Assembly: GCF_003001675.1 (NCBI RefSeq)
Contig: NZ_PVYW01000006.1
Coordinates: 248,001 to 312,000, forward strand
Source: Cohnella sp. SGD-V74
GTDB taxonomy: Bacteria > Bacillota > Bacilli > Paenibacillales > Paenibacillaceae
Length of the DNA stretch: 64,000 nucleotides
Reading direction: 5' to 3'
The notes below the pieces were generated by a model. It saw only the letters and a list, made by a program, of their open reading frames with translations, was not told the origin of the DNA and did not search any database. The position numbers and the translations under genes are program-made. Numbering within the stretch: position 1 is the first letter of the stretch; the number at the start of each line of letters is the position of its first letter. Below are positions 1 to 64,000 of this stretch, piece by piece.

Positions 1-80
1 AAGCCCATTACATTCCGAAAGGGATGGCTTTGCCGGCTTCAGACAGGTTGTTTTGAGTTGAAAGGAAGTGACTCGCTCTC

Positions 81-854
81 ATGCTTGCGCAAGTCGCCCT
101 GTCCATGTTCGCGATCGGATTGCTGCTCGGCTTCGTAGGCGCGGGCGGATCGGGCTTCATCATCTCCATCCTTACGGTCGGATTCGGCTACTCGATCCAC
201 ACCGTGCTGGGAACCGCCTTGCTGGCCATGCTGCTGTCTTCGCTCTCCGGCGCGGTCAGCCATTACAGGCAGGGCAACATGCGGCTTGGCATCGGCGTCG
301 TCGCCGGAGCGGGCGGCGCGGCGGGAGCCTGGTGGAGCTCCGGACTGGCGGTAGACATCCCCAGCCGGACGCTCGGCATGCTGACCGCGAGCATGCTGAT
401 TCTGTCCGGAGCGGCCCTGTGGCTCAGGCTGCGCTTCGGAGCTCGTCGCGATGCGGAGGCAGCCGAGGAGCCGGCGGCCGACGCGAAACGCGGAACGCTC
501 CGGAGCCGGCTTGGCGCGCTCGGCATCGGACTCGCCACGGGCACGATGTCCGGGTTGTTCGGAATCGGCTCCACCCCGTTCATCCAGCTCGGCCTGCTCG
601 CCGTGCTCGGTCTGTCCGCGCGGCTGGCCGCAGGCACGACAATGGCAATTATCGTCCCGATCGCGCTTGGCGGAGGGCTCGGCTATTACCGGACGGGCCA
701 CCTGGATCTGGGGCTGCTGGCGGCGGTCGCCCCGAGCATCATGCTCGGCTCCTATTTGGGCGCCAAACTGACGGGACGGGTTCCCGTGCGTTTCCTGCAA
801 GGAGCGATCGTCGCGGTGCCGATAGCGGGCGGCTTGATTTTGCTGATCGGCTGA
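81..854 (+). CDS. TSUP (TauE/SafE) family membrane permease
   Basis: The 257-residue protein is almost wholly hydrophobic, with about eight predicted membrane segments in two halves. The glycine-rich first segment carries the G-x-G-A-G-G-S-G pattern near residues 19-26, and a similar half-repeat near residues 155-170 reads TMSGLFGIGSTP. This is the layout of the TSUP family, which moves sulfite, sulfonates, sulfoacetate or other organic anions across the cytoplasmic membrane. A purine-rich stretch (AAAGGAAG) lies about 12 bases before the ATG. The next gene starts 75 bases downstream on the same strand. The substrate cannot be told from the sequence; nothing adjacent is a sulfur gene, although a sulfur operon lies at 25-27 kb. 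Confidence 0.85.
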   Translation: MLAQVALSMFAIGLLLGFVGAGGSGFIISILTVGFGYSIHTVLGTALLAMLLSSLSGAVSHYRQGNMRLGIGVVAGAGGAAGAWWSSGLAVDIPSRTLGMLTASMLILSGAALWLRLRFGARRDAEAAEEPAADAKRGTLRSRLGALGIGLATGTMSGLFGIGSTPFIQLGLLAVLGLSARLAAGTTMAIIVPIALGGGLGYYRTGHLDLGLLAAVAPSIMLGSYLGAKLTGRVPVRFLQGAIVAVPIAGGLILLIG

Positions 855-929
855 TCGGCTGTCCGGATTGGCTTGACGAGAGCCGGGCGAAACTGCGAGA
901 CCTATCCCCGAGAAGAAAGGATGTCGAAC

Positions 930-1643
930 ATGAACCTGACGGATTGGAAGCAGCGCCCGGAAATCTCCCGGCGCATCGTCGCTTTCGGTTCAAGCAATAC
1001 AGCTCTGACCGCGGACAACGAAGGACGGCTCGGCTGGGCGGAATGGCTGCACGTTCAGGCGCGCGAACATATCGGAAGCCACGTCTCCGTCATCAACCAA
1101 GGCGTCGGAGGAGAGACGACCGAGCATTTGCTGGACCGGATCGGACGCGACGTCGAGCCTTTGTCTCCTTCGCTGGTCATCGTGACGATCGGCGGCAACG
1201 ATATGATTACGGAGATGCCGCTTCCCCGGTACAAGTCGAATCTGCGGCAAATTTGCGAGCTTGTCCGTTCCTTCGGCGCCGAACCTCTCCTGCAGACGTA
1301 CTACTGCCCGGTATACGAAGACAGCGGCATCCCCGGTTTCCGGCCGCGATTCGAAGCCGCCATGGATGCCGTCCGGCAAACGGCCGATGAGCTAGGAACC
1401 GCTCTCGTCGATCAATACTCGCATTTCGAGCCGTTCTATCGGGCCGACCCGTCCGATTACCGCAAGCTGATGAGGGATTGGCTTCATCTGAACGCCTGCG
1501 GCAATCTGGCCATGGCGCGATACTTGCTGAGCCGCCTGGGTCTGCCGCTCGCGAATGCGCCGCAGAGCCTGGAACCGGAAGCAAGCCTCCTTCTCCGGCG
1601 ATTGGAAACCTCCCCGGAAAGCGGGTCGTTCTCGAACGGATAG
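930..1643 (+). CDS. SGNH/GDSL-family hydrolase
   Basis: This 237-residue cytosolic protein has the SGNH hydrolase blocks. Block I reads VAFGSSNTA near residue 17, where the usual GDS is GSS. Block II is GVGGETT, block III is TIGGNDM (G-x-N-D), and block V is DWLHLNACG (D-x-x-H). The catalytic triad would be the block I Ser with Asp and His of block V. Such enzymes hydrolyse ester bonds, often deacetylating sugars or lipids. The ATG at 930 is preferred because GAAAGG sits nine bases upstream; the in-frame ATG at 921 abuts that site and an earlier ATG at 873 has none. A good terminator follows at 1660. Confidence 0.85.
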   Translation: MNLTDWKQRPEISRRIVAFGSSNTALTADNEGRLGWAEWLHVQAREHIGSHVSVINQGVGGETTEHLLDRIGRDVEPLSPSLVIVTIGGNDMITEMPLPRYKSNLRQICELVRSFGAEPLLQTYYCPVYEDSGIPGFRPRFEAAMDAVRQTADELGTALVDQYSHFEPFYRADPSDYRKLMRDWLHLNACGNLAMARYLLSRLGLPLANAPQSLEPEASLLLRRLETSPESGSFSNG

Positions 1644-1659
1644 ACGAGATTAAAATAGC

Positions 1660-1702
1660 AACGGCGGTGCAGGGATCGCTTCCCGGCATCGCCGTTTTTT
1701 TT
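1660..1702 (+). terminator. Rho-independent terminator after the SGNH hydrolase gene
   Basis: The 11-bp arm AACGGCGGTGC pairs with GCATCGCCGTT (one G-U) around a short loop and runs into eight T residues. Confidence 0.85.
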
Positions 1703-1843
1703 AATGGAGTTAATCAAGTCCCAGCTTCTCGCGCCGTTTATTCGCAATGCGCAAAGCGCAATCTTGCACTTTGAGAATTTTTGCTCTTTGGGCAAGTTTA
1801 TGCTAATGTAGAATTCGACCTGACTTACGAGGGGAGCAAGAGC

Positions 1844-2464
1844 ATGAACAAACAAGGCTTGCGCGAATTCAAAAAAGAAGCGACCGCCCATGCGTTGGCC
1901 GAGGCGGCGTTCCAGCTTACGCTGGAGCGAGGCATCGACGGCTTCGTCGTCGACGATGTCGTTCAGACCGCCGGGTATTCCCGGAGAACGTTCGCCAACT
2001 ACTACTCCTGCAAGGAAGAAGCGGTTGCCATGTCCGCCGTGCCTTATCACGGAACCGAGGAATTTATCGACCTGGTCCACCGGCTGCCCGAAAACACTTC
2101 GCCGCTTGAATTGGTGCACCATCTGACCAAGATGCAGCTTGCCGGGGACGTCATTCATAAAATGCGCCGGCTGGTGGAGCTGTCCAAAAAGCACCCCACC
2201 CTCGAGCCCTATACACTAAGCGTCATTTACGGACTGCAGACGAAAGCCCAGAACCTGTTGGACGATTTGTTCCGCGAGCAATACGCGACAGGATTCATTC
2301 ATTTCCTCGTCGGAGCGGCTTACGCGGCCATTCACCCTCTGCTCGACGGGAGCGCCCATGTACGGCTGCCGGGTCAGCCCGTAGACGAGATGCCGGATGC
2401 GATCTCTTTCGACGAGTACATCGACACGGCGTTCGGCTATTTGCGCAACGGATTTCAGATTTAG
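1844..2464 (+). CDS. TetR/AcrR family transcriptional regulator
   Basis: This 206-residue protein has an N-terminal TetR helix-turn-helix: ALAEAAFQLTLERGIDGFVVDDVVQTAGYSRRTFANYY at about residues 17-54 shows the F-x-x-Y ending of the recognition helix. The C-terminal part is a helical ligand-binding domain of unknown specificity. The ATG at 1844 is chosen because GAGGGGAGC sits seven bases upstream; an earlier in-frame ATG at 1781 lacks a site. The MMPL exporter starts 25 bases after the stop, so this is most likely its local repressor, released by the exported compound or a membrane signal (inference). Confidence 0.88.
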   Translation: MNKQGLREFKKEATAHALAEAAFQLTLERGIDGFVVDDVVQTAGYSRRTFANYYSCKEEAVAMSAVPYHGTEEFIDLVHRLPENTSPLELVHHLTKMQLAGDVIHKMRRLVELSKKHPTLEPYTLSVIYGLQTKAQNLLDDLFREQYATGFIHFLVGAAYAAIHPLLDGSAHVRLPGQPVDEMPDAISFDEYIDTAFGYLRNGFQI

Positions 2465-2489
2465 ACCATAAAAGGAGAGAATCAACTGC

Positions 2490-4844
2490 ATGTCCAAGTT
2501 ACTGTACAGAATCGGAAAAACGGCGTATGACAAGCCGTGGGGCTTCATCGTCGGCTGGATTCTTATTCTCGGCGTCGCTGTCGCGCTGCTCGGAGTCAAC
2601 GGAATTCACGTCAGCTCCGAGATGAAGCTGGAAGGCACGGAGTCGCAGAAGCTGCTCGATAAGTTGGAAAAGGAATTGCCGCAAGCTTCCGGCGGGCAGG
2701 CGAGCGTCGTGTTCAAAGCCCCCGAAGGCGAACGGCTCGACGCCCCGGATCATCTGGCCGCAATCCTCGAGGCGGTGAACCGGGTCTACGGCCTGGACCA
2801 AGTCATCAACCCGGCCGAGCTGTTAGCCGCAGCCGCCGGCGAAGCTTCCTCGGCGGATTCGTCCCTGGCGGATGCCGCTCTGCAGACGTCCGGCGAGAGT
2901 CAGGCCGCGCCTGCCGAGCTTCCGCCTTACGGTCCGCTTATCGTGGACGGAATGCCGATGCCCGGGATATTGATTTCTTCCGACGGCAGCGTCGTCCTGT
3001 TCCAGTTTCAATTCACCGTGCAGCACTCCTCGCTTCCGAACGAAGTAAAGGACGCTATCATCGAGGCCGTCAAGAACGCGGAAAGCGGCACCGGCATTCG
3101 AGCCTGGCCGAGCGACACACTTGAGCCGTTCGAAGTTCCGGTCGGACCTCAGGAAGTCGTTGGCTTGGCCATCGCCGCGATCGTGCTTGTTGTAACCCTT
3201 GGTTCCGTCGTTGCGGCCGGTTTGCCGCTCGTTATCGCCCTGTTCGGCGTCGGGATCGGCGTCGGCGGCGCATTCGCCGTCTCCAAGTTCGTCGCGATGA
3301 CCTCCGTCACCCCGGTCCTGGCTCTGATGATCGGACTGGCCGTCGGCATCGATTACGCGCTCTTCATCGTCAATCGCCAGCGCCGGCTTATTCTCGATCA
3401 GGGACTGACCGCGCGCGAAGCCGCGAGCAGAGCCGTAGGCACAGCGGGAAGCGCGGTGTTCTTCGCCGGGTTGACCGTCATCATCGCCCTGTGCGGCCTT
3501 CTCGTGATCGGCATTTCCTTCCTGAGCATGATGGCTCTCGTCGCTTCGGTTACCGTGTTCCTTAACGTGCTGATCGCCCTTACCCTGCTTCCGGCCATGC
3601 TCGGACTGCTGGGCGAGCGCATCTGCTCTCCCAAGGCGCGCGAGAAGAGCCGGTCCAAAGGCGCGGACAGCCAGCACGGCTTCGCCGACAAATGGGTACG
3701 GGGAGTCATCAAGTTCCGCTGGCCCGTTATCGTGGGGATTATCGTCATTCTGGGCGCGGCCGCGCTTCCGGCTGCCAAGATGGAGCTGGGCATTCCTTCC
3801 GGAGGCTCCGCGAATCTGGACACGTCCATCCGGCAAAGCTACGATGCGGTGTCGGAAGCTTTCGGAGAAGGCTTCAACGGTCCTCTGCTCATCGTCGCCG
3901 AGCCAAGCGATCCCTCCGGAGCGATTACACAGCAAGCGATGTACGGTCTCTTGCAGGATCTTCAAGCCGTCGAGGGAGTTTCCGTCGTCAATCCTCTGGG
4001 CATCAATGAAACCGGGGACATGGCCATCCTGAGCATCATTCCGACGACCGGGCCGACGGACGAAGCGACGCGCAAGCTGGTCGAAGATTTAAGGTCCTCC
4101 GATTCCGCGATTGCGCAAAAGCATCAAGTATCCGTCGGAGTTACCGGCTTCACCGCCGTCAATATCGACATGTCCGCCAAGCTGGCCGAAGTGTTCCCGG
4201 TTTATATCGGAATCATTGTCCTTCTTTCGCTGATCATTCTGCTCCTGGTGTTCCGTTCGATTCTCGTTCCGATCAAAGCGACCGTAGGCTTCCTCCTCAG
4301 CGTGCTTGCCACGTTCGGGCTGACCACGGCCGTCTTCCAATGGGGATGGTTAAAAGATCTGTTCGGATTCGATACCGGCGGACCGCTGCTCAGCTTTATC
4401 CCGATCGTCGCGACGGGAATTCTGTACGGCCTCGCGATGGACTATCAGGTATTCCTCGTTTCCTCCATGAGGGAATCTTACGTCCACGGCGATCGGGGCA
4501 ATCAGAGCGTCGTTCACGGGTACGGTCTGGCCAGTCGCGTCGTTGTAGCCGCAGCGGTCATCATGGTTTCCGTATTCGCCGGATTTATTTTCACGCACGA
4601 TATTATGATCAAGCAAATCGGTTTCGCGCTGGCGATCGGCATTCTGATCGATGCGTTCGTCGTCCGCATGATGCTCGTCCCGGCCGTCATGGCCCTGTTC
4701 GGCGACAAAGCCTGGTGGCTGCCGAAATGGCTTGACCGTCTGCTGCCGAACCTTGACGTCGAAGGAGACAAGCTGATCGCCGAGCTCCATGCCGCAAACG
4801 CGAATGGCGCCGTCTCTGCACCGAACGCGTCTCGGGCACACTAA
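2490..4844 (+). CDS. MMPL/RND-type membrane exporter (YdfJ-like)
   Basis: This 784-residue protein has the MMPL architecture. One N-terminal membrane segment (about 16-40) is followed by an extracytoplasmic domain and a six-helix bundle with the GLAVGIDYALFIVNR motif (about 285-299). A second segment (about 410-430), a second extracytoplasmic domain and a second bundle containing GLAMDYQVFLVS follow. The Asp of each D-Y-x-[LV]-F motif is the family's proton-relay residue. MMPL proteins export lipids, siderophores or drugs using the proton gradient. The start has AAAGGAG 12 bases upstream. It is co-directional with and 25 bases from the TetR gene, consistent with an inducible efflux operon. 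The substrate is unknown. Confidence 0.88.
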   Translation: MSKLLYRIGKTAYDKPWGFIVGWILILGVAVALLGVNGIHVSSEMKLEGTESQKLLDKLEKELPQASGGQASVVFKAPEGERLDAPDHLAAILEAVNRVYGLDQVINPAELLAAAAGEASSADSSLADAALQTSGESQAAPAELPPYGPLIVDGMPMPGILISSDGSVVLFQFQFTVQHSSLPNEVKDAIIEAVKNAESGTGIRAWPSDTLEPFEVPVGPQEVVGLAIAAIVLVVTLGSVVAAGLPLVIALFGVGIGVGGAFAVSKFVAMTSVTPVLALMIGLAVGIDYALFIVNRQRRLILDQGLTAREAASRAVGTAGSAVFFAGLTVIIALCGLLVIGISFLSMMALVASVTVFLNVLIALTLLPAMLGLLGERICSPKAREKSRSKGADSQHGFADKWVRGVIKFRWPVIVGIIVILGAAALPAAKMELGIPSGGSANLDTSIRQSYDAVSEAFGEGFNGPLLIVAEPSDPSGAITQQAMYGLLQDLQAVEGVSVVNPLGINETGDMAILSIIPTTGPTDEATRKLVEDLRSSDSAIAQKHQVSVGVTGFTAVNIDMSAKLAEVFPVYIGIIVLLSLIILLLVFRSILVPIKATVGFLLSVLATFGLTTAVFQWGWLKDLFGFDTGGPLLSFIPIVATGILYGLAMDYQVFLVSSMRESYVHGDRGNQSVVHGYGLASRVVVAAAVIMVSVFAGFIFTHDIMIKQIGFALAIGILIDAFVVRMMLVPAVMALFGDKAWWLPKWLDRLLPNLDVEGDKLIAELHAANANGAVSAPNASRAH

Positions 4845-4865
4845 ACCTCATCCCTGCATGACAAA

Positions 4866-4989
4866 AAACGGGGCTGTCCCAAATGAAGTCAGAGCAACAA
4901 TTGGTATTATCGATAAATAAGAACGGGGTATGTATCTCCCTATTCTGTCTCGATAATACTTGTTGCCTGACTCTGGGACAGCTCCGTTT
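4866..4989. repeat. About 124-bp long inverted-repeat element (MITE-like hairpin)
   Basis: The outer arms AAACGGGGCTGTCCCA and TGGGACAGCTCCGTTT pair with one G-U. Inside, GTCAG..GCAACAA..GTATTATCGA on the left matches TCGATAATAC..TTGTTGC..CTGAC on the right, and a weaker inner pairing closes the hairpin. It fills the gap between two convergent genes, so it may end transcription from both sides. The size and shape also fit a miniature inverted-repeat element. Confidence 0.75.
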
Positions 4990-5002
4990 ATTTGAATCGT
5001 TT

Positions 5003-6148
5003 TCACAGCTTCAGCACCTTATCGATCGGAAAGGAAAGCCCTCCCCAAGCCTTCGCTTGCGTCCAAGCCGCTTCGCCTTGCCAGAACGGATCGTTCTCCG
5101 GGAGGCCGAGCGGAAGAAACACCGCCGCGCACAAATACAGGCTTCCGGTAGAAATGTAAGGCTCGCCCACGCCCGGCTGATGTCCGCAAAATCCGATCGT
5201 CAGCCAGCCGTCCGCGTCAAACGTATTCGGCGCCTCGATCGTGCGGCGAATGACCGCCGTCAGCGCGCTGCGTACCTGGGCAGGCTCGACAGACGCTTCC
5301 AGCCGGTGCTGAAGCGCCATCTGCGACAGGTGCTGGAACGCTCCGAAACGATACGCCAGCGAACGGCCCAGCGGCGGGAACGTCCCGTCCGGCGCGATGA
5401 ACCGCTCCAGCTGCGTCGCGTAACGGGAAGCACGCGACAGCGCCCGTTCCCGGATCTCGCTCCATTCCGAATCGAGAGAATGCACGACATCCAAAATATC
5501 GACGAGCATCGGCTGAATGACGAAGCTGTTATAGTAGTCGGCATGATAATCGGGGCCGTCTCCGTAAATTCCGTCGCCCTTGTACCAGTTCTCGTGCTCG
5601 CGGATCGCGTAGTCGACGCGCATCGGGTCCCAGTCCTCGCCAGCACGATACAGAACCGTCTCGATCAGCGCCGAGAACAGCAGCCAGTTGCTGTATACCG
5701 GCTTGCGCGTTCGCGTCGCCTTCAAGGCGGCGATCACGTTCGCTTTGACTTGATCGCCCAGCTTGTCCCACAGCTCCGTCGGAGCCCTTAGAATCGCATG
5801 CGCGAGGAAGGCCGTGTCCACGATCGGCTGGCCTCCATATGTAAAATTCATATAATCCGGCGAATCCGGATCGGTGCCGGCATCGATCGCCGCGCGCGCC
5901 AGCTCCGCGTAAGCTCTGCGCTGCCGCCCTTCCTCCCCTTCGTCGCTTCCCGACTCCAGCCAGGGCGCCAAGCCGCACAGCAACCTTCCAAGCGCCTCCA
6001 AATGCGTAAACTTCTCTCTTTCCACGCCGCTCGTTTCAACCGGCATTTTCAGCTTAAGCTCGCGTCTTGCAAGGTGATTCAGCACGGGATCCGCGATGCG
6101 TCTCAACGTCTCGATCCAGTAAGCTCGATCCAGTTGTCCGGAATTCAT
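5003..6148 (-). CDS. DUF2264 domain-containing protein
   Basis: This 381-residue protein is recognisable as DUF2264 from its opening RAYWIETLRRIADPVLNHLA, the segment MPVETSGVEREKFTHLEALGRLLCGLAPWLE and the aromatic stretch GDGIYGDGPDYHADYYNSFVI. No signal peptide is present. Family members look like helical toroid-type glycan-active proteins and occur in polysaccharide-use loci, but I know of no settled reaction. The ATG at 6148 is chosen because GGGGGAAGG lies just upstream; an in-frame GTG at 6175 has none. It follows the sugar-uptake operon on the same strand with a 242-bp gap, so it may have its own promoter. An inverted repeat lies 73-104 bp upstream. Confidence 0.82.
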   Translation of the reverse strand: MNSGQLDRAYWIETLRRIADPVLNHLARRELKLKMPVETSGVEREKFTHLEALGRLLCGLAPWLESGSDEGEEGRQRRAYAELARAAIDAGTDPDSPDYMNFTYGGQPIVDTAFLAHAILRAPTELWDKLGDQVKANVIAALKATRTRKPVYSNWLLFSALIETVLYRAGEDWDPMRVDYAIREHENWYKGDGIYGDGPDYHADYYNSFVIQPMLVDILDVVHSLDSEWSEIRERALSRASRYATQLERFIAPDGTFPPLGRSLAYRFGAFQHLSQMALQHRLEASVEPAQVRSALTAVIRRTIEAPNTFDADGWLTIGFCGHQPGVGEPYISTGSLYLCAAVFLPLGLPENDPFWQGEAAWTQAKAWGGLSFPIDKVLKL

Positions 6149-6220
6149 ATAACCTTCCCCCATTGTCCGCTTCACAAGCGGCGGCTGCTCTTTGGCCCTT
6201 CGTATGCCGTCTCAATACGC

Positions 6221-6252
6221 GACATCGCTCATGTTCTGTGCCAAGCGATGTC
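6221..6252. promoter_or_regulatory. Inverted repeat upstream of the DUF2264 gene
   Basis: GACATCGCT and AGCGATGTC form a perfect 9-bp inverted repeat with a 14-bp spacer, 73-104 bases before the DUF2264 start. It could be an operator or a leader hairpin; nothing else identifies it. Confidence 0.35.
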
Positions 6253-6366
6253 CGCACATTCATTCTAGCAAACCGCGCGCAGTTGCACAGCATAAAATGG
6301 AAGCAAATCTTTAGGTCAATTAGAAATAGACGTTCGGCAGATCGCAGGCTTGCTCAACTATCCGGA

Positions 6367-6386
6367 TGGAGCCGTTAGGGGCTCCA
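6367..6386 (-). terminator. Hairpin just after the DUF6528 gene
   Basis: TGGAGCC and GGCTCCA form a perfect 7-bp stem with a 6-base loop, five bases past the stop codon. No T-tract follows on the minus strand, so termination is likely weak or the hairpin only stabilises the message. Confidence 0.4.
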
Positions 6387-6390
6387 GCGC

Positions 6391-7302
6391 TCATTGGTAA
6401 TCCGGATTCCAGACCCTTGCCTTATACAAGGCCGACTCGGGGATGACCAGAGCGTCTTTGCGATGCCCGCACTCGACCCGGTCCGTGCACCAATCGTTAT
6501 TCAGATACCCCGTTTCCGGGCGCAGGACGCCGTCGGCAGCCGCAAACACGATCCGTCCGGACAAGTCGTTGCCGATACTCTTGACATGAGCGCGGCTGAT
6601 CCGCTCGTTGAAGGCATAATGCTCGTCGAAAATACGGGACGACTTGACGAATTGATATACCTTCGTACGCGTACTCACCCATAGCCGATCCTTGTCGCCG
6701 TATACCGGCTGCAGATCGTGGCCGCCATCGGAAGGCAGCGCGATCCGCTGCGTATCCCGCAATCGCGGCGACGCCTCCGTCCCTTCGACTTTCAGCGCAA
6801 TCAATTCGTCGTCGCCAAGCGCCCACAACAGCTGATGCAACGGGTCCCACTGCACGCCATGCGCCCCGGGCAGACGATACTCCGCATAGTCGGAGCAATC
6901 CGGCCCTTGAGACGAGGCGTACAGACGCACCCATCCGCCCGTGCTGGCGGCAACGGCGATGTTGCCGTCCGGCAGCAGCTCGGCCGAATGCGGATTGCCT
7001 CCCGCGTTTAATCCCCAACGAAGGGAGCCGCCTTCCGGGTAAGGCACGATCGCCGCCAATCCTAACGAATCCGTGACCGCCATCTCCAGCCGGTTCGTCC
7101 GGCCGTATCTGATTTTCGCGTCCGTAGGAAGCCCCCACGCCGTCGACAAGCGCTCGAATCCGCTCGCGGCTTCGGGCGACCACGACCAGATCTCCTCGGC
7201 TTGAACTTCCCGGCCTCCCATGAGTGAGCCGAACAATCGAATTCTCTTGGACGCCTGGTCCATCACTGCGACTTCGATGCCATTCGCCGTAATTACGCGC
7301 AT
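6391..7302 (-). CDS. DUF6528 family protein, predicted beta-propeller
   Basis: This 303-residue cytosolic protein starts MRVITANGIEVAVMDQ and contains repeated short units of the type AVTDSLGLAAIVP, GGNPHSAELLPDGNIAVAAS, GAHGVQWDPLHQLLWALGDDELIAL and GGHDLQPVYGDKDRLWVSTRTKVY. This spacing of beta-strand blocks resembles a six- or seven-bladed propeller, and I recognise it as DUF6528-like. Function is unknown. The ATG at 7302 shares a base with the stop of the upstream isomerase gene (TAATG), implying translational coupling. A GGAAGAGGG site precedes it. The company of an isomerase and a sugar importer suggests a role with a sugar or uronate substrate (inference). Confidence 0.75.
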   Translation of the reverse strand: MRVITANGIEVAVMDQASKRIRLFGSLMGGREVQAEEIWSWSPEAASGFERLSTAWGLPTDAKIRYGRTNRLEMAVTDSLGLAAIVPYPEGGSLRWGLNAGGNPHSAELLPDGNIAVAASTGGWVRLYASSQGPDCSDYAEYRLPGAHGVQWDPLHQLLWALGDDELIALKVEGTEASPRLRDTQRIALPSDGGHDLQPVYGDKDRLWVSTRTKVYQFVKSSRIFDEHYAFNERISRAHVKSIGNDLSGRIVFAAADGVLRPETGYLNNDWCTDRVECGHRKDALVIPESALYKARVWNPDYQ

Positions 7303-8195
7303 TAAGATCCCTCTTCCTTCCTCTCCCTCTGGTCGCACACATAGTCCGTCAATAATTCGCGCCAGCAGTCCGCCAACCGGGACGGCTGGACAGGGCGCGC
7401 TTCGAACATGAACGGGCCGTCATACCCCCGATCCGCCAGCGCCCCGATGACGTCGTTCCAACGAATGACCCCCTGTCCCGGAAGCCAGTGCCTTTCATCG
7501 ATGCCGTCATTATCGGACATATGAACCGTGAACAGCCGAGAACCGAGCGCTTGAATAAATCGGGCTGGCGTCTCCCGCGTCAGATGGTTCACGTCGCAGC
7601 ATACGCCCAGTCGTTCATCCGCTTCGAGCAATACGGCCATCTCCTCGCTGGTGTGCCCAAGGCAAGTACGGGGCAAGCACTCCACCGCGATCCTCACGCC
7701 AAGCCGACTGCTTGATTCGGACAAGAGGGCAAGCGATTGTTGGCAGGCCGACAGCCGTTGTTGCCGCTCGGCTTGCGGAATCGGCTCCCAGCTCGGATGC
7801 AGAACCGTCGTCCGGATGTTCCAACGATCGGCCATCCCGAGCAGGCGAAGATGCCGCGAGATCGCGGCATCCCTGTCTCCGCTATGGATTACGGATACAT
7901 CCCAGGCTTCTCCGTAGGGAAGATGCAACGACCAGATCTCTATGCCGAGCTCTCTTGCCCTTGCCGCTAATCGTCCAAGCATCCGCTCGTTGGCTGAATC
8001 GAAAATATCGAACTCATCATTGCGCCACGCCAATTCGATGCAACGGATGTCCGCCGCGTGCAGTTCCTCCAGCTTCATATTGGTCGCACCGCCGGGTCCG
8101 ATCTGCAGCGAGGTGCCCGGCCGCCATCTCCGCGGATCGGACGGCGCCGACGCCGTCCGATCCGCAGCTTTCCGTGTATAGCGCTTCGCATTCAT
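7302..8195 (-). CDS. Sugar phosphate isomerase/epimerase (AP-endonuclease 2-like TIM barrel)
   Basis: This 297-residue protein has the xylose isomerase-like TIM-barrel layout. Typical blocks are LAARARELGIEIWSLHLPYGEAWDVS, TTVLHPSWEPIP, IAVECLPRTCLGHTSEEMAVLLE, LGVCCDVNHLTRETPARFIQALGSRLFTVHMSDNDG and RWNDVIGALADRGYDGPFMFE. The Glu, Asp and His residues in these strands would bind a divalent metal. It probably interconverts a sugar or keto-sugar imported by the upstream transporter. The start lies two bases after the stop of the solute-binding protein gene, so it is translationally coupled. About 35 N-terminal residues before the barrel look poorly conserved, so a later start is possible. Confidence 0.8.
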   Translation of the reverse strand: MNAKRYTRKAADRTASAPSDPRRWRPGTSLQIGPGGATNMKLEELHAADIRCIELAWRNDEFDIFDSANERMLGRLAARARELGIEIWSLHLPYGEAWDVSVIHSGDRDAAISRHLRLLGMADRWNIRTTVLHPSWEPIPQAERQQRLSACQQSLALLSESSSRLGVRIAVECLPRTCLGHTSEEMAVLLEADERLGVCCDVNHLTRETPARFIQALGSRLFTVHMSDNDGIDERHWLPGQGVIRWNDVIGALADRGYDGPFMFEARPVQPSRLADCWRELLTDYVCDQRERKEEGS

Positions 8196-8197
8196 CT

Positions 8198-9856
8198 CTA
8201 TTGATCCAATCCTTGCGCTTGAACGGCTTCGTTCACTTCTTTAATCGCCTGCTGCAGCCCCTTGTTGTCGTAGCCTTTGACGATATTCCGCCACATCTCC
8301 ACCGGATCGTCTTTACCCAGAATGACCTTGATCAAATCCTCCGTCGGATTGACCGCGCTCAGTTTCGTCTTCGCTTCCGTATACAGGTAGTCCACGTTCA
8401 GATTTGTCGGGATGACGTCCAGCTTCACGAACTCCGCCAACGTCTCTTGCACGAGATGATACACGGGTTCGCCCAGGTTGATTTTGGCGATCTCGCTCTG
8501 CTCGTACTCCTGCCACTTATACCATGCCGCCAGGGAGCCGAACAGATTCAGGGACGGATACAGTTCCGGCAGCTTCTTATAGTTGCCGTCCTCGCCCTTC
8601 TCGCGCGCAATCGTATACTTGTCTCCTTCTTTCGTGTAATCCTTGCCCTCAAGCCCGTACAGGTTGGTCGTCATATACTCGTCCGACAGCAAGTAGTCGT
8701 AGATTCGCATAATGCGTTCCATCTTCTTGTCGCTTACATTTGCGCTGAAATAAGTTTCCGACCAGAACGACAGCATCTCGAAGCTGTATCGCGAACCGTC
8801 GTCGGTCTCCCAAGATATCGGATAAATGCGGATGCTGTCCTTGAACGCCGCATTCTTGTTGTACTTGTTCCATGCCGTCTCCAGCAGCTTCAGCCCGCTC
8901 GGAGTCGCTTGCATCGCGATCGCGCCCGCCCTGCCCTGTCCGAACTTCTCGATCCCCTCGTTCGTCTGCACGATCGCGAAGTCGGGATCGATCGCTCCGG
9001 ACGTGTACAGTTCTCTCATGCGGGTCACGTATTCGTCCATCCGCTTGGATGCGTAGAACGGAATGTATTGCCCGTCCTCCTTCACCCACGAGCTGTTGGC
9101 GACATTCGGGAAAGACCCGGACCCTACCGCCATGAGCATGTTGTTCGTACGCGCGGTCAACCCGATCGTATCGTCCTTCTGATTGCCGTTCGGATCCTTC
9201 TTGGCGAACGCCGCAAGCATATTCGCATAATCTTCGTAAGTGACCGGTTCCGGCAAACTCAGCGCTTCCATCCAGTCCTTCCTGACGATCAACGCCCGCT
9301 CCAACGCCTTCTGCTCGTTGCTGTTGTACGTCAGTCTTGGAATCATGTAATACTTGCCGTCAACCTGGAACCCTTTCACGTCCTCAAGCTCCATCACCTT
9401 GCGAATATTCGGATAGGCGCCGAGATCGGACGGCAGCGCGCGAACGATGCCTTGTTCGATCCAGGAATAGTAGGTCGAATTGTTGATAATATCGTGACTG
9501 ATGACATCCGGCAGTTCGCCGGACGTACTCCAGATCCGGTATTTCTCCACATAGTCCGAATAGCTCACGACCCGATCGACAAAAGTGACGTTGAACTTGT
9601 CTTCGATCATCTTCAGCAGGCCGTCGGATTTTCGGTCCGGGAACGCTTGCCCGATGTTGTAGTGCGAGATCGAGATGTCCATGTGTTCGGCGAACGGATC
9701 TTCGCTCGCACTCCCGGAAGCTTCGCTGCCGCCTGAAGGCGCAGCGGGGCTCGCGTTCTCATTCGGCGAATTCGCCCCGCCCGAGCATGCTGCCAGTATA
9801 GATGCGAACAGCGCGATCGACAGCATGAACAATAAACCTTTTTTCCCGTTAATCAT
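8198..9856 (-). CDS. Extracellular solute-binding lipoprotein of a sugar ABC importer (LplA-like)
   Basis: This 552-residue protein has a lipoprotein signal peptide with lipobox LAAC (Cys 24) followed by a Ser/Gly/Asn-rich linker. The mature part is a family 1-type binding protein with MWRNIVKGYD near the C-terminus, as in LplA-like proteins of Paenibacillaceae. It would bind an oligosaccharide outside the membrane and deliver it to the two permeases encoded upstream. GGGGAGGG sits nine bases before the ATG. The gene is followed almost without gap by the isomerase gene. The ligand is unknown. Confidence 0.9.
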   Translation of the reverse strand: MINGKKGLLFMLSIALFASILAACSGGANSPNENASPAAPSGGSEASGSASEDPFAEHMDISISHYNIGQAFPDRKSDGLLKMIEDKFNVTFVDRVVSYSDYVEKYRIWSTSGELPDVISHDIINNSTYYSWIEQGIVRALPSDLGAYPNIRKVMELEDVKGFQVDGKYYMIPRLTYNSNEQKALERALIVRKDWMEALSLPEPVTYEDYANMLAAFAKKDPNGNQKDDTIGLTARTNNMLMAVGSGSFPNVANSSWVKEDGQYIPFYASKRMDEYVTRMRELYTSGAIDPDFAIVQTNEGIEKFGQGRAGAIAMQATPSGLKLLETAWNKYNKNAAFKDSIRIYPISWETDDGSRYSFEMLSFWSETYFSANVSDKKMERIMRIYDYLLSDEYMTTNLYGLEGKDYTKEGDKYTIAREKGEDGNYKKLPELYPSLNLFGSLAAWYKWQEYEQSEIAKINLGEPVYHLVQETLAEFVKLDVIPTNLNVDYLYTEAKTKLSAVNPTEDLIKVILGKDDPVEMWRNIVKGYDNKGLQQAIKEVNEAVQAQGLDQ

Positions 9857-9921
9857 CTGTAATTCCCTCCCCTGGTTGGATCAATCCTCTATCTCAAGAC
9901 CGATCGGTCCCGAAACCATCT

Positions 9922-10797
9922 CTATTCTTTCACCGCCCCGAGAGTAACGCCTGCGGCAAAATGCTTCTGCAAGAACGGATACACCAGCATGATCGGAGTC
10001 ATCGTCAACACGACGCTGGCCATCTTCAAGCCGTCCGGATAAATCTGGCTTAGTTGCGCGACCATCGCGGCTCCCATGTCGTCCCGCGCCATCTTCGTGA
10101 CGTCCAGCAGCATGTTCCTGAGGAACAACTGCATCGGATACATTTTCGTCTCGGTCATGAACAGCATGGCGTAATACCATTCATTCCACCGGGCAACGGC
10201 ATAAAACAGCGTAATCGCGGCCATTGTCGGCTTAACGATCGGAATGACGATGCGGAACAAAATGTAAATGTCGTTGGCTCCGTCGATCTTCGCCGATTCC
10301 TCCAAATCCCTGGGGATCGTGCGGAATTGACTGATCATGACGATGAGGAAGAAGGTGCTGACCGCCACGGGTAAAATCATCGCGCTGTACGTATTGATCA
10401 TGTGCAAATTTTTAATCGTTAAGTAGAACGGGATCAATCCTCCGCTGAACAGCATCGTGAAAATAATGCCGGACATCATCACTCCTCTTCCGGGCATGCC
10501 TTTCTTCGATAGCGCATAGGCGCCGCAAGTCGTGACCAGCATGTTGACGAGCGTGCCGGCGAGGGTCACGATCAGGGAATTCATCACCGAGTAGCCGATA
10601 TAGCTCCCCTTCAGCAGCATCTCGTAAGAGCTGAGGTCGAAGCTTGTCGGGATGAGATAGAAGGACTGCTCGTTCACGGCCGCGGGGTCCGCGAAGGAGG
10701 TGATGATCACGTTATAGAACGGCGAGATCGAGATCACAGCCAGCAGCATCAGGAATGCATGAATGAAATAATCGGCAACCGTGCTTCTCTGTTTCAT
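9922..10797 (-). CDS. Carbohydrate ABC transporter permease (LplC/YtcP type)
   Basis: This 291-residue CUT1-type permease has six membrane segments and the cytoplasmic EAA loop, here EESAKIDGANDIYILFRIVIPIVKP near residues 180-205, which contacts the ATPase. The end YPFLQKHFAAGVTLGAVKE is typical of LplC proteins. Its start overlaps the upstream permease stop by one base (TGATG). No ATPase gene occurs in the locus. Confidence 0.92.
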   Translation of the reverse strand: MKQRSTVADYFIHAFLMLLAVISISPFYNVIITSFADPAAVNEQSFYLIPTSFDLSSYEMLLKGSYIGYSVMNSLIVTLAGTLVNMLVTTCGAYALSKKGMPGRGVMMSGIIFTMLFSGGLIPFYLTIKNLHMINTYSAMILPVAVSTFFLIVMISQFRTIPRDLEESAKIDGANDIYILFRIVIPIVKPTMAAITLFYAVARWNEWYYAMLFMTETKMYPMQLFLRNMLLDVTKMARDDMGAAMVAQLSQIYPDGLKMASVVLTMTPIMLVYPFLQKHFAAGVTLGAVKE

Positions 10798-11717
10798 CAG
10801 AAAATCCCTTCCTGTCCCAGTCGTTTGGCCGCCCTGTTCGCGGTGTACAACAAGGCGAAATTGATGACGGATTTCAGCAGGCCGACCGCGGTCGAAGTCC
10901 CGAAGCTCTCGCCGACGGCAAACGTTCGCCGGTAAACGTAAGTATCCAGAATATCCGCCTTCTCGTACACCGCGGGATTGTACAGGTTGAAAATCTGGTC
11001 GAACCCGCCCCCGCCGGAGCTCATCATCGCCCCCACGTTAAGAATGAACAGGACGGCAACCGTGCCGGCGATACCCGGCCAGGTGATATGCAAGATCTGC
11101 TTCAACCGGTTCGCTCCGTCGATGCTCGCGGCTTCGTATAGGGCGGGATTAATGCCCGCGATCGCGGCGAGGTAGATGATCGTCCCCCAGCCCATGTCTC
11201 TCCACAGACTGCTTCCGAATATAAGGGCGCGGAACGAATCGGGATCGACCAGCAGATTCACCTTCTCGAAACCGAGCAGCTCGAGAAGCTGGTTCAATAC
11301 GCCGAAGGTGCCGAGGAAGTTGATCAGGATTCCACCGATAATGACCCACGACAGGAAGTGCGGAAACGTATAGACGACCTGATAGAATTTCTTCATTCGG
11401 GCCTTGCGCACTTCGTTGAGCAGCATGGCAATGATAATCGGTACAGGAAACTCGAAGATCAGTCTGCCGAACGCGATGATGATCGTGTTGCGGAATGCGA
11501 CCCAGAAGTCGTCCAGACGAAAAATCTCCTCGAAGTTGGCCAAGCCGATCCATTCGCTGCCCGTGATTCCCTTGGCAAAGTTGAACTCCTTGAAGGCAAG
11601 CATCAAGCCGTAGAGCGGAACGTATTCGAATAGGATGAAATAGACAAGCATGGGGGCGACGAGCAAATAGAAGTATTTGTATTCGACCATCCGCCGCAGC
11701 AATCCGCGGTTTTTCAT
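10797..11717 (-). CDS. Carbohydrate ABC transporter permease (LplB type)
   Basis: This 306-residue permease starts MKNRGLLRRMVEYKYFYLLVAPMLVYFILFEYVPLYG, with six membrane segments and the EAA loop YEAASIDGANRLKQILHITWPG near residues 195-216. It partners the LplC-type permease. An ATG at 11717 and a TTG at 11720 are both possible; GGAGG lies 11 and 8 bases upstream respectively. A near-consensus cre-like site sits 38 bases upstream, hinting at carbon catabolite control. Confidence 0.92.
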   Translation of the reverse strand: MKNRGLLRRMVEYKYFYLLVAPMLVYFILFEYVPLYGLMLAFKEFNFAKGITGSEWIGLANFEEIFRLDDFWVAFRNTIIIAFGRLIFEFPVPIIIAMLLNEVRKARMKKFYQVVYTFPHFLSWVIIGGILINFLGTFGVLNQLLELLGFEKVNLLVDPDSFRALIFGSSLWRDMGWGTIIYLAAIAGINPALYEAASIDGANRLKQILHITWPGIAGTVAVLFILNVGAMMSSGGGGFDQIFNLYNPAVYEKADILDTYVYRRTFAVGESFGTSTAVGLLKSVINFALLYTANRAAKRLGQEGIF

Positions 11718-11754
11718 CAACTCTTATGCCTCCTCTTCGATGTATTTTCAGCTT

Positions 11755-11768
11755 TGTAATCGCTTTAT
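11755..11768. promoter_or_regulatory. Possible cre (CcpA) site before the importer genes
   Basis: TGTAATCGCTTTAT fits the catabolite-responsive element pattern TGWNANCGNTNWCA at all but the last two positions. It lies about 40 bases before the LplB-type permease start and closely matches the better cre-like site at 49926. Confidence 0.4.
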
Positions 11769-11836
11769 TAATCTCATCTTAGGGCAATTGTTCTCGCTCA
11801 CATATGGACAGTTCTCAGCATCGTTATGTAAATATC

Positions 11837-11880
11837 CAAGCAACCGGGCAAAACGCCCTTGAAGTCCTCCAGATGCAAAA
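11837..11880. repeat. Degenerate copy of an interspersed structured repeat
   Basis: The segment shares CAAGCA, AAAACGCC, GTCCTCCAGA and GCAAAA, in order, with the fuller copies at 47703, 47801 and 59193. An extra GGGC before AAAACGCCC makes a small hairpin. Similarity stops at the response-regulator terminator. Confidence 0.5.
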
Positions 11881-11917
11881 AAAGCCGAAGAAACCCGCAT
11901 AGCGAGTCCTCGGCTAC
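11877..11917 (-). terminator. Terminator of the YesN-type response regulator gene
   Basis: Read on the minus strand, TAGCCGAGGACTCGC folds with GCGGGTTTCTTCGGCT, and seven T residues follow. It separates the two-component genes from the permease genes. Confidence 0.8.
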
Positions 11918-11948
11918 AGACTTGGAGAAAATCGGGGCATTGCCGCAG

Positions 11949-13391
11949 CTACTGTCGGCCTGCACGGTAATCCGAAGGGGTCAGCCCCATGACCTTCTTG
12001 AACAGCTTGGCAAAATAGAAGTAGTCTTGATACCCTGCCCGCTCGGCCACTTCGCTGATTTCAAGCGAAGACGTTCTAAGCAGTTCACAAGCATGCTGTA
12101 TCCGCAAATCGGTCACATATTTCGTGAAGTTGATCTGAAGTTCCTTCTTGAGCAAAGCGCTGACATAATTGGGGTGCATGTAGAACCGCTTAGCTATATC
12201 TTTAATGGACAACGCTTCGCGAAAATGCTCATGAACGTATTTCATAATCTGCCGATACGTATCCGGACCTTCGGTCCCCGCCCATTCGGCCTCCCCGAGC
12301 GGCGGCGAATTCAAGCCTTCGACCACAAGCTGCCGCAAGCTTGAGATCATATCCGATACATCGCGGTACGTCTCCGCCAATCCGGCATTCTCGATCAGTT
12401 CGGGCACTTCGGCCGAATCGGACGCCTGGTATAGACAGGTCATGACGACCTGGTATAACTGCCTGGCGTGATGAATCTCGTAGCGTCCGGCAAGGAATTG
12501 GGAATGCAACGTATCCAGACCTTGCTCTGCTTTACCGGTGTTGCCTTCGTGAACGGCGTCCGTTATGGATTTCAGTGCCCTGCTGTCCAAAGGGATGCCG
12601 CCGCCGTCCCCCGTAACCTCCCGCACTCGCTGACTGCCGGAAATGTAATAGATATACGAGGCCCGGTGGGCCGCGTCAATCTGTGAGCAAATCTGCGTCA
12701 TATCGCTGAAAATCCCGCCAATGCCCACTCCGGCGACGGGATCGGGCAGCGATGTCCTCAAGCGGTCCGCAATCTCCTGCCGACGCTCGCCGGGCAGCAG
12801 GTAAGCGGTCGTTCCCCTTCCGATCTGCACGGCGATCTCCTTCCGGGCGTCAAACAGAGCGCACGGTTCTCTCTCCTGAACGACAATGACGAATAGACCG
12901 GACTGCTCCTCGAATTCGAGACGCAAACGACTTAACAGAGCCGTTATCCGGTCGGCCTGAATGGATTCCTCATCCCGCAGCATAACCGTCAGTTCGTCCA
13001 GCAGCGCTTGACGCTCCCTGTTCAAGGATTCCTTGACGGAAATCAACAGTTCGGCGATCTCTTCCCTTCTGAACGGCTTCAGGCAATAACCGACCGCGCC
13101 AAGCTTGATCGCTTGTCTGGCGTATTCGAATTCCGCGTATCCGCTGGCAATGACGATTTTGGTGGGAACGCCGGCCTCTCTCAGCTTCTCGGTCACGGCC
13201 ATTCCGCTCATTCCCGGCATGCGGATGTCGACGAACGCTATGTCCGGTTTAAGCCGCGCCAGACAATCGAAGCCTTCAATGCCGTTAGCCGCGGTCGCGA
13301 CGATCTCGAAGCCGAGTTCGTTCCAATCGACCGTCCCCTTCAGACTTTCCAAAATCCACGCTTCGTCATCGACGAGTACTGCCGTGTACAT
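11949..13391 (-). CDS. YesN-type response regulator with AraC-family DNA-binding domain
   Basis: This 480-residue protein has a receiver domain with the acidic pair D8-D9, phospho-acceptor Asp at about 55 (FVDIRMPG) and Lys near 103 (CLKPF). A long middle domain follows, and two AraC helix-turn-helix motifs lie at about 380-480 (SIKDIAKRFYMHPNYVSALLKKE and ISEVAERAGYQDYFYFAKLFKKVMGLTPSDYR). It would activate the adjacent importer genes when phosphorylated by the kinase encoded just upstream. The two genes overlap by 26 bases. A GGGGGG site lies six bases before the ATG. Confidence 0.92.
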   Translation of the reverse strand: MYTAVLVDDEAWILESLKGTVDWNELGFEIVATAANGIEGFDCLARLKPDIAFVDIRMPGMSGMAVTEKLREAGVPTKIVIASGYAEFEYARQAIKLGAVGYCLKPFRREEIAELLISVKESLNRERQALLDELTVMLRDEESIQADRITALLSRLRLEFEEQSGLFVIVVQEREPCALFDARKEIAVQIGRGTTAYLLPGERRQEIADRLRTSLPDPVAGVGIGGIFSDMTQICSQIDAAHRASYIYYISGSQRVREVTGDGGGIPLDSRALKSITDAVHEGNTGKAEQGLDTLHSQFLAGRYEIHHARQLYQVVMTCLYQASDSAEVPELIENAGLAETYRDVSDMISSLRQLVVEGLNSPPLGEAEWAGTEGPDTYRQIMKYVHEHFREALSIKDIAKRFYMHPNYVSALLKKELQINFTKYVTDLRIQHACELLRTSSLEISEVAERAGYQDYFYFAKLFKKVMGLTPSDYRAGRQ

Positions 13392-15195
13392 CCTTGTCCC
13401 CCCTTGCCGGAATAAGTACGGATACTCGAGTCCCTTGTTCCGGAGTGCTGTGGATATCCGTTATTCCGTATTGGCCGCCATAAGCGTAACGGATTCGATG
13501 GTGCACGTTCATAATGCCGATATGTCTTTGCAGCGTGACGTCAAGACTCTTGTCCGTTTCGCCTTGCTTCAGGCTTTGGCGGATTTCCGCGAGAATATCG
13601 GGCTCCATCCCGACCCCGTCGTCCTCCACCCGAAGCAGCAGATCGCCGTTCGCTTCCACCCGGCTGCCCACGACAAGAAGGCATTGATGCATGCTCGGTT
13701 CGATCCCGTGAAAAATCGCGTTCTCCACGAGCGGCTGCAGAATCATCTTGATGATTGGATAATGGCGGCTCGCGTCGTCGAATTCGTAGATGACGCGGAA
13801 CCTCCCGGCGAAGCGAATCTGTTGAATGTTGAGATAGGCTTCGATAATTTCGATCTCTTCCTGCAGCGCGACCCGCTCCCCGCCTTTGATGCTGTAACGG
13901 AAAATCAAACTGAGCGAATCGGAGATGTCGCGAATTTCCTCGACCCCTCGCGACATCGCGATCCCTTTCATCGTCTCCAGCGTATTGTACAGGAAGTGCG
14001 GATTGATCTGGCTCTTGAGAAATTGCAATTCAGCCTGCTGCTTCAACAGCTTTAATTCGAAAATATGCGTTTTGGAATCGAGGATTGTCGTTGCCAGATC
14101 ATCGATCTCGTCGAGCAGCGAGTTGAAGTGGTTCGCCATGACGCTGATTTCCGCATATCCTTCCACTTCGACGCGCTTGCGCATCGTGTCCAGACCTTTC
14201 GCCCGAATGCCGTGAATATAAGACATAAACGCGCGAAGCGGAAGAAGGATGTTGCGACTAATCATCAAATAGCTGACGAACAGCACCGCAATAAGCAATA
14301 CGAATATTCCGACGATTAACAGCTGCACGTCTTCTTGCCCGCGAAACAAATCCTTTACGTTGAACCTGCTGATAATCGCGCTCTCGATTTCGGGAATTTC
14401 GGTCGTCTGTACGATATATTTCTCCCCGCTCAGCTTAAGCGTCGACGGAGAGCCGTCTCCCGTTTCCCTTCCGATTTCCCGGGATACCCGGTCGCCGATG
14501 TTCTCCGCGCCGTTGCTTGCGTAGATGCGGTCGTTGCGGTCGACAACATAGAAGTTCCCTGCGATACGCTGCGATACATATTCGAATTGCGGCACGATCG
14601 CGTTAACGTCCAGCACCATTATCGCGTATCCAAGCTTCGAACCGGCCGACGCATCCAAGTCATAGATCGGCACGCCGACATAGAACACATAAGGCTTGGA
14701 ATACGTCGAGTTGAGGTTGGCCGAAACTCCGTCGGGGGTCGGATGAATTCCCAGGTAGTATGCCGATGTCCGTTCCGGAATCGACTCGTAGGGAATGGCT
14801 TCCTTGCAATTCATACAGTTATATCCGGTCCCGTTCGTCCCGATGAGGACGATTTCCAGAATACCCTGCTTCATTGATTTCAGGTTAACGAACAGCTTTT
14901 CGAGCTTCAGGTGCAGCTCGTACTGCGTTAACGGCACCGTGCTGCGCAAATACTGCTGAACAACGTCGTTGTAGGCTATGTTCGGCATAATTCGATTAAT
15001 CGTATCCGCATTGGACGCAATGTTGTTCCGGATCGTGACGACCATCTCTTGGGTGTAGACGCTGTTCCGCTCGTAAGTCATATGGAGAATGCGATAGTAG
15101 CTGCCCACTACCGCCACGATAAGAATGGACAAAATAAGGAGTCCCGTGAAGATCAATTGCCAACGAATCGAGTGCTTCCGCAGCAAAGCCAGCAT
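13366..15195 (-). CDS. YesM-type sensor histidine kinase
   Basis: This 609-residue membrane kinase has an N-terminal membrane segment (about 13-33), a cache-like extracellular sensor of about 250 residues, a second segment (about 283-305) and a HAMP linker. The His_kinase domain has phospho-acceptor motif QINPHFLYNTLETM near 393, and an ATP-binding domain with DDGVGMEPD follows. It probably senses extracellular sugar, perhaps via the solute-binding protein, and phosphorylates the overlapping response regulator. GGAGG lies 12 bases before the ATG. The extracellular part includes a CMNCKE pair of cysteines near residue 130. Confidence 0.92.
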   Translation of the reverse strand: MLALLRKHSIRWQLIFTGLLILSILIVAVVGSYYRILHMTYERNSVYTQEMVVTIRNNIASNADTINRIMPNIAYNDVVQQYLRSTVPLTQYELHLKLEKLFVNLKSMKQGILEIVLIGTNGTGYNCMNCKEAIPYESIPERTSAYYLGIHPTPDGVSANLNSTYSKPYVFYVGVPIYDLDASAGSKLGYAIMVLDVNAIVPQFEYVSQRIAGNFYVVDRNDRIYASNGAENIGDRVSREIGRETGDGSPSTLKLSGEKYIVQTTEIPEIESAIISRFNVKDLFRGQEDVQLLIVGIFVLLIAVLFVSYLMISRNILLPLRAFMSYIHGIRAKGLDTMRKRVEVEGYAEISVMANHFNSLLDEIDDLATTILDSKTHIFELKLLKQQAELQFLKSQINPHFLYNTLETMKGIAMSRGVEEIRDISDSLSLIFRYSIKGGERVALQEEIEIIEAYLNIQQIRFAGRFRVIYEFDDASRHYPIIKMILQPLVENAIFHGIEPSMHQCLLVVGSRVEANGDLLLRVEDDGVGMEPDILAEIRQSLKQGETDKSLDVTLQRHIGIMNVHHRIRYAYGGQYGITDIHSTPEQGTRVSVLIPARGDKDVHGSTRR

Positions 15196-15239
15196 ATCCC
15201 GCTTCTACCTCCCTGCGCAAGCGCGCTTAAGGAATGATC

Positions 15240-16355
15240 TCATTTCCCTGCCCGAACAGGAGCCTTCGGCTTGGACAAATCGTACACGACCGGTCTGGCG
15301 TACACGAATTGCTTGGTCTTCGGATCGTAAGCGTACACCTTAAACGTCAGCTCCGTCTCGGGAAGTCCGTCCGGCACGACAATGGAAAGCTTGCCCGTCG
15401 TCAAGTCCGTGAAGTCGAAGAACTCCTCCTCTTCGTTCTCCCAATACACGATGTATTGCAGCCTTGCGGCCACGCTCGAATTCGCGGACCCCGCATCGTA
15501 AATCAGCTTATGGTCGATGCCGCCGGCGCGGTTTTTCACGGCCTCGATCTTCTTCAGCTTAGGCTCCTTAAGCACGAGAGGCTGCGGGTCTTTAATGCCG
15601 CTAAGCTTCAACCAGTAGCTGCGAACCGCCGCAAGCGTCATGACCGGGGGCAGCTGCTCGTTCTCGATTTCTCCGTAGAAGCCGATGCCATCCTCTGTCC
15701 GGAGAGAGTTAACCATGCTAAGCTTCGCCGTCGGAGAACCGAATAAGGCCATATAGTCGTCGGCCATAATTTCGCCCGGGTCCCAGTAATGGGTGTAGTC
15801 GGGATGGTCGGGATCGTCCGTAAACAACACCGGCTGGCCCTTGATTGCGCGAATGGACGCCCACTTCGTCGTCGGATCGCTCGGCAGCTTCCTCTCTTTG
15901 CGAATCAGCCAATAATAAGTAAAATGATGGCCGTACTCATGGCTTAACGTCGTCGCCATGCTCTCGACGGTCGTATTCTCGTCCGCGCCGTACAGAACGA
16001 TCTCCGTAAGCTCGTCCATCTCGATATCGGACATGTCGTCCTCCGTCCACGAGTAGCCCATGTTCGCGACGCCCAGTTCCTCTTCGTTGTCCTCGTTGGA
16101 CAGAACGACCTTGCCCAAGTAACCCAGTTCCTCGCCGTGCATGTTCTTCATCAGCTCGGCGTACAGCGCCTTCAGCTTCTGCTGGTTCCACTGTTTGCTG
16201 TAGCTGACGAATTGAATGCGCTCCGGAGAAATGTAAGTCGCCGTCGGCCTGCTCGCAGCCGCCTCGACGGCATGACCCGACGCTCCTCCGAACAGGCCGC
16301 CCGCCAGAGCGAGTACGGCCAACAGCAGGACCATTCGGCGCAAAAATACCTTCAT
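15240..16355 (-). CDS. Secreted HExxH metallopeptidase-like protein
   Basis: This 371-residue protein has a clear signal peptide (cleavage probably after VEAAA, about residue 34). It contains HEYGHH at residues 139-144, the zinc-binding HExxH motif, and a possible third ligand in DPGEIMADDY at about 192-201, the gluzincin arrangement. A C-terminal segment (about 285-365) looks like a beta-sandwich domain of fibronectin III type. I do not recognise a named family. It may cleave cell-surface or environmental protein. It ends 44 bases before the kinase gene on the same strand with no obvious terminator, so read-through is possible. GAGGG precedes the ATG by six bases. Confidence 0.7.
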   Translation of the reverse strand: MKVFLRRMVLLLAVLALAGGLFGGASGHAVEAAASRPTATYISPERIQFVSYSKQWNQQKLKALYAELMKNMHGEELGYLGKVVLSNEDNEEELGVANMGYSWTEDDMSDIEMDELTEIVLYGADENTTVESMATTLSHEYGHHFTYYWLIRKERKLPSDPTTKWASIRAIKGQPVLFTDDPDHPDYTHYWDPGEIMADDYMALFGSPTAKLSMVNSLRTEDGIGFYGEIENEQLPPVMTLAAVRSYWLKLSGIKDPQPLVLKEPKLKKIEAVKNRAGGIDHKLIYDAGSANSSVAARLQYIVYWENEEEEFFDFTDLTTGKLSIVVPDGLPETELTFKVYAYDPKTKQFVYARPVVYDLSKPKAPVRAGK

Positions 16356-16428
16356 GTCTTTCCCTCGCCGTCTATATCGTTTTATTCCTTTGCTTCTATC
16401 ACCTTATAGCAAATCGACCGGGATCTCT

Positions 16429-16446
16429 ATACCTCTTATGAGATAT
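16429..16446. promoter_or_regulatory. Near-perfect palindrome upstream of the HExxH gene
   Basis: ATACCTC and GAGATAT flank TTAT, an inverted repeat with one mismatch located 74-91 bases before the start codon. It could be an operator. Confidence 0.3.
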
Positions 16447-16478
16447 TCCTGCAGCTGGAGATGCGGTCCGCAAAATAC

Positions 16479-16521
16479 ATCGAAGAACGGGCCGTTCCTG
16501 ACAGGAACCCCGTTCTTCGAT
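16479..16521 (-). terminator. Strong hairpin after the serine hydrolase gene
   Basis: ATCGAAGAACGGG pairs with CCCGTTCTTCGAT, continued by GTTCCTG with CAGGAAC after a small internal mismatch. Only a modest T-rich run follows on the minus strand (TGTATTTTG). Confidence 0.65.
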
Positions 16522-16550
16522 CCGTTCGTTTCAAACACCCCCCAGCTCTC

Positions 16551-17993
16551 TTATGTCTGAGGACTGCCCGAAATAGCCGGATAGTCGTTATTGCCGGCGT
16601 GCTCATGCATCCCGACCTCGATGGCTCCATCTTCCTTCGGACGCACGACGACGTCGAAAGTAAACGGCGCCTCCACGAAACGCAGCGTCAGCTTGATCGT
16701 CTCCGGATCGCTCCATGCGACGCTTGCGACAACCTTCAGCTCCGCGTCGCCGAGCAAGGAACAGACGCTTTCCCGCCAGACGCCTCGCCCCGCCGCAATG
16801 CGCTGCTCTCCCCTCGGATTAACCATCGTAACGAGGACCTGATCATCGCCGAATGAGAAAGCCAACGATTCCAGCTGAGCCGAATTGGCTTCCAGCCGAT
16901 AGACCACACCGTTCATTCGCTGTTCGGCAGCCGGATTGGCTGCTTCCTCCGCCGGCGGATCATATCGCAGCGACCTGAGCCGCTCCGTCAGCGATTCCGT
17001 CGCTCGCATATTCCCCACGACCGGCTCCGGCCCCATCGCCGGCAGCAGGTTGTCCCAAATTGCCTGCATGATGCCGCCCATGTTGCCCGTGCCCGAAGTC
17101 ACCGCGATGACCGCGGCCTGTTCGGGCAGCACGATGCAAAATTGTCCGAACGCGCCGTCGCCGCGGTAAGCGCCATGGCGGCATCGCCAGAACTGATACC
17201 CGTATCCTTGATGCCAGTCGTTATCCGCGTCGCTCCCGTTGTCGATGTGTTTGGAGGTCGCTTCCTCCACCCAGCCTTCCGGAAGTAGCCTTTTTCCATC
17301 CCATATCCCGTTCTGCAAATAAAGCAGGCCGAACTTCGCGATATCCTCCACGGCAATACTCAATCCCCAGCCGCCGACGGCAAAGCCTCGCGGACACTTC
17401 TCCCATGTCGCGTCCGAAATGCCCAGCGGTTCGAACAAGCGCGGCCCCAAATATTCCAATAGCGGAACTCCGGTTACCCGATGCAAAATGACGGCCAGAA
17501 GATACGTCGCCCCGGAGTTGTAGACGAAATGGGTACCAGGCGGATGAACGACCGGCTGGCTCAAAATCTCCTTCGCCCAGTTGTCGCCGTACTGATCGTT
17601 GCCGAGGGGCACGGTATCTTTCTCATGTCCGGTGCTCATCGTCAGAAGATCGCGGATGCGCATCTCCTCCAGCAGCGGCGACGTCTCATCCGGAAGTTCC
17701 TCGGGAAAATAGCGGACCGCGCGATCGTCAAGGGACAGCAGCCCTTCCGAGGCCGCGAAGCCTATCGCCGTCGAGGTGAAGCTTTTGCTAAGGGAGAACA
17801 GCATGTGCCGATCCTCTATGCGATAAGGCTGCCAAGCCCCCTCGGCTACGACATGTCCGTTCCGCACGATCATGAAGCTGTGCGCTTCGATCGATTGAGC
17901 GGCGAGATTGTCCAGAAATCCTGTAATCGCTTCCAACGGTATGCCTTGCAACTCCGCCGCGCTTCGCGGCAGCTTGATTTTCGCCTGTTCCAT
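16551..17993 (-). CDS. Serine hydrolase of the beta-lactamase/penicillin-binding family
   Basis: This 480-residue protein has the class C beta-lactamase-like fold signatures: S67-L-S-K70 (the S-x-x-K nucleophile motif) and FVYNSGATYLLAVIL (Y-x-S variant). The C-terminal part (about 360-480) is an added beta-rich domain. Such enzymes hydrolyse peptides, esters or D-amino-acid bonds. There is no signal peptide, so it may act in the cytosol, which is common for this subgroup. The ATG at 17993 is preferred, with GGAGG nine bases upstream; an in-frame start at 18029 lies before that site. It is a single-gene unit between two terminators. Confidence 0.82.
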   Translation of the reverse strand: MEQAKIKLPRSAAELQGIPLEAITGFLDNLAAQSIEAHSFMIVRNGHVVAEGAWQPYRIEDRHMLFSLSKSFTSTAIGFAASEGLLSLDDRAVRYFPEELPDETSPLLEEMRIRDLLTMSTGHEKDTVPLGNDQYGDNWAKEILSQPVVHPPGTHFVYNSGATYLLAVILHRVTGVPLLEYLGPRLFEPLGISDATWEKCPRGFAVGGWGLSIAVEDIAKFGLLYLQNGIWDGKRLLPEGWVEEATSKHIDNGSDADNDWHQGYGYQFWRCRHGAYRGDGAFGQFCIVLPEQAAVIAVTSGTGNMGGIMQAIWDNLLPAMGPEPVVGNMRATESLTERLRSLRYDPPAEEAANPAAEQRMNGVVYRLEANSAQLESLAFSFGDDQVLVTMVNPRGEQRIAAGRGVWRESVCSLLGDAELKVVASVAWSDPETIKLTLRFVEAPFTFDVVVRPKEDGAIEVGMHEHAGNNDYPAISGSPQT

Positions 17994-18093
17994 TGTCCGT
18001 TTCCTCCGTTCATGAATGAGGGTTGCCATTCCGCTGCTGCCGATCGTAGATGTCTATTGAAACTATATCATTCCGGCAGGAGGCTCGTATAGA

Positions 18094-18141
18094 AAAAAGC
18101 CGAGAAGAAACCGGACTGACCCGGAGCTTCTCTCGGCTCTT
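18094..18141 (-). terminator. Terminator after lemA-like gene
   Basis: On the minus strand AGCCGAGAGAAG pairs with CTTCTCGGCT, with an inner CCGG/CCGG pairing, followed by six T residues. It belongs to a set of terminators that share AGCCGA...TCGGCT ends. Confidence 0.8.
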
Positions 18142-18201
18142 AACGCTTCGACAGGAAGGATCAAGCTTTGTGATAACGATAATCCGTCATGAAGCTGCGG
18201 C

Positions 18202-18750
18202 TTAAAACCTCACCTGCGGATTGATTTTCTCCGCCTCGCCGATTTGGAAGAAGGGCTGCTCACTGAAGCCGAACAGACTCGCGATGAGATTGGACGGAAA
18301 CACCGCGATCGCCGTATTGAAAGCTTCCACTGTGTCGTTGTAGAACTGTCTCGCATAGCGGATTTTATCCTCAATCTCGGCAAGCTGCTGCTTGAGGTAG
18401 AGGAAATTCTCGCTCGCTTTCAAGTCCGGATAGCTTTCCGCCACGACCATCAGCCTGCTGAGCAACAACGACATCTCGCTGCTGGCTTCCGCTTTCTCGT
18501 TCACCGAACCCGCCGACGCGTACCTCGTTCTCAACTCGGTCATTTGACTGAGCGTTTCTCTCTCGTGCGCCGAATATCCCGATACGGTCTCGACCAAATT
18601 GGGAATCAGATCGAACCGATTTTTCAACACCACGTCCACCTGCGACCAATTGTTCCGCACCCGATTCCGGAGTATGATAAACCGGTTATACGTAATGACG
18701 ATCCATAGAAGCACGATTGCGCCGACCGCAAGCCAAATGTAAAGTTCCAC
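18202..18750 (-). CDS. LemA family protein
   Basis: This 182-residue protein starts with one membrane segment (about 4-24). The LemA domain follows: YNRFIILRNRVRNNWSQVDVVLKNRFDLIPNLVETVSGYSAHERETL. Next come a long helical hairpin and the NDTVEAFNTAIAVFPSNLIASLFGF signature. LemA proteins are membrane-anchored helical proteins of uncertain function, often paired with TPM or DUF2207 proteins. That pairing holds here, since the DUF2207 gene ends 39 bases upstream on the same strand, so the two are probably co-transcribed. Confidence 0.93.
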   Translation of the reverse strand: MELYIWLAVGAIVLLWIVITYNRFIILRNRVRNNWSQVDVVLKNRFDLIPNLVETVSGYSAHERETLSQMTELRTRYASAGSVNEKAEASSEMSLLLSRLMVVAESYPDLKASENFLYLKQQLAEIEDKIRYARQFYNDTVEAFNTAIAVFPSNLIASLFGFSEQPFFQIGEAEKINPQVRF

Positions 18751-18789
18751 CTGTATTCCTCCTCATAAGTTTGTATAAAGTATCCGAGC

Positions 18790-20625
18790 TCAGAACGCTC
18801 CGCGGCCGCCTCCCCCGCCACCGCCGCCACCGCCTCCGGAGAAAAATCCGCCGTCGGAGGAATCGCTCGACGAGTTCGCTGTTTTCGCGGCAGCGGATAC
18901 CGCCTGATCGAACGAATGGGTCCAATCGGCATAATAGTAGCCGGTTCCGATCCCCATAATCCCTTGGTCGCTCACTTCTTCAGGAATGTTCACGCGGGTG
19001 ATCGCGATCATCCTTTTCGCTTCTCCGAGCGAGATCGCATAGACGAAATAATGCTCCCACAGGTGAACGGCCATCGGCTCCCGTGACGCAATCCGGCTGT
19101 AGTCGCGCAGGAAACGCTTGAACGCCTTCCACTTCGCGAATTCGGTCTGGCCCATTTGCGAACGCCGTCGTTTCGGAGGCATGAAGAAGCACAACGGAAT
19201 GGCGCAGAACATCAACCATTTCCAATCCTCGGGCGCCAGAAATAAAAATCCGAAAAATTGCAGCAAGGCGACACCAAGTATAGATCTGCGCACACCCGGA
19301 CGGCGAGTTTCGATATATGGATCTGCGGCTTTTGCCACCGCTCCCTTCCACTCGGTCCATTGCTTGACAAAGGCGGCGGCATCCTCCTTCTCCTCGGCTT
19401 GTTCGCGAATATCTGACAGCCACACTTTTCCGCTGCGTCCAATTTTTCGAAAGAACCATCTGATCAACAGATTCTCGTGAGGACTCAGTTTGCTCGCGTA
19501 CACGCCAAGGCGAAACAGGTAATCCGGCTTTTTCCGACGAAACCGGAAGACACTCCGACTTCCCTCATCCGGCTCGACGGCTTGCATGGACACACACCGC
19601 TTTCTGACCAGATCCATCAACGTGGCGATGAGATCCCTGGAAGCCACACGGTAGTTCATCAAGTAACTCACGACGGCAGGCGTTACGTCGCCGGGAAGCT
19701 CGCGATAGTATTTGCCCTTCCAGTCCGGCTTGTACTTTGCAGCGTATTTGCGATATACGAGAGTACCGCCGACCAGATTCGCGATCAGCAGGACAAGAGC
19801 GCCGTAGAGACTGGGATCGCTGTACGGATTGATCTCATCCTCGTACCGATCGGCGTGGGGATCGGCCCATCTGCGTTCCTCTTCCAGAATCCGTTCCAGC
19901 ATCGCTTCCGGACTCACCTTCGCGCTGCCGGGAACGTAGGAGACCGGGAACAGCACCCTCACTTCCAGCATCTCTCCGGACGGCAGCGGGCTCATCTCAA
20001 AACGGACAACGCCCCGGTCTTCGATGTCCAAGGTTCCGCTTGCCGGTCCGTGACCGAACGCCTGAACCCGCTCCCGCTCGGCGCCTTCCGGCAGTTCGAC
20101 ACGGATGCGAACCTTCCCCAGATCGCTGGGGTTCGTCTCGTCGAAAAACTTCCAGTAGAGCTCGGAAGTGTCCGCATAGACCTGCACGACGTTCTTGACG
20201 GTATAGGTATAGCGGAACACTTTCGTTTCATTCTCGGATTTTGCGTAAACCTTATAATTGAGCTTTTCTCCATCGGCCGTCTGTTCGAATTCAAGCGGGA
20301 TGCTCTGCTGCCCGGCCTCCTCGAAAGCCTGAAAACCTTCAATCCCGTCGGAACCGGAAGAATTAAGATCCACCAGAACACCGTTAAAAGCACCGTTAAA
20401 ATGGTAGGTATCCAGTTCTGTCACCTGCATGTTGCCGTCGCGATCGATGCTGGCGTGAATCTCGACCTCGCTGATTTCGAACGAACGATCCTCTGCGCGT
20501 GCCGGTTGGGCAAGCAGGGGCAAGAGGAGTGAATAGAAAAGGCCGGCGACGACTATGGCCACTGCGATGATGCGCTTCTGGCCGCCTGTGGCGGCTTTGA
20601 ACGTAGCCCGGATTGCTGCTCCCAC
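18790..20625 (-). CDS. DUF2207 domain-containing membrane protein
   Basis: This 611-residue protein has a signal peptide ending near ARA-ED (about 45) and an N-terminal extracellular beta domain typical of DUF2207 (EISEVEIHASIDRDGNMQVTELDTYHF). A membrane segment lies near 275-295, a cytoplasmic region follows, and two further segments lie near 450-490. A glycine-rich tail with eleven consecutive Gly ends in RGAF, as in many family members. The protein sits with LemA and may form a membrane complex with it; no reaction is known. GTG is the start, with GAGGAGG six bases upstream. Confidence 0.87.
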   Translation of the reverse strand: MGAAIRATFKAATGGQKRIIAVAIVVAGLFYSLLLPLLAQPARAEDRSFEISEVEIHASIDRDGNMQVTELDTYHFNGAFNGVLVDLNSSGSDGIEGFQAFEEAGQQSIPLEFEQTADGEKLNYKVYAKSENETKVFRYTYTVKNVVQVYADTSELYWKFFDETNPSDLGKVRIRVELPEGAERERVQAFGHGPASGTLDIEDRGVVRFEMSPLPSGEMLEVRVLFPVSYVPGSAKVSPEAMLERILEEERRWADPHADRYEDEINPYSDPSLYGALVLLIANLVGGTLVYRKYAAKYKPDWKGKYYRELPGDVTPAVVSYLMNYRVASRDLIATLMDLVRKRCVSMQAVEPDEGSRSVFRFRRKKPDYLFRLGVYASKLSPHENLLIRWFFRKIGRSGKVWLSDIREQAEEKEDAAAFVKQWTEWKGAVAKAADPYIETRRPGVRRSILGVALLQFFGFLFLAPEDWKWLMFCAIPLCFFMPPKRRRSQMGQTEFAKWKAFKRFLRDYSRIASREPMAVHLWEHYFVYAISLGEAKRMIAITRVNIPEEVSDQGIMGIGTGYYYADWTHSFDQAVSAAAKTANSSSDSSDGGFFSGGGGGGGGGGGRGAF

Positions 20626-20683
20626 TGCCTGCCTCCTCTAACGTTTCGCTGTCGCTATCATAGTAGAAAAGGAGGACAAAGTC

Positions 20684-20701
20684 ATCAAACTTTCGTTTGA
20701 T
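20684..20701. promoter_or_regulatory. Perfect palindrome upstream of the DUF2207 gene
   Basis: ATCAAAC and GTTTGAT flank TTTC, a perfect 7-bp inverted repeat 59-76 bases before the start codon. It may be an operator for the DUF2207-lemA unit or a weak hairpin. Confidence 0.35.
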
Positions 20702-20762
20702 TTTGTCGAATTATGTATGAAAAAGGAGACGGCGGCCGCCTTTCGCTCGTATTCGCCGAGGA

Positions 20763-23700
20763 TTACGGACCTGCGAGGTTTAAGTCCCGCGCTTTGGCGA
20801 TCGCCTGGCCGCGTCTCTTGACGCCAAGCTTTCCGTACAAGTGATGCGTGTGGGTTTTGACGGTCGCCTCGGTAATGGCCAGCAAAGCCGCGATCTCCTT
20901 GTTCGAATACCCGGCCGCGATCGCCCGCAGCACTTCGGTCTCCCGATCCGACAGCGGCGGCTCCGGTGCTCCGGTCGTTCCGGGGTTCCCGGCGTTACGC
21001 GCCACGGCGTCCTTCTCGACCGACCAGACTCCCCAGATCGCCTCCGAAGGCTCCTCGAACAAGGTCAGATAGGCGAAGTTCTTGACCAGCGCTTCGATGT
21101 CAGCTGCGGTTTTGTCGGTGAAGACCTCGGCGATCCGCGTGTTCTCCAAGTACATGACGGCGGGAGAAGGCATTCTCGGCAAGCCGATCGGCAAGCAAAT
21201 AATCGACTTTGCCCGGCCTGCCGCAATGTGGGGGTCCGCTGCGAATTCGCTCTCTTCCGCATCCTCCAGCACTACAGGGGGCTTCTTTCCGACAGCCGCC
21301 CTCAGCACTCCCTGAGCCAGCCCCGCTCCCTCCCGTTCTCGGGCGCCGTAATAGGCAAGAGGCCGAGGCTCCATTCCATCCGCAGCGGCTACGATCATGC
21401 CGCGATCCGCGCCGGCTTTGCGACAGGCAACGGCGAGAAGCTCCTCGGGTCGCATGACCTTGAACGCCGCGGGAGGCTCGAATGGGCGATGCCCAGATTC
21501 CGCTTGGCCGTCCGGTCTCCTCCTCGGATGCCGGGGCTCCTCCGCAGCGCTCCCTGCCCGGAGCGAGGGAAGCGAGCGAATCGACGCCTCCACGTCGGGA
21601 TGCTCCCGCTCCAGGCGATTCCGCTTGGCCGCATAGCCATAGGCGGAATAAGCGGACATCGCTTCCAGCAAAGCGATTAACGAGCCGGCCGTCATGCCTT
21701 TCTCGCGATAATACAGCGCCATCTTCTCCATACACAGCGGTCGAAAAACGCTTGGAAATTCGTGCTTCGCGCAGGCTGCCGCCCGTTCGTACGCCTGGAG
21801 GGCATCGCGGTTGTGCCGGTTAACTCTCGCCCATTCGGCCCGAATCAACCAATAAGCGGAGCTGTCCCGGCCGAACGGGCCTTGCCAAGCTTCCATCTTC
21901 TTGATTCTCCGACGGATCGCTCCGGCCCATGCCCGACGCTGCGCCGCCGTACCTTCCGCGAACAGGGCCGCTTGAGCCAGCGTCTCGAACAGAAGCACCC
22001 TGCGATTGCGAACCCAGTCGATCTTCAGCTCCATGCTCTTCGCCTGTTCGGCAAAGAGCAGCGTCTCCGGGTAGCGCCCGTGCAAATAAGCTTGTTCGGC
22101 GCGCAAGATGAAGTCGTAATTGTCCGGCTGCTCCCCTTCCGCCTCCGGATTGTCGGGGCGAGTGTAGAACTCCCAAGCTCCGTCCTCCTCGCAAGAACGG
22201 AGATATCTCTTCACGAGGCGAATCATGCGCATCGATGTCGCATCCAGCAGAGGCCCCGCCTCCTGTTCCAAATACCCGACCGTCTCCTCCAACTGCCTGG
22301 CCGTTCCCCAAGCGGAGATCAAGCTCGTAATTGCGGTGAGATTAAAAAAGGTCACCTGATGCTGCTCCTTGGTCTGGCGCAGCACCCGCTCCATCATGGA
22401 AGCCGTCTCCTCCGGGCGCTCGAGCTGCTCGATCATGCCCTTCATAAATAACAGCCGGGGCTGTTGGGTTGGGTGAACCCGCAGACCGCTGCTCCACACC
22501 GTGCGCAGATGCTTGGGCCAGAGACGGTATATGCCGGGAAGTCCGCGCTGCAGCAGAAACTCGAAGCAATCCAGGACGTTCAGAAAATAATCGTTGCGCC
22601 CTTTCGTCAGCCCATGCCGGACGAAGCGGGAGAAGACATAGAGCAATAGCGCCGGATCGGCAACGCTCAGCGGATAGATCAGGCCCAACAGAATTTTGCC
22701 TTGCGCGACATATTCGAAATTCTCATTTTCCGGGATCTGATCGTCGCGCGAATCGATGCCGCGCGCCGCCAGCGTCGCCCGCACCGCTTCGGCCAACGCT
22801 TTCAGCGGCGACACGCGCTCGGGAAGGAGCCAGCCGAAAGCCGCCATCGTTTCACGGCTGAGCCGAAGCGCGATCTCCGGTTCGTTCACGGCAAACAGAT
22901 CCTGCTGACAGAGGCAGGCGTTCAGCCGATCTTCGATCGACAGCTTGCCGGCATGCTTGCGAATCCAGACGAACCCTTCGGCCGCCCGCTCCGTCGCCCC
23001 TCTGTAGTGCAGCAAGTTGTAGAGCCGGTACCCGATCCTGCAAGCGAGTTCGTCCGGCTCCTCCCCTTCCTGCCGAGCAAGCCCGAGCGCTTGCTCGAAA
23101 TCTTCCGTCGCCTGAGTCAGGTTTCCCTTCTCCATGGCCAGCATGCCGGCCGCGTAATTGCGCTCCGCCAATGCCCGGCGACGATCCGCCGACAATCGAT
23201 CCGCTCCCAGATTCAGATGCCGTCGCGCCGTTTCGCGAGCCTCTTCCCCCTCAAGCCGGTCATAGGCATCCCCGACCCGGCAGTGCCGGACGCTTCGCTC
23301 TTCCTCCGGAATCCTCTGATACAGCTTGGACTGAACATAGGCGGACAGGAACAAATACCCGTCTCCGCTCCCCTCCTCCAAGCTGACGATTCCCGATTCC
23401 TGGGCTTTATCCATCCACGTTCGCAGCTCTTCCTCATCGCGGTCCAGCAGTTCGTTCAGCACACACCTCGAAAAACGAGGCCCGATCAACGCCGCAGCAG
23501 TCAGCATCTCGACCCGTTCGCCCGGCAGCCGTTCGAGCAGATCGTCCATCGACTGCATATACCCTTCGGAGACTGGCGCTTCGGCGATCAGTTCCTCCGT
23601 CCACTCCCAGCGATGGCGTTCGAAATGATAGGACAAGCTGCCTTCGGCATGCCATCTCTCCAGATGCGTCTCTATTTCCCGCGGAACGCCTCCGCTCCAC

Positions 23701-24863
23701 TGCTGCAAAGCTCCCGCCAGCACCCGCACGCGAGGCGATCGCTCGTGAAGCGCGCCGGACAGCCACTCCAACACATGCTCATAATCGAGAGGCTTCAAGG
23801 GAAGAGCGGCTGCCGGTACTGTCGCAGAGCCAGCAGCCTCGTATCCGATATTGCCGCCGACCTCGCCGTCGGAGCGGAGAAGCGCCAGCAGTCCTCCGTT
23901 CTCCATTCGTCCCAGCCAGCCGTATGCCTCGCCGATGACGGACGGGGCCGCTTGTTCCACATCGTCGACGATCAAGACGCGTATCTGCTGCGACTCAGCC
24001 TCCGTAGCGGATGTTCGCATGATCGGTTCGTCCTGAAGGCACAGGCACAGCCCCTGCCGCAGCCATTGCTCCTCTGCTTGCTCCAGCAATCCTCTCCGTT
24101 CACCCGTATCCAGAGCGGACACCAGAGCGGCCAAATGTCCTTCTCGCAGCAGTTGCCGCTTCCATTCCCTCATCAATCGGCTTTTGCCTATCCCGCAAGC
24201 GCCCGTTACCGCGACCACTTGCGGCTCCTTACGGGCCGCCAGGAAAAGCCGGTTCAATTCAGCCAGCTCCTCTTGTCTGCCCAGGACGCGCTTCGGCCCG
24301 GCCAGCCGGCTCCGCCCGTCAAACTTAAACAGCTCATCCTCGGAGAGCCCCGGCTTCTCCCGGCACTGCCGGAGATCCATCAGCATGCCGTACGCCGTCT
24401 GGTAACGGGCCTTAGGCGATTTCTCCAGCGCTCTCTCCACAATCCGGCAGATCGGCCCCGCCGCTTCGAGGAGAGCCGGCGGGAAGGGGCGCGGCGGATG
24501 GATCAGATGCGCTTCCTCCCAGGTCTGATCTTCCTCCGGCTCGACCGGCAGTCGTCCGGTCAGCATCTCGTACAGCATCGCTCCGAATGCGTACAGATCG
24601 CTGCGCTCGTCCGGTCGTCGGCCCAGGCCAAGCTGCTCCGGAGCCCCGTAGGCCGGATTCCCCGCAGCGGAAGGCGCCCACTCCACCACGGAATCAGGCT
24701 GTACGGAGAAGTCGGCCAGCTGCAAATCGGCGATCATCCCGTTCCGAACGTGCGCATCGTGAATAATCTCCGCCATCCGGATGCCCAGCTTCAGAAACAA
24801 ATCTATGGGAAGTGCACTGTCCCGCAACAAGCTTGATATCGATCTTGAGGTGATTATGGACAT
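20763..24863 (-). CDS. Giant LuxR-type regulator: kinase-like, AAA-type ATPase, helical repeats, GAF, HTH
   Basis: This 1366-residue protein has five parts. Residues 1-170 resemble only the C-lobe of a Ser/Thr protein kinase: ADF at 50-52, APE at 74-76 and SDLYAFGAMLYEMLTGRLP at 88-106. The glycine loop, the ATP-binding Lys and a normal HRD are absent (AHVRNG instead), so it is probably a pseudokinase. Residues about 190-450 are a STAND/AAA-type ATPase with Walker A GACGIGKS (221-228) and Walker B VLIVDD (about 305). About 550-1090 is helical and TPR-like. About 1130-1270 looks like a GAF domain. Residues 1304-1366 are a LuxR helix-turn-helix (SDRETEVLRAIAAGYSNKEIA). GGGGA lies nine bases before the ATG. 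The signal and targets are unknown. Confidence 0.85.
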   Translation of the reverse strand: MSIITSRSISSLLRDSALPIDLFLKLGIRMAEIIHDAHVRNGMIADLQLADFSVQPDSVVEWAPSAAGNPAYGAPEQLGLGRRPDERSDLYAFGAMLYEMLTGRLPVEPEEDQTWEEAHLIHPPRPFPPALLEAAGPICRIVERALEKSPKARYQTAYGMLMDLRQCREKPGLSEDELFKFDGRSRLAGPKRVLGRQEELAELNRLFLAARKEPQVVAVTGACGIGKSRLMREWKRQLLREGHLAALVSALDTGERRGLLEQAEEQWLRQGLCLCLQDEPIMRTSATEAESQQIRVLIVDDVEQAAPSVIGEAYGWLGRMENGGLLALLRSDGEVGGNIGYEAAGSATVPAAALPLKPLDYEHVLEWLSGALHERSPRVRVLAGALQQWSGGVPREIETHLERWHAEGSLSYHFERHRWEWTEELIAEAPVSEGYMQSMDDLLERLPGERVEMLTAAALIGPRFSRCVLNELLDRDEEELRTWMDKAQESGIVSLEEGSGDGYLFLSAYVQSKLYQRIPEEERSVRHCRVGDAYDRLEGEEARETARRHLNLGADRLSADRRRALAERNYAAGMLAMEKGNLTQATEDFEQALGLARQEGEEPDELACRIGYRLYNLLHYRGATERAAEGFVWIRKHAGKLSIEDRLNACLCQQDLFAVNEPEIALRLSRETMAAFGWLLPERVSPLKALAEAVRATLAARGIDSRDDQIPENENFEYVAQGKILLGLIYPLSVADPALLLYVFSRFVRHGLTKGRNDYFLNVLDCFEFLLQRGLPGIYRLWPKHLRTVWSSGLRVHPTQQPRLLFMKGMIEQLERPEETASMMERVLRQTKEQHQVTFFNLTAITSLISAWGTARQLEETVGYLEQEAGPLLDATSMRMIRLVKRYLRSCEEDGAWEFYTRPDNPEAEGEQPDNYDFILRAEQAYLHGRYPETLLFAEQAKSMELKIDWVRNRRVLLFETLAQAALFAEGTAAQRRAWAGAIRRRIKKMEAWQGPFGRDSSAYWLIRAEWARVNRHNRDALQAYERAAACAKHEFPSVFRPLCMEKMALYYREKGMTAGSLIALLEAMSAYSAYGYAAKRNRLEREHPDVEASIRSLPSLRAGSAAEEPRHPRRRPDGQAESGHRPFEPPAAFKVMRPEELLAVACRKAGADRGMIVAAADGMEPRPLAYYGAREREGAGLAQGVLRAAVGKKPPVVLEDAEESEFAADPHIAAGRAKSIICLPIGLPRMPSPAVMYLENTRIAEVFTDKTAADIEALVKNFAYLTLFEEPSEAIWGVWSVEKDAVARNAGNPGTTGAPEPPLSDRETEVLRAIAAGYSNKEIAALLAITEATVKTHTHHLYGKLGVKRRGQAIAKARDLNLAGP

Positions 24864-24958
24864 TAAACATTATCCCCGTTAGTTGTGTAGTCGTTTAAGC
24901 GATCATACAGTCCCTATCATTATAGCTTAAACGAATTTACGAGAGATACTAAAGAAAT

Positions 24959-24982
24959 GAGGCAACCCCGCAGGGCTGCCTC
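24959..24982 (-). terminator. Terminator after the sulfur operon
   Basis: GAGGCA with TGCCTC and an inner CCC/GGG pairing form a stem, followed on the minus strand by a T-rich run (CATTTCTTT). Confidence 0.6.
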
Positions 24983-24995
24983 TGATATTACGCGA

Positions 24996-26654
24996 TTACC
25001 GATCACCGGGAACGAACTTCCACATAGAGTAGCTTCGATAGCCTCCCGTTACGTTTTTTACTCTAAACCCTCTTTGTTTCAGAATTCGAGAGGCAATGTA
25101 CCCTCTCATGCCAACGGCGCAGTACGCCCAAATTTCTTTCTCCGGGTCCAGTTCCCCGATTCTGCTTCGCAGGTCGTCGACCGGAATATGCCGCGCTCCC
25201 TCTATATGCCCTTGGTCGTACTCCGCAACCGTTCTTACGTCCAGGAGAATGTGCCGCTCCGGATCGTACAATTCCAGCTCCTTCGGCGCCGCTGCCTCGG
25301 TCAAACCTCTTAACACGTTTTGCGCCAGGTAACCCGCCATATTGACCGGATCTTTAGCCGACGAGAACGGAGGCGCATACGTCAGCTCGAGCTCCGCAAG
25401 ATCGTGCACGGTGCCTTTCAGGCGGAGGACGGTCGCAATGACGTCGATTCTTTTGTCGACCCCTTCCGCTCCGAACGCCTGCGCCCCAAGAATCTTCCCT
25501 TCGTTGTCAAACAGCAGTTTCAGGGCAATCGGCTTCGCACCGGGATAATACGTGGCGTGCGAGCTTGGATGAACATACACCGAGCGGTATGGAACGGCCA
25601 GCCTCGCAAGCGTCCGTTCGTTGGCTCCCGTGCTTGCTCCAGTCAGACTGAAAATTTGGATAATGGCGGTGCCTTGAGTCCCTTTGTACGAGGACGGCAG
25701 CCCGCAGATGCGATCGGCGGCGATACGCCCCTGCTTGTTCGCCGGCCCGGCCAGCGGAATCGCCGTTGGCGCGCCGGACACGTAATCCGTGACTTCGACG
25801 GCATCTCCGACCGCATACACGCCTTCGCAGCTGGTCTGCATCGATTCGTCCACCAGAATATGGCCTCTGGCTCCCAGCTTGATTTCGGAATCCTGCAAGA
25901 AGCCGGTATCCGGAGCTACGCCAATGGCGAGAATGACCATGTCCGCGCCGATTTCCCTGCCGCTCTGCAAGACGATCGCGATTCCTCCGTTCTTCTCCGC
26001 GAACGATTGAACGCCGTCTCCGAGCAGCAGCCGAACCCCGTTGTCCTGAAGCTCCTTCTCCGCGAACGCCGCCATCTCGGCGTCAAAAGGCGCGAGAATA
26101 TGGGGAGCCGCTTCGACCAAAGTAACGTCCAGTCCCCGATGCCTGAGATTTTCCGCCATCTCTACGCCGATATATCCTCCGCCGATGACGATCGCGCTGC
26201 GGGTATTTTCCCGGTCGACTTGAGATTTGATTCGATCCGTATCCGCCATATTCCGCAGCGTAAAGATTCGCTCGCTCTCCATTCCCGGAATCGGCGGCTT
26301 CAGCGGCTTGGCTCCGGGAGACAAAATCAAATCATCGTAACTCTCTTGATAGACTCCCCGGGTTTTGCTGTTTACCGTAACCGTCTTCTCCTTCACGTCG
26401 ACTTTCGTCACTTCGCTATGGGTCCGAACGTCGAGGTTGAATCGCGCCTTCATGCTCTCAGGCGTTTGCACCAGCAGCTTGGAGCGGTCTTGAATCTTCT
26501 CTCCGATGTAATAAGGAAGTCCGCAGTTCGCGAACGAGATGTGGGCGCCGCGCTCGAACAGAACGATCTCCGCTTCCTCGTCCAGTCTCCTAAGCCGGGC
26601 TGCAGCGGACGCTCCGCCGGCAACGCCGCCTACGATGAGAACCTTCTTTGCCAT
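24996..26654 (-). CDS. CoA-disulfide/persulfide reductase with C-terminal rhodanese domain
   Basis: This 552-residue flavoprotein has an N-terminal FAD-binding motif GGVAGGASAAARLRR (9-23) and redox Cys 44 in SFANCGLPYYIG. The NAD(P)-binding motif is GGGYIGVEMAENL (about 160) and the second FAD motif is VYAVGDAVEV (about 280). After the dimer domain comes a rhodanese domain with active-site loop CAVGMR (about 514-519). This is the layout of CoA-disulfide reductase-rhodanese fusions, which reduce CoA disulfides or persulfides with NAD(P)H. The ATG at 26654 has AGGTGA seven bases upstream; longer starts run into the upstream gene. It is second in an operon behind CsoR/CstR-like operators. Confidence 0.9.
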   Translation of the reverse strand: MAKKVLIVGGVAGGASAAARLRRLDEEAEIVLFERGAHISFANCGLPYYIGEKIQDRSKLLVQTPESMKARFNLDVRTHSEVTKVDVKEKTVTVNSKTRGVYQESYDDLILSPGAKPLKPPIPGMESERIFTLRNMADTDRIKSQVDRENTRSAIVIGGGYIGVEMAENLRHRGLDVTLVEAAPHILAPFDAEMAAFAEKELQDNGVRLLLGDGVQSFAEKNGGIAIVLQSGREIGADMVILAIGVAPDTGFLQDSEIKLGARGHILVDESMQTSCEGVYAVGDAVEVTDYVSGAPTAIPLAGPANKQGRIAADRICGLPSSYKGTQGTAIIQIFSLTGASTGANERTLARLAVPYRSVYVHPSSHATYYPGAKPIALKLLFDNEGKILGAQAFGAEGVDKRIDVIATVLRLKGTVHDLAELELTYAPPFSSAKDPVNMAGYLAQNVLRGLTEAAAPKELELYDPERHILLDVRTVAEYDQGHIEGARHIPVDDLRSRIGELDPEKEIWAYCAVGMRGYIASRILKQRGFRVKNVTGGYRSYSMWKFVPGDR

Positions 26655-26682
26655 TATCAGTTCACCTGCCCGCTCTAAAGTG

Positions 26683-27012
26683 TTAAATTCCGTATGCGAT
26701 TTCTCCTGTCCAGCCGGACATGCCTCCGGACATATTGATTGCGTGGAAGCCCAACTCCTCAAGAAGCTCGCAAGCCAGTCCGCTGCGATTCCCGCTGCGG
26801 CACACGACGATGTACGACGCCGAACGATCCAACTCCCCGCGCCGGCTCATGATCGATACGAGCGGCAGATGTTTGGCTCCGGGGATATGGCCGATTGCCC
26901 ATTCCTCCGGCTCCCGTACATCGAGAATTAACAGCCTCTCGCCTTTTGCCAAACGTTCCTTTACTTCTTCGGGCCGTATTTCTTTCGAATATTTTCCCGC
27001 CAAGCTGCCCAC
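26683..27012 (-). CDS. Single-domain rhodanese-like sulfurtransferase
   Basis: This protein of up to 109 residues has the rhodanese fold blocks LLILDVREPEEWAIGHIPGAKHLPL and active-site loop CRSGNRS (Cys 71), then MSGGMSGWTG. It transfers sulfane sulfur between thiols and probably hands persulfide to, or takes it from, the reductase encoded 28 bases downstream. The start is uncertain: a GTG at 27012 lies only one base after AGGGAG, while a TTG at 27003 has that site ten bases upstream and would give a 106-residue protein. It is first gene of the operon. Confidence 0.88.
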   Translation of the reverse strand: MGSLAGKYSKEIRPEEVKERLAKGERLLILDVREPEEWAIGHIPGAKHLPLVSIMSRRGELDRSASYIVVCRSGNRSGLACELLEELGFHAINMSGGMSGWTGEIAYGI

Positions 27013-27061
27013 GCTCCCTAAGCTAAAATAAAAGATTGGATTGGATTTCGAACAATCCTAT

Positions 27062-27077
27062 ATACCCCATATGGTAT
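27062..27077. promoter_or_regulatory. CsoR/CstR-like operator 1
   Basis: ATACCCCATATGGTAT is an imperfect palindrome of the ATACCC-n4-GGGTAT type bound by CsoR/CstR family repressors. It overlaps a possible -10 (TATATA on the minus strand), about 50 bases before the rhodanese start. Confidence 0.65.
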
Positions 27078-27095
27078 GTTAGATGTCGAAAATAT

Positions 27096-27111
27096 ATACC
27101 CTTATGGGTAT
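27096..27111. promoter_or_regulatory. CsoR/CstR-like operator 2
   Basis: ATACCCTTATGGGTAT is a perfect palindrome and extends to TATATACCC/GGGTATATA arms. It lies 34 bp centre-to-centre from operator 1. CstR represses persulfide-handling operons in Staphylococcus through such sites, which fits the genes downstream. No CsoR/CstR gene is in this window. Confidence 0.75.
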
Positions 27112-27207
27112 ATAAAAATCATACAAAGCTTGGGACGCATTGTCAAGCGATCGGCCGTCCGGCGACCATGAGAGCGCAACAAGCGCCTATCGGGCAATAA
27201 TTAGAGT

Positions 27208-27252
27208 AAAGCCGGGCGAGAATCAGGTGAATCCCTGATTCTCGCTCGGCTT
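27208..27252 (-). terminator. Terminator of the ABC exporter gene
   Basis: A 20-bp stem (AAAGCCGGGCGAGAATCAGG with its near-perfect complement) overlaps the stop codon. It is flanked by A/T runs and belongs to the AGCCGA...TCGGCT terminator set. Confidence 0.85.
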
Positions 27253-29033
27253 TATACTTCCTCCGACGAGCTGCCGGCCTGGAACTGCTTCCTGGCCCAC
27301 TCGATATAGGACGGATGCGTCTGAAGCAGCTGTTCGTGCTTGCCGATCCCGGTCACCTTGCCATGCTCCAGCACGATAATCCGATCCGCTTCCACCACCG
27401 TGGACAAGCGATGGGCGATGACGATCGTCGTGCGGTCGTTCATCAGATGGTTCAGCGCCTTCTGAACTTCATGCTCGGAATCGCTGTCCAGACTGGCCGT
27501 TGCCTCGTCCAAAATAAGCAAATCCGGTTTTCTCAGCAGCGCCCGCGCAATCGCCACTCTCTGCCGCTGGCCTCCCGACAACTGTATGCCTCTCTCCCCC
27601 ACCTCGGTATCGTACCCTTTTGGCAAAGCCTTGATAAATTCGTGCGCATACGCCTGCTTGCCGGCTTCTATCATCTCTTCTTCCGTCACGTCCGCTCCGC
27701 AAGCATACATGATATTTTCGCGGATCGTTCCGGTCATCAGCGTGCTCTCCTGCGAGACATAGCCGATCTTGCCTCTCCAGGAATCCAGATCATACGCCCT
27801 GATGGATTCTTCTCCGTACGCGATGAGACCTCCGCCAGGTTCGTAAAATCGCTCAAGCAGAGAAAAGACGGTTGTTTTCCCGCTTCCGCTGGGACCGACC
27901 AACGCCGTTATTTGATTGGCCGGCACGGTAAAGGAGACATTGCGCAGAACGGGCTCGTTGTCCGAATAAGCAAACGTTACGTCGCGGAAATTCAGATCGC
28001 GCTGTTCCCTGGGAGCCGGAACGCCGGTGCGCGACGGTTCGGCGCCATACTCGAGAATAAGCCTTAGACGTTCCGTCACGCCCATCACCTTCTGCAATTG
28101 GGAATAGAACGTGGCGAATTGGCTGAAGGGCCACATGATCTGGAACAACAGCAGTATAAACGATACCAGCTCTCCCGCGCTGAGCGCTCCCGAAGAAACT
28201 CTGACGCCGCCGTAGCCGATAATGACGACAAGCAGCGCGACCATTACCATGGACATGAGGGGCATAAGCACGGCATTGATTTTGGCCTCTTTCATTCCGA
28301 AGCGGAACAGATTGTCCATTTTCTCGTATCCGCCGCTTTGTTCCTTGGTCTCGGCATTGGATGCCTTCACCAGCCTGATCTCGCCGATGACCTGCGTCAG
28401 CAACGACGCCAGCTTCGCCAGCTGCTCGTGCATGCTGATCGATATTTTGTACATCTTGCCGCCGATCGGCATCAGAATGCCGAAGCCGAGCGGTACCGCG
28501 AGCAAAATGATCAAAGTCATCTGCCAGTCGATATAGAACAGGATCGCGACGGCGCCGACTACCGTCAGCACGTTCGAGCTGAACGCAATCAAATGATCGG
28601 TGATGAGCGTCTTGATCTCGTTCGTATCGTTGGTCACTCTGCTCATCGTATCCGCCGACCGATATCGGTCGAAGAACGGAACCGGCAGCGACAGCACCTT
28701 GTCCCACAGCCTCTTGCACATTTTATTGACGACGCGGTTCCCGACGAACGCCAGCATGTAATACGACAGGCCGCCCGTGATCGCTTCCGCGACAAAGATG
28801 ACCGCCAACAGCAGAATCGAATTTCTGTTCAGCGTATCCTTCGAGAAATTGTCGATCAGATCGCCCGTAATCAAAGGCACGACAAGACCGATAAGCGACG
28901 ATGCGATGCTTAACACAACGGCCGTGCCGAGCACCAGCTTCGGAAAACCCGTTTCGCGAAGCAATCTGACAAAGTAGGTCACCGTAGTTCTTTGAATCTT
29001 CCCTTTGGCCGAGTCCTTTTCATTCGTTTCCAT
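27252..29033 (-). CDS. ABC exporter half-transporter (BmrA/MsbA-like)
   Basis: This 593-residue protein has an N-terminal membrane domain of six helices (about 30-330) fused to an ATPase domain. Walker A GPSGSGKTT is near 385, signature LSGGQRQR near 490 and Walker B LLILDEAT near 512, with H-loop IVIAHRLSTV. Half-transporters of this type dimerise and export lipids, drugs or peptides. GGAGGG lies eight bases before the ATG. It is a single-gene unit between the terminator and an AT-rich intergenic region. The substrate cannot be assigned. Confidence 0.92.
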   Translation of the reverse strand: METNEKDSAKGKIQRTTVTYFVRLLRETGFPKLVLGTAVVLSIASSLIGLVVPLITGDLIDNFSKDTLNRNSILLLAVIFVAEAITGGLSYYMLAFVGNRVVNKMCKRLWDKVLSLPVPFFDRYRSADTMSRVTNDTNEIKTLITDHLIAFSSNVLTVVGAVAILFYIDWQMTLIILLAVPLGFGILMPIGGKMYKISISMHEQLAKLASLLTQVIGEIRLVKASNAETKEQSGGYEKMDNLFRFGMKEAKINAVLMPLMSMVMVALLVVIIGYGGVRVSSGALSAGELVSFILLLFQIMWPFSQFATFYSQLQKVMGVTERLRLILEYGAEPSRTGVPAPREQRDLNFRDVTFAYSDNEPVLRNVSFTVPANQITALVGPSGSGKTTVFSLLERFYEPGGGLIAYGEESIRAYDLDSWRGKIGYVSQESTLMTGTIRENIMYACGADVTEEEMIEAGKQAYAHEFIKALPKGYDTEVGERGIQLSGGQRQRVAIARALLRKPDLLILDEATASLDSDSEHEVQKALNHLMNDRTTIVIAHRLSTVVEADRIIVLEHGKVTGIGKHEQLLQTHPSYIEWARKQFQAGSSSEEV

Positions 29034-29253
29034 CTATTCCACCCTCCAAAACCAGTTTTTTCGCTTAGCAATTCCTCCTCAATAATCCATTTTATAACAT
29101 TGATGCAAGTCACAAGGTTTATCGGAGTACAGTCCTTGTACGTCGCTGTTCGACCAGGAATATTCCGTCACATTGCTTTAAGCTTTTACATCAATGTAGT
29201 TCCAACTCGCTCTCTCGTTTCAGAACAGCACATTGATTTAATATATTCGAATC
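29034..29253. other. AT-rich intergenic region between divergent genes
   Basis: No gene is supported in the divergent gap that extends to 29352. The left part should hold the ABC exporter promoter (TTATAAAAT around 29085 on the minus strand is a weak -10 candidate). The right part holds the conserved promoter block at 29254. Confidence 0.5.
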
Positions 29254-29312
29254 ATTCATTCACATTATTCAATTTTACAAAACATTTCTGATAATTCTAC
29301 AATAGAGTCAAC
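29254..29312 (+). promoter_or_regulatory. Conserved promoter/operator block, copy A (deacetylase gene)
   Basis: The block contains -35 TTTACA (29274-29279), an 18-base spacer and -10 TACAAT (29298-29303), preceded by ATTCATT and TTCAATTTTA. About 47 of its 59 positions match the block before the MFS gene at 31351. The match spans both the core promoter and about 20 bases upstream, where a LysR-type activator would bind. Confidence 0.75.
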
Positions 29313-29352
29313 AGGATCCTGTCGGAAGGATACCTCAGAAGGAGGATGTGGA

Positions 29353-30435
29353 ATGACAATCTCGGGAATAACTCGCGGCAATCCGGAGGCGGCTCACTGT
29401 GCCTTTACATTCGATGACGGTCCGATGCGGATTTCGATTGACCCATGGCTGGATGCCTTGGAGCAGGGAGGCGCTTGCGGGACGTTTTTTTTGACAGGCG
29501 AGTGGTTCGATCGGCACCCTGCGAAAGCAAGAGAGATGCTGGCCAGAGGCCATGAGCTGGCAACGCATACCTACCATCACCGCAGAATGGCGGATGTGAC
29601 CAAAGCCGTCTTCTTCGAAGAGCTGAGGCTGGCCGAGCTCGCTTACCAAGAAGCAACCGGAAGGCCGGTTCCGGCCCTCATACGTTTTCCTTACGCCTCT
29701 TACCGGGATGAAAATATGGAGTGGCTGCGGGAGTGGAACTATCTGCTCATCGAAGGGGAGGATACGGTCGACTGGTCGGGGCCGCCAAGCGCGCAGCTTG
29801 TAGAGCGGGTGATCCCTAAGCTGGTTAACGGGGCGATCTTTATGTTCCATGCCAATGAAATCGCCAAAGAGACGCCGCAAGCCGTCAAATCGCTTGTACG
29901 CCATACTCGCGACAGAGGTTTTGCCGCGGTTTCCGTATCCGAACTGCTTCGTGCGAATGGCATCCCAACGGGAGAACGCAGCTGGCAAGTCCGCTTCCGA
30001 CCGGCTGTCCAAGGTTCTTTCCTTAGCGAGCAGTGGAAGCCCGTAGCCGGGGACGATGAATTGCAAAAGCTGGCCGCCGATTCACTGGAATGGGGAAATC
30101 CGAAAGCCCCGACAGGGGCCGGCGCCTATAGCAAATGGCTGCAAGCCCTCTCCACCCCTGTCCAGTGGGATGACGACACGCGTTTTGTCGCCCGCAGCTT
30201 TGCCGGTCAGCACTGGGCATACGTGCGCGCTACGGTCCGCGGCGACGCGCTGGTGCTGGAGGACTTCGCTGCGAAGGAAGCTCATGCAGATGCTTTGGTG
30301 TATATCCTGCAATGGGCGGCTCACGAGGCATCAGCCTTCGGCTGCAAGTGGGTTACCGCCTCACAGGACATGCGCCGTATCCACAAGCTGTGCGAACAAC
30401 TGGGTCTCGAAGCGGAGATTGTCACGCAAGATTAA
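29353..30435 (+). CDS. Polysaccharide deacetylase (NodB-like) fused to a GNAT-like domain
   Basis: In this 360-residue protein residues 1-205 are a CE4/NodB domain: motif 1 TFDDGP (19-24), motif 2 HTYHH (72-76, metal His 72 and 76), motif 3 RFPYASYR (about 114) and motif 5 IFMFHAN. The domain would remove N- or O-acetyl groups from a carbohydrate or related amide. The remaining 155 residues resemble an N-acetyltransferase fold (segments WLQALSTPVQWDDDTRFVARSF, VRGDALVLEDFA, HKLCEQLGLEAE). No signal peptide is present, so it is probably cytosolic, unlike cell-wall deacetylases. AAGGAGG lies seven bases before the ATG. It shares its promoter block with the MFS gene. Confidence 0.82.
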   Translation: MTISGITRGNPEAAHCAFTFDDGPMRISIDPWLDALEQGGACGTFFLTGEWFDRHPAKAREMLARGHELATHTYHHRRMADVTKAVFFEELRLAELAYQEATGRPVPALIRFPYASYRDENMEWLREWNYLLIEGEDTVDWSGPPSAQLVERVIPKLVNGAIFMFHANEIAKETPQAVKSLVRHTRDRGFAAVSVSELLRANGIPTGERSWQVRFRPAVQGSFLSEQWKPVAGDDELQKLAADSLEWGNPKAPTGAGAYSKWLQALSTPVQWDDDTRFVARSFAGQHWAYVRATVRGDALVLEDFAAKEAHADALVYILQWAAHEASAFGCKWVTASQDMRRIHKLCEQLGLEAEIVTQD

Positions 30436-31318
30436 GGGATGGCCGTCCGATGCTCCTGATTGCCTCCATTAAGAACAATGCCGCTTTCCCCAGGAAGTTT
30501 TTATCTCTATAAGCAATGCCTATAGTGACGACAGGCTCGAGATCGGCTATCGGCCTTATGACCAGGGAGCCTTCCTGTTCGAGGCTGCTGTAAATCGGAA
30601 CAATCCCGATGCCGAACTCCGCCTTCACCATTTGTTGAATGACAAAGAAGCTTCCAACCTCCATATAAGAGAATTGGTTTTGCCGAGTCGGATGAATCGT
30701 CGTTTCCCACAGCTCCCGATAAATACAAGTCGGCTCTTTGACCAGAATAGTTAGCCCTTCGAGATCGCTCGCGGAGATGCTGTCTCGATCGGCTAACGGG
30801 TGATTCATGTTTAACATGACTCCTAATCGCTCCTCAATCAGCGGCTCGAACGCCAGCATGAGCTTCGAGGGCGGAGACGAGCAAACGCCGAAATCCAGTT
30901 CGCCGGCCCGAACCCTCTCCGCGATCGATCTGCTGCCGCTAACTTCCATAGTTAGCTCCACTCTCGGTCGCTCCCTGCAAAAGTCGGCTACAAGGGTCGC
31001 CAGTTGCTGGCTTGCGATGGGCTCGACAGCGGCAAACCGCACCGAGCCGCTATCTCCCGCCGCAATATCCGAGACGGTCTGCCGCATCGCTCCGATCGAC
31101 TTCAGCAAAACCGAAGCCTCCTGATAGAGCCAGCGGCCGGCTTCGGTCGCGATCATGCGTTTGCCGTCGCGCACGAATAAGGAAACGTCCAGATCCGCTT
31201 CGAGACGCTGAATCTGAAGGGTTACCGTAGAAGGCGCATATTGAAGCTCCTCGGCAGCTTTCAGAAAATGTCCAAGACGCACGCATGCCTCGAAAGTCTT
31301 TAAGGCTCGGATATCCAT
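30422..31318 (-). CDS. LysR-family transcriptional regulator
   Basis: This 298-residue protein has the N-terminal LysR helix-turn-helix (MDIRALKTFEACVRLGHFLKAAEELQYAPSTVTLQIQRLEADLDVSLF) and a C-terminal effector-binding domain with SGSVRFAAVEPIASQQLATLVADF. It is divergent from the MFS gene and convergent with the deacetylase gene, overlapping its end by 14 bases. The ATG at 31318 is preferred, with GGTGA five bases upstream; three in-frame starts up to 31330 are alternatives. It probably binds the conserved blocks at 29254 and 31351 and activates both neighbours (inference). Confidence 0.9.
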   Translation of the reverse strand: MDIRALKTFEACVRLGHFLKAAEELQYAPSTVTLQIQRLEADLDVSLFVRDGKRMIATEAGRWLYQEASVLLKSIGAMRQTVSDIAAGDSGSVRFAAVEPIASQQLATLVADFCRERPRVELTMEVSGSRSIAERVRAGELDFGVCSSPPSKLMLAFEPLIEERLGVMLNMNHPLADRDSISASDLEGLTILVKEPTCIYRELWETTIHPTRQNQFSYMEVGSFFVIQQMVKAEFGIGIVPIYSSLEQEGSLVIRPIADLEPVVTIGIAYRDKNFLGKAALFLMEAIRSIGRPSLNLA

Positions 31319-31350
31319 TGTCATCACCATTGGTTTATATTTTCAAAACT

Positions 31351-31408
31351 ATTCATTGATATAGTTCGATTTTATAAAACATTACTATGATTTTACAATA
31401 GGATCAAC
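31351..31408 (+). promoter_or_regulatory. Conserved promoter/operator block, copy B (MFS gene)
   Basis: The block has -35 TTTATA (31371-31376), a 17-base spacer and -10 TACAAT (31394-31399). Upstream, ACTAT and ATAGT lie eight bases apart around ATTCATT, a LysR-like T-n11-A type inverted repeat. It matches copy A at 29254 over its whole length with one single-base gap. It lies between the divergent LysR and MFS genes. Confidence 0.75.
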
Positions 31409-31435
31409 TTATGATTTCGGGAGAAGATCGGATAT

Positions 31436-32692
31436 ATGGGCACAAAATCCGCGTTTAATTGGATTACTCTATGGGCATCGCTTCTGTTTGTCGTCATCCT
31501 CGGTTTTTCCCGGCTCTCCTACGGCATGTTCTTGCCTGGGATACAGAGGGCGATCGGGGGCAGCTACGGCCAGTTGGGGATGCTCGGCACGGTCAACTTT
31601 ATCGGTTATTTGGTCGGAACCTTGTGCCTCTCCCCTCTGCTCTCGCGGTTTCCGGACAGCAAACCCGTCATTAATCGGATAACGTGCCTATTGCTCGGAT
31701 TGACGTTGATCGGCTCGGCTTTCAGCGACCATTTTATCCCGCTTGGAATTTGGCGGTTCGCGATCGGGTTGTTATCGGCCGTCGCTACAGTGCTGGTCCT
31801 GTCCATTGCCATGGATGCCGTTCGACCGGAGGAACGCGGAGCGGCATCGGGTCTGATATGGCTGGGCGGATCTGCGGGCATTCTGGTGACGGGGTTATTC
31901 GCCCCATTAACTATAGGTCCTTCGCACTTGCAGGGGTGGCGGTATGCTTGGGTCGCCATGGGCGTTGTCGGGGTTATTGCCGCGTTCGGTTTCGAGTTCG
32001 TCACCAGAAAAAGGGGAGCCGACAACGTCCCCTCGCAGACGGAATCAAAGTCGCGTATCAAAGAAAACGAAAATGTGTATCGTCTCCTGTTGGACCCGAG
32101 GAAGTTCCTGTTCCTCATCGCTTCTTATTTTTTCTTCGGCTCAGGGTACATCATCTACTTCACGTATTTGATTCCCTCTCTGGTGAGCCAGGGCATTCCG
32201 TCCCTCTATGCCGGATTGATATGGTCCGGAATCGGATTTGCGGGATTGTTTAACGGATGGATCGGAGGCAAAGCCATCGACCGATGGCCGAGCGGATATA
32301 CGCTTGCGTCGGGATTAACCTTGGGGACGATCGGCGTGATCGGGGCTACAACCAATACTATGTTATTGACCGTGCTCGGAGCCGTCCTCATTGGGCTGGT
32401 CTCCTTTATTACCCCGCCGCTGATGACGACTGCGCTGCTTCGCCGCCATGTCCCCCACCATGCATATGCGGCATGTCTTAGCGCAGCTACGGCCTTTTTT
32501 GCCTCCGGCCAGATTATCGGTCCCATCGTTGGAGGCGTGGTGGTCGAACGGTACAACTTGCAATTCGGCGTCGCATCCAGCGCAATCTTTATGGCTATCG
32601 CCGCCGTGTTCGCTGGCTTGTATGGCCAACAGCAGCGTAAGCTTGAGGCCGGTGGTTTGGCTGAATCTCCATTGCCTCTCCAAGATAAATGA
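31436..32692 (+). CDS. MFS transporter (YbfB/YjiJ-like)
   Basis: This 418-residue protein has about twelve membrane segments in two halves and begins with LWASLLFVVILGFSRLSYGMFLPGIQRAIGGSYGQLGMLGTVNFIGYLVG, typical of the YbfB/YjiJ group. The central loop holds a charged stretch (ESKSRIKENEN) near 200. The substrate is unknown. Expression is probably controlled by the divergent LysR regulator together with the deacetylase, which suggests transport of the acetylated substrate or its product. GGGAG lies 12 bases before the ATG. Confidence 0.88.
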   Translation: MGTKSAFNWITLWASLLFVVILGFSRLSYGMFLPGIQRAIGGSYGQLGMLGTVNFIGYLVGTLCLSPLLSRFPDSKPVINRITCLLLGLTLIGSAFSDHFIPLGIWRFAIGLLSAVATVLVLSIAMDAVRPEERGAASGLIWLGGSAGILVTGLFAPLTIGPSHLQGWRYAWVAMGVVGVIAAFGFEFVTRKRGADNVPSQTESKSRIKENENVYRLLLDPRKFLFLIASYFFFGSGYIIYFTYLIPSLVSQGIPSLYAGLIWSGIGFAGLFNGWIGGKAIDRWPSGYTLASGLTLGTIGVIGATTNTMLLTVLGAVLIGLVSFITPPLMTTALLRRHVPHHAYAACLSAATAFFASGQIIGPIVGGVVVERYNLQFGVASSAIFMAIAAVFAGLYGQQQRKLEAGGLAESPLPLQDK

Positions 32693-32723
32693 AGGGGAAG
32701 CCTCCCGGCTCCCCCCTCATGTC

Positions 32724-32747
32724 GGCTGAAAAACTCAGCCTTATTTC
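32724..32747. terminator. Short bidirectional terminator
   Basis: GGCTGA and TCAGCC pair around AAAAC and are followed by TTATTT on the plus strand. The hairpin sits between the convergent MFS and solute-binding protein genes and abuts the stop codon of the latter. Confidence 0.6.
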
Positions 32748-34291
32748 TTCCACGCGTCGATTTGTTTCTGGATTTCCGCCACAATCTTGTCGCTGCCGGC
32801 TTTCTTCAGCTTATCAATAAATTCCGGAAGGTACTTCTCCGGGTCGACCGAACCGGTCTCGAGCATCGGAATGTATTGATCCGTAACGGTCGCCGTCTGA
32901 GCCAATTCCGACTTCACCGGCGCGGGATCGAAGTTGAATCCGATGAGAGGCGAAGGCGCGGCCGAATTGTTGAGTGCAATCGTCTCTTCCCAGATGCCGG
33001 GCTGCTGGCCTTTGCGATAATAACCGCTGAACTGGTTTCCGTACAACCAATCGGCGTTCGGGGCGTAGCCGCCGTCTATGATAGCTTCGACGGTTACGTC
33101 GTCCAGCTTGTTGTAATGCTTCCCTTCAATTCCGTGCGCAAGCGTATTGAAGAGTTCCTTGTCGCTGTACAGCAAATCCAGGAACATAATCGCTCTTTCC
33201 GGATTTTTCGACGATTTGCTGACGGCCGTCATCGTCGCGATAATAGAGCTTGTAAGCAGATACGGTTTGGACAATGCCACGTCCTTCACTTCTCTGCCTT
33301 CCAGCTTGGCAGCGGTCTCGGACTCGCCGCCCGGCTTCAAGTTGCCGGACAGGAAGCTTGCGTATTTGCCGGCCGCGAAATCCGCCGAATCGTCCGAAAG
33401 CGTCGCCGCGTCTTTGCGGATGTAGCCCTTCTGAAACCAGCTTCTCATCAGGGTCAAATGATTTTTGTACGCTTCGGACTCGAATTGATTGACGACCTGC
33501 AGCGACGAATCGTCCAGACGGACGACGCCCGGTATGTTACGGCCCGCCGCTTCGTCATAACCGTACGAGACGTTAAGCGTGCCGCCGAAGTTCCCTTTGG
33601 TAACCTGGAAAGGGTACAAGTCCGGATGGCTCTCCTTCACGGCTGCAAGGAACGGCTCGATGTCCGCGAACGTCTTGACCGTATCCGCGTTGAAGCCCGT
33701 GCTCTCAAGCAGCCCCTTCTGGAACGTAACCGCATCTGTTTTCGCCCAAATCTGATAGTTGGGAATGGCGTATTTCTTGCCGTTTACTTTCAGCGCGTCC
33801 CAGCCCATCTGCGGAATCGTCTTCATGATCGTAGGCGCATATTGGTCCAGCAGATCGTCAAGCGGCAGGAATACGTCCTTGCTGACGTTCGTGTAATAGT
33901 TGTTCATCCAGTTGGCTGTAAACGCCAGATCATACGATTCGCCCGATGCGTTCATCAGTTGCAGCTTCTGGTCATATTCGCCCCAGTCGGTAGGTTTCAG
34001 TTGGATCGTTGCATTGATTTTTTCCTGCAAAATTTTGTTCATCGCCGCCTCTACTTCCGCTTGACCGGCTTGCACCCCGCCAGGGAAATACCATGTCAGC
34101 ACAGCGGGTTCGAGCTTCGGCGCCTCCGATGGCGACTCGGAAGCCGATGACGATGACGATGCCGTGCTTGTGCCGCTTGCCGGTTGATTCGCCTCTTTGC
34201 CGGCGCATCCCGCCAGCACCATTGTGACTGTCAGCATGATTGCGAGTACGAACGGAACCATTCCTTTATACCTTTTTCTGTTCAATTGCAT
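32741..34291 (-). CDS. Extracellular solute-binding lipoprotein, importer B (DUF3502 type)
   Basis: This 516-residue protein has a lipoprotein signal peptide with lipobox LAGC (about residues 26-29) and a Ser/Thr-rich linker. A sugar-binding domain opens VLTWYFPGG and the C-terminal DUF3502-like segment contains GFNFDPAPVKSELAQ. It would capture an oligosaccharide for the two permeases encoded upstream. The ATG at 34291 lies only two bases from AGGGAGG; an in-frame TTG at 34285 has that site eight bases upstream and may be the real start. It is clearly paralogous to the binding protein at 36433. Confidence 0.9.
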   Translation of the reverse strand: MQLNRKRYKGMVPFVLAIMLTVTMVLAGCAGKEANQPASGTSTASSSSSASESPSEAPKLEPAVLTWYFPGGVQAGQAEVEAAMNKILQEKINATIQLKPTDWGEYDQKLQLMNASGESYDLAFTANWMNNYYTNVSKDVFLPLDDLLDQYAPTIMKTIPQMGWDALKVNGKKYAIPNYQIWAKTDAVTFQKGLLESTGFNADTVKTFADIEPFLAAVKESHPDLYPFQVTKGNFGGTLNVSYGYDEAAGRNIPGVVRLDDSSLQVVNQFESEAYKNHLTLMRSWFQKGYIRKDAATLSDDSADFAAGKYASFLSGNLKPGGESETAAKLEGREVKDVALSKPYLLTSSIIATMTAVSKSSKNPERAIMFLDLLYSDKELFNTLAHGIEGKHYNKLDDVTVEAIIDGGYAPNADWLYGNQFSGYYRKGQQPGIWEETIALNNSAAPSPLIGFNFDPAPVKSELAQTATVTDQYIPMLETGSVDPEKYLPEFIDKLKKAGSDKIVAEIQKQIDAWKK

Positions 34292-34315
34292 TGCCTCCCT
34301 TTGGATGGATTGTCT

Positions 34316-34332
34316 ATTGTAACGGATACAAT
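34316..34332. promoter_or_regulatory. Palindrome between permease and binding-protein genes
   Basis: ATTGTA and TACAAT flank ACGGA, a perfect 6-bp inverted repeat with odd spacing, 25-41 bases before the solute-binding protein start. It might be an operator or a processing hairpin that allows separate control of the binding protein. Confidence 0.35.
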
Positions 34333-34356
34333 CCGGTACAACCGCTTTGTCGCTCC

Positions 34357-35247
34357 TCAGCCCTTGACGGCGCCGACAGTCAAGCCTTTGATGAAATACT
34401 TCTGGAAGAACGGAAAGGCGAGCAGCATCGGACCGCATGCCAGAATAGCCATTGCCATGCGTGCGGATTCGTTAGGGAATTGACTCGTATCGATGGAAAC
34501 ATTGCCCGCTCTCACCGCACTCGTCAGATACGTAATGTTGTTCATGATGCGGTACAGCAAATATTGCAACGGAGTCAAGCTGCCCTTGTCGATGAAGAGC
34601 ATCCCAAGCCACCAGTCGTTCCAGTAGACAAAGGCGATGAACAAACCGACAGTGGCCAGGGCAGGCTTGGAGATCGGCAGTATAATCGTATAAAACGCAC
34701 TCCACTCGCCGGCGCCGTCGATTTTGGCGGACTCGATCAGTTCAGGCGGAATATCCGCGAGAAACCCCTTCATCAAGAGGACATGCCACGGCAGTATCAC
34801 ATAAGGCAAGATCAGGGCGAGCAATGTATCGTTCAATTGCAGATACTTCGTAATCATGATGTACCAAGGAACGAGTCCGCCGTTGAACAGCAGCGTGAAG
34901 AAGACGAGGAACGAGAACAGGTTCTTGAACCGGAAGTCCTTGCGCGATAATGCGTAAGCGAGCTTGGCGGTCAACAAGAGGCTGAGCGCCGTTCCCGCAA
35001 CCGTCACCAGGATGGTCACTCCATATGCCTGAAGCAAGCTTGTCGGGCTGGCGAACAAATATTTGTAAGCGAACAAGGTAACATTCTTCGGTATAAGCTT
35101 GAAGCCTTCGAGCGCCACGTCTCTTTCGGACGAGAACGAGATCGAGATGACGTACAAGAAAGGCAAGACGCAGAATGCCGAGAACAGGATGAATACAAGA
35201 TGCGCGGCGAGCCTGCCGGCCGATAGCTTGCTGGATGTGGTTGGCAC
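34357..35247 (-). CDS. Carbohydrate ABC transporter permease, importer B (LplC type)
   Basis: This 296-residue CUT1 permease has six membrane segments and the EAA loop ESAKIDGAGEWSAFYTIILPISKP. It ends FFQKYFIKGLTVGAVKG. A GTG at 35247 is preferred because AAGGAG lies eight bases upstream; the GTG three codons earlier (35256) directly abuts that site. It follows the LplB-type gene by 12 bases. Confidence 0.92.
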   Translation of the reverse strand: MPTTSSKLSAGRLAAHLVFILFSAFCVLPFLYVISISFSSERDVALEGFKLIPKNVTLFAYKYLFASPTSLLQAYGVTILVTVAGTALSLLLTAKLAYALSRKDFRFKNLFSFLVFFTLLFNGGLVPWYIMITKYLQLNDTLLALILPYVILPWHVLLMKGFLADIPPELIESAKIDGAGEWSAFYTIILPISKPALATVGLFIAFVYWNDWWLGMLFIDKGSLTPLQYLLYRIMNNITYLTSAVRAGNVSIDTSQFPNESARMAMAILACGPMLLAFPFFQKYFIKGLTVGAVKG

Positions 35248-35259
35248 CGGGTTCACTCC

Positions 35260-36186
35260 TTAAAAAATCGCGTTGTCTTTGTTGATTCTGCGTACGATCG
35301 CATTAACCGTAAGGACGAGGACGAAGCCGACGAGCGACTGGTACAGGCCGACCGCGGAGGCCATGCCGATATCGCCCGATACCCGCAAAGCCCGGAACAC
35401 ATAGGTGTCGATCACTTCCGTCGTCCCGTACAAGGCGCCGGAGTTCGCGGGGATGAAGTAGAACAGCCCGAAGTCCGAGTAGAAAATTTTACCGATAGCC
35501 AGCAGCGTAAGCAGTGTAATAAGCGGAGTCAGCAGAGGAAGCGTAATCTTCCGAACCTGCTGCAGCCTTGTTGCCCCGTCGATCGCCGCCGCCTCGTAAT
35601 ACGTGCGATCGATGCCCATCAATCCCGTATAGTAGATGAGCAGCGCATATCCGATACTCTTCCACAAGTAAGCGAAGCTCAGAATAAACGGCCAGTATTT
35701 CGGTTCGAAATAGAAGTTGATTTCGTCCATTCCGAATGACTCGAGCAGCATGTTAATGACACCCATCTCGGGATTTAACAACGCGTAAGTAACATAGCTG
35801 ACGACGACCCAGGACAGAAAATAAGGGAAAAACATCGCCGTTTGGTACACCTTAACGGATTTGCGTCCGAGCTCGAACATCAGAATCGCGAATACAACCG
35901 ACAGAATCGTCGACAGGACGATGAAGCAAAGGTTGAGCAAAATCGTGTTCCGCGTCACCTGGTAGGCCGCGTCGGATGTGAAAAAAAACTTGAAATTATC
36001 GAATCCGCTCCAAGGGCTCCCCAAGATCCCGTCCGAGTAGTTGTAATTTTTGAACGCGAGCACAAGTCCGAAAATCGGCAAGTAATAGAACACGAGGACG
36101 AACAGGAGCCCCGGGAACGCCAGGGCCATAAGCCCCTTGTGTTTGTTGATATCCTTCGTCAGTCTCTGCCAGTAAGTCGTCTCCAT
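35260..36186 (-). CDS. Carbohydrate ABC transporter permease, importer B (LplB type)
   Basis: This 308-residue permease starts METTYWQRLTKDINKHKGLMALAFPGLLFVLVFYYLPIFG, with six membrane segments and the EAA loop YEAAAIDGATRLQQVRKITLPLL. It is close to the permease at 40021: both contain a YFIP..LY.TT.VIDTY block and an ..GMA.AVGLYQS block near the C-terminus. The ATG at 36186 follows GGGGAG by seven bases. It is first gene of the importer B unit. Confidence 0.92.
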   Translation of the reverse strand: METTYWQRLTKDINKHKGLMALAFPGLLFVLVFYYLPIFGLVLAFKNYNYSDGILGSPWSGFDNFKFFFTSDAAYQVTRNTILLNLCFIVLSTILSVVFAILMFELGRKSVKVYQTAMFFPYFLSWVVVSYVTYALLNPEMGVINMLLESFGMDEINFYFEPKYWPFILSFAYLWKSIGYALLIYYTGLMGIDRTYYEAAAIDGATRLQQVRKITLPLLTPLITLLTLLAIGKIFYSDFGLFYFIPANSGALYGTTEVIDTYVFRALRVSGDIGMASAVGLYQSLVGFVLVLTVNAIVRRINKDNAIF

Positions 36187-36380
36187 AAGGCGGCTCCCCT
36201 CCGTTTGATTGATTTGTGCGGAATAGATTCCGCCATCGACGGATCGCTGTGGACGACAGCGTCGGTTATGTCTCCATAATGGGGGGCCGCACATCCCGAC
36301 GGCTATTGCAAAAAGAGTACTTCCGTCTCCAAACGGCGTGCATTATGTGCACTTTTGTGGACTTCAGCAGGTTTGTACGC

Positions 36381-36414
36381 AAAAAACAGCCTGCCCGGTT
36401 CAGGGCAGACTGCT
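36381..36414 (-). terminator. Terminator of the importer C binding-protein gene
   Basis: On the minus strand AGCAGTCTGCCC pairs with GGGCAGGCTG and is followed by six T residues. It separates importer C from importer B. I see nothing else in 36187-36432. Confidence 0.85.
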
Positions 36415-36432
36415 TTAAGGGGGTAAGAGCCT

Positions 36433-37899
36433 TTATGGTTTCGCCTCGAGCCAAATATCCAGCTGCCGCTGCTGCTCTTCGCGAACTTTATCGATGCCGG
36501 CTTTGCGGAGCAAATCCAAATATAGCGGGTAATACTGGTCGGGATCGAGCGTGCCGGAATTCAAGCCGATGGCGTATTCCTTCTCCAACGCGTGGATATT
36601 GGCGCTTTCCGTTTTATAGGCTTCGATGTCCGGATGAAACCCGTACAACGAGTCGACCTCGGCGCTCAAGTTCAATTCCTGAGTCTGTTCCCACGTGTCC
36701 GCGGGCTGGCCTTCCTGCAAATAACCGTTCATCACATTGCCGAACACCCAGTTCGCATTCGGCGCGTAACCGCTCTGCCCGTCAACCCGGATCGTGTTCT
36801 CCCCGATCTTCTTGTAGTGCTTATCCTCGATTCCGAAGCTCAACAAGTTAAAGATCCGGCTGTCGGTGTTGACAAGCTCAAGCAATTCCATCGCCTTCTC
36901 GGGATGCCTCGACGTACGGCTGATCGCGTTCGTCGTCGGCGTCACGCCGTCAAACCTCGGTTTGTACATCGGGATATAAATCACCTCGTTGCCGCCGTTC
37001 TTCCAATACTCTTCCGCTTCCCCGCCGGGTTTCATGACGTCGAACAGCACAACCATGTTGCCCTGACCGCGCAGTCTCGAGAAATCCTTGACCACCGCAA
37101 TGTCTCTTTGAATGTAACCTTTCAAATACCAGCTTCTCGCGAGCTGCAAGTAGTTACGGTACTCCGGCGTATCGACCGGCATGATGACGCGGTTCGGATC
37201 CTCCTTGTAGTGGGCGACGCCGTTCTCCTCGGCAAAGCTCGGCGCGGCCGATATGCCGTAGCACGGCGGACACCAGAACTGGGTGGAGCCAAACGGGATT
37301 TTGTCCGGCTCGTTCTGTTTGATCAGCTTCAGGAAGGGTTCGATATCCTCAATCGTCTTGATCGCGGCAGGGTCAAGACCGTATTTGTCCGCATATTTCT
37401 TCTGCACGGCGAAGCCGTAGTAATGGGCGGCAATTTGATAATTGGGCACCGTGTAGATTTTGTTTTTCACTTTCACGTCTTTCCACGCGAAGTCCGGCAA
37501 GGAGGCTTTAAGCGTAGGGGCGACCGTCTCAAGCAAGTCGTCGATAGCGAGAAAAGCGCCTTTCTCCGCGTTGATTCGGTAATTCAGTATCCAGTTGGAC
37601 GTCCAGACGATATCGAATTCGTCCGAAGCCGCAATCATCGTATTCAGCTTCTGCTCGTAACTGTTCCAGTCGACTCCCTTCAACCTGATCTTCGCGTGGA
37701 TGAGCGGCTCCACGATTCGATTGAGCTCGGCCTCCACCAAATGCAAGTCGGGCCATTGACCTGACGGGAAATACCAGGTCAGCTCCACTCCTTCGTCCGC
37801 AGCCGCGTTTCCGTTCGGCTGCGAAGCCCCGCCGCGCGAACAGGCTCCGAGCATCAAGACAACACATAAGAAGATAGCCGCGACATTCATTCTGCGCAT
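36433..37899 (-). CDS. Extracellular solute-binding lipoprotein, importer C (DUF3502 type)
   Basis: This 488-residue protein has a lipoprotein signal with lipobox LGAC (about 17-20). The domain opens VELTWYFPSGQWPDLHLVEAELNRIVEP, aligned with the importer B protein (both have LTWYFP, YEQKL/YDQKL, WILNY/WMNNY, VPNYQI/IPNYQI). A DUF3502-like end contains GFHPDIEAYKTESANI. It is about 30 residues shorter than its paralogue. GGAGGG lies six bases before the ATG. The dehydrogenase gene ends 31 bases upstream in the same orientation. Confidence 0.9.
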   Translation of the reverse strand: MRRMNVAAIFLCVVLMLGACSRGGASQPNGNAAADEGVELTWYFPSGQWPDLHLVEAELNRIVEPLIHAKIRLKGVDWNSYEQKLNTMIAASDEFDIVWTSNWILNYRINAEKGAFLAIDDLLETVAPTLKASLPDFAWKDVKVKNKIYTVPNYQIAAHYYGFAVQKKYADKYGLDPAAIKTIEDIEPFLKLIKQNEPDKIPFGSTQFWCPPCYGISAAPSFAEENGVAHYKEDPNRVIMPVDTPEYRNYLQLARSWYLKGYIQRDIAVVKDFSRLRGQGNMVVLFDVMKPGGEAEEYWKNGGNEVIYIPMYKPRFDGVTPTTNAISRTSRHPEKAMELLELVNTDSRIFNLLSFGIEDKHYKKIGENTIRVDGQSGYAPNANWVFGNVMNGYLQEGQPADTWEQTQELNLSAEVDSLYGFHPDIEAYKTESANIHALEKEYAIGLNSGTLDPDQYYPLYLDLLRKAGIDKVREEQQRQLDIWLEAKP

Positions 37900-37930
37900 C
37901 CGACACCCTCCGCTATATGGTTATGATATC

Positions 37931-38905
37931 CTACGGCAGTACAACGCCTTTCAAATAGTTCGGCGGCTTCCGCTCAAGCGTCTCGAACGCGGCTTGAACG
38001 TCCTCCAGCTTAAATCTGTGGCTGTATAATCCGTCCATCCGGAATGTGCCTCGCTCAAGCAGGCGAACGGCCCGGCGCAGGTCATCCATGCCGTCGAGGG
38101 AATAGCCGGGATGCAGGCCGCGGATCTCGACCGCCTTGCCGACGACCGCGCCGACGTCAAACGAAGCGCTGGTCCGCTCGTAAGAGCTCATCAGCGCAAG
38201 CCTGCCCCGGCCCTCGCGCAAATAGCCGATTGCGGTATTCAGCAAGTCTGCGTTGCCCGTCCCTTCGATGACGAAGTCCGCCAGCCGACCGCGCCCGATG
38301 TCGCGAATCGCCTCCTCCACGTTCGATGTCCGTGGATTGAGCGTATGCGTCGCGCCGTACTTGCGGGCAAGCGCCAGCTTCGCGTCATCCACGTCCACCG
38401 CGATCAGCGCGGACAACAGTCCGCCGGACAGCGCTTGAACGCACCATAGACCCATCGGCCCGCAGCCAAGCACGACGCCAACGTCGCCTGCCTCGGGCGC
38501 CGCTCCTCGCAATACCGTAAGAATACATTTCAGCGGTTCTCCGATCGCATGCATCGGATCGACGCTCGCCCCGACTTTCACGCAGCACGCTGCATCCGCG
38601 ACAATATAGTCGGCGAACCCTTCCAGTTGCGGTCCCGTCGCCCGATTCGCCGGCAAGCCGGTGACGGTGTCTCCGGCGGCGAAGCCCGTGACGCCTCGTC
38701 CAATCTCGGCGACCGTCCCCGCCCATTCGTGACCGAGCGTCTGCGGGCGGCCCTCGCCGATACGCCCCTTCCAATGGTTCAGCTCCCAGTTGCATAGACC
38801 GCACACGGCGATCCGCACCAGCAACTGGCCTTCCCCCAGTGTCAAATCCGCTTCGACAAGCTCGAACCGCCTCGGCTCGACGAGCAATGCTCTGCGCGTC
38901 TTCAT
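37931..38905 (-). CDS. Medium-chain alcohol/polyol dehydrogenase (zinc-dependent family)
   Basis: This 324-residue protein has the MDR layout: an N-terminal GroES-like domain with CGLCNWELNHWKG and GHEWAGTV holding the catalytic zinc ligands (Cys about 35 or 38, His and Glu about 58-59), then a Rossmann domain with GCGPMG near 146. The lobe with four structural-zinc cysteines is missing. It probably oxidises a polyol or sugar alcohol with NAD(P). The ATG at 38905 is preceded by a GGGGGG run 11 bases away; the in-frame start at 38989 would lie inside the inverted-repeat element. Its place between importer genes suggests it acts on the imported sugar. Confidence 0.87.
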   Translation of the reverse strand: MKTRRALLVEPRRFELVEADLTLGEGQLLVRIAVCGLCNWELNHWKGRIGEGRPQTLGHEWAGTVAEIGRGVTGFAAGDTVTGLPANRATGPQLEGFADYIVADAACCVKVGASVDPMHAIGEPLKCILTVLRGAAPEAGDVGVVLGCGPMGLWCVQALSGGLLSALIAVDVDDAKLALARKYGATHTLNPRTSNVEEAIRDIGRGRLADFVIEGTGNADLLNTAIGYLREGRGRLALMSSYERTSASFDVGAVVGKAVEIRGLHPGYSLDGMDDLRRAVRLLERGTFRMDGLYSHRFKLEDVQAAFETLERKPPNYLKGVVLP

Positions 38906-38949
38906 CCTGTCATCTTCCCCCCTCTGCAAAGTAGAATATCGTCTGTATT

Positions 38950-39116
38950 CTAGGGCGTGTATGCAAACCCGCTCAGGGGCATCTATCACCGCCTTTTCGC
39001 CCCCTGCTGCGTCACTTTTGCTTGACGTACCCCCGGTACGCCTTCACAAAAGTTCCTTGCATGGAACGAAAATTCGGCAACATCTGCTATCTTCGGAGTA
39101 TGCATACACGCCCTAG
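38950..39116. repeat. 167-bp inverted-repeat element with perfect 16-bp ends (MITE-like)
   Basis: CTAGGGCGTGTATGCA and TGCATACACGCCCTAG are exact complements at the two ends. Inside, ACTTTTG pairs with CAAAAGT and CGTACC with GGTACG, so the whole element can fold into a long hairpin. It starts immediately after the permease stop codon and ends just before the dehydrogenase leader. No open reading frame is supported within it. Confidence 0.75.
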
Positions 39117-39118
39117 CT

Positions 39119-40009
39119 CTAGCTTTTAATGGAACCCAGTGTCAACCCTTTGACGAAATACTTCTGGAAAAAAGGAAAGATAACCATCATCGGACCCCCT
39201 GCAAGCAGCGCTATCGTCATTCTCGCCGATAAAACGGGAAACGAAGCTGCGTTATCAAACGAGATTCCAGAAATAAAAACAGTGGAAGTCTGCAAAAAAT
39301 GACTGTTGGCCATCATCCTGACCAGCAGCAGCTGCAAAGGGAAAAGACGATCGTTCTCGATGAACAGCACGGCATTCAGCCATTCGTTCCAATAAACGAT
39401 GGAAACGAGCAGCGTCAGCGTCACAAGCGCCGGGGCGCTCAACGGGACAATCAAGTTGAAGAAGATGCGGTATTCCCTCGCCCCGTCCATCTTCGCCGAC
39501 TCGATGATCTCCATCGGCAGTGTCCGCAGAAACGTTCTGAGAATCAAGACATGCAACGGATGAACCAACGTCGGGAGCAAAATCATCGCCCATACCGTGT
39601 CTTTCAGATGAAGCGTCTGCGCCATCAGCATATAATAAGGCACAAGCCCGCCGCTGAACAGCAACGTAAAGAAGATGAGAAACGTCGTCTGCCGATTATA
39701 CGCGTAATCCCGACGCGACAAGACATAAGCAATCATGGCCGTAGTAAGCAAACTCAGCAGCGTGCCGACTACGGTTACGAGAATCGTGACCCCGTAAGCT
39801 CTGAACAGCAACGCCGGGGACTGGACAACATATCGATACGCCGTAAAATCGAAGCTGTCCGGCCACAGCCGGTAGCCGTACTTGGCAATGGAGGCTTCGT
39901 CGGTCATCGAAATCATGATCACGAGAACGAATGGAATCAACATGCCCAGCGTAACGGCAATGAAAAACAGATGAATCAGCATCTTGGGGTAATCCAGCTT
40001 CCTGTGCAT
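39119..40009 (-). CDS. Carbohydrate ABC transporter permease, importer C (LplC type)
   Basis: This 296-residue permease starts MHRKLDYPKMLIHLFFIAVTLGMLIPFVLV, with six membrane segments and the EAA loop ESAKMDGAREYRIFFNLIVPLSAP. The end is FFQKYFVKGLTLGSIKS. AGGAGC lies seven bases before the ATG at 40009; longer readings run through the upstream gene. The downstream neighbour is the 167-bp inverted-repeat element rather than the next coding gene. Confidence 0.92.
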   Translation of the reverse strand: MHRKLDYPKMLIHLFFIAVTLGMLIPFVLVIMISMTDEASIAKYGYRLWPDSFDFTAYRYVVQSPALLFRAYGVTILVTVVGTLLSLLTTAMIAYVLSRRDYAYNRQTTFLIFFTLLFSGGLVPYYMLMAQTLHLKDTVWAMILLPTLVHPLHVLILRTFLRTLPMEIIESAKMDGAREYRIFFNLIVPLSAPALVTLTLLVSIVYWNEWLNAVLFIENDRLFPLQLLLVRMMANSHFLQTSTVFISGISFDNAASFPVLSARMTIALLAGGPMMVIFPFFQKYFVKGLTLGSIKS

Positions 40010-40020
40010 GGCCAAAGCTC

Positions 40021-40983
40021 CTACCAAAGCGAATGATCGGCGCTGAATTTCCGAACCGCATAATTGGCGAACAACACGAAAAACAGTCCGCCTACGGATT
40101 GATACAATCCGACCGCCGTCGCCATGCCGATCTCCCCGAGCTTGCGCAGCGCATGATAAGCGTACGTATCGATAACGTCCGTCGTCGAATAGAGGAACGG
40201 AGAGTCGTTCGGAATAAAATAATGCAGACCGAAATTGCCGCGAAACAATCCGCCCACGCCAATGATCAGCAGCACCGCCGCAAGCGGCATAAGCAACGGA
40301 AATGTAATTCGGCTCGCCATCTGCCATCTTGAGGCTCCGTCGATCCGCGCGGCTTCCTGATATTCGCTTTCAATCCCCATGATGCCGCTATAGAAGATCA
40401 GCACGTGGAACCCGATCGTCTTCCACAAGTACACCGCATTCAAGATGAAGGGCCAAACGGCAGGCACCAAGTACCAATCCACCGGCTCTACTGCAAGCAG
40501 CCTCAGCACCCCGTTCAAGTATCCCTCGTGATGATTCAAGAACGCATCCGTCACATAACTAACGAGAACCCAGGACAGGAAGAAAGGAAGCAGCATTGCC
40601 GTTTGGTACGTTTTGGCGGCCCGTCGGGCCACTTCGTTCAGCATGATGGCGAAAACCAATGCGAAAGCCAGGGCGCCGAGCAGGTACCCGGCGCCGTACA
40701 TCAGAGTATTTCTTGTAGTAAGAAAAGCCTGATCGGATACGAAAAAAAACTTGAAATTATCAAAGCCAACCCACTTGCTCCCGAAGATGCCCAAGTCGAA
40801 TCTGAAATTTTTGAATGCCAGCACAAGCCCGAACAACGGGATATACGCAAATACGATCAAATACGTTACCGCCGGTAAGGATAACGCGAACAGTTCCTTG
40901 TTTTTTTGGAACACGGTCCATCTCTTCTTCGCGAAACGTCCCACTCCCGCCCATCTTCCGGTTCCCGGCCGATGCTTCGCCAC
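40021..40983 (-). CDS. Carbohydrate ABC transporter permease, importer C (LplB type)
   Basis: This 320-residue permease has six membrane segments and the EAA loop YQEAARIDGASRWQMASRITFPLLMP. It shares the IDTYAYHALRKLGEIGMATAVGLYQS block with the importer B permease. The start is GTG with GAGGG seven bases upstream. It lies 30 bases after the AraC regulator gene and opens the importer C unit. Confidence 0.92.
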   Translation of the reverse strand: MAKHRPGTGRWAGVGRFAKKRWTVFQKNKELFALSLPAVTYLIVFAYIPLFGLVLAFKNFRFDLGIFGSKWVGFDNFKFFFVSDQAFLTTRNTLMYGAGYLLGALAFALVFAIMLNEVARRAAKTYQTAMLLPFFLSWVLVSYVTDAFLNHHEGYLNGVLRLLAVEPVDWYLVPAVWPFILNAVYLWKTIGFHVLIFYSGIMGIESEYQEAARIDGASRWQMASRITFPLLMPLAAVLLIIGVGGLFRGNFGLHYFIPNDSPFLYSTTDVIDTYAYHALRKLGEIGMATAVGLYQSVGGLFFVLFANYAVRKFSADHSLW

Positions 40984-41013
40984 TAGCGTTCCCTCGCCTT
41001 CAGGACACTCGCT

Positions 41014-43356
41014 CTAAGGCAACACCTTTTTGAGACGGTAGTCTTTAGGCGTCGTGCCGAATTTCTTTTTGAACAGCTTGAAGTAGTAACTCGGATTGGA
41101 ATAACCGACCTGCTCCATAATGTCCATGATGCTGTCGTTTTTCGTTCGCAGAAGCTCCAAGGATTTGTTCAGCCTCACCTCGTTGATATATTCCGCAATC
41201 GAGATGGAAGCCGATTTCTTGAATATACGTCCAATGTACACAGGCGACATCTTCAGCATGGACGCGATGCCTTGCAGACTCAGATTCGTATCCCTGTAAT
41301 CCCTTTCAATAATCGCTTTGATCGTGTCGTGGAGAATCTGGTTTTTGTCCTCGTTCACGTTCGACTGCGCCTCGGATATTTGTTCGAGCAGATCGGCGAA
41401 CATCGATTTGATGTCGTCCATATCCTCTTCCTGCAGCGCCTCTTGCATGAAGGTGTTCAAATCCACGGGAATATACTGCAGCTTGTTGGCATTCATTTCC
41501 TTCAGCGTATTTTTGATAACGACGAATAACACATGGATCGCCTGCACCGTGTTGTCGTAATTGAAGCCGCTCACGAAATCCAGAATTTTGCCGCAATGGG
41601 CAGCGGATTCGGCAAGATGATTCGCCTTAATGCTCTCGACCAGCTTCTTCTCCAAGTCCGGCGGAATTTGCGATTGTTCGTTTTGAAGATTCGACGCCAG
41701 CTGCTTCGGCACGATCACCGACAGCCTGCCGTAATTCAAGCGGTACATCGAATACTGGAGCGTCAGGTTGTAATGTTTGGAGATATCCCGGTAGACGGCG
41801 ATCGGATCGCTGAGCGTCCCGGACAGCGGGATTTTATAATATTGCAGGAACACTTCCTGGACGTTGCGGATAAGCTTGACGGCTGTCTCCTGCGCCTCGA
41901 AGGTTTGATTTCCGATGCCGATCAGCAGCGCCAGCCGGTCATTCCCCATGTCCACGATCTCGCACGGGAAGGTCCCGGACACAATCTCGCGGCTAATATT
42001 GGCGATGGCGAACTTGATCATGCTCTGCTCGGTGTAGCTGGCCATCTCCGCAAACTTCCTGTATTGTCCGATTCGGAGCAATCCGATCAGCAGATGGCCC
42101 GTGAAATCGATAGGGAAGCCGATATCCGCAAGCTCGGTCTTAAGCCTGTCTTCATCGGGAAAAGAATGGCTGTCCGTGACAAGTCTTTTCAAATAATATT
42201 GCCTCACCAAGTCGACCTGCTCGCTCTGTTCCTTCCGCAGGCTGGCGTACTCCTCGGTCATCTGGCGGTAAACGCGGGAGATATAAGCAAATTCGCCGTC
42301 TTCGCCCGGATCGTTCTCCCCGGTCCGGAACGTTTGCGTCTGGCGCACCAAACTTTGCACCGGCTTGTACAGCTTGTAGGATACGAACCAGAACAGCAGG
42401 GCAGCCAGCACCAGAAATACGAGCGTTACGATAATCGAAGTAAGTCTGAGCTGATCTACTTTGCCCAGTATGGCCTCGTAAGGCTGCACCTGCACGATGA
42501 TCCAGTCGTTCACGTCGGCGTTCAGAAAGCTGATCAAATATTGTTTGTCCGAGTCGATGACATAGTTCCTCTGCTTGGCTTGCGTCAGATGCAGATTGGC
42601 GTAGATCATGTTTTTCAGCTTTTCTTTGTCCGGCGAATCGATGCGGAGATCCGAAGCCACGATCGCCTGATCCCGATCCAAAATGACGATATGCCCGTTC
42701 TGGTTCGCATCCACCTGATTAAGCGTCTGGAGGTTGCCGATCAGCCAGTCCGGACTGACATTCAAGATAAGCGCGCTTTCGTTCTCGTTGTACGGACCTA
42801 ACGTATCGTACATAAAGAAAGAGAAAATATCGACTTGACCTTCCGGCGACGAATCGCTGCGAACCGGAATCAACTCCATCTTCCTTACCTTGGCCGCCTC
42901 CGTCGTTACGAACTTCCTCATTCTGTCCAGGAGAACGCCGTCGTTAAAGCGAATGTTCATGTTGCCGCCCGCGTAGTAGGCATTCAGGTTGGCGTTGTAC
43001 AGAACGATGGAATGGACGAACGATGATGAGCCGACGATGCGATCGAGCGTCAACTGGTTGCTGATGATCTCGAACATGTTTTCATTTTGACTCGTGAGTC
43101 TCGGCTGAATGTCCATGTTGTAATAAATCGAGGCAGCCAAATTTTTAATGATTTCATTCATGCTGTTCAAATTATAATGAATTTGCGACATGACCTTCTG
43201 GTTGGCATTCCTGTTCATATCCAGCGCAGTTTTTTCCGCGTTGTAGGACAGCACAAAAGAACTGATCGTCAGCACGAGCAGCATTGCCCCGGTCGTCATC
43301 ATCAGCATCTGCAACAAGTATTTCCTGGAAACGCCGTATTTTCCTTTCTGCTTCAT
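41014..43356 (-). CDS. Membrane-bound AraC-family regulator with cache-type sensor (YesS-like)
   Basis: This 780-residue protein has a membrane segment at about 13-35, an extracellular cache-like sensor domain (about 40-295) and a second segment (about 300-325). A cytoplasmic region and a C-terminal AraC double helix-turn-helix (about 680-780; LSLQGIASMLKMSPVYIGRIFKKS and IMDIMEQVGYSNPSYYFKLFKKKFGTTPKDYR) follow. It is a one-component sensor that reads an extracellular sugar and activates local genes without a separate kinase. Being directly upstream of importer C, it probably controls importers C and possibly B. A GGGGGAGG site lies 11 bases before the ATG. Confidence 0.9.
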   Translation of the reverse strand: MKQKGKYGVSRKYLLQMLMMTTGAMLLVLTISSFVLSYNAEKTALDMNRNANQKVMSQIHYNLNSMNEIIKNLAASIYYNMDIQPRLTSQNENMFEIISNQLTLDRIVGSSSFVHSIVLYNANLNAYYAGGNMNIRFNDGVLLDRMRKFVTTEAAKVRKMELIPVRSDSSPEGQVDIFSFFMYDTLGPYNENESALILNVSPDWLIGNLQTLNQVDANQNGHIVILDRDQAIVASDLRIDSPDKEKLKNMIYANLHLTQAKQRNYVIDSDKQYLISFLNADVNDWIIVQVQPYEAILGKVDQLRLTSIIVTLVFLVLAALLFWFVSYKLYKPVQSLVRQTQTFRTGENDPGEDGEFAYISRVYRQMTEEYASLRKEQSEQVDLVRQYYLKRLVTDSHSFPDEDRLKTELADIGFPIDFTGHLLIGLLRIGQYRKFAEMASYTEQSMIKFAIANISREIVSGTFPCEIVDMGNDRLALLIGIGNQTFEAQETAVKLIRNVQEVFLQYYKIPLSGTLSDPIAVYRDISKHYNLTLQYSMYRLNYGRLSVIVPKQLASNLQNEQSQIPPDLEKKLVESIKANHLAESAAHCGKILDFVSGFNYDNTVQAIHVLFVVIKNTLKEMNANKLQYIPVDLNTFMQEALQEEDMDDIKSMFADLLEQISEAQSNVNEDKNQILHDTIKAIIERDYRDTNLSLQGIASMLKMSPVYIGRIFKKSASISIAEYINEVRLNKSLELLRTKNDSIMDIMEQVGYSNPSYYFKLFKKKFGTTPKDYRLKKVLP

Positions 43357-43482
43357 GAAAACCCGGCCTCCCCCCTGTTGTCATGTTAAGCAGCAGCAGC
43401 TACAGCCCCCTCCCTCGGCGGGCGGTGTGGTCCCGACACCCTCATTATAGGTACTGTCCCGCCATTTATATAGATACACTTT

Positions 43483-44778
43483 TTATACTTTTGTCTTCTT
43501 TTTTATACCGATAATCAATACATCCGTGTTGAATGGACACTTTCTAAGAAGAGTGTGCTCTTCCACCGCCAACACCGTCGGTTGAAGCACATTTCTGCTG
43601 GTAAGATCAATCATGATGAAATGATATTCTCCCGAATTGACCTTCAATTTGACATCCTGGCTATAAGGCACATAAATCGCGATAAGCGCGCGATCCGCAT
43701 CCGCAGCCATTCGAATATCTTCATATTCGGAGAGGAGAAGCTCATTTGCAGGGTTGAGTTCCGCCAATCGATGGGAAGTATAAAGCCATTGCGAATAGGA
43801 GGCGTCCCAGGCTCCCGGCATGCGGAGCGCATACCGCCAATCAAACGGCATCTTCGACCAGCTCTCGCTCGTGAAGTCTGCACCTTCTTTGTGCCACCCC
43901 CACACACCGTGAGCGCCATAAGCGAATCCCGCTTTGGCCCCGCTCAACACGCTCTGCCAGAAAGCCTTGCGGATGTCGAACGCTTCAAAGCGGCCATAGC
44001 GGTTGCCGTGTCCATGACCCTCATAGGGTGGCTCCGAGTTGATAATCGGCCGCTTGATCGGCTTGTTCAAAAATTGCTCCGCAAGCAAGTAATTGTCCTG
44101 TTGGCTCTCCAATACATGTCCCGCCTGATAGACATAGAGATCAAGATGCTCGGATTCGATAATCCGCTGCGGCAATTCATGAAAATGACCGATCACATGC
44201 ATTGCGGCAAGCGCATGCGGAGAGAGCGCTTTCAAGGCAGTTAGAGAAATCATGAAATACTCCACGATCTCTTCATTTTCAAATTTGGTATCCCCGCTGA
44301 CAAAATAGATGGGGTGATAGGAGGCAAAGCGGCGGACCACATACTCGGTATAAGGCCGAACAGCATCCATCGGCATGGAATACTCGGGCACTTGGGAGTT
44401 TGCCCACGTCCCCGGAACATAGTTGTTCCAGAGGATGACAAGTACAGGAACGAAACCCATTTGACAAGCCATGGCCACCATCTGCTCCGCTTGATCGAAG
44501 AATGCGTCATTTATACGATGGAAATCCCAGTGCCCCTTTTCATCCGGATGAAAAGGGGACAAACCTGTATATGTACCGCTGGCATCATGCAGCACAGGGA
44601 GTATGCTGATTTGGAGCGCATTGAAGTTCTGCAGCCGCCGATATTCCAAATATTCCTTCCATTCCTCCACCACAGCGTTGGAAAACACGCTCCAGACGGT
44701 ATCCGCAAAATAGAAGAACGGCTTGCCGTCCCGGGTAAGACCGTCGTTGGTTTCGTTTAATTGTACGGGAGATACCAT
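43483..44778 (-). CDS. GH140/apiosidase-like (DUF4038) glycoside hydrolase
   Basis: This 431-residue protein has the DUF4038 opening (LTRDGKPFFYFADTVWSVF, WKEYLEYRRLQNFNALQISILP), the barrel block PIYFVSGDTKFENEEIVEYF with a likely acid Asp/Glu, and PIINSEPPYEGHGHGNR with the second acidic residue. Then come GAHGVWGW and a C-terminal beta domain. GH140 enzymes cleave apiose from rhamnogalacturonan II; the exact substrate here is inferred only. No signal peptide is seen, so the enzyme may act on imported oligosaccharide. The ATG at 44778 has GAGGTGA eight bases upstream; the in-frame ATG at 44817 has GGGTGA 12 bases away and is less likely. No clear terminator follows. Confidence 0.82.
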   Translation of the reverse strand: MVSPVQLNETNDGLTRDGKPFFYFADTVWSVFSNAVVEEWKEYLEYRRLQNFNALQISILPVLHDASGTYTGLSPFHPDEKGHWDFHRINDAFFDQAEQMVAMACQMGFVPVLVILWNNYVPGTWANSQVPEYSMPMDAVRPYTEYVVRRFASYHPIYFVSGDTKFENEEIVEYFMISLTALKALSPHALAAMHVIGHFHELPQRIIESEHLDLYVYQAGHVLESQQDNYLLAEQFLNKPIKRPIINSEPPYEGHGHGNRYGRFEAFDIRKAFWQSVLSGAKAGFAYGAHGVWGWHKEGADFTSESWSKMPFDWRYALRMPGAWDASYSQWLYTSHRLAELNPANELLLSEYEDIRMAADADRALIAIYVPYSQDVKLKVNSGEYHFIMIDLTSRNVLQPTVLAVEEHTLLRKCPFNTDVLIIGIKKKTKV

Positions 44779-44924
44779 AAACGACTTCACCTCATCACGA
44801 TTAGATTGGCTCTTCATTTCAATATCGGTTCACCCATATGCATATGTAACTTTGAAATTCAGTATATAGCTAAAAATCTGTCAATCCGTGCATTAAAATA
44901 TATAAGTTATCCTCTTTTCTATAG

Positions 44925-44988
44925 AAAAGCCGAGCGGAAATCAGGAGGGGATACCTGGGTTTCGCTCGGCTTGCAGTCAAACTTTATA
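44925..44988. repeat. Terminator-like repeat R1, left of the toxin-antitoxin pair
   Basis: The segment carries AAGCCGAGCG and CGCTCGGCTT arms around ATCAGG/CCTG and continues with TCAAACTTTA. It is about 88 percent identical to R2 at 45701, in the same orientation. The rest of 44779-45102 holds only the antitoxin promoter and the glycosidase leader. Confidence 0.75.
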
Positions 44989-45038
44989 AGCTTTGGGGCC
45001 CCAGTTCGATGTGTCCAACTGAATATGCTTCCCTGCTA

Positions 45039-45068
45039 CTGACTGAATTTTTGAATTGGTGTTATAAT
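45039..45068 (+). promoter_or_regulatory. Promoter of the toxin-antitoxin pair
   Basis: A perfect -10 TATAAT (45063-45068) has CTGACT (45039-45044) 18 bases upstream as a -35 candidate. It lies 35 bases before the TTG start at 45103. Confidence 0.6.
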
Positions 45069-45102
45069 GTTATTAGGATATTCCTTAAAGGGGTTGAATG
45101 CT

Positions 45103-45336
45103 TTGGCTGTTTCCAAAAGTGATCTTAATCAATTAATTCAACAGTTGTCTGAAGACGACCTTCCAATAGCTGCTGATTTCCTAAAGAGCTTGGTTAATAA
45201 ATCCGATCGGCATATTCCATGGGACGATGAACCAACAACTGAAGATGATCTCAAAGCTATTAAAGAAGCTAAAGAATCGTTTGCCCGTGGCGAAGGTATT
45301 AAACTAAAGGATGTTTTAAATGATCTACTCAATTGA
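45103..45336 (+). CDS. Antitoxin of a type II toxin-antitoxin pair
   Basis: This 77-residue acidic protein starts LAVSKSDLNQLIQQLSEDDLPIAADFLKSL and ends in the helical tail RGEGIKLKDVLNDLLN, as in small antitoxins beside RelE-type toxins. A TTG at 45103 with AAGGGG eight bases upstream is chosen. An in-frame ATG at 45067 overlaps the -10 box TATAAT and so cannot be translated from that promoter. The gene overlaps the toxin gene by 17 bases. It would neutralise the toxin and probably autoregulate. The AT-rich composition differs sharply from neighbours, a sign of transfer. Confidence 0.82.
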   Translation: MAVSKSDLNQLIQQLSEDDLPIAADFLKSLVNKSDRHIPWDDEPTTEDDLKAIKEAKESFARGEGIKLKDVLNDLLN

Positions 45337-45586
45337 AATTGATAAGGATGCCTTAAAATATCTTCAGAAGTTAGAACGACCTTTACGGATTAGAATTACA
45401 AATGCCTTGCAAGTTCTTCTAGAAAATCCCTTCCATTCGGAACTTGATATCAAAAGATTAAAAGGAACAGAAAGTGAATTCAGATTGAGGGTTGGCTCTC
45501 ATAGAGTCATTTATTCTGTTGAAAATCAAAAACTGATGATATATGTAATCAAGATTGGCTCGCGCGGTGATGTCTACAAACACTAG
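45320..45586 (+). CDS. RelE/ParE-family toxin
   Basis: This 88-residue basic protein reads as RelE: MIYSIEIDKDALKYLQKLERPLRIRITNAL, then DIKRLKGTESEFRLRVGSHRVIYSVENQKLMIYVIKIGSRGDVYKH. The L-K-G...R-x-R-x-G-x-H-R-x-x-Y pattern carries the basic catalytic surface used by RelE toxins to cut mRNA on the ribosome. AAAGGATG lies a few bases before the ATG. It is translated with the upstream antitoxin, and a terminator follows directly. Confidence 0.92.
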   Translation: MIYSIEIDKDALKYLQKLERPLRIRITNALQVLLENPFHSELDIKRLKGTESEFRLRVGSHRVIYSVENQKLMIYVIKIGSRGDVYKH

Positions 45587-45616
45587 TTCAATTCTTAACA
45601 GAATTGGACTTTTTTA
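45585..45616 (+). terminator. Terminator of the toxin-antitoxin pair
   Basis: AGTTCAATTCT pairs with AGAATTGGACT (one G-U) and runs into six T residues. Confidence 0.88.
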
Positions 45617-45700
45617 TTTGTACTGTATACCACGTTCATGCTAATCCATCCAGTCACGCTTGACGACAGGGTTGGATATAATCAGAGGAAATAATGGAGG

Positions 45701-45762
45701 AAAAGCCGCGCGAAAATCAGGAGTGGATACCTGAAAATCGCTCGGCTTGCGTCAAACTTTAA
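45701..45762 (-). terminator. Terminator-like repeat R2 after glmS
   Basis: The segment forms a hairpin from AAGCCGCGCG and CGCTCGGCTT with inner ATCAGG/CCTGA; on the minus strand TTTTCC follows, so it should end glmS transcription. It is a near copy of R1 at 44925, on the other side of the toxin-antitoxin pair. Confidence 0.75.
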
Positions 45763-45785
45763 TTGCGGAGTGGCCCATTAACCAC

Positions 45786-47618
45786 TCACTCCACCGTAAC
45801 ACTCTTAGCCAAATTCCGCGGCTTATCTACGTCGTGCCCCAACGCGAGGGATGCGTAGTAGGACAGAAGCTGCAGCGGAATGACCGATAGGGCCGGAGTC
45901 AGCAAAGGCAGCGTGCGCGGGATCGCGAACTGGCGATCGACCGACTTGGCGACTTCCTGCTCCTGGCCTTCGTTGACGATGCCGAGGACGTGGGCGCCGC
46001 GCGCTTTCGTTTCTTTAATGTTGCTAAGCATTTTTTCGTACAGGTCCTCCTGCGTGAGAAGCGCGATGACCGGAGTGCCTTCCTCGATCAACGCCAGCGT
46101 GCCATGCTTGAGCTCTCCCGCCGCGTAGGCTTCGGAATGGATGTACGAAATTTCCTTCAGCTTCAGCGAGCCTTCCATCGCCACCGCGTAGTCGACGCCG
46201 CGTCCGATGAAGAACAGGCTGCTGTGATGCGAGATCGATTCCGCCACTTCCTTGATCACTTCGGCCTGAGCAAGAAGTTTCTCGACCTGCTCCGGCAGAG
46301 ACTGCATTGCGGCAAGCACCTGGGCGACAGCGGCCTCATCCCGCGTGCCGACTGTCTGGGCCCAGTATAGTCCGAACAGGAAGAAAGCGATCAACTGAGA
46401 CGAGTACGCTTTGGTGGAAGCGACGGCGATCTCCGGTCCTGCGAGCGTAATGATCACGTCATCGGCTTCGCGGGCGACCGAGCTGCCCACGACGTTCGTA
46501 ATTGCCAGCACCCGAGCCCCGCAGCGCTGAGCTTCACGAAGCGCGGCCAGCGTATCGGCCGTCTCGCCGGATTGGCTGACGACGATGACGAGCGTGTCGG
46601 GCGTAATGATCGGCGAACGATAGCGATACTCCGAAGCGACGTCCGTCTCGACTGGCACGCGCACGAGCGATTCGATGACGTTTTTGCCGACGAGTCCGGC
46701 ATGAAGCGCTGTACCGCAAGCGACGATATGCACGCGGTTGATGCCCTTCAACTGCTCGGCCGTCATTTTCAACTCGGACAGCTCCACGGAACGACCGTCG
46801 TCGCTGATCCGGCCCAGCATCGTGTCGCGGTAGGCTTTCGGCTGCTCATGAATTTCCTTCAGCATGAAGTGGTCGAAGCCGGCTTTCTCCGCCGTCATCA
46901 GGTCCCAATCCACGTGGAAGATTTCCTTCGAGATGAAGTTCCCCTCGATCGTCAGCAATTCCACCGCATCGCGGGTCAGCACGGCCATCTCGCCGTCGTT
47001 CAGAATGTAGATGTCGCGCGTATGCTCGAGAATCGCCGGAATGTCCGACGCGATATACTTCTCCCCGTCGCCGACTCCGATGATGAGCGGACTGGCGTAA
47101 CGCACCGCGACCAGCCGATCCGGTTCGTACTCGGTCAGCACGCCGAGCGCGAATGCGCCTCTCATTTTCTTGACCGCGCGCTGAACGGCCTTCACGATAT
47201 CCCCGTCGTACTCGACGGAGATCAGGTGCGAGATGACCTCCGTGTCCGTCTCCGACAGAAAACGATGTCCCGCCTGCACAAGCTCTTCTTTAAGTTCCAA
47301 GTAGTTTTCAATAATGCCGTTATGAACGACGGAAAATTTCAACGAATTATCCGTATGCGGATGGGAGTTGACGTCCGACGGTTTGCCATGAGTCGCCCAG
47401 CGCGTATGCCCGATGCCAACCGTTCCACGCAGTGGATCTCCACTCAGTCGGCTCTCCAAGTTAGCCAAGCGGCCTACCGTCTTCGTCACTTCCAAGCCTT
47501 GCTCCGTCTGCACGGCGATGCCGGCGGAGTCGTATCCCCGGTACTCCAGCTTCTTAAGCCCTTCGATCAAAATGGGCTGCGACTCTCTATATCCAATATA
47601 TCCAACGATTCCGCACAT
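45786..47618 (-). CDS. glmS: Glutamine-fructose-6-phosphate aminotransferase (isomerising)
   Basis: This 610-residue cytosolic enzyme makes glucosamine-6-phosphate, the first step of UDP-GlcNAc synthesis for peptidoglycan. Cys 2 after removal of Met is the glutaminase nucleophile (MCGIVGYIG). The N-terminal amidotransferase domain spans about 1-220, with two SIS sugar-isomerase domains after it (STKAYSSQL; RGVDYAVAMEGSLKLKEISYIHSEAYAAGELKHG) and the conserved end AKSVTVE. Length is normal. GGAGG lies 11 bases before the ATG. Expression should be controlled by the glmS ribozyme about 400-610 bases upstream. Confidence 0.97.
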   Translation of the reverse strand: MCGIVGYIGYRESQPILIEGLKKLEYRGYDSAGIAVQTEQGLEVTKTVGRLANLESRLSGDPLRGTVGIGHTRWATHGKPSDVNSHPHTDNSLKFSVVHNGIIENYLELKEELVQAGHRFLSETDTEVISHLISVEYDGDIVKAVQRAVKKMRGAFALGVLTEYEPDRLVAVRYASPLIIGVGDGEKYIASDIPAILEHTRDIYILNDGEMAVLTRDAVELLTIEGNFISKEIFHVDWDLMTAEKAGFDHFMLKEIHEQPKAYRDTMLGRISDDGRSVELSELKMTAEQLKGINRVHIVACGTALHAGLVGKNVIESLVRVPVETDVASEYRYRSPIITPDTLVIVVSQSGETADTLAALREAQRCGARVLAITNVVGSSVAREADDVIITLAGPEIAVASTKAYSSQLIAFFLFGLYWAQTVGTRDEAAVAQVLAAMQSLPEQVEKLLAQAEVIKEVAESISHHSSLFFIGRGVDYAVAMEGSLKLKEISYIHSEAYAAGELKHGTLALIEEGTPVIALLTQEDLYEKMLSNIKETKARGAHVLGIVNEGQEQEVAKSVDRQFAIPRTLPLLTPALSVIPLQLLSYYASLALGHDVDKPRNLAKSVTVE

Positions 47619-47702
47619 AATTATATAAGCCTCCGTTTATAGGGTTCTCGACACTGTCCGAGTTCCCGCAACCGGGCCGAATGAGCAGCACATGCCGTAT
47701 TC

Positions 47703-47800
47703 CAAGCAAAAACGCCTTTGGCGTCCTCCAGACGCAAAATCGAGTTTTTGTCGAAGGTGTTTCAGAAAAGTATAGCGAATTTAATACTTCCTGAAATCAC
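47703..47800. repeat. Interspersed structured repeat, unit 1 (glmS leader)
   Basis: The 98-bp unit has CAAGCAAAAACGCC, GGCGTCCTCCAGACGC, AGTTTTTGTCG and a terminal hairpin with TTTCAG...CTGAAA around AAGTATAGCGAATTTAATAC. It is about as long as, and very similar to, the unit at 59193. It lies inside the glmS leader, between ribozyme and start codon. Confidence 0.75.
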
Positions 47801-47863
47801 CAAGCAAAAACGCCTTTAGCGTCTCCGATTCAGAGAATCGCGTTTTTGTCGGAGACGATTCTG
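47801..47863. repeat. Interspersed structured repeat, unit 2 (partial, glmS leader)
   Basis: Directly abutting unit 1, it repeats CAAGCAAAAACGCCTTTAGCG and then forms a perfect CGTCTCCGA/TCGGAGACG stem around ATCGCGTTTTTG. The terminal hairpin of unit 1 is missing. Confidence 0.7.
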
Positions 47864-47984
47864 GTAAGGAGAGCGGACTCTCATCCACAACAATCGTAAA
47901 TAAAGGGGCCCTCTCTCCCCCGTCTTCCCACGTCATGCCCCTCAAAGCGACCGGTTACAGGCCGCCGGGCAGGTCTGGTTCGTT

Positions 47985-48235
47985 CCGCGATCGTGGTACT
48001 ATCAACATCGTGCCGGAATTTTGTTCGCCCGGTTGCCCTGAGCGTTTTGAGTTCCGGCTGTCGGCTCCGATGGTGAGCCGGGAGGTCCCCGCCGAACGTT
48101 TCGAACACCTCCACCTCGTCAACTTGCGTCCGCATGGCTCTCCGCCGAAGTTTGCCGCTCGGATCAGCTTTCCCGTCCCTGATCTTTGCCCTTCCGCGTC
48201 TCCCCATCTTTCAACAAGTTCTGGCGCTTTTGTTG
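47985..48235 (-). ncRNA. glmS ribozyme (glucosamine-6-phosphate-responsive self-cleaving RNA)
   Basis: Read on the minus strand, the core begins AAAGCGCCAGAACTTG; the cleavage site would be between A (48228) and G (48227) of A-GCGCC. It continues with CAAGTTGACGAGGTGGAG, which pairs with AGAACTTG, then GGCGGGGACCTCCCGGCTC...GAGCCGACAGCC, all as in the known Bacillus glmS ribozyme. A GCCGGAA/TTCCGGC helix closes the 3' part. Glucosamine-6-phosphate would trigger cleavage and decay of the glmS message. The 3' boundary is approximate. Confidence 0.9.
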
Positions 48236-48281
48236 CCGATTCCCCTCTACCCTGCCCTTCCATTCCAGAATCTATTCCTAT

Positions 48282-48310
48282 ATCTTATTCGTTTTACAGG
48301 GATGATGCAA
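48282..48310 (-). promoter_or_regulatory. Candidate glmS promoter
   Basis: On the minus strand TTGCAT (48305-48310) and TAAGAT (48282-48287) are 17 bases apart. Transcription would start near 48275, about 47 bases before the ribozyme cleavage site. Confidence 0.45.
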
Positions 48311-48360
48311 CTTGGGTGCAATTATTTCCTTGGAAATGACGTTTTTCTACATTTTCCCTA

Positions 48361-48396
48361 GCAATGGACCGGCATCCAGGAATACCGGTCCATTGC
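48361..48396. terminator. Hairpin between the GH43 gene and the glmS leader
   Basis: GCAATGGACCGG pairs perfectly with CCGGTCCATTGC around a 12-base loop. TTTT follows on the plus strand but not on the minus strand, so it may work as a terminator for the GH43 gene only partly. Confidence 0.65.
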
Positions 48397-48415
48397 CTTT
48401 TCATCTATCTGCGCT

Positions 48416-49885
48416 TCAGTTGGCCTCTACGATCTGCCATTGCTGGTTATAGCCGCCGTTGTCCGTCCAGGAGATGACGTTTGCGCCGTTATCCAGCGAG
48501 CCGCCGGAGACGTCGATCAGATCGACCGTCTGTCGGTTTTTCAATTTATAAAATCCGCCGCCCGCGTCGATCAGCTGCCAGTGCTGACTCGTCCAGCCGC
48601 CGTCGGTCCATTGTTCGATAACCGTCCCGTCGGTCGAATCTCCGCTTTCCGGTCCAAGCACAAGTCCGCTGTTGACGTTCTGGATCTTATAGTACCCGCT
48701 GCCCGCATCGACGAACCGCCAACGCTCGCTCGGCCAATTGCCGTCGTCCCACTGTTCCGCATCTGCGCCTTGAGTTGTCGAGCTGTCCCTTATGTTCAGA
48801 ACTTTCCCGCTTTTGCGATTCACAAGCTCATAAGAGACGTTCGGGTCCACCGCGAAGGGAACGCCCGTTATGCTGCCCGTTCCCGTGTCGATGTTCAGTT
48901 TAGGATACCAGCTCATAGCAAGCGTCGTCGAAGTCGGGAATGTAAGCGGAAGCCAGACGTATTTGGACTCGTTCACCGGACGCGACCACGCTCCTGCCCA
49001 CCTGTCGCCCATATACAGATAAGAGGTCGTTGACGAACCGGACACCTCGACAACAGCCGTGGACTGGGATTCGAACGTCCTTGAGTCCCCGACATTCGAC
49101 AATGCGCTCCAAGTTCCCTCGATACTGCTGGCCGTCGCGTATTTCGCCTGGTTCGGCGCCCATCCGGTAGCGCCTGACGTAATCAGGAAGTACGTCGAGC
49201 CTCTCTTGAAAAGGGCGGGAGCTTCGCGATAGCTTCCAGGCCATAACGTCTGTATGAGCGACTCGACCCCGAGGAAATCGGAAGTCAGCCGGTAAATGTT
49301 CAAATCCGCATTGACTCTCGTAGCGGAGATCAGGTAAGCCGTACCGTTGTCGTTATAGACGGTCATATCTCTCGAGTCGTATCCCAGCGGGCGGAAGCTG
49401 CCGTGATACGTATACGGCCCCTCGATGTTCGACGCCGACGCGACGGCGACGCGCGCTTCCCCGTAATCGACGCCGTTTTCCTTATGCGCCCATAGAACGT
49501 ATTTGCCGGTGGAAGAGTTGTAGAGCAGCTTCGGCCGTTCGATGTTGGCGGTCTCTAGCTCGGCGGCCGACGTTTTGGACAGCAGATGGGCGCGGAATTC
49601 CCAGTTTTTCAGATCGGTGGAACGATACAGGGATACATAGTTCGTCCCGTCCCGATTTTCTCCCGCCCAATAGTAGTAGCTTCCGACCTTGATCATCCCG
49701 CCGCCATGGGCATGCAGCGGATTGCCCGACGTATCTTTGAAGAGAATACCGTTCAGCAGACTTACTTGTGCCGCACCCGCTTTGCCCGACAACGCGTCGA
49801 GCCCTAGAGAAACAATAAGCAGCCACGATAACGCCACCATGAACGCGCTTCTGACGAGAACCGTTTTACTGAGCGGACTACTCAT
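48416..49885 (-). CDS. Secreted GH43-family glycoside hydrolase with ricin-type lectin domain
   Basis: This 489-residue protein has a signal peptide (to about residue 39, AGAAQ). The five-bladed GH43 propeller opens HAHGGGMIKVGSYYYWAGENRDG and contains NIERPKLLYNSSTGKYVLWAH and YDSRDMTVYNDNGTAYLIS, resembling the galactan-active GH43 subfamilies 24/34. A C-terminal ricin-B/CBM13-like lectin domain (about 350-489) has repeated W-R-F, Q-H-W-Q and Q-W-Q units. It probably cleaves galactose from plant arabinogalactan-type glycans outside the cell. AAGGAGG lies seven bases before the ATG at 49885; the longer reading has no such site. A cre-like site lies upstream. Confidence 0.88.
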   Translation of the reverse strand: MSSPLSKTVLVRSAFMVALSWLLIVSLGLDALSGKAGAAQVSLLNGILFKDTSGNPLHAHGGGMIKVGSYYYWAGENRDGTNYVSLYRSTDLKNWEFRAHLLSKTSAAELETANIERPKLLYNSSTGKYVLWAHKENGVDYGEARVAVASASNIEGPYTYHGSFRPLGYDSRDMTVYNDNGTAYLISATRVNADLNIYRLTSDFLGVESLIQTLWPGSYREAPALFKRGSTYFLITSGATGWAPNQAKYATASSIEGTWSALSNVGDSRTFESQSTAVVEVSGSSTTSYLYMGDRWAGAWSRPVNESKYVWLPLTFPTSTTLAMSWYPKLNIDTGTGSITGVPFAVDPNVSYELVNRKSGKVLNIRDSSTTQGADAEQWDDGNWPSERWRFVDAGSGYYKIQNVNSGLVLGPESGDSTDGTVIEQWTDGGWTSQHWQLIDAGGGFYKLKNRQTVDLIDVSGGSLDNGANVISWTDNGGYNQQWQIVEAN

Positions 49886-49925
49886 TACGATACCTCCTTG
49901 AACAGTAGGATTTTGGATAAACCAA

Positions 49926-49939
49926 TGTAATCGCTTACT
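49926..49939. promoter_or_regulatory. cre-like CcpA site before the GH43 gene
   Basis: TGTAATCGCTTACT fits the cre pattern TGWNANCGNTNWCA at 13 of 14 positions, 41-54 bases before the start codon, which suggests glucose repression. Nothing else is seen in 49940-50082. Confidence 0.6.
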
Positions 49940-50082
49940 TTTTCTTGGACGCGATTCCACCTCCTCTCTGCTTTCACTTTATCAACACCAACTCGGAGCG
50001 CCAATTGAACGATTGGAGCATTTGTGAAAAATTCGGACAAACCGCTATGAACGATTTTGACGTAGGTATAATTATTTGCGAT

Positions 50083-50120
50083 GAAAAAACCTGAGGCATC
50101 TATATAGGCCTCAGGTTTCC
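50083..50120 (-). terminator. Terminator of glmM
   Basis: On the minus strand AAACCTGAGGC pairs with GCCTCAGGTTT and runs into six T residues. Confidence 0.9.
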
Positions 50121-50172
50121 TATTGCGGGTATTGCGCTTGCATATTACGAATTCTTGAACCGCTCGCAGCGA

Positions 50173-51513
50173 TTACGCCAGCTCCGTCTTCACAACGTCC
50201 ACGATCGAAGCGACATAGCGCTCAATCTCCTCCCGCTCCGGCCCTTCGGCCATGACGCGGATAAGCGCCTCCGTGCCGGAAGGACGCACGAGCACGCGCC
50301 CGTTGTCGCCGAGCGCCTCTTCCGCAGCCGTCACGGCCGCAGCGATCGCTTGGTTGCCCGGATAGCGGGATTTGTCCGCCACCCGTACGTTCACGAGCAC
50401 TTGCGGATACTTGCGCATCATCCGCTTGAGCTCGCCGAGCTTCTTACCGGATGCGACGATCGTATCGAGCAGCTGCAGTCCCGTCAGAATGCCGTCGCCT
50501 GTCGTGCTGTGGTCGAGGAAAATGACGTGCCCGGACTGTTCGCCGCCCAGGTTGTATCCGCCGTTGACCATCTCTTCCATCACGTAACGGTCGCCGACCG
50601 CCGTCTTGGCCGTATTCAGCCCGAGCTTCTCCGCCGCTTTGAAAAATCCGATGTTCGCCATTACCGTCGTCACGATCGTATCCTTCGCCAGCTTGCCCGC
50701 GCGTCTCATCGCGTCGCCGCAAATGCACAGAATGTAGTCGCCGTCGGCCTCTTCGCCGTTCTCGTCGATCGCGATCAGCCGATCCGCGTCTCCGTCGAAC
50801 GCCAAGCCGAGATCGGCTCCGTGTTCCTTCACCTTCGCGGCCAGCATCTCGGGATGCGTCGAGCCGACGCCTTCGTTGATGTTCAAGCCATTCGGCTCCG
50901 CTCCGTAGGCGATTACTTCCGCCCCTAAAGCGCGGAAGATTTCAGGCGCCAGCTCGTAGGCCGCCCCGTGAGCGCAGTCCAGCACCAGCTTCACGCCGGC
51001 GAAGGAATGACTTACCGTGGACTTCAAGTAGTCGATATACAGACTCTTGGCGCCTTTATCGGACGTCACCGAGCCGATGTCTCCGCCGATCGGTCTTGGC
51101 AGCGTATCTTCCGCCGCATCCATGAGCCGCTCGATCTCCGCCTCGGTCTCGTCCAGCAGCTTGTAGCCGTCGCCGCCGAAAAACTTGATTCCGTTATCCG
51201 CCACCGGATTATGCGAAGCGGAGATCATGACGCCCGCGTCCGCTCCCATCGTTCGGGTCAAATAAGCGACCGCCGGCGTGCTGACCACGCCGAGCCTTAC
51301 GACGTCCGCGCCGATGGACAGCAGTCCTGCCGTCAAAGCGCTCTCCAGCATTTGCCCCGAGATGCGGGTGTCCATGCCGATCAACACTTTCGGGCGCTTG
51401 ACCTTGCCCGCGAGCACGACGCCTCCGCAACGACCGATCCGATAAGCCAATTCCGGCGTTAACTCCTGATTCGCGACCCCGCGCACGCCGTCCGTTCCAA
51501 AATATTTCCCCAT
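50173..51513 (-). CDS. glmM: Phosphoglucosamine mutase
   Basis: This 446-residue enzyme converts glucosamine-6-phosphate to glucosamine-1-phosphate in UDP-GlcNAc synthesis. It has the family start [15 protein letters not shown], the phospho-serine loop SASHNP with catalytic Ser 100, the magnesium loop AFDGDADR near 240 and the phosphate-binding end [15 protein letters not shown]. Length is normal. It follows cdaR on the same strand (66-base gap), the usual cdaA-cdaR-glmM order, where CdaR and GlmM modulate CdaA. Its own terminator then separates it from the GH43 gene. Confidence 0.97.
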
Positions 51514-51579
51514 ATCCCGATACCTGCTCCTTCTATTTCTGTTGTTGCCTGAGCCCGCGGTTCTTTTCTCTATCTCGCG

Positions 51580-52917
51580 CTACACCGCCGGCTCCTGCGT
51601 TTCGCCGCTCTCCGGCGGAGGACTGCCGCTTTCTTCCGGCGCTCCCTCTCCCGGAGGCTCCTCCCCTTCCGTGGAGGTCTCGAGCGCCGCCTCGTCGATA
51701 ATCTCGACGGTAATGCTGTTCGTTCCGCCCACCTGCTCCATAAACCTCTCCAGACTGACGACGAGAGGCAGCGTATAGATGCCCGGCCCTCTTCCGCTGA
51801 GATCGACGATAACGTCGACGTCCCCCGGTTTCAGCCGGTCCAGCGTCTGCGGAGCGCCTTGAATCGTAATGTCCGCCTTGCCCGTCGCCGGATCGAGGAT
51901 GTTGACGATCAACCCTTCGCCCAGCCCTCTCAGCTCGATCGGAAGCCCTTCGAGCTTCCGGGTCGTCGACAGCAGCACCTCGATCTGAATGTCGATCGCT
52001 GCCGGCGAAATCTCGATCAGCGGAGGCGTTACTTTGAGAGGCACGGAAATCTTCCCGGAATTCCGCACGTCGCCGAGCGGAATCTCCACCTCGATGAACT
52101 CGATTTTATCCAGCGCGTCTTGCGGTCCGTATACCGTCACCTGTTCCACGTCCGGCTTGAAGGAGGCGACGCCAAGTCCCGACTGCACGCGTCCGACCAT
52201 TTTGAACTGCAGCGGCACCGTCTTGAACGGATTCGTAATCGGCACTTCGACCTCGAGCACCGCCGGATCGATAATCGCGCCTTCGATCGGCTTGCCTTGC
52301 TTGTCGTACACGGCCAGTTTGACGCTCTTGCTCTTGATCGTTTCTTTCTCCCCGTCGATCTCGATCGTCGCCCCGACGCTCTCCGCCTCGGCCAGTTGGC
52401 TCTTCGGCAGCGTCACGTGAACACGATTGCCCGGCTTCACGATCGGCGTTCCGACCTTATAGCCTTTCGCGGGGTTTCCTTTCGTCTGAATCGCCACTTC
52501 GAACTCCTTGGTCTGAAGCGCCTCGATGCTGACGACTACCGTGGACGGCGAGATCAGCACCGAAGTAATGCCTTTGGGCATATTCTCTTCTAGTGGCAGT
52601 GTATGCTGCCCTTCGCCCACCGTTCTCAGATCGACCCGAATCCGGTAATCCTTCGTCTGGGCCACCCGAAGATCGCTCTTCGTCCCCCTGACCGTCAAGT
52701 TGACCTTGAGCGGCTCCATGCCGTTCAGAACGAAGTTCCTCTCATCCAGCCCGTAAGGCTGCACGGTGACTCCTTCGATGACTTTCGTATCGTACAGCGA
52801 CGCGACGTTGTTCGGAGAAGAGTCTTCCGGATCGAAATGCACGACCGCCCACATCAGAATGCCGAGAGCGAGCGCGACGAATTTGGCGATCGTAGGATGG
52901 TTTAACCATTTATCCAC
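51580..52917 (-). CDS. cdaR: CdaR, YbbR-domain regulator of CdaA
   Basis: This 445-residue protein starts MDKWLNHPTIAKFVALALGILMWAVVHF, one membrane anchor as in CdaR. Four extracytoplasmic YbbR domains follow (repeating units of the type LxVRGTKSDLRVAQ..DYRIRVDLRTVGEG) and a Pro/Glu/Ser-rich tail ends it. It controls the membrane diadenylate cyclase CdaA. The GTG at 52917 is chosen because GAAGG lies eight bases upstream and the result matches the known N-terminus; a GTG at 52926 directly abuts that site. The gene overlaps the end of cdaA. Confidence 0.93.
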   Translation of the reverse strand: MDKWLNHPTIAKFVALALGILMWAVVHFDPEDSSPNNVASLYDTKVIEGVTVQPYGLDERNFVLNGMEPLKVNLTVRGTKSDLRVAQTKDYRIRVDLRTVGEGQHTLPLEENMPKGITSVLISPSTVVVSIEALQTKEFEVAIQTKGNPAKGYKVGTPIVKPGNRVHVTLPKSQLAEAESVGATIEIDGEKETIKSKSVKLAVYDKQGKPIEGAIIDPAVLEVEVPITNPFKTVPLQFKMVGRVQSGLGVASFKPDVEQVTVYGPQDALDKIEFIEVEIPLGDVRNSGKISVPLKVTPPLIEISPAAIDIQIEVLLSTTRKLEGLPIELRGLGEGLIVNILDPATGKADITIQGAPQTLDRLKPGDVDVIVDLSGRGPGIYTLPLVVSLERFMEQVGGTNSITVEIIDEAALETSTEGEEPPGEGAPEESGSPPPESGETQEPAV

Positions 52918-53740
52918 GTTTGCCACCTTCTTTCCGCTTCCAGAAGGCCCAATCTGTGCTCTTCGACTTGAATTGCGGGCGAAGCTCGTCGAACAGCTTG
53001 GAGATCAGCGATTCTTCCTTGATGTCCCGCACGATCTGCCCGTTCATCGCCAGCGAGATCTGCCCCGTCTCCTCCGAGACGGTCACGGAGATCGCGTCGC
53101 ACACCTCGGTAATGCCGATGGCGGCCCGATGGCGAGTCCCCAATTCCTTGCTGATAAAAGGGTTCTCCGACAGCGGCAAATAACAGCCTGCGGCCATAAT
53201 TAACCCGCCCCGTATGATGACGGCTCCGTCGTGAAGCGGCGTATTCGGAACGAACACGTTGCTGAGCAGCTCCGAGCTGAGCTTCGACTCCATCTTGATG
53301 CCCGACTCGATGTAATCGTTCAGACCGGTATTTCTCTCGAACACGATTAATGCCCCGATTTTTCGACGCGCCAAATAATTAACCGACTTAACGACCTCGT
53401 TCACCCGGTGGCTAACGTCCTGCTCCTCGGGCGAAGAACGCTGGAACAGCTTGTTTCTCCCGATCTGCTCGAGCGCTCTTCTCAGTTCCGGCTGGAAAAT
53501 AATCAGCACGGTGACGACCCCGAAGGTAAACATTTGGTTCATCAGCCATTTGAGCGTATATAGGTTAAGCAGGTTGCTTAACGCCCAGACGAGCACCAGC
53601 AGGAATATCCCCTGCAGCAGCTGTACCGCCCGCGTCCCCCGCACCATCATAAGCACTTTGTAAATAATGTAACTGACGATCAGCACATCGACGATGTCTT
53701 TGATCGAATTTTTTAGTGTCAGCCCGGCAAAATAGTCCAA
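52910..53740 (-). CDS. cdaA: Diadenylate cyclase CdaA (c-di-AMP synthase)
   Basis: This 276-residue membrane enzyme joins two ATP into c-di-AMP. Three N-terminal membrane segments (about 15-80) precede the DisA_N catalytic domain with DGA in PLHDGAVIIRGG and RHR in GTRHRAAIGI, the two catalytic motifs. The start codon is TTG, with a GGGGGG run eight bases upstream. The product controls potassium and turgor and so the cell wall. It is first in the cdaA-cdaR-glmM block. The anti-sigma gene upstream is separated by a terminator. Confidence 0.96.
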   Translation of the reverse strand: MDYFAGLTLKNSIKDIVDVLIVSYIIYKVLMMVRGTRAVQLLQGIFLLVLVWALSNLLNLYTLKWLMNQMFTFGVVTVLIIFQPELRRALEQIGRNKLFQRSSPEEQDVSHRVNEVVKSVNYLARRKIGALIVFERNTGLNDYIESGIKMESKLSSELLSNVFVPNTPLHDGAVIIRGGLIMAAGCYLPLSENPFISKELGTRHRAAIGITEVCDAISVTVSEETGQISLAMNGQIVRDIKEESLISKLFDELRPQFKSKSTDWAFWKRKEGGKRG

Positions 53741-53856
53741 GACGCGACCCCCCGTCCCGGCGCTGGATTAGTTGCGACGAATCATGTCGAAATAGCGCAT
53801 AAGCCCTAACCATATTTATCTTCTCTACTATTGCCCAGAAATCCTGTCATTTACGC

Positions 53857-53889
53857 AAAAAAAACCTCCCCGACATCGGAGAGGCTCCT
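53857..53889 (-). terminator. Terminator of the sigma/anti-sigma unit
   Basis: On the minus strand CCTCTCCGA folds with TCGGGGAGG and runs into eight T residues. Confidence 0.88.
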
Positions 53890-53944
53890 AATTGCCCGGT
53901 CTGCGGTCATAAAAGACGTTGTGTCGGATGCCGTCGAACCCTTG

Positions 53945-54568
53945 CTACGAGCCGTAAGCGAGCGTTCCGAAGAACGAGCTCACCTTGTACCAGAACCAGT
54001 CGACGGCGCGATCGATCGTCTTGATCTCTCCTGCGATATGAGCCGTCGACGCCAGCGGCGTCAAGTGGCCGTCGATCACGGTCAGATTGCCGTCAAGATC
54101 GCCGAGCACCTGAACGTCTCCGTTCACGACCGTCAAATCTCCGGATACTTTTTGTCCTGCAGGCACGATCACCTTTTTCCCCTCAATGACGACATGCTCC
54201 AGATCCGGCCCGGATACCGAAAACTCCTGGCTCTGATTCCACATCGACACGAAGCTGGACAGCATCACGACCAGGAAGATGGCCGCGGCGGATACCGCCG
54301 GATGGCGGCGAACCCAGGAAGTCCACGCCGCAGGCCGTCTCGAGCTGGGCAATGCTTTCATAATCCGGTCTCCGAGCTCTCTCGGAGCCTTCTCTATAGG
54401 CTGAGCCTTGGCCAGCGCATCCGTGCGCTCCAACGCTTCATAACGGGAACAGCACTGGGGACATTCACGCAGATGCTGCTGCAACTGTAGGATATCCTCG
54501 CGCGCCAGTTCTCCGTCCAAATAATCATGCATGTACATGACGGCGACGTTGCATTTCATATCAGCCAT
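53945..54568 (-). CDS. Anti-sigma factor with zinc-finger (RsiW-like)
   Basis: This 207-residue protein has an N-terminal zf-HC2 domain: MYMHDYLDGELAREDILQLQQHLRECPQC, where the H-x3-C-x2-C ligands bind zinc. One membrane segment (about 100-122) and a short extracytoplasmic beta-rich domain (VSGDLTVVNGDVQVLGDLDGNLTVIDG) of bactofilin-like repeats follow. It would hold the ECF sigma factor inactive at the membrane until regulated proteolysis. ATG at 54568 and 54559 are both possible; GAGGAAAGGG lies upstream. A sigma-W-type promoter lies just upstream, after the sigma gene. Confidence 0.9.
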   Translation of the reverse strand: MADMKCNVAVMYMHDYLDGELAREDILQLQQHLRECPQCCSRYEALERTDALAKAQPIEKAPRELGDRIMKALPSSRRPAAWTSWVRRHPAVSAAAIFLVVMLSSFVSMWNQSQEFSVSGPDLEHVVIEGKKVIVPAGQKVSGDLTVVNGDVQVLGDLDGNLTVIDGHLTPLASTAHIAGEIKTIDRAVDWFWYKVSSFFGTLAYGS

Positions 54569-54617
54569 CCCTTTCCTCGGCGGGTTCCCCTCACCCGCAT
54601 TCGATGCTTCTATACTG

Positions 54618-54644
54618 TACGTGCGGTTAAGCGACACGGTTTCA
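54618..54644 (-). promoter_or_regulatory. Sigma-W-type (ECF) promoter before the anti-sigma gene
   Basis: On the minus strand TGAAAC (54639-54644) and CGTA (54618-54621) are 17 bases apart, close to the Bacillus sigma-W consensus. It is inside the gap between the sigma gene and the anti-sigma gene, so it would raise the antagonist rather than the sigma factor. Confidence 0.65.
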
Positions 54645-54726
54645 CCTATTTTGTAGAGGAAGTCCAAAAAGTCCGCTTTTGATCACGAAGCTTATTCGGA
54701 AGAAGCGGATTCGGCTTCGAATCGCC

Positions 54727-55293
54727 TCAAAGCTTATGCTCCAGCTTTTTCCGCAAAAACTCGCGGCCTCTGTGAACCCTCGTCTTAACGGTCGTCACCG
54801 GCATGTCGAGAACATCCGAAATTTCCTGAAGGGACAAGTCCTGCAGATAACGCAAAATCATCACCGATTTATATTTGATCGGCAACGTCGCGATCGACTC
54901 TTGAATCAGCCGCTGCGTCTCCGACAGCAGCAGCTCGCTTTCCGGCGTCCGATCGTCGCTCGGCAGCATCGCGTAGCCGTCCAACCCTTCATGGTCGGAC
55001 GATTCCGCGTCCAGCGAATAGACCGCCCTTCTCTTCCTCAGCCGGTCGATGCATAGATTCGTGGCGATCCGGTAAATCCAAGTCGAGAACTTCTGGTTCT
55101 CGTCGTACCGGTCCAAATTTTTGTACACGCGAAGGAAGGTTTCCTGCACGACGTCTTCCGCCTCTTGACGGTTGCCCGTCATTCGGAAGGCCAGATGATA
55201 CAGCTTGTCCTTGTACATGTCAACGATCTCCGCGAATGCCCGCTGGTCTCCCTTCAGGGCCAAGCGCGCTAATCGCGTCTCAACTGGCTTCAA
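54727..55293 (-). CDS. sigW: ECF RNA polymerase sigma factor, SigW-like
   Basis: This 188-residue protein has region 2 (FAEIVDMYKDKLYHLAFRMTGNRQEAEDVVQETFLRVYKNL, with STWIYRIATNLCIDRLRKRR) and region 4 (LPIKYKSVMILRYLQDLSLQEISDVLDMPVTTVKTRVHRGREFLRKKL). It matches SigW, the envelope-stress sigma factor, in length and pattern. The start is TTG, overlapping the stop of the EamA gene (TTGA). AAGGTGA lies nine bases upstream. Its antagonist is encoded next on the same strand. Confidence 0.92.
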   Translation of the reverse strand: MKPVETRLARLALKGDQRAFAEIVDMYKDKLYHLAFRMTGNRQEAEDVVQETFLRVYKNLDRYDENQKFSTWIYRIATNLCIDRLRKRRAVYSLDAESSDHEGLDGYAMLPSDDRTPESELLLSETQRLIQESIATLPIKYKSVMILRYLQDLSLQEISDVLDMPVTTVKTRVHRGREFLRKKLEHKL

Positions 55294-56222
55294 TGTTGCG
55301 ACTCACCTTCTTTCCCGTCCGCAGCCTGCCGGGGCTTGCGTTGCGCTGCCATGATGCCTGCGAGAATGAGTATTACACCTAACCCCTGCCAAGCGGTCAG
55401 AGGCTCCCCGAGAAGGAAATAGGCCGCTATGACGGCAGCGGGAAGCTCCATCGAACCGAGCAGCGCCGCCAGCCCTCCTCCGAGCCGGGGAATTCCGTAA
55501 TTAAAACAAATAAAGGGAAACGCGGTTCCGAGAAATCCGAGCAGCAGCCCCCAGCCGAGCAGCGAATATCCGTAATGTTCGACAGTCAGAGCAGGGAGGT
55601 GCGCCAGCAGAACAAAAGCGAGGGAAGCGGTCGACATGACCGCGGACTTCGCGATCGGGTCCAGATTCTCAGGAAGACGACCCGAGAAGAAGAAAAACAA
55701 ACTGTAAGTAAAGGCGGACAGAAGCCCGAAGAAGACGCCCAAGCCATCCAGGCCGCTTAAATCTTGTTCCAGCAGCCCGACCGCCAGCACCGTGCCAAGC
55801 ACGATGAACAGCACGGCCGCCTGCTCGCTTCGCTTCGGACGGCGCCGCGCGCGAATGCTTTCTAGCAGAATCGTAATCCACGTAAACTGAAAAAGCAAGA
55901 CGATTCCCAATGAAGCGTCCAAACGCGACAAAGCTTCGTTGTAAAAAATCGTCGTCAGCGACATGCCCGCGACTCCGATCGCAGCCAGCTTCGCCCATGC
56001 CCGCCACGTGGCGGCCAGCGAATAGGAGCTCTCTCGCCGCCGGACGACGGCCAGCAGCGCCCATAGCATCACTGTGCCCGTCAATACCTGCATGAACGTT
56101 AGACCGTTCACTCCCCAACCGTCCCGCAGCGCCAGCTTGAACACCGCGGCCAGCAGGCCGTAGCTTGCCGCTCCCGCCAGCACGAGCACAATCGCGAGAA
56201 CGGGCTTTCTAGACTCGTCCAT
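55290..56222 (-). CDS. EamA/DMT-family membrane transporter
   Basis: This 310-residue protein has ten membrane segments in two EamA repeats, with the second-repeat signature ERLGG-type LGGGLAALLGSMELPAAVIAAYFLLGEPLTAWQGLGVILILAGI near the end. Members export amino acids or other metabolites; the substrate is unknown. The ATG at 56222 is chosen, with GGAGG 14 bases upstream. A TTG at 56252 lies inside the ppc terminator and is unlikely. It overlaps the sigma gene by four bases, so the sigma factor is co-translated with it. Confidence 0.88.
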   Translation of the reverse strand: MDESRKPVLAIVLVLAGAASYGLLAAVFKLALRDGWGVNGLTFMQVLTGTVMLWALLAVVRRRESSYSLAATWRAWAKLAAIGVAGMSLTTIFYNEALSRLDASLGIVLLFQFTWITILLESIRARRRPKRSEQAAVLFIVLGTVLAVGLLEQDLSGLDGLGVFFGLLSAFTYSLFFFFSGRLPENLDPIAKSAVMSTASLAFVLLAHLPALTVEHYGYSLLGWGLLLGFLGTAFPFICFNYGIPRLGGGLAALLGSMELPAAVIAAYFLLGEPLTAWQGLGVILILAGIMAAQRKPRQAADGKEGESQH

Positions 56223-56249
56223 TGCCGACCAACTTTCCTCCGAAAGTCG

Positions 56250-56283
56250 CAAAAGGGCCCGGGGTTCTGCCCAGGCCCTTCTT
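56250..56283 (-). terminator. Terminator of ppc
   Basis: On the minus strand AAGGGCCTGGG pairs with CCCGGGCCCTT and is followed by a short T run. Confidence 0.8.
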
Positions 56284-56294
56284 CTGCTTATGAA

Positions 56295-59087
56295 TCAGCC
56301 CGTATTGCGGAGCCCAGCGGCTATGCCGTTAATCGTAAGCAGCACTTCGCGCAACAGCTCCGCATCGTCTTCGTTCTGAGCGCGCAGGCTTCTGAGTTCG
56401 GTCAGAAGCTGAACCTGCAAGTAGCTCAGCGGATCGACGTAAGGGTTGCGCAGCCGAATCGACTCCTGGATGACCGGAACGTTATCCAGAATCTCGTCTT
56501 GGCCGGTAATATTCAAAATCATTTCTTGAGTTTTCGCGTATTCTTCCTCGATCTGCGAGAAAATGCGGTCCTTGATCGCGGCGTCTTCGATCATTCCCGC
56601 GTATTGCCGGGCGATCATCAGATCCGCCTTGCCAAGCGCCATCTGCAGATTGTCGATCAGCGACTTGAAGAAAGAATATTCGCGGTACATCGTCCGCAGC
56701 GTCTCCAGCCGCGCCGGATCGCCGTTCACGAACTTCGAGAACGCCGTTCCCGCAGCATACCAGGCCGGCAGCAAATACCGGCTTTGCGTCCAGGCGAACA
56801 CCCACGGAATCGCGCGCAGATCTTCGAATCGGTCGCTGCCTTTGCGCTTGGAAGGGCGCGAGCCGATGTTCAGCTCTCCCACTTCCGGAAGCGGAGTCGA
56901 TTCCTTGAAGAAGGTCATGAAGTCCGGATCGCGGAAAATCAGGTCCTGGTACTTCGTCTGAGCGTCGACGGAAATGTCGCGCATGATCTCTTCCCACTCC
57001 GACTCGGTCGAACGCTCCTGCGCCGGATTGCGGGACAGGTACGCCGCCGTGATCAGAGCGCCCGTAGCCTGCTCCAGACTGCGGTAGGCGATTCCCTTCA
57101 TCGCGTAGCGGGAGGACAGCACCTCGCCCTGCTCCGTGATCTTGATGCCTCCGCCGATCGTATGAGGCGGCTGCGCCAGAATACTGCGGTTCAGCGGCAT
57201 GCCTCCGCGGCCCAGAGCGCCTCCGCGGCCGTGGAAAAACTTCAGGCGGACGTTATGCGACTTGCCCATCCGGGTGAGCTCGTTCAGCGCGACTCGCAGC
57301 TCCCAGTTCGCCGTCACCATGCCTCCGTCTTTGTTGCTGTCCGAGTAACCGAGCATGATCTCATGCAGGTCGCCCATCGCGGCTACGCTCTGACGGTACA
57401 CCGGCAGCTTGAACAGCGTATCCATGATCTGCGGGGCGGCGTGCAGGTCGTCGATCGTCTCGAACAGCGGCGCCGCTTGCAGCGTACAGAAGACGTTGCC
57501 GTTCTCGTCGCGGCCGAACAGTCCCGCTTCCTTCGCGAACACCATCACTTCCAGAATATCGCTGGCGGCTTCCGACATGCTGATCAGATAACTCGTGATG
57601 CAGCCCGTGCCGAATTCTTGCTGCGCCTTGTAGATCGTCTTATATACGTCCAGACATTCTTGACTGGACTCGCTAAGCTGGATTCCGTCCTGGAGCAGCT
57701 GCTTGTCGCCGCTAAGCAGACCGTGAAGCAGATCGATCTTCTCCTGCTCCGCCAGCTCCGCATAAGCGCTTGCCACGCCAGCCTTGGCCAGCAGTTCCGT
57801 CATCGCGTTCTCGTGCTCCTTGCTGTGCTGACGAACGTCCAGCGCGGCCAGATGGAACCCGAACAGCTCGACTTGGCGGATCAGCTTCTTCAGATGCGTA
57901 TTCGCTACGTAATCCGCATAGTGGTGACGAAGACTGCGGTCGATAATCTCGATGTCCGCCTTGAAATCTTCGACGGAACCGTAACGCTGCTTCGTGCCTT
58001 CGAACTGCTCTTCCCTCATGTTCTTCAGCTTCTGCAGCATGTATCTCAGCTTGACGCGGTACGGCTCCTTGTCGTTCGTCCACGGTTCGATCGTACGCAG
58101 CTCGACGTTCTCGCCGTCTTGCTTGATCGAAGCCAGCAGCTCATCCGACACGTTCACGATCGTCGTGCTGAAGCTGAGATGGCGAGCCAGCTCGCGAAGG
58201 TTGTTTTCGTACTTGTGGATCGCAAGGTTTCGCTGCATCTTCAACGTCTGCCACGTCACATCGGCCGTCACCGAAGGATTGCCGTCGCGGTCGCCGCCGA
58301 TCCAAGATCCGAAACGCAGATAGGCGGGAACGTGCCACTGCTCTTCCGGATAATACTTGGTCAGACAGCGCTCCAGCTCCTCGTATACGTTAGGCAGAAC
58401 CTCGAACAGCGTCTCGTGGAAGTAGTACATGCCGTTGCGCACCTCGTCGAGGACGGTCGGCTTGCGATCCCGCAACTCGTCCGTCTGCCACAAGGTCAGC
58501 ACTTCGTTCAACAGCTTCTCGCGAAGCTTCTCCCTCTCGCGGTACGTCAGCGTCGGATTGTCCAGCTCCATCACTTCGTCCGCGATCCGCTTGTGGATGT
58601 CCAGCACGTCTCTGCGAGTGGCTTCCGTCGGGTGGGCCGTCATGACCAGCTCCAGCGATATGCCGTCCAGCATCTGGCGCACCTCGTCCACCGGCAGGTT
58701 CTTCTCCTTCAGACGCTGCACGACGCTCTCGATCGACCCCGGCTGAACCGACTCGCCCGCTGAACGCTCGTAATCGCGCTTGCGGCGAATACGATGATTC
58801 TGCTCCGCGATGTTCACGAGCTGGAAATAGATCGCGAACGCGCGAATGACCTGGTGGCGGATTCCCGGCTCCAAGCCTCCTACATTCTGAATAAATCCTT
58901 CGTACAGTTCCGGCAAATACTCCGCGCGCAGCGCTTTGCTCATTTCCCGTATTTTCTCGACATGTTCCAGCAGCTCCCGACCACCCTGATGCACGAGCAC
59001 TTCTCCCAGAATGTTGCCTAGAAAGCGCACGTCTCTACGCAGCAGATGATTGGAAGGAGAACGTTGACTTACTGTCGTTTCCGTCAT
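56295..59087 (-). CDS. ppc: Phosphoenolpyruvate carboxylase
   Basis: This 930-residue enzyme adds bicarbonate to phosphoenolpyruvate to form oxaloacetate, replenishing the citric acid cycle. Signatures are MTAHPTEATRRDV (catalytic His), GYSDSNKDGGM, FFHGRGGALGRGG (active-site loop) and the conserved C-terminal NTG. Length is normal. The ATG at 59087 is preferred, with GGGGTGA five bases upstream; a GTG at 59096 is possible. It is a single-gene unit. A structured repeat lies about 100 bases upstream. Confidence 0.97.
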   Translation of the reverse strand: MTETTVSQRSPSNHLLRRDVRFLGNILGEVLVHQGGRELLEHVEKIREMSKALRAEYLPELYEGFIQNVGGLEPGIRHQVIRAFAIYFQLVNIAEQNHRIRRKRDYERSAGESVQPGSIESVVQRLKEKNLPVDEVRQMLDGISLELVMTAHPTEATRRDVLDIHKRIADEVMELDNPTLTYREREKLREKLLNEVLTLWQTDELRDRKPTVLDEVRNGMYYFHETLFEVLPNVYEELERCLTKYYPEEQWHVPAYLRFGSWIGGDRDGNPSVTADVTWQTLKMQRNLAIHKYENNLRELARHLSFSTTIVNVSDELLASIKQDGENVELRTIEPWTNDKEPYRVKLRYMLQKLKNMREEQFEGTKQRYGSVEDFKADIEIIDRSLRHHYADYVANTHLKKLIRQVELFGFHLAALDVRQHSKEHENAMTELLAKAGVASAYAELAEQEKIDLLHGLLSGDKQLLQDGIQLSESSQECLDVYKTIYKAQQEFGTGCITSYLISMSEAASDILEVMVFAKEAGLFGRDENGNVFCTLQAAPLFETIDDLHAAPQIMDTLFKLPVYRQSVAAMGDLHEIMLGYSDSNKDGGMVTANWELRVALNELTRMGKSHNVRLKFFHGRGGALGRGGMPLNRSILAQPPHTIGGGIKITEQGEVLSSRYAMKGIAYRSLEQATGALITAAYLSRNPAQERSTESEWEEIMRDISVDAQTKYQDLIFRDPDFMTFFKESTPLPEVGELNIGSRPSKRKGSDRFEDLRAIPWVFAWTQSRYLLPAWYAAGTAFSKFVNGDPARLETLRTMYREYSFFKSLIDNLQMALGKADLMIARQYAGMIEDAAIKDRIFSQIEEEYAKTQEMILNITGQDEILDNVPVIQESIRLRNPYVDPLSYLQVQLLTELRSLRAQNEDDAELLREVLLTINGIAAGLRNTG

Positions 59088-59192
59088 CTCACTCACCCCA
59101 AACCTTGCTTCTCGAAATTTAGAATGTCAAACCGCCCTATAGGACGGGAATTGCCGACGCTCCGAGCGATCGCATTTGAAAACAAGCCTTGC

Positions 59193-59288
59193 CAAGCAAA
59201 ACGCCTTCGGCGTCCTCTTGACGCAGAATCGCGTTTTGTCGGAGGTGATTCAGAAAAGTATAGCGAATTTATTGCTTTCTGAATCATC
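59193..59288. repeat. Interspersed structured repeat, copy upstream of ppc
   Basis: The 96-bp copy has CAAGCAAAACGCCTTCGGCG, GTCCTC..GACGCAGAATCGCG, TTTTGTCGGAGG and a terminal stem GATTCAGAAA/TTTCTGAATC. It matches the glmS-leader unit throughout. The rest of 59088-59463 holds only this and the response-regulator terminator. Confidence 0.75.
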
Positions 59289-59401
59289 AAGCTCATTGTT
59301 CACCGATCGTTCACCAAAAGCTCTAACCTTTATCATACTACATTGGTCGGCGAAAATCTCCTTTTAATTCATCATTTCGCGTTAAATATCGGTCTTGGGC
59401 A

Positions 59402-59430
59402 TAAAAAAAGCCCCTCCAGCGCGGAGAAGC
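59402..59430 (-). terminator. Terminator of the second YesN-type regulator gene
   Basis: On the minus strand GCTTCTCC and GGAGGGGC form a stem and seven T residues follow. Confidence 0.8.
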
Positions 59431-59463
59431 GGAAATGCGGTGTATGTGATCCGTCTCTTCGTC

Positions 59464-61101
59464 TTACTCCTCCCGGAGATCCCGGCGCAGCCGTTCCCGG
59501 TATTCCTGAGGCGTTACGCCGAACTGCCTGCGAAACACCTTTATGAAATAATTGGCATTCATATAACCGGTCATGCAGCCGATTTCATAGATCTTGACGT
59601 CCGAGCTGCCCAGCAATTGAGCCGCCCGCTCCATCCGCAGACGGGTCAGGTATTCGCTGATGCCCTCGCCCGTTTCCTTCTTGTAGATTTTGGACAGATG
59701 GGTCGGATGCATGTACACGTAATCGGCCATCCTCTGCAGCGACAGATCCTCGGACAGCCGCTCCGCGATGAACTGCTGAAGCCGGACGATCGCCTCCGAA
59801 CGTCCTCCCGCCCTCTCGTCGCCTTCCTTCCGAAGCCGCTCAAGCGTCTCCGCTATCCAGCCCTTCAGTCTTGTCGAGGTCCACAGCAAGGCCGTATCCG
59901 CGTTCTGCCCGGCGCCCGCGTCCAGAAATTCCGCCAACCGCCGTCCGCGCTTATGAAGATGCGTACACAAAGCGGCGGCGAACGTCAAATAAACCTCCGT
60001 CAGTTGCTCGGTCCGGGAGCCGTCCGAAGCTTCGGCATGCTCCAGAGCCAGGCTCAGCTTGCTCCCGATCGCATCCCAATCGCCGATTTCGAACAGATGC
60101 CTGAGCAGCGGCGGTTCATGCAGGCAGCTCAAATAGCCGGGAGCGGCGGTTCTCGCCTCGTCGGCCTTGACGAGAAACTGTCCCTGGGGCGAGCCGCCGT
60201 CGCGGATCGCCGCCAGTGTCCGCTCGTACATGTCCGCCACCCGCGAGGGAAATTCCCCAATCGCGCTCCTGTAGACGGTAACGTTCGCCTTTAGAAATTG
60301 CTCCGAGTGCTTATGGAACAAAACCGCGCAGCGCTCCGCGTCCCGGATCGCAAGCTCGGCCGAGGCAGCCTCCGCTCGTTCCAGAGGCTTGACGAGAAAC
60401 ACGAGATGTCCGTGGGCGTCCCGGCAGCGCCAGAAATGGAAATCGTCGGAGAACGTTTCCTCCGCGATATTTTCCAGCCCGTACGCCAGCAAGGCGGCAT
60501 CGCTGCGGTCCGCCGGAACGGCGTTCTGCTCCGTCCTCGCCAGGAGCAGAACGCAAGAATCCCCCTTGCGGTAAGGCAGCCCGAACCAGGCCAGCTTCTC
60601 TGCCAGCTCGGACTCGGCCATTCGGAAGCCCGCGATCAGATCGGTCAGCAGCTTCGCTTTCAACTCCGGCTCGTACGCGCGCAGCGTGCGCATCGCCCGC
60701 TGGGCGGAAGCGATCTCCTCCCATTCCCGGCGCAGCTGCTCCATCGCTTTTGCGACTGCGGCCTCCAGCGTCTCCTTGCGTACCGGCTTTAGCAAATAAT
60801 CGGTCGCCTGCCCTTGAAGCGCCTCCTTGGCGTAATCGAAATCCGCATAACCGGTAAGCATGATCACCTTCGTTCGTTTCCATCTTTCCTTGATCGCCCG
60901 CAGCAGCGAAATTCCGTCTCGGTCCGGCATCCGGATGTCGGTCAGGACGATGCCGATGGGGGCGTCCGCCAGCTTCCGCAGCGCCTCCTCGGCGGAGTAA
61001 GCGACATGGACCGCTCCGATTCCCAGCGCCTCGCAAGGAAGCAGCGCCGCAATGCCGTTCGCAATCTGCGCTTCGTCGTCAACGACCAGCACGTGGATCA
61101 T
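59464..61101 (-). CDS. YesN-type response regulator with AraC DNA-binding domain (second pair)
   Basis: This 545-residue protein has a receiver with D8-D9, Asp at about 55 (LTDIRMPD) and Lys in LLKPV. A long linker region (about 130-440) and an AraC double helix-turn-helix at about 440-545 (LSLQRMADYVYMHPTHLSKIYKKETGEGISEYLTRLRMERAAQLL) follow. It should control the adjacent sugar importer genes. GGAGG lies nine bases before the ATG. It overlaps the kinase gene by 23 bases, so the two are translated together. Confidence 0.92.
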   Translation of the reverse strand: MIHVLVVDDEAQIANGIAALLPCEALGIGAVHVAYSAEEALRKLADAPIGIVLTDIRMPDRDGISLLRAIKERWKRTKVIMLTGYADFDYAKEALQGQATDYLLKPVRKETLEAAVAKAMEQLRREWEEIASAQRAMRTLRAYEPELKAKLLTDLIAGFRMAESELAEKLAWFGLPYRKGDSCVLLLARTEQNAVPADRSDAALLAYGLENIAEETFSDDFHFWRCRDAHGHLVFLVKPLERAEAASAELAIRDAERCAVLFHKHSEQFLKANVTVYRSAIGEFPSRVADMYERTLAAIRDGGSPQGQFLVKADEARTAAPGYLSCLHEPPLLRHLFEIGDWDAIGSKLSLALEHAEASDGSRTEQLTEVYLTFAAALCTHLHKRGRRLAEFLDAGAGQNADTALLWTSTRLKGWIAETLERLRKEGDERAGGRSEAIVRLQQFIAERLSEDLSLQRMADYVYMHPTHLSKIYKKETGEGISEYLTRLRMERAAQLLGSSDVKIYEIGCMTGYMNANYFIKVFRRQFGVTPQEYRERLRRDLREE

Positions 61102-62842
61102 CCGTCCGCGCCTCCGTTTCTACGGGATAGGGAATGCGCATCCCGATGCGAAATCCGCCCTCCGGCGGCCGTTCGAAACTCATCCCTGCGGACGAGCCGT
61201 ACACGAGCTGCAGCCGCTGCTGCACGTTATACATCCCGTACCCCCCGTCCCCGGACAGAGAGCCGTCCAGGCCGGCGGTCAACGCTTGCAGCTCCTTGCC
61301 GGACATGCCCGGACCGCTGTCGGCAATGTACAGAGCCAGCTCGCCCGGGCCGATCTCCCCGCGTACAGACACGAAGCCGGGCCGGGAGTACGGCTCGATC
61401 CCGTGCACGACGGCGTTTTCCACCAGCGGCTGCAGCAGCAGCCGGGGGAACGGCAAGTTCAGCGCCCGCTCCGGAACGTCGATCCGGTACTCGAGCCGCG
61501 GGAGCCTGATCTTCTGAATTTCCAAATAATTCGCGACCAGAGCCAATTCCTCCGCCAGCGTCGCATTCGGATTGTCCGCTCTTGTCGTATAGCGGTAATA
61601 ATCGCTCAGGTTGTGCGACATCGCTGCAACGCCCTCCGTGTTGCCCATCTCGGCCATATGAATGATATGCGAGAAGCAGTTGTACAGAAAATGCGGATTG
61701 ATCTGCGATTGCAGCTGCTTCACGCGCGCGTCCTTCGTTCGGATTCGCTCCTCGTATACGCGCTCGATCAATTCCTGGATCTGCTCGGCCATCTGATTGA
61801 AGCGGTTGTAGAGGAAGGTGAACTCGGAGCTGGCGCGGTCGTGGATACGGGCACCGTAGTGGCCCAGCCGGATTTGCTGGACGCCTTCAACCAGCCTTCT
61901 GATCGGCACTCTGACATGCCGGTAGAGCAAGATGGCCGCCAAGGCGGCCGTCACCAGCATCAGGGCCGACACCAGGTAAAACAGCCCTCTCTGACGGGCG
62001 ATCGGAGCCAGCGACTCGTTCAGAGGGACGTAATCGATCAAGTAGCCGCGCAAAGTCTCGGAATATAAGAAGGTGGAGAGAACGCTGCTGCCGTCCTCCA
62101 ACGTCTGGACGACGGAGCCGCTGTTCCCGGGAACGGACGCCTGAAGCTTAAACGCCACCTCCTTCGCCTGCTGAGGGGAAGAATGCCGGTTGCCGATGAC
62201 GATTTCCTCCTCCGGCAGCCAGATGAACGGATTGCCGGAGCTGCCGGCCTTGTATTGATCCAGCAAGCTCTGCAGGCTGAGACCCGAGAATGTCGTCTCC
62301 ACCGCCAACGTCGCATTGCGGATATCGCCGCTTCTAGGCCGGGTGTCCGCCATGCGCCGCACGAACGCCCAGGTGCTCGGCTGGGAAGGCTCTCCCTTGA
62401 AGCGCCAGGAGGTCAAATCCCCGTCGTCCCAGTCCGACTTGTCGAAGCCGCTCTTGCCGTCGCTTGACACCACCGCGTCCAGCATCGGCGCGTAAAGCGC
62501 GATCCGGTTCGTCCAGGGGCTCGTAATGCTGAGCAGCAGCAGCTTGTTTTCCAACTCCGCCCAGAGGCGGCTTCGCTCGTAAGGATCTTCGGTAAATCGT
62601 GCGGCGTATTTCTGGGCCTCAATGTCCCGTACGAGCGTAAGCATATTGGCGTTCAACTGGTAGATTTGCGCGTCCATCTGACTGAGCAGGAAGCTCAGCT
62701 TGTGAACGTTCGAGCTCTTGATCTCTTTTTCCACGACGGCGATTCCGGTTTGATTGGAGTAAAACAGCAGCAGGAGCATCGGCAGCAGCAGTGAGATAAT
62801 AACCGCCAGCATGTTGCGAAAAATATCCCGTTGAATTTGCAC
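61079..62842 (-). CDS. YesM-type sensor histidine kinase (second pair)
   Basis: This 587-residue kinase has membrane segments at about 11-30 and 280-305 around an extracellular sensor, then a HAMP linker. The phospho-acceptor motif QINPHFLYNCFSHIIHMAEMG is near 380, and the ATP-binding domain has LYIADSGPGMSG and GYGMYNVQQRLQLVYG. The start is GTG with GGAGG eight bases upstream. It is downstream of the permease genes, which suggests one operon of permeases, kinase and regulator. The signal is presumably the imported sugar. Confidence 0.92.
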   Translation of the reverse strand: MQIQRDIFRNMLAVIISLLLPMLLLLFYSNQTGIAVVEKEIKSSNVHKLSFLLSQMDAQIYQLNANMLTLVRDIEAQKYAARFTEDPYERSRLWAELENKLLLLSITSPWTNRIALYAPMLDAVVSSDGKSGFDKSDWDDGDLTSWRFKGEPSQPSTWAFVRRMADTRPRSGDIRNATLAVETTFSGLSLQSLLDQYKAGSSGNPFIWLPEEEIVIGNRHSSPQQAKEVAFKLQASVPGNSGSVVQTLEDGSSVLSTFLYSETLRGYLIDYVPLNESLAPIARQRGLFYLVSALMLVTAALAAILLYRHVRVPIRRLVEGVQQIRLGHYGARIHDRASSEFTFLYNRFNQMAEQIQELIERVYEERIRTKDARVKQLQSQINPHFLYNCFSHIIHMAEMGNTEGVAAMSHNLSDYYRYTTRADNPNATLAEELALVANYLEIQKIRLPRLEYRIDVPERALNLPFPRLLLQPLVENAVVHGIEPYSRPGFVSVRGEIGPGELALYIADSGPGMSGKELQALTAGLDGSLSGDGGYGMYNVQQRLQLVYGSSAGMSFERPPEGGFRIGMRIPYPVETEARTDDPRAGR

Positions 62843-62882
62843 GCTCTGTTCCTCCCGCCGAAACTCCGCAGCTTGCCGACCG

Positions 62883-63758
62883 CTACTCCTTGACGGCTCC
62901 CAGCGTCATTCCCTTAACGAAGTATTTTTGCAAGAACGGGTACACGACCAGAATCGGAAGCGCTCCCAAGAAAATTTGCGTCGAACGCAGGCCCCGCTGG
63001 GAAAGGTTTTTGATATCCTCGGGATTCAGATTGATCCGCGTCAGATCCAGATTGGCCACCAGCGCCTGAACCATCGTCGCGAGCGGCTGCTTGGTCACGT
63101 CCATATAAATCAGGCCGTCGAACCACGAATTCCAATGGCCCACCATCGAAAAAAGCGACAGCGTAGCGATCGACGGCATCGAAATTGGCAAGTACACGTT
63201 AAACAGAGTGCGAAGATGGGAGGCTCCGTCGATCTGCGAGGCCTCCTCCAGCTCGGCAGGAATGCCGCGGAAAAAATTCATCATCAGCACGACGTTGAAC
63301 ACGGCAACCGCCCCCGGCAAAATCAAGGCGAGCAGCGTATTGTTGATTCCTGTTTTGACGACGACGATATAAGTGGGAATCAGGCCGCCGTTAAACAGGA
63401 TCGTCGCCACGAAAAACCAGGAGTACAGCGAACGGCCCTTGAATCTCTCGTCCGACTTGGCCATCGGATAGGCCGCCAATACGCACAAGGTCATGCTCAG
63501 CAGCGTTCCCAGCGTCGTGCGCAGCACGCTGATCCAGAGCGCTTGGAGAAACTGGGAGCTGCCGAACGTCTTCGCGTAATTGTCGAGATTAAAGCCGATC
63601 GGCCAGAGCGACACGAGATTGCCCGTGGCCGCCTCGCTGGAGCTGAGCGATACCGCGACGACATGAACGAGCGGCAGCACGCATGCGATGCTGACGGCCA
63701 GGAGCATCCCGGCGTTCGCGAAGGCGAACGCGCGGTAGCCCGGTGATTTATAGTACAT
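62883..63758 (-). CDS. Carbohydrate ABC transporter permease, importer D (LplC type)
   Basis: This 291-residue permease has six membrane segments and the EAA loop EEASQIDGASHLRTLFNVYLPISMPS. It ends YPFLQKYFVKGMTLGAVKE. GGGAG lies eight bases before the ATG. It is paired with the partial permease just upstream and followed by the kinase gene 40 bases downstream. Confidence 0.92.
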   Translation of the reverse strand: MYYKSPGYRAFAFANAGMLLAVSIACVLPLVHVVAVSLSSSEAATGNLVSLWPIGFNLDNYAKTFGSSQFLQALWISVLRTTLGTLLSMTLCVLAAYPMAKSDERFKGRSLYSWFFVATILFNGGLIPTYIVVVKTGINNTLLALILPGAVAVFNVVLMMNFFRGIPAELEEASQIDGASHLRTLFNVYLPISMPSIATLSLFSMVGHWNSWFDGLIYMDVTKQPLATMVQALVANLDLTRINLNPEDIKNLSQRGLRSTQIFLGALPILVVYPFLQKYFVKGMTLGAVKE

Positions 63759-63772
63759 GGGACCGTCTCCCT

Positions 63773-64000
63773 CTAGAATATCCGATAATTGGCGTATTTG
63801 TAAGCCAGCCGATAGGTGAGCGCGATCAACAGCAAGGAAACGACCGACTTGAACAGACCGACTGCCGTCGCGAACGAGAACGCCCCTTGCAGCAGCCCGA
63901 CCTTGTAGACGTAAGTATCGATGATTTCGCCTTTGCCGGCCACGATGGGATTAATCATGTTAAATACCTGATCGAACCCCGCGTTCAGCACGTTGGCCAA
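63773..64000 (-). CDS. Carbohydrate ABC transporter permease, importer D (LplB type), partial
   Basis: Only the C-terminal 75 residues are present; the 5' end lies beyond the window. The segment NAGFDQVFNMINPIVAGKGEIIDTYVYKVGLLQGAFSFATAVGLFKSVVSLLLIALTYRLAYKYANYRIF is the last part of an LplB permease, with the IDTYVY block and final membrane helix. Its partner permease starts 14 bases downstream. Confidence 0.88.
   Translation of the reverse strand: MANVLNAGFDQVFNMINPIVAGKGEIIDTYVYKVGLLQGAFSFATAVGLFKSVVSLLLIALTYRLAYKYANYRIF

Follow-up and report, generated by a model that had tools for sequence, protein, structure and literature searches.

A kinase C-lobe without its N-lobe on a STAND-LuxR regulator beside a candidate operator

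We find that a single 1366-residue protein (the query of our comparisons) joins a pseudokinase-like domain, reduced to the kinase C-lobe, with a STAND-type ATPase and a DNA-binding domain. The initial annotation had proposed this combination; to it we can add a candidate operator and a presumed target for the DNA-binding end. Our preferred reading, to which we give a probability of about 0.6, is that the protein is a dedicated local one-component activator of the adjoining DUF2207-LemA operon, working through an adjacent palindrome, and that the C-lobe is a folded module on its STAND ATPase. Coordinates are those of the window, the whole 64-kb stretch of DNA analysed.

20763..24863, minus strand: regulator gene, 1366 aa, encoding kinase C-lobe, STAND ATPase, TPR-like solenoid, GAF and LuxR/NarL HTH
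24324..24863, minus strand: kinase-like domain reduced to the C-lobe, aa 1-180; APE and helix-F Asp present
24636..24644, minus strand: APE motif, aa 74-76
24582..24602, minus strand: SDLYAFG, the helix-F Asp motif, aa 88-94

Sequence, Pfam and motif alignment agree that the regulator has neither an N-lobe nor a VAxK lysine, and MIADLQLAD stands in place of HRDxxxxN, with the first Asp present and the His, Arg and Asn missing. The kinase-like start had been described in just these terms, as lacking the N-lobe, the ATP-binding lysine and a normal HRD and keeping APE and SDLYAFG. DFG and the activation loop that runs from it to APE are gone as well, a loss that the earlier description overlooked. 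The protein therefore lacks the hallmarks of an active Hanks-type Ser/Thr kinase (an N-lobe with VAxK; HRD...N and DFG). Residues 43-117 match positions 138-209 of 263 in Pfam PF00069 at 29.0 bits, below the cut-off of 31.7, and a six-frame scan of the same genome gives 32.1 bits, just above it. Structure prediction, proposed earlier as a check on this region, yields a compact C-lobe (AlphaFold); the model of aa 5-183, which carries both APE and the helix-F Asp of a C-lobe fold, superposes on PknA (6b2q_C) with Z 23.3 and rmsd 2.1 over 169 aligned residues. Judged by its sequence, the domain is a complete kinase C-lobe that should be unable to phosphorylate, because the N-lobe and the activation loop are lost.

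The open reading frame begins with ATG, an in-frame TAA lies three codons before it, and 132 bp separate it from the stop of the upstream gene; we conclude that the regulator is not mis-started. A mis-start or frameshift hiding an N-lobe is ruled out by the in-frame stop together with an N-lobe search of the flanks. Terminator-like hairpins lie on either side of the gene, and the window holds 12 such hairpins against 10.5 expected from shuffles.

24959..24982, minus strand: terminator-like hairpin (10 pairs), in the gap separating the regulator from the upstream oxidoreductase gene
20727..20741, minus strand: weak terminator-like hairpin (6 pairs), 3' of the regulator

Is the missing N-lobe peculiar to this gene? 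Full-kinase homologues, which the initial annotation had suggested looking for, do exist, but the C-lobe-only state is the commoner one in our set. It occurs in 51 of 63 rows with LuxR output, query included, a share biased towards that state because the 74-row set of relatives was collected by likeness to such proteins, namely the query and LuxR members with the C-lobe only. Forty of these 51 are of the query's type and 11 retain HxD and mostly DxG. An N-lobe is present in five of the 63, and an N-lobe with its lysine in all 11 rows with histidine-kinase or GGDEF output, types assigned from a visual reading of the C-termini. In five relatives the whole kinase part is gone; the N-lobe was scored in all rows except L053 and L054. 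N-terminal extensions precede the C-lobe in several C-lobe-only rows (for example L064, L158, L168 and L180), none of which reads as an N-lobe; nor does the residue aligned at the lysine column in 2 of 39 rows. Leaving the query out, 39 rows are of its type; among these the APE Glu is kept in 38, the helix-F Asp in 37 and the HRD Asp in 7, so structural anchors are kept while catalytic residues drift.

A search for an N-lobe beside 56 N-lobe-less genes, with little upstream DNA at some loci (183 bp at L061), found none and recovered its controls. The best matches in these loci were E 0.001 (L061) and weaker; those at L061, L172, L058 and L181 fall on the hinge/helix-D end, which is retained anyway, and E values of 0.1 to 0.9 mark the remainder as weak. 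A quick tree without bootstrap, with long branches (the query, L194, L183, L186, L200), requires four N-lobe changes, gains and losses not being distinguishable, and the C-lobe-only state spans at least two of its clades. From APE to helix I, dN/dS is 0.00-0.16 in 12 of 13 close pairs, all of them pairs of relatives, some sharing members, as the query has no close orthologue. By this sequence measure the kinase-like domain is under purifying selection in the relatives. The frequency of the C-lobe-only state, the low dN/dS in relatives and the compact predicted C-lobe together indicate that the query's kinase part is a conserved half-kinase and not one damaged gene; a single damaged gene as a general explanation is ruled out by the spread over the tree and by dN/dS. 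Loss of the N-lobe, close to where the two lobes meet, appears to have happened on more than one occasion, with the C-lobe staying under selection. The refuting condition raised earlier, that homologues commonly have a full N-lobe and the protein is only truncated or mis-started, thus has a mixed outcome: such homologues exist, but in its plain form it fails on the in-frame stop, on the commonness of the C-lobe-only state in this set and on purifying selection in the relatives.

The ATPase bears on whether the query itself is intact.

24180..24203, minus strand: Walker A, GACGIGKS, aa 221-228
23961..23978, minus strand: Walker B-like VLIVDD, aa 296-301

Pfam AAA_16 matches aa 192-262 at 34 bits against a cut-off of 32.6, which bears out the Walker A/B ATPase of the initial annotation; an AAA_16/NOD domain with Walker A and B is one mark of a STAND protein, the other being nucleotide-dependent oligomerisation. 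The first Foldseek matches are the STAND protein 6mfv and Apaf-1 (E 2e-8 to 4e-8), with poor superposition (TM about 0.2, rmsd above 20). Because kinase C-lobes and helical repeats dominate the fold-comparison rows, the test of the ATPase and TPR parts is weaker. About 90 residues of the relatives' ATPase domain are missing from the query, and aa 245-292 are predicted by AlphaFold at low confidence, so the query may be decaying. An unlikely reading would accordingly make the protein a truncated copy on its way out and the kinase part a dead leftover. The query's branch is the longest in the tree (1.65; best identity 31-33%), no close orthologue was found in 36 other genomes of the genus (at most 16 candidates scored per genome), and a relative in another genome, G005 (L211), is split over three frames; the relatives without any kinase part point the same way. 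Yet the 1366-aa frame is intact with its Walker A and GerE match and adjoins a perfect palindrome, 51 rows in at least two clades share the C-lobe-only state, close pairs of relatives show purifying selection, and the compact predicted C-lobe is that of the query itself.

A long helical middle and a GAF-like domain, both recognised earlier from the letters, are backed by predicted structure and fold comparison.

21636..22715, minus strand: part of a TPR-like helical solenoid, aa 717-1076 (predicted structure, fold comparison)
21048..21467, minus strand: GAF domain, aa 1133-1272 (5hl6, Z 12.9, rmsd 3.3, 130 aligned)
20772..20969, minus strand: LuxR/NarL-type HTH, aa 1299-1364 (ChrA 4yn8, Z 12.6, rmsd 1.0, 66 aligned, 50% identity)

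These parts open a second reading, to which we give a little less than an even chance: the C-lobe may bind no ligand and act within the protein as a structural lid or dimer wedge on the ATPase, leaving the sensing to the TPR solenoid or the GAF domain, while the DNA-binding half would work as in our preferred reading. By eye, the motif PEQTGR..R..D.RSD.Y after APE recurs in members with LuxR, histidine-kinase and GGDEF output, a recurrence suggestive of an intramolecular contact site. Further, the solenoid re-aligns best to the Rap receptor 8rsv_B (Z 20.5, rmsd 4.9, 333 aligned, 7% identity), ahead of the best unrelated repeat protein at Z 17.7. However, IFT-A, Tom70 and RhlR rank first in Foldseek and Rap is absent among the 50 rows listed for the solenoid, so the likeness to RRNPP proteins (Rap/NprR) is one of fold only, and a shared repeat fold shows no ligand. 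A Pfam TPR unit scores 17.7 bits, below its cut-off of 25.7.

The DNA-binding end is clear: GerE matches aa 1303-1357 at 62.6 bits against a cut-off of 23.5, placing a C-terminal HTH of the LuxR/NarL type where the initial annotation had put it. Immediately beyond the gene lie a palindrome and a putative operon.

20684..20701, no strand: candidate operator, perfect 18-bp palindrome ATCAAACTTTCGTTTGAT (palindrome and clade comparison)
20657..20662, minus strand: TATGAT, a -10-like hexamer whose start lies 30 nt from the centre of the operator
18790..20625, minus strand: presumed target, the gene next to the operator, encoding a DUF2207 protein whose start resembles a signal peptide
18202..18750, minus strand: LemA family protein, encoded second in the presumed target operon

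There is no second exact copy of ATCAAACTTTCGTTTGAT elsewhere in the 8.24-Mb genome. Many loci of the query's clade have a palindromic site with the core ACTTTMGT just downstream: of 37 loci, 18 hold the core within 400 bp on that side and 1 upstream; in other groups the core is downstream in 0/11, 1/16, 0/5 and 1/5. By leave-one-out matrix, a score of at least 8 is reached downstream in 24 of 42 loci of the clade and upstream in 4 of 42, and downstream in 0/11, 0/16, 0/5 and 1/5 of the other groups. The query's site has the top matrix score in the window (18.2, next 11.4); its core is opposite in orientation to the relatives' sites, a point against our preferred reading. The best -10-like hexamer within 26-43 nt of the site centre lies 30 or 31 nt away in 31 of 33 sites (21 with the exact core and 12 from matrix matches, three of them scoring below 8: L170, L200 and L216). 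Related loci share some identical sites (L057/L058, L172/L178, L081/L221), so that neither these nor the matrix counts are independent events.

Could the palindrome be a terminator, an mRNA hairpin or chance, unrelated to the regulator? We consider this very improbable. It does sit in the gap 3' of the regulator, and 18 of the 42 clade loci fall below the matrix threshold downstream, though five of these hold the core and had lost near-identical siblings from the training set, and the site of L084 is upstream. Eight other DUF2207 promoters were compared: that of G032 lacks the core and scores 14.7, and G008 has CAAACTATCGTTTG about 0.2 kb upstream. Against this, separate terminator-like hairpins precede the palindrome in the query and its relatives, no T-run follows the query's palindrome, the distance to the -10-like hexamer is nearly fixed, operator arm class tends to follow recognition-helix class (relatedness uncorrected), and in random DNA of 137 bp, the length of the gap at 20626-20762, a score as high as the query's turns up in only 0.025% of cases.

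The same geometry bears on the sign of regulation. A palindrome over the -35 region could also block RNA polymerase, so that the regulator would repress the downstream operon and not activate it. We regard this as unlikely: the site is centred at about -42, where classical lux boxes lie, and its distance to the -10-like hexamer hardly varies, as fits a LuxR-type activator.

The arrangement recurs in many relatives, where the genes it faces encode secreted or S-layer-type proteins, and genomes of this group carry very many S-layer repeats. Against our preferred reading, the query's presumed target differs from these S-layer-type neighbours, and a profile scan found no S-layer ORF in the window. 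From the relatives' arrangement we think that the overall function of the system is probably to tune the cell surface. Orthologues of the upstream oxidoreductase in three genomes (G008, G020, G027) have no query relative, DUF2207 or LemA within the stretches examined, so gene context gives no argument.

Among known systems, MalT/LAL-type STAND regulators share the query's STAND ATPase, TPR-like solenoid and C-terminal LuxR HTH; unlike it, they are not known to have a kinase-like start or a GAF domain. Against the full-length MalT model the query scores 51.4 (cut-off 537), the HTH alone matching, so it is no MalT equivalog. Plant ZED1 with ZAR1 offers a functional analogy of a pseudokinase feeding a STAND-type ATPase. 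ZED1 and ZAR1 are separate proteins with an immunity output and no DNA binding, whereas the query is one protein. The protein kinase-AAA_16-helical-GAF-histidine kinase/GGDEF proteins, presumably those that NCBI names 'trifunctional' kinases, have a middle homologous to the query's and the same domain order up to the output; the genome has an example of its own (L024, 1725 aa). They share the PEQTGR...RSDxY motif but have an N-lobe with its lysine, in contrast to the query's lone C-lobe and DNA-binding output; lacking a full kinase and a histidine kinase output, the query falls outside that family. According to PMC9069115, the fungal hybrid histidine kinases CHK1/Mak2/Mak3 have a Ser/Thr kinase-like domain, AAA_16 and GAF in the query's order, a likeness in domain order; they differ in their histidine kinase and receiver output. 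The bacterial pseudokinase EssB has, per PMC3694306, a kinase fold that lacks catalytic residues and is proposed to mediate protein interactions; it retains both lobes, unlike the query. A search with the query alone brought up no named relatives. Our search of the literature, with subscription papers outside its scope, found no paper that seemed to concern a C-lobe-only kinase domain fused to STAND-LuxR, which is weak evidence of absence.

Under our preferred reading, the C-lobe would be retained as a folded docking or regulatory module in front of the STAND ATPase. By analogy with the STAND/MalT class, a ligand or partner binding the C-lobe, the TPR solenoid or the GAF domain would switch the ATPase, and the switched ATPase may then bring two HTHs together. 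The putative HTH dimer would bind the palindrome centred at about -42 before the DUF2207-LemA operon and, going by this placement, may activate that operon as its main target.

Pseudokinases are normally described as two-lobed. Loss of the N-lobe with the C-lobe under selection makes stand-alone use of a kinase C-lobe directly testable, and the regulator-operator-target unit is a small test system for bacterial pseudokinase-to-STAND signalling. More tentatively, half-kinases may be a recurrent, independently evolved regulatory domain, carried on STAND-LuxR proteins in Paenibacillaceae and two or more further families of its class, each protein being dedicated to switching a single neighbouring envelope gene by way of an operator that coevolves with its recognition helix. 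The regulator-operator-target unit probably adds a layer of control over the group's S-layer and envelope proteins.

The regulator is encoded by a real open reading frame at 20763-24863 on the reverse strand, as the initial annotation proposed, with an ATG start and an unbroken frame of 1366 aa. Pfam assigns its kinase match to the C-lobe alone (profile positions 138-209 of 263), followed by AAA_16 and GerE, and a TPR unit scores under its cut-off. We considered whether a start-codon artefact conceals an N-lobe. An in-frame TAA lies three codons before the ATG, the preceding gene ends 132 bp away, and a 10-pair terminator-like hairpin separates the two genes; because these features leave no space upstream for an N-lobe, we rejected a mis-start.

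Aligned with L001, a full kinase from the same genome, the regulator begins near the interlobe hinge. It lacks the kinase lysine, the catalytic-loop His, Arg and Asn, the DFG motif and the activation loop, and it retains APE and the helix-F Asp, in agreement with the earlier reading of a kinase-like start with APE but no ATP-binding Lys or normal HRD. Of 39 other family members of this type, 38 retain the APE Glu, 37 the helix-F Asp and 7 the HRD Asp, and in 35 the DFG Asp column is gapped; the C-lobe is conserved in relatives at the sequence level. In an AlphaFold model built with 17 related sequences, mean pLDDT is 82-97 across ten-residue blocks of residues 11-180, and the model superposes on PknA with Z 23.3 and rmsd 2.1 over 169 aligned residues. 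The N-terminal part is therefore predicted to be a folded half-kinase, that is, a C-lobe without an N-lobe.

The remaining order of domains (a STAND-type ATPase, a helical middle, GAF and a LuxR HTH) was likewise borne out by Pfam and fold comparison. In the STAND part, the Walker A and the Walker B-like motif lie about 90 residues closer together than in relatives, and the first structure matches of this part are STAND proteins and Apaf-1, with poor overall superposition; residues 245-292 are poorly predicted by AlphaFold. GAF and HTH are clear in fold comparison. The helical middle is TPR-like, and Foldseek ranks IFT-A, Tom70 and RhlR first for it. On re-alignment, this part (21636-22715, reverse strand) matches the Rap/NprR peptide pheromone receptors best: one Rap receptor gives Z 20.5 over 333 residues (rmsd 4.9, 7% identity) and a second 18.5, with APC/C subunits (17.7) and NprR (16.5) lower. 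We regard this modelled likeness as a lead towards a peptide ligand.

If homologues commonly carried a full N-lobe, as the initial annotation cautioned, this regulator would be just a truncated or mis-started copy. We collected 74 family members, 63 with LuxR output and 11 with histidine-kinase or GGDEF output. The N-lobe is indeed present in all 11 of the latter; by contrast, 51 of the 63 LuxR-output members, including this regulator, have the C-lobe only, 5 have an N-lobe, 5 are kinase-free and 2 were left unscored. Widening the search across the class brought in further LuxR relatives: L216 and L218, which belong to other families and have the C-lobe only, and L217, L219 and L220, which have an N-lobe (the start of L219 is identical to that of L087). 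It also brought in 15 proteins with an N-lobe, L225-L239, in which the C-terminus does not look like LuxR. A search beside 56 C-lobe-only or kinase-free genes found no convincing N-lobe and recovered its controls. A quick tree implies a minimum of four changes between N-lobe and none. On it, the regulator's clade (37 members) and a second C-lobe-only clade that retains HxD (11 members) are both starred; the sister group of the latter clade comprises the N-lobe-bearing L083 and three kinase-free members.

We calculated dN/dS from 13 close pairs of relatives, a set outside which the regulator falls, having no close orthologue. Values from APE to helix I are 0.00-0.16 in 12 pairs and 0.40 in the remaining pair; from hinge to APE they are laxer (0.06-0.34), and the ATPase gives 0.10-0.31. 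Because dN/dS is low, and lowest from APE to helix I, these sequences indicate selection on the C-lobe of relatives, strongest in its structural half. The 0.40 pair includes L185 (genome G222), in which the C-lobe start does not align and the N-terminus appears disturbed. L211 (genome G005, about 1202-5552) has the highest identity to the regulator among relatives and is broken across three frames, reflecting either a pseudogene or sequencing errors.

An S-layer-homology ORF lies within 1 kb at 13 of 35 distinct family loci (37 entries including two duplicates, all family types pooled, some flanks short), and none was found in the window; S-layer repeat matches number at least 150 in each of three genomes. 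Between regulator and S-layer gene at L057-L060 and L075, a conserved inverted repeat follows a terminator-like repeat. Its core, ACTTT[AC]GT on either strand, occurs within 400 bp downstream at 18 of the regulator clade's 37 loci and upstream at 1, against a nearby background of 0.057 per kb; other groups have it downstream at 0/11, 1/16, 0/5 and 1/5. With a leave-one-out matrix and a threshold of at least 8, 24 of 42 clade loci (five added from the wider search) score downstream versus 4 upstream; the other groups give 0/11, 0/16, 0/5 and 1/5 downstream and 1, 1, 0 and 0 upstream, and under a very similar matrix about 9% of random 330-bp sequences reach 8. Measured from the site centre, the distance to the start of the best -10-like hexamer is 30 or 31 nt in 31 of 33 sites, and the centre therefore lies at about -42. 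Arm positions, from the inside outward, are complementary in 29, 23, 21, 22, 12, 20, 19 and 16 of 29 sites. Among 31 sites, uncorrected for kinship, the arms tend to vary together with the recognition helix: CTAAC-like arms occur mostly with TEGTVKxY, CAAC/CAAAC with TEATVKxH and TACTAC-like with [AV]ETTVKTH, with L054, L075, L080, L169, L215 and L216 fitting inexactly. The downstream ORF has a signal-peptide-like start, judged by eye, in 24 of 36 cases; under the filter used, four had no ORF.

The regulator has a candidate site of its own before its presumed target operon, DUF2207 and then LemA, both envelope-type families:

20684-20701, candidate operator ATCAAACTTTCGTTTGAT, a perfect palindrome of 18 bp within the 137 bp that separate the regulator from DUF2207

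With a matrix built without it, this site scores 18.2 versus 11.4 for the next place in the 64 kb, and random 137-bp DNA attains the site's score in 0.025% of cases. It is the sole match with up to three mismatches in the window (0.05 expected) and the sole exact match in the genome, where two further sites differ at two positions and five at three; a reversed control pattern has two genomic matches. TATGAT starts 30 nt from its centre, and its core is oriented opposite to that of relatives' sites. By sequence, the palindrome is linked to the regulator and sits at an activator position. Promoters of eight other DUF2207 genes (one in the same genome, seven in others) were compared, and seven score at most 4.3; that of genome G032 scores 14.7 without the core. 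A similar palindrome, CAAACTATCGTTTG, lies at about 2806-2823 of L254, ~0.2 kb upstream of another of these eight genes, that of genome G008, beside which the family search found no family member.

The same genome encodes a second C-lobe-only paralogue ~37 kb away (L023, contig C6, 1761-6164, forward strand), which retains HLD and DSG. Upstream of its clade plus L083, CTCCATACC is common to 7 of 12 loci and AGGTATGGA to 6 of 12, perhaps representing a different operator; in some loci these regions face divergent S-layer genes. Contig C2 carries a 1725-aa histidine-kinase-type relative (L024, 2937-8114, reverse strand) whose kinase has an N-lobe and a degraded catalytic loop; immediately upstream is a frame of 231 codons that matches a LuxR HTH (L019). 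At L069 (1909-5250, forward strand), a lanthionine synthetase (DUF4135 and LanC-like) adjoins a diverged family member.

The individual domains and the general kinase-AAA-GAF-output plan are already known, and fungal CHK1, Mak2 and Mak3 share part of it (PMC9069115). There, the annotated kinase domain of Candida albicans CHK1 spans only 435-636, about 200 aa, and reduced kinase domains may thus occur in fungal members too. Our literature searches turned up neither a C-lobe-only state that is stable and coupled to a DNA-binding output nor the linked operator. By sequence or prediction, one protein joins half-kinase, STAND, TPR-like, GAF and HTH parts. In the mechanism we propose, the regulator would bind a ligand or partner, assemble in an ATP-dependent manner, and bind DNA and then activate, with the C-lobe serving in docking.
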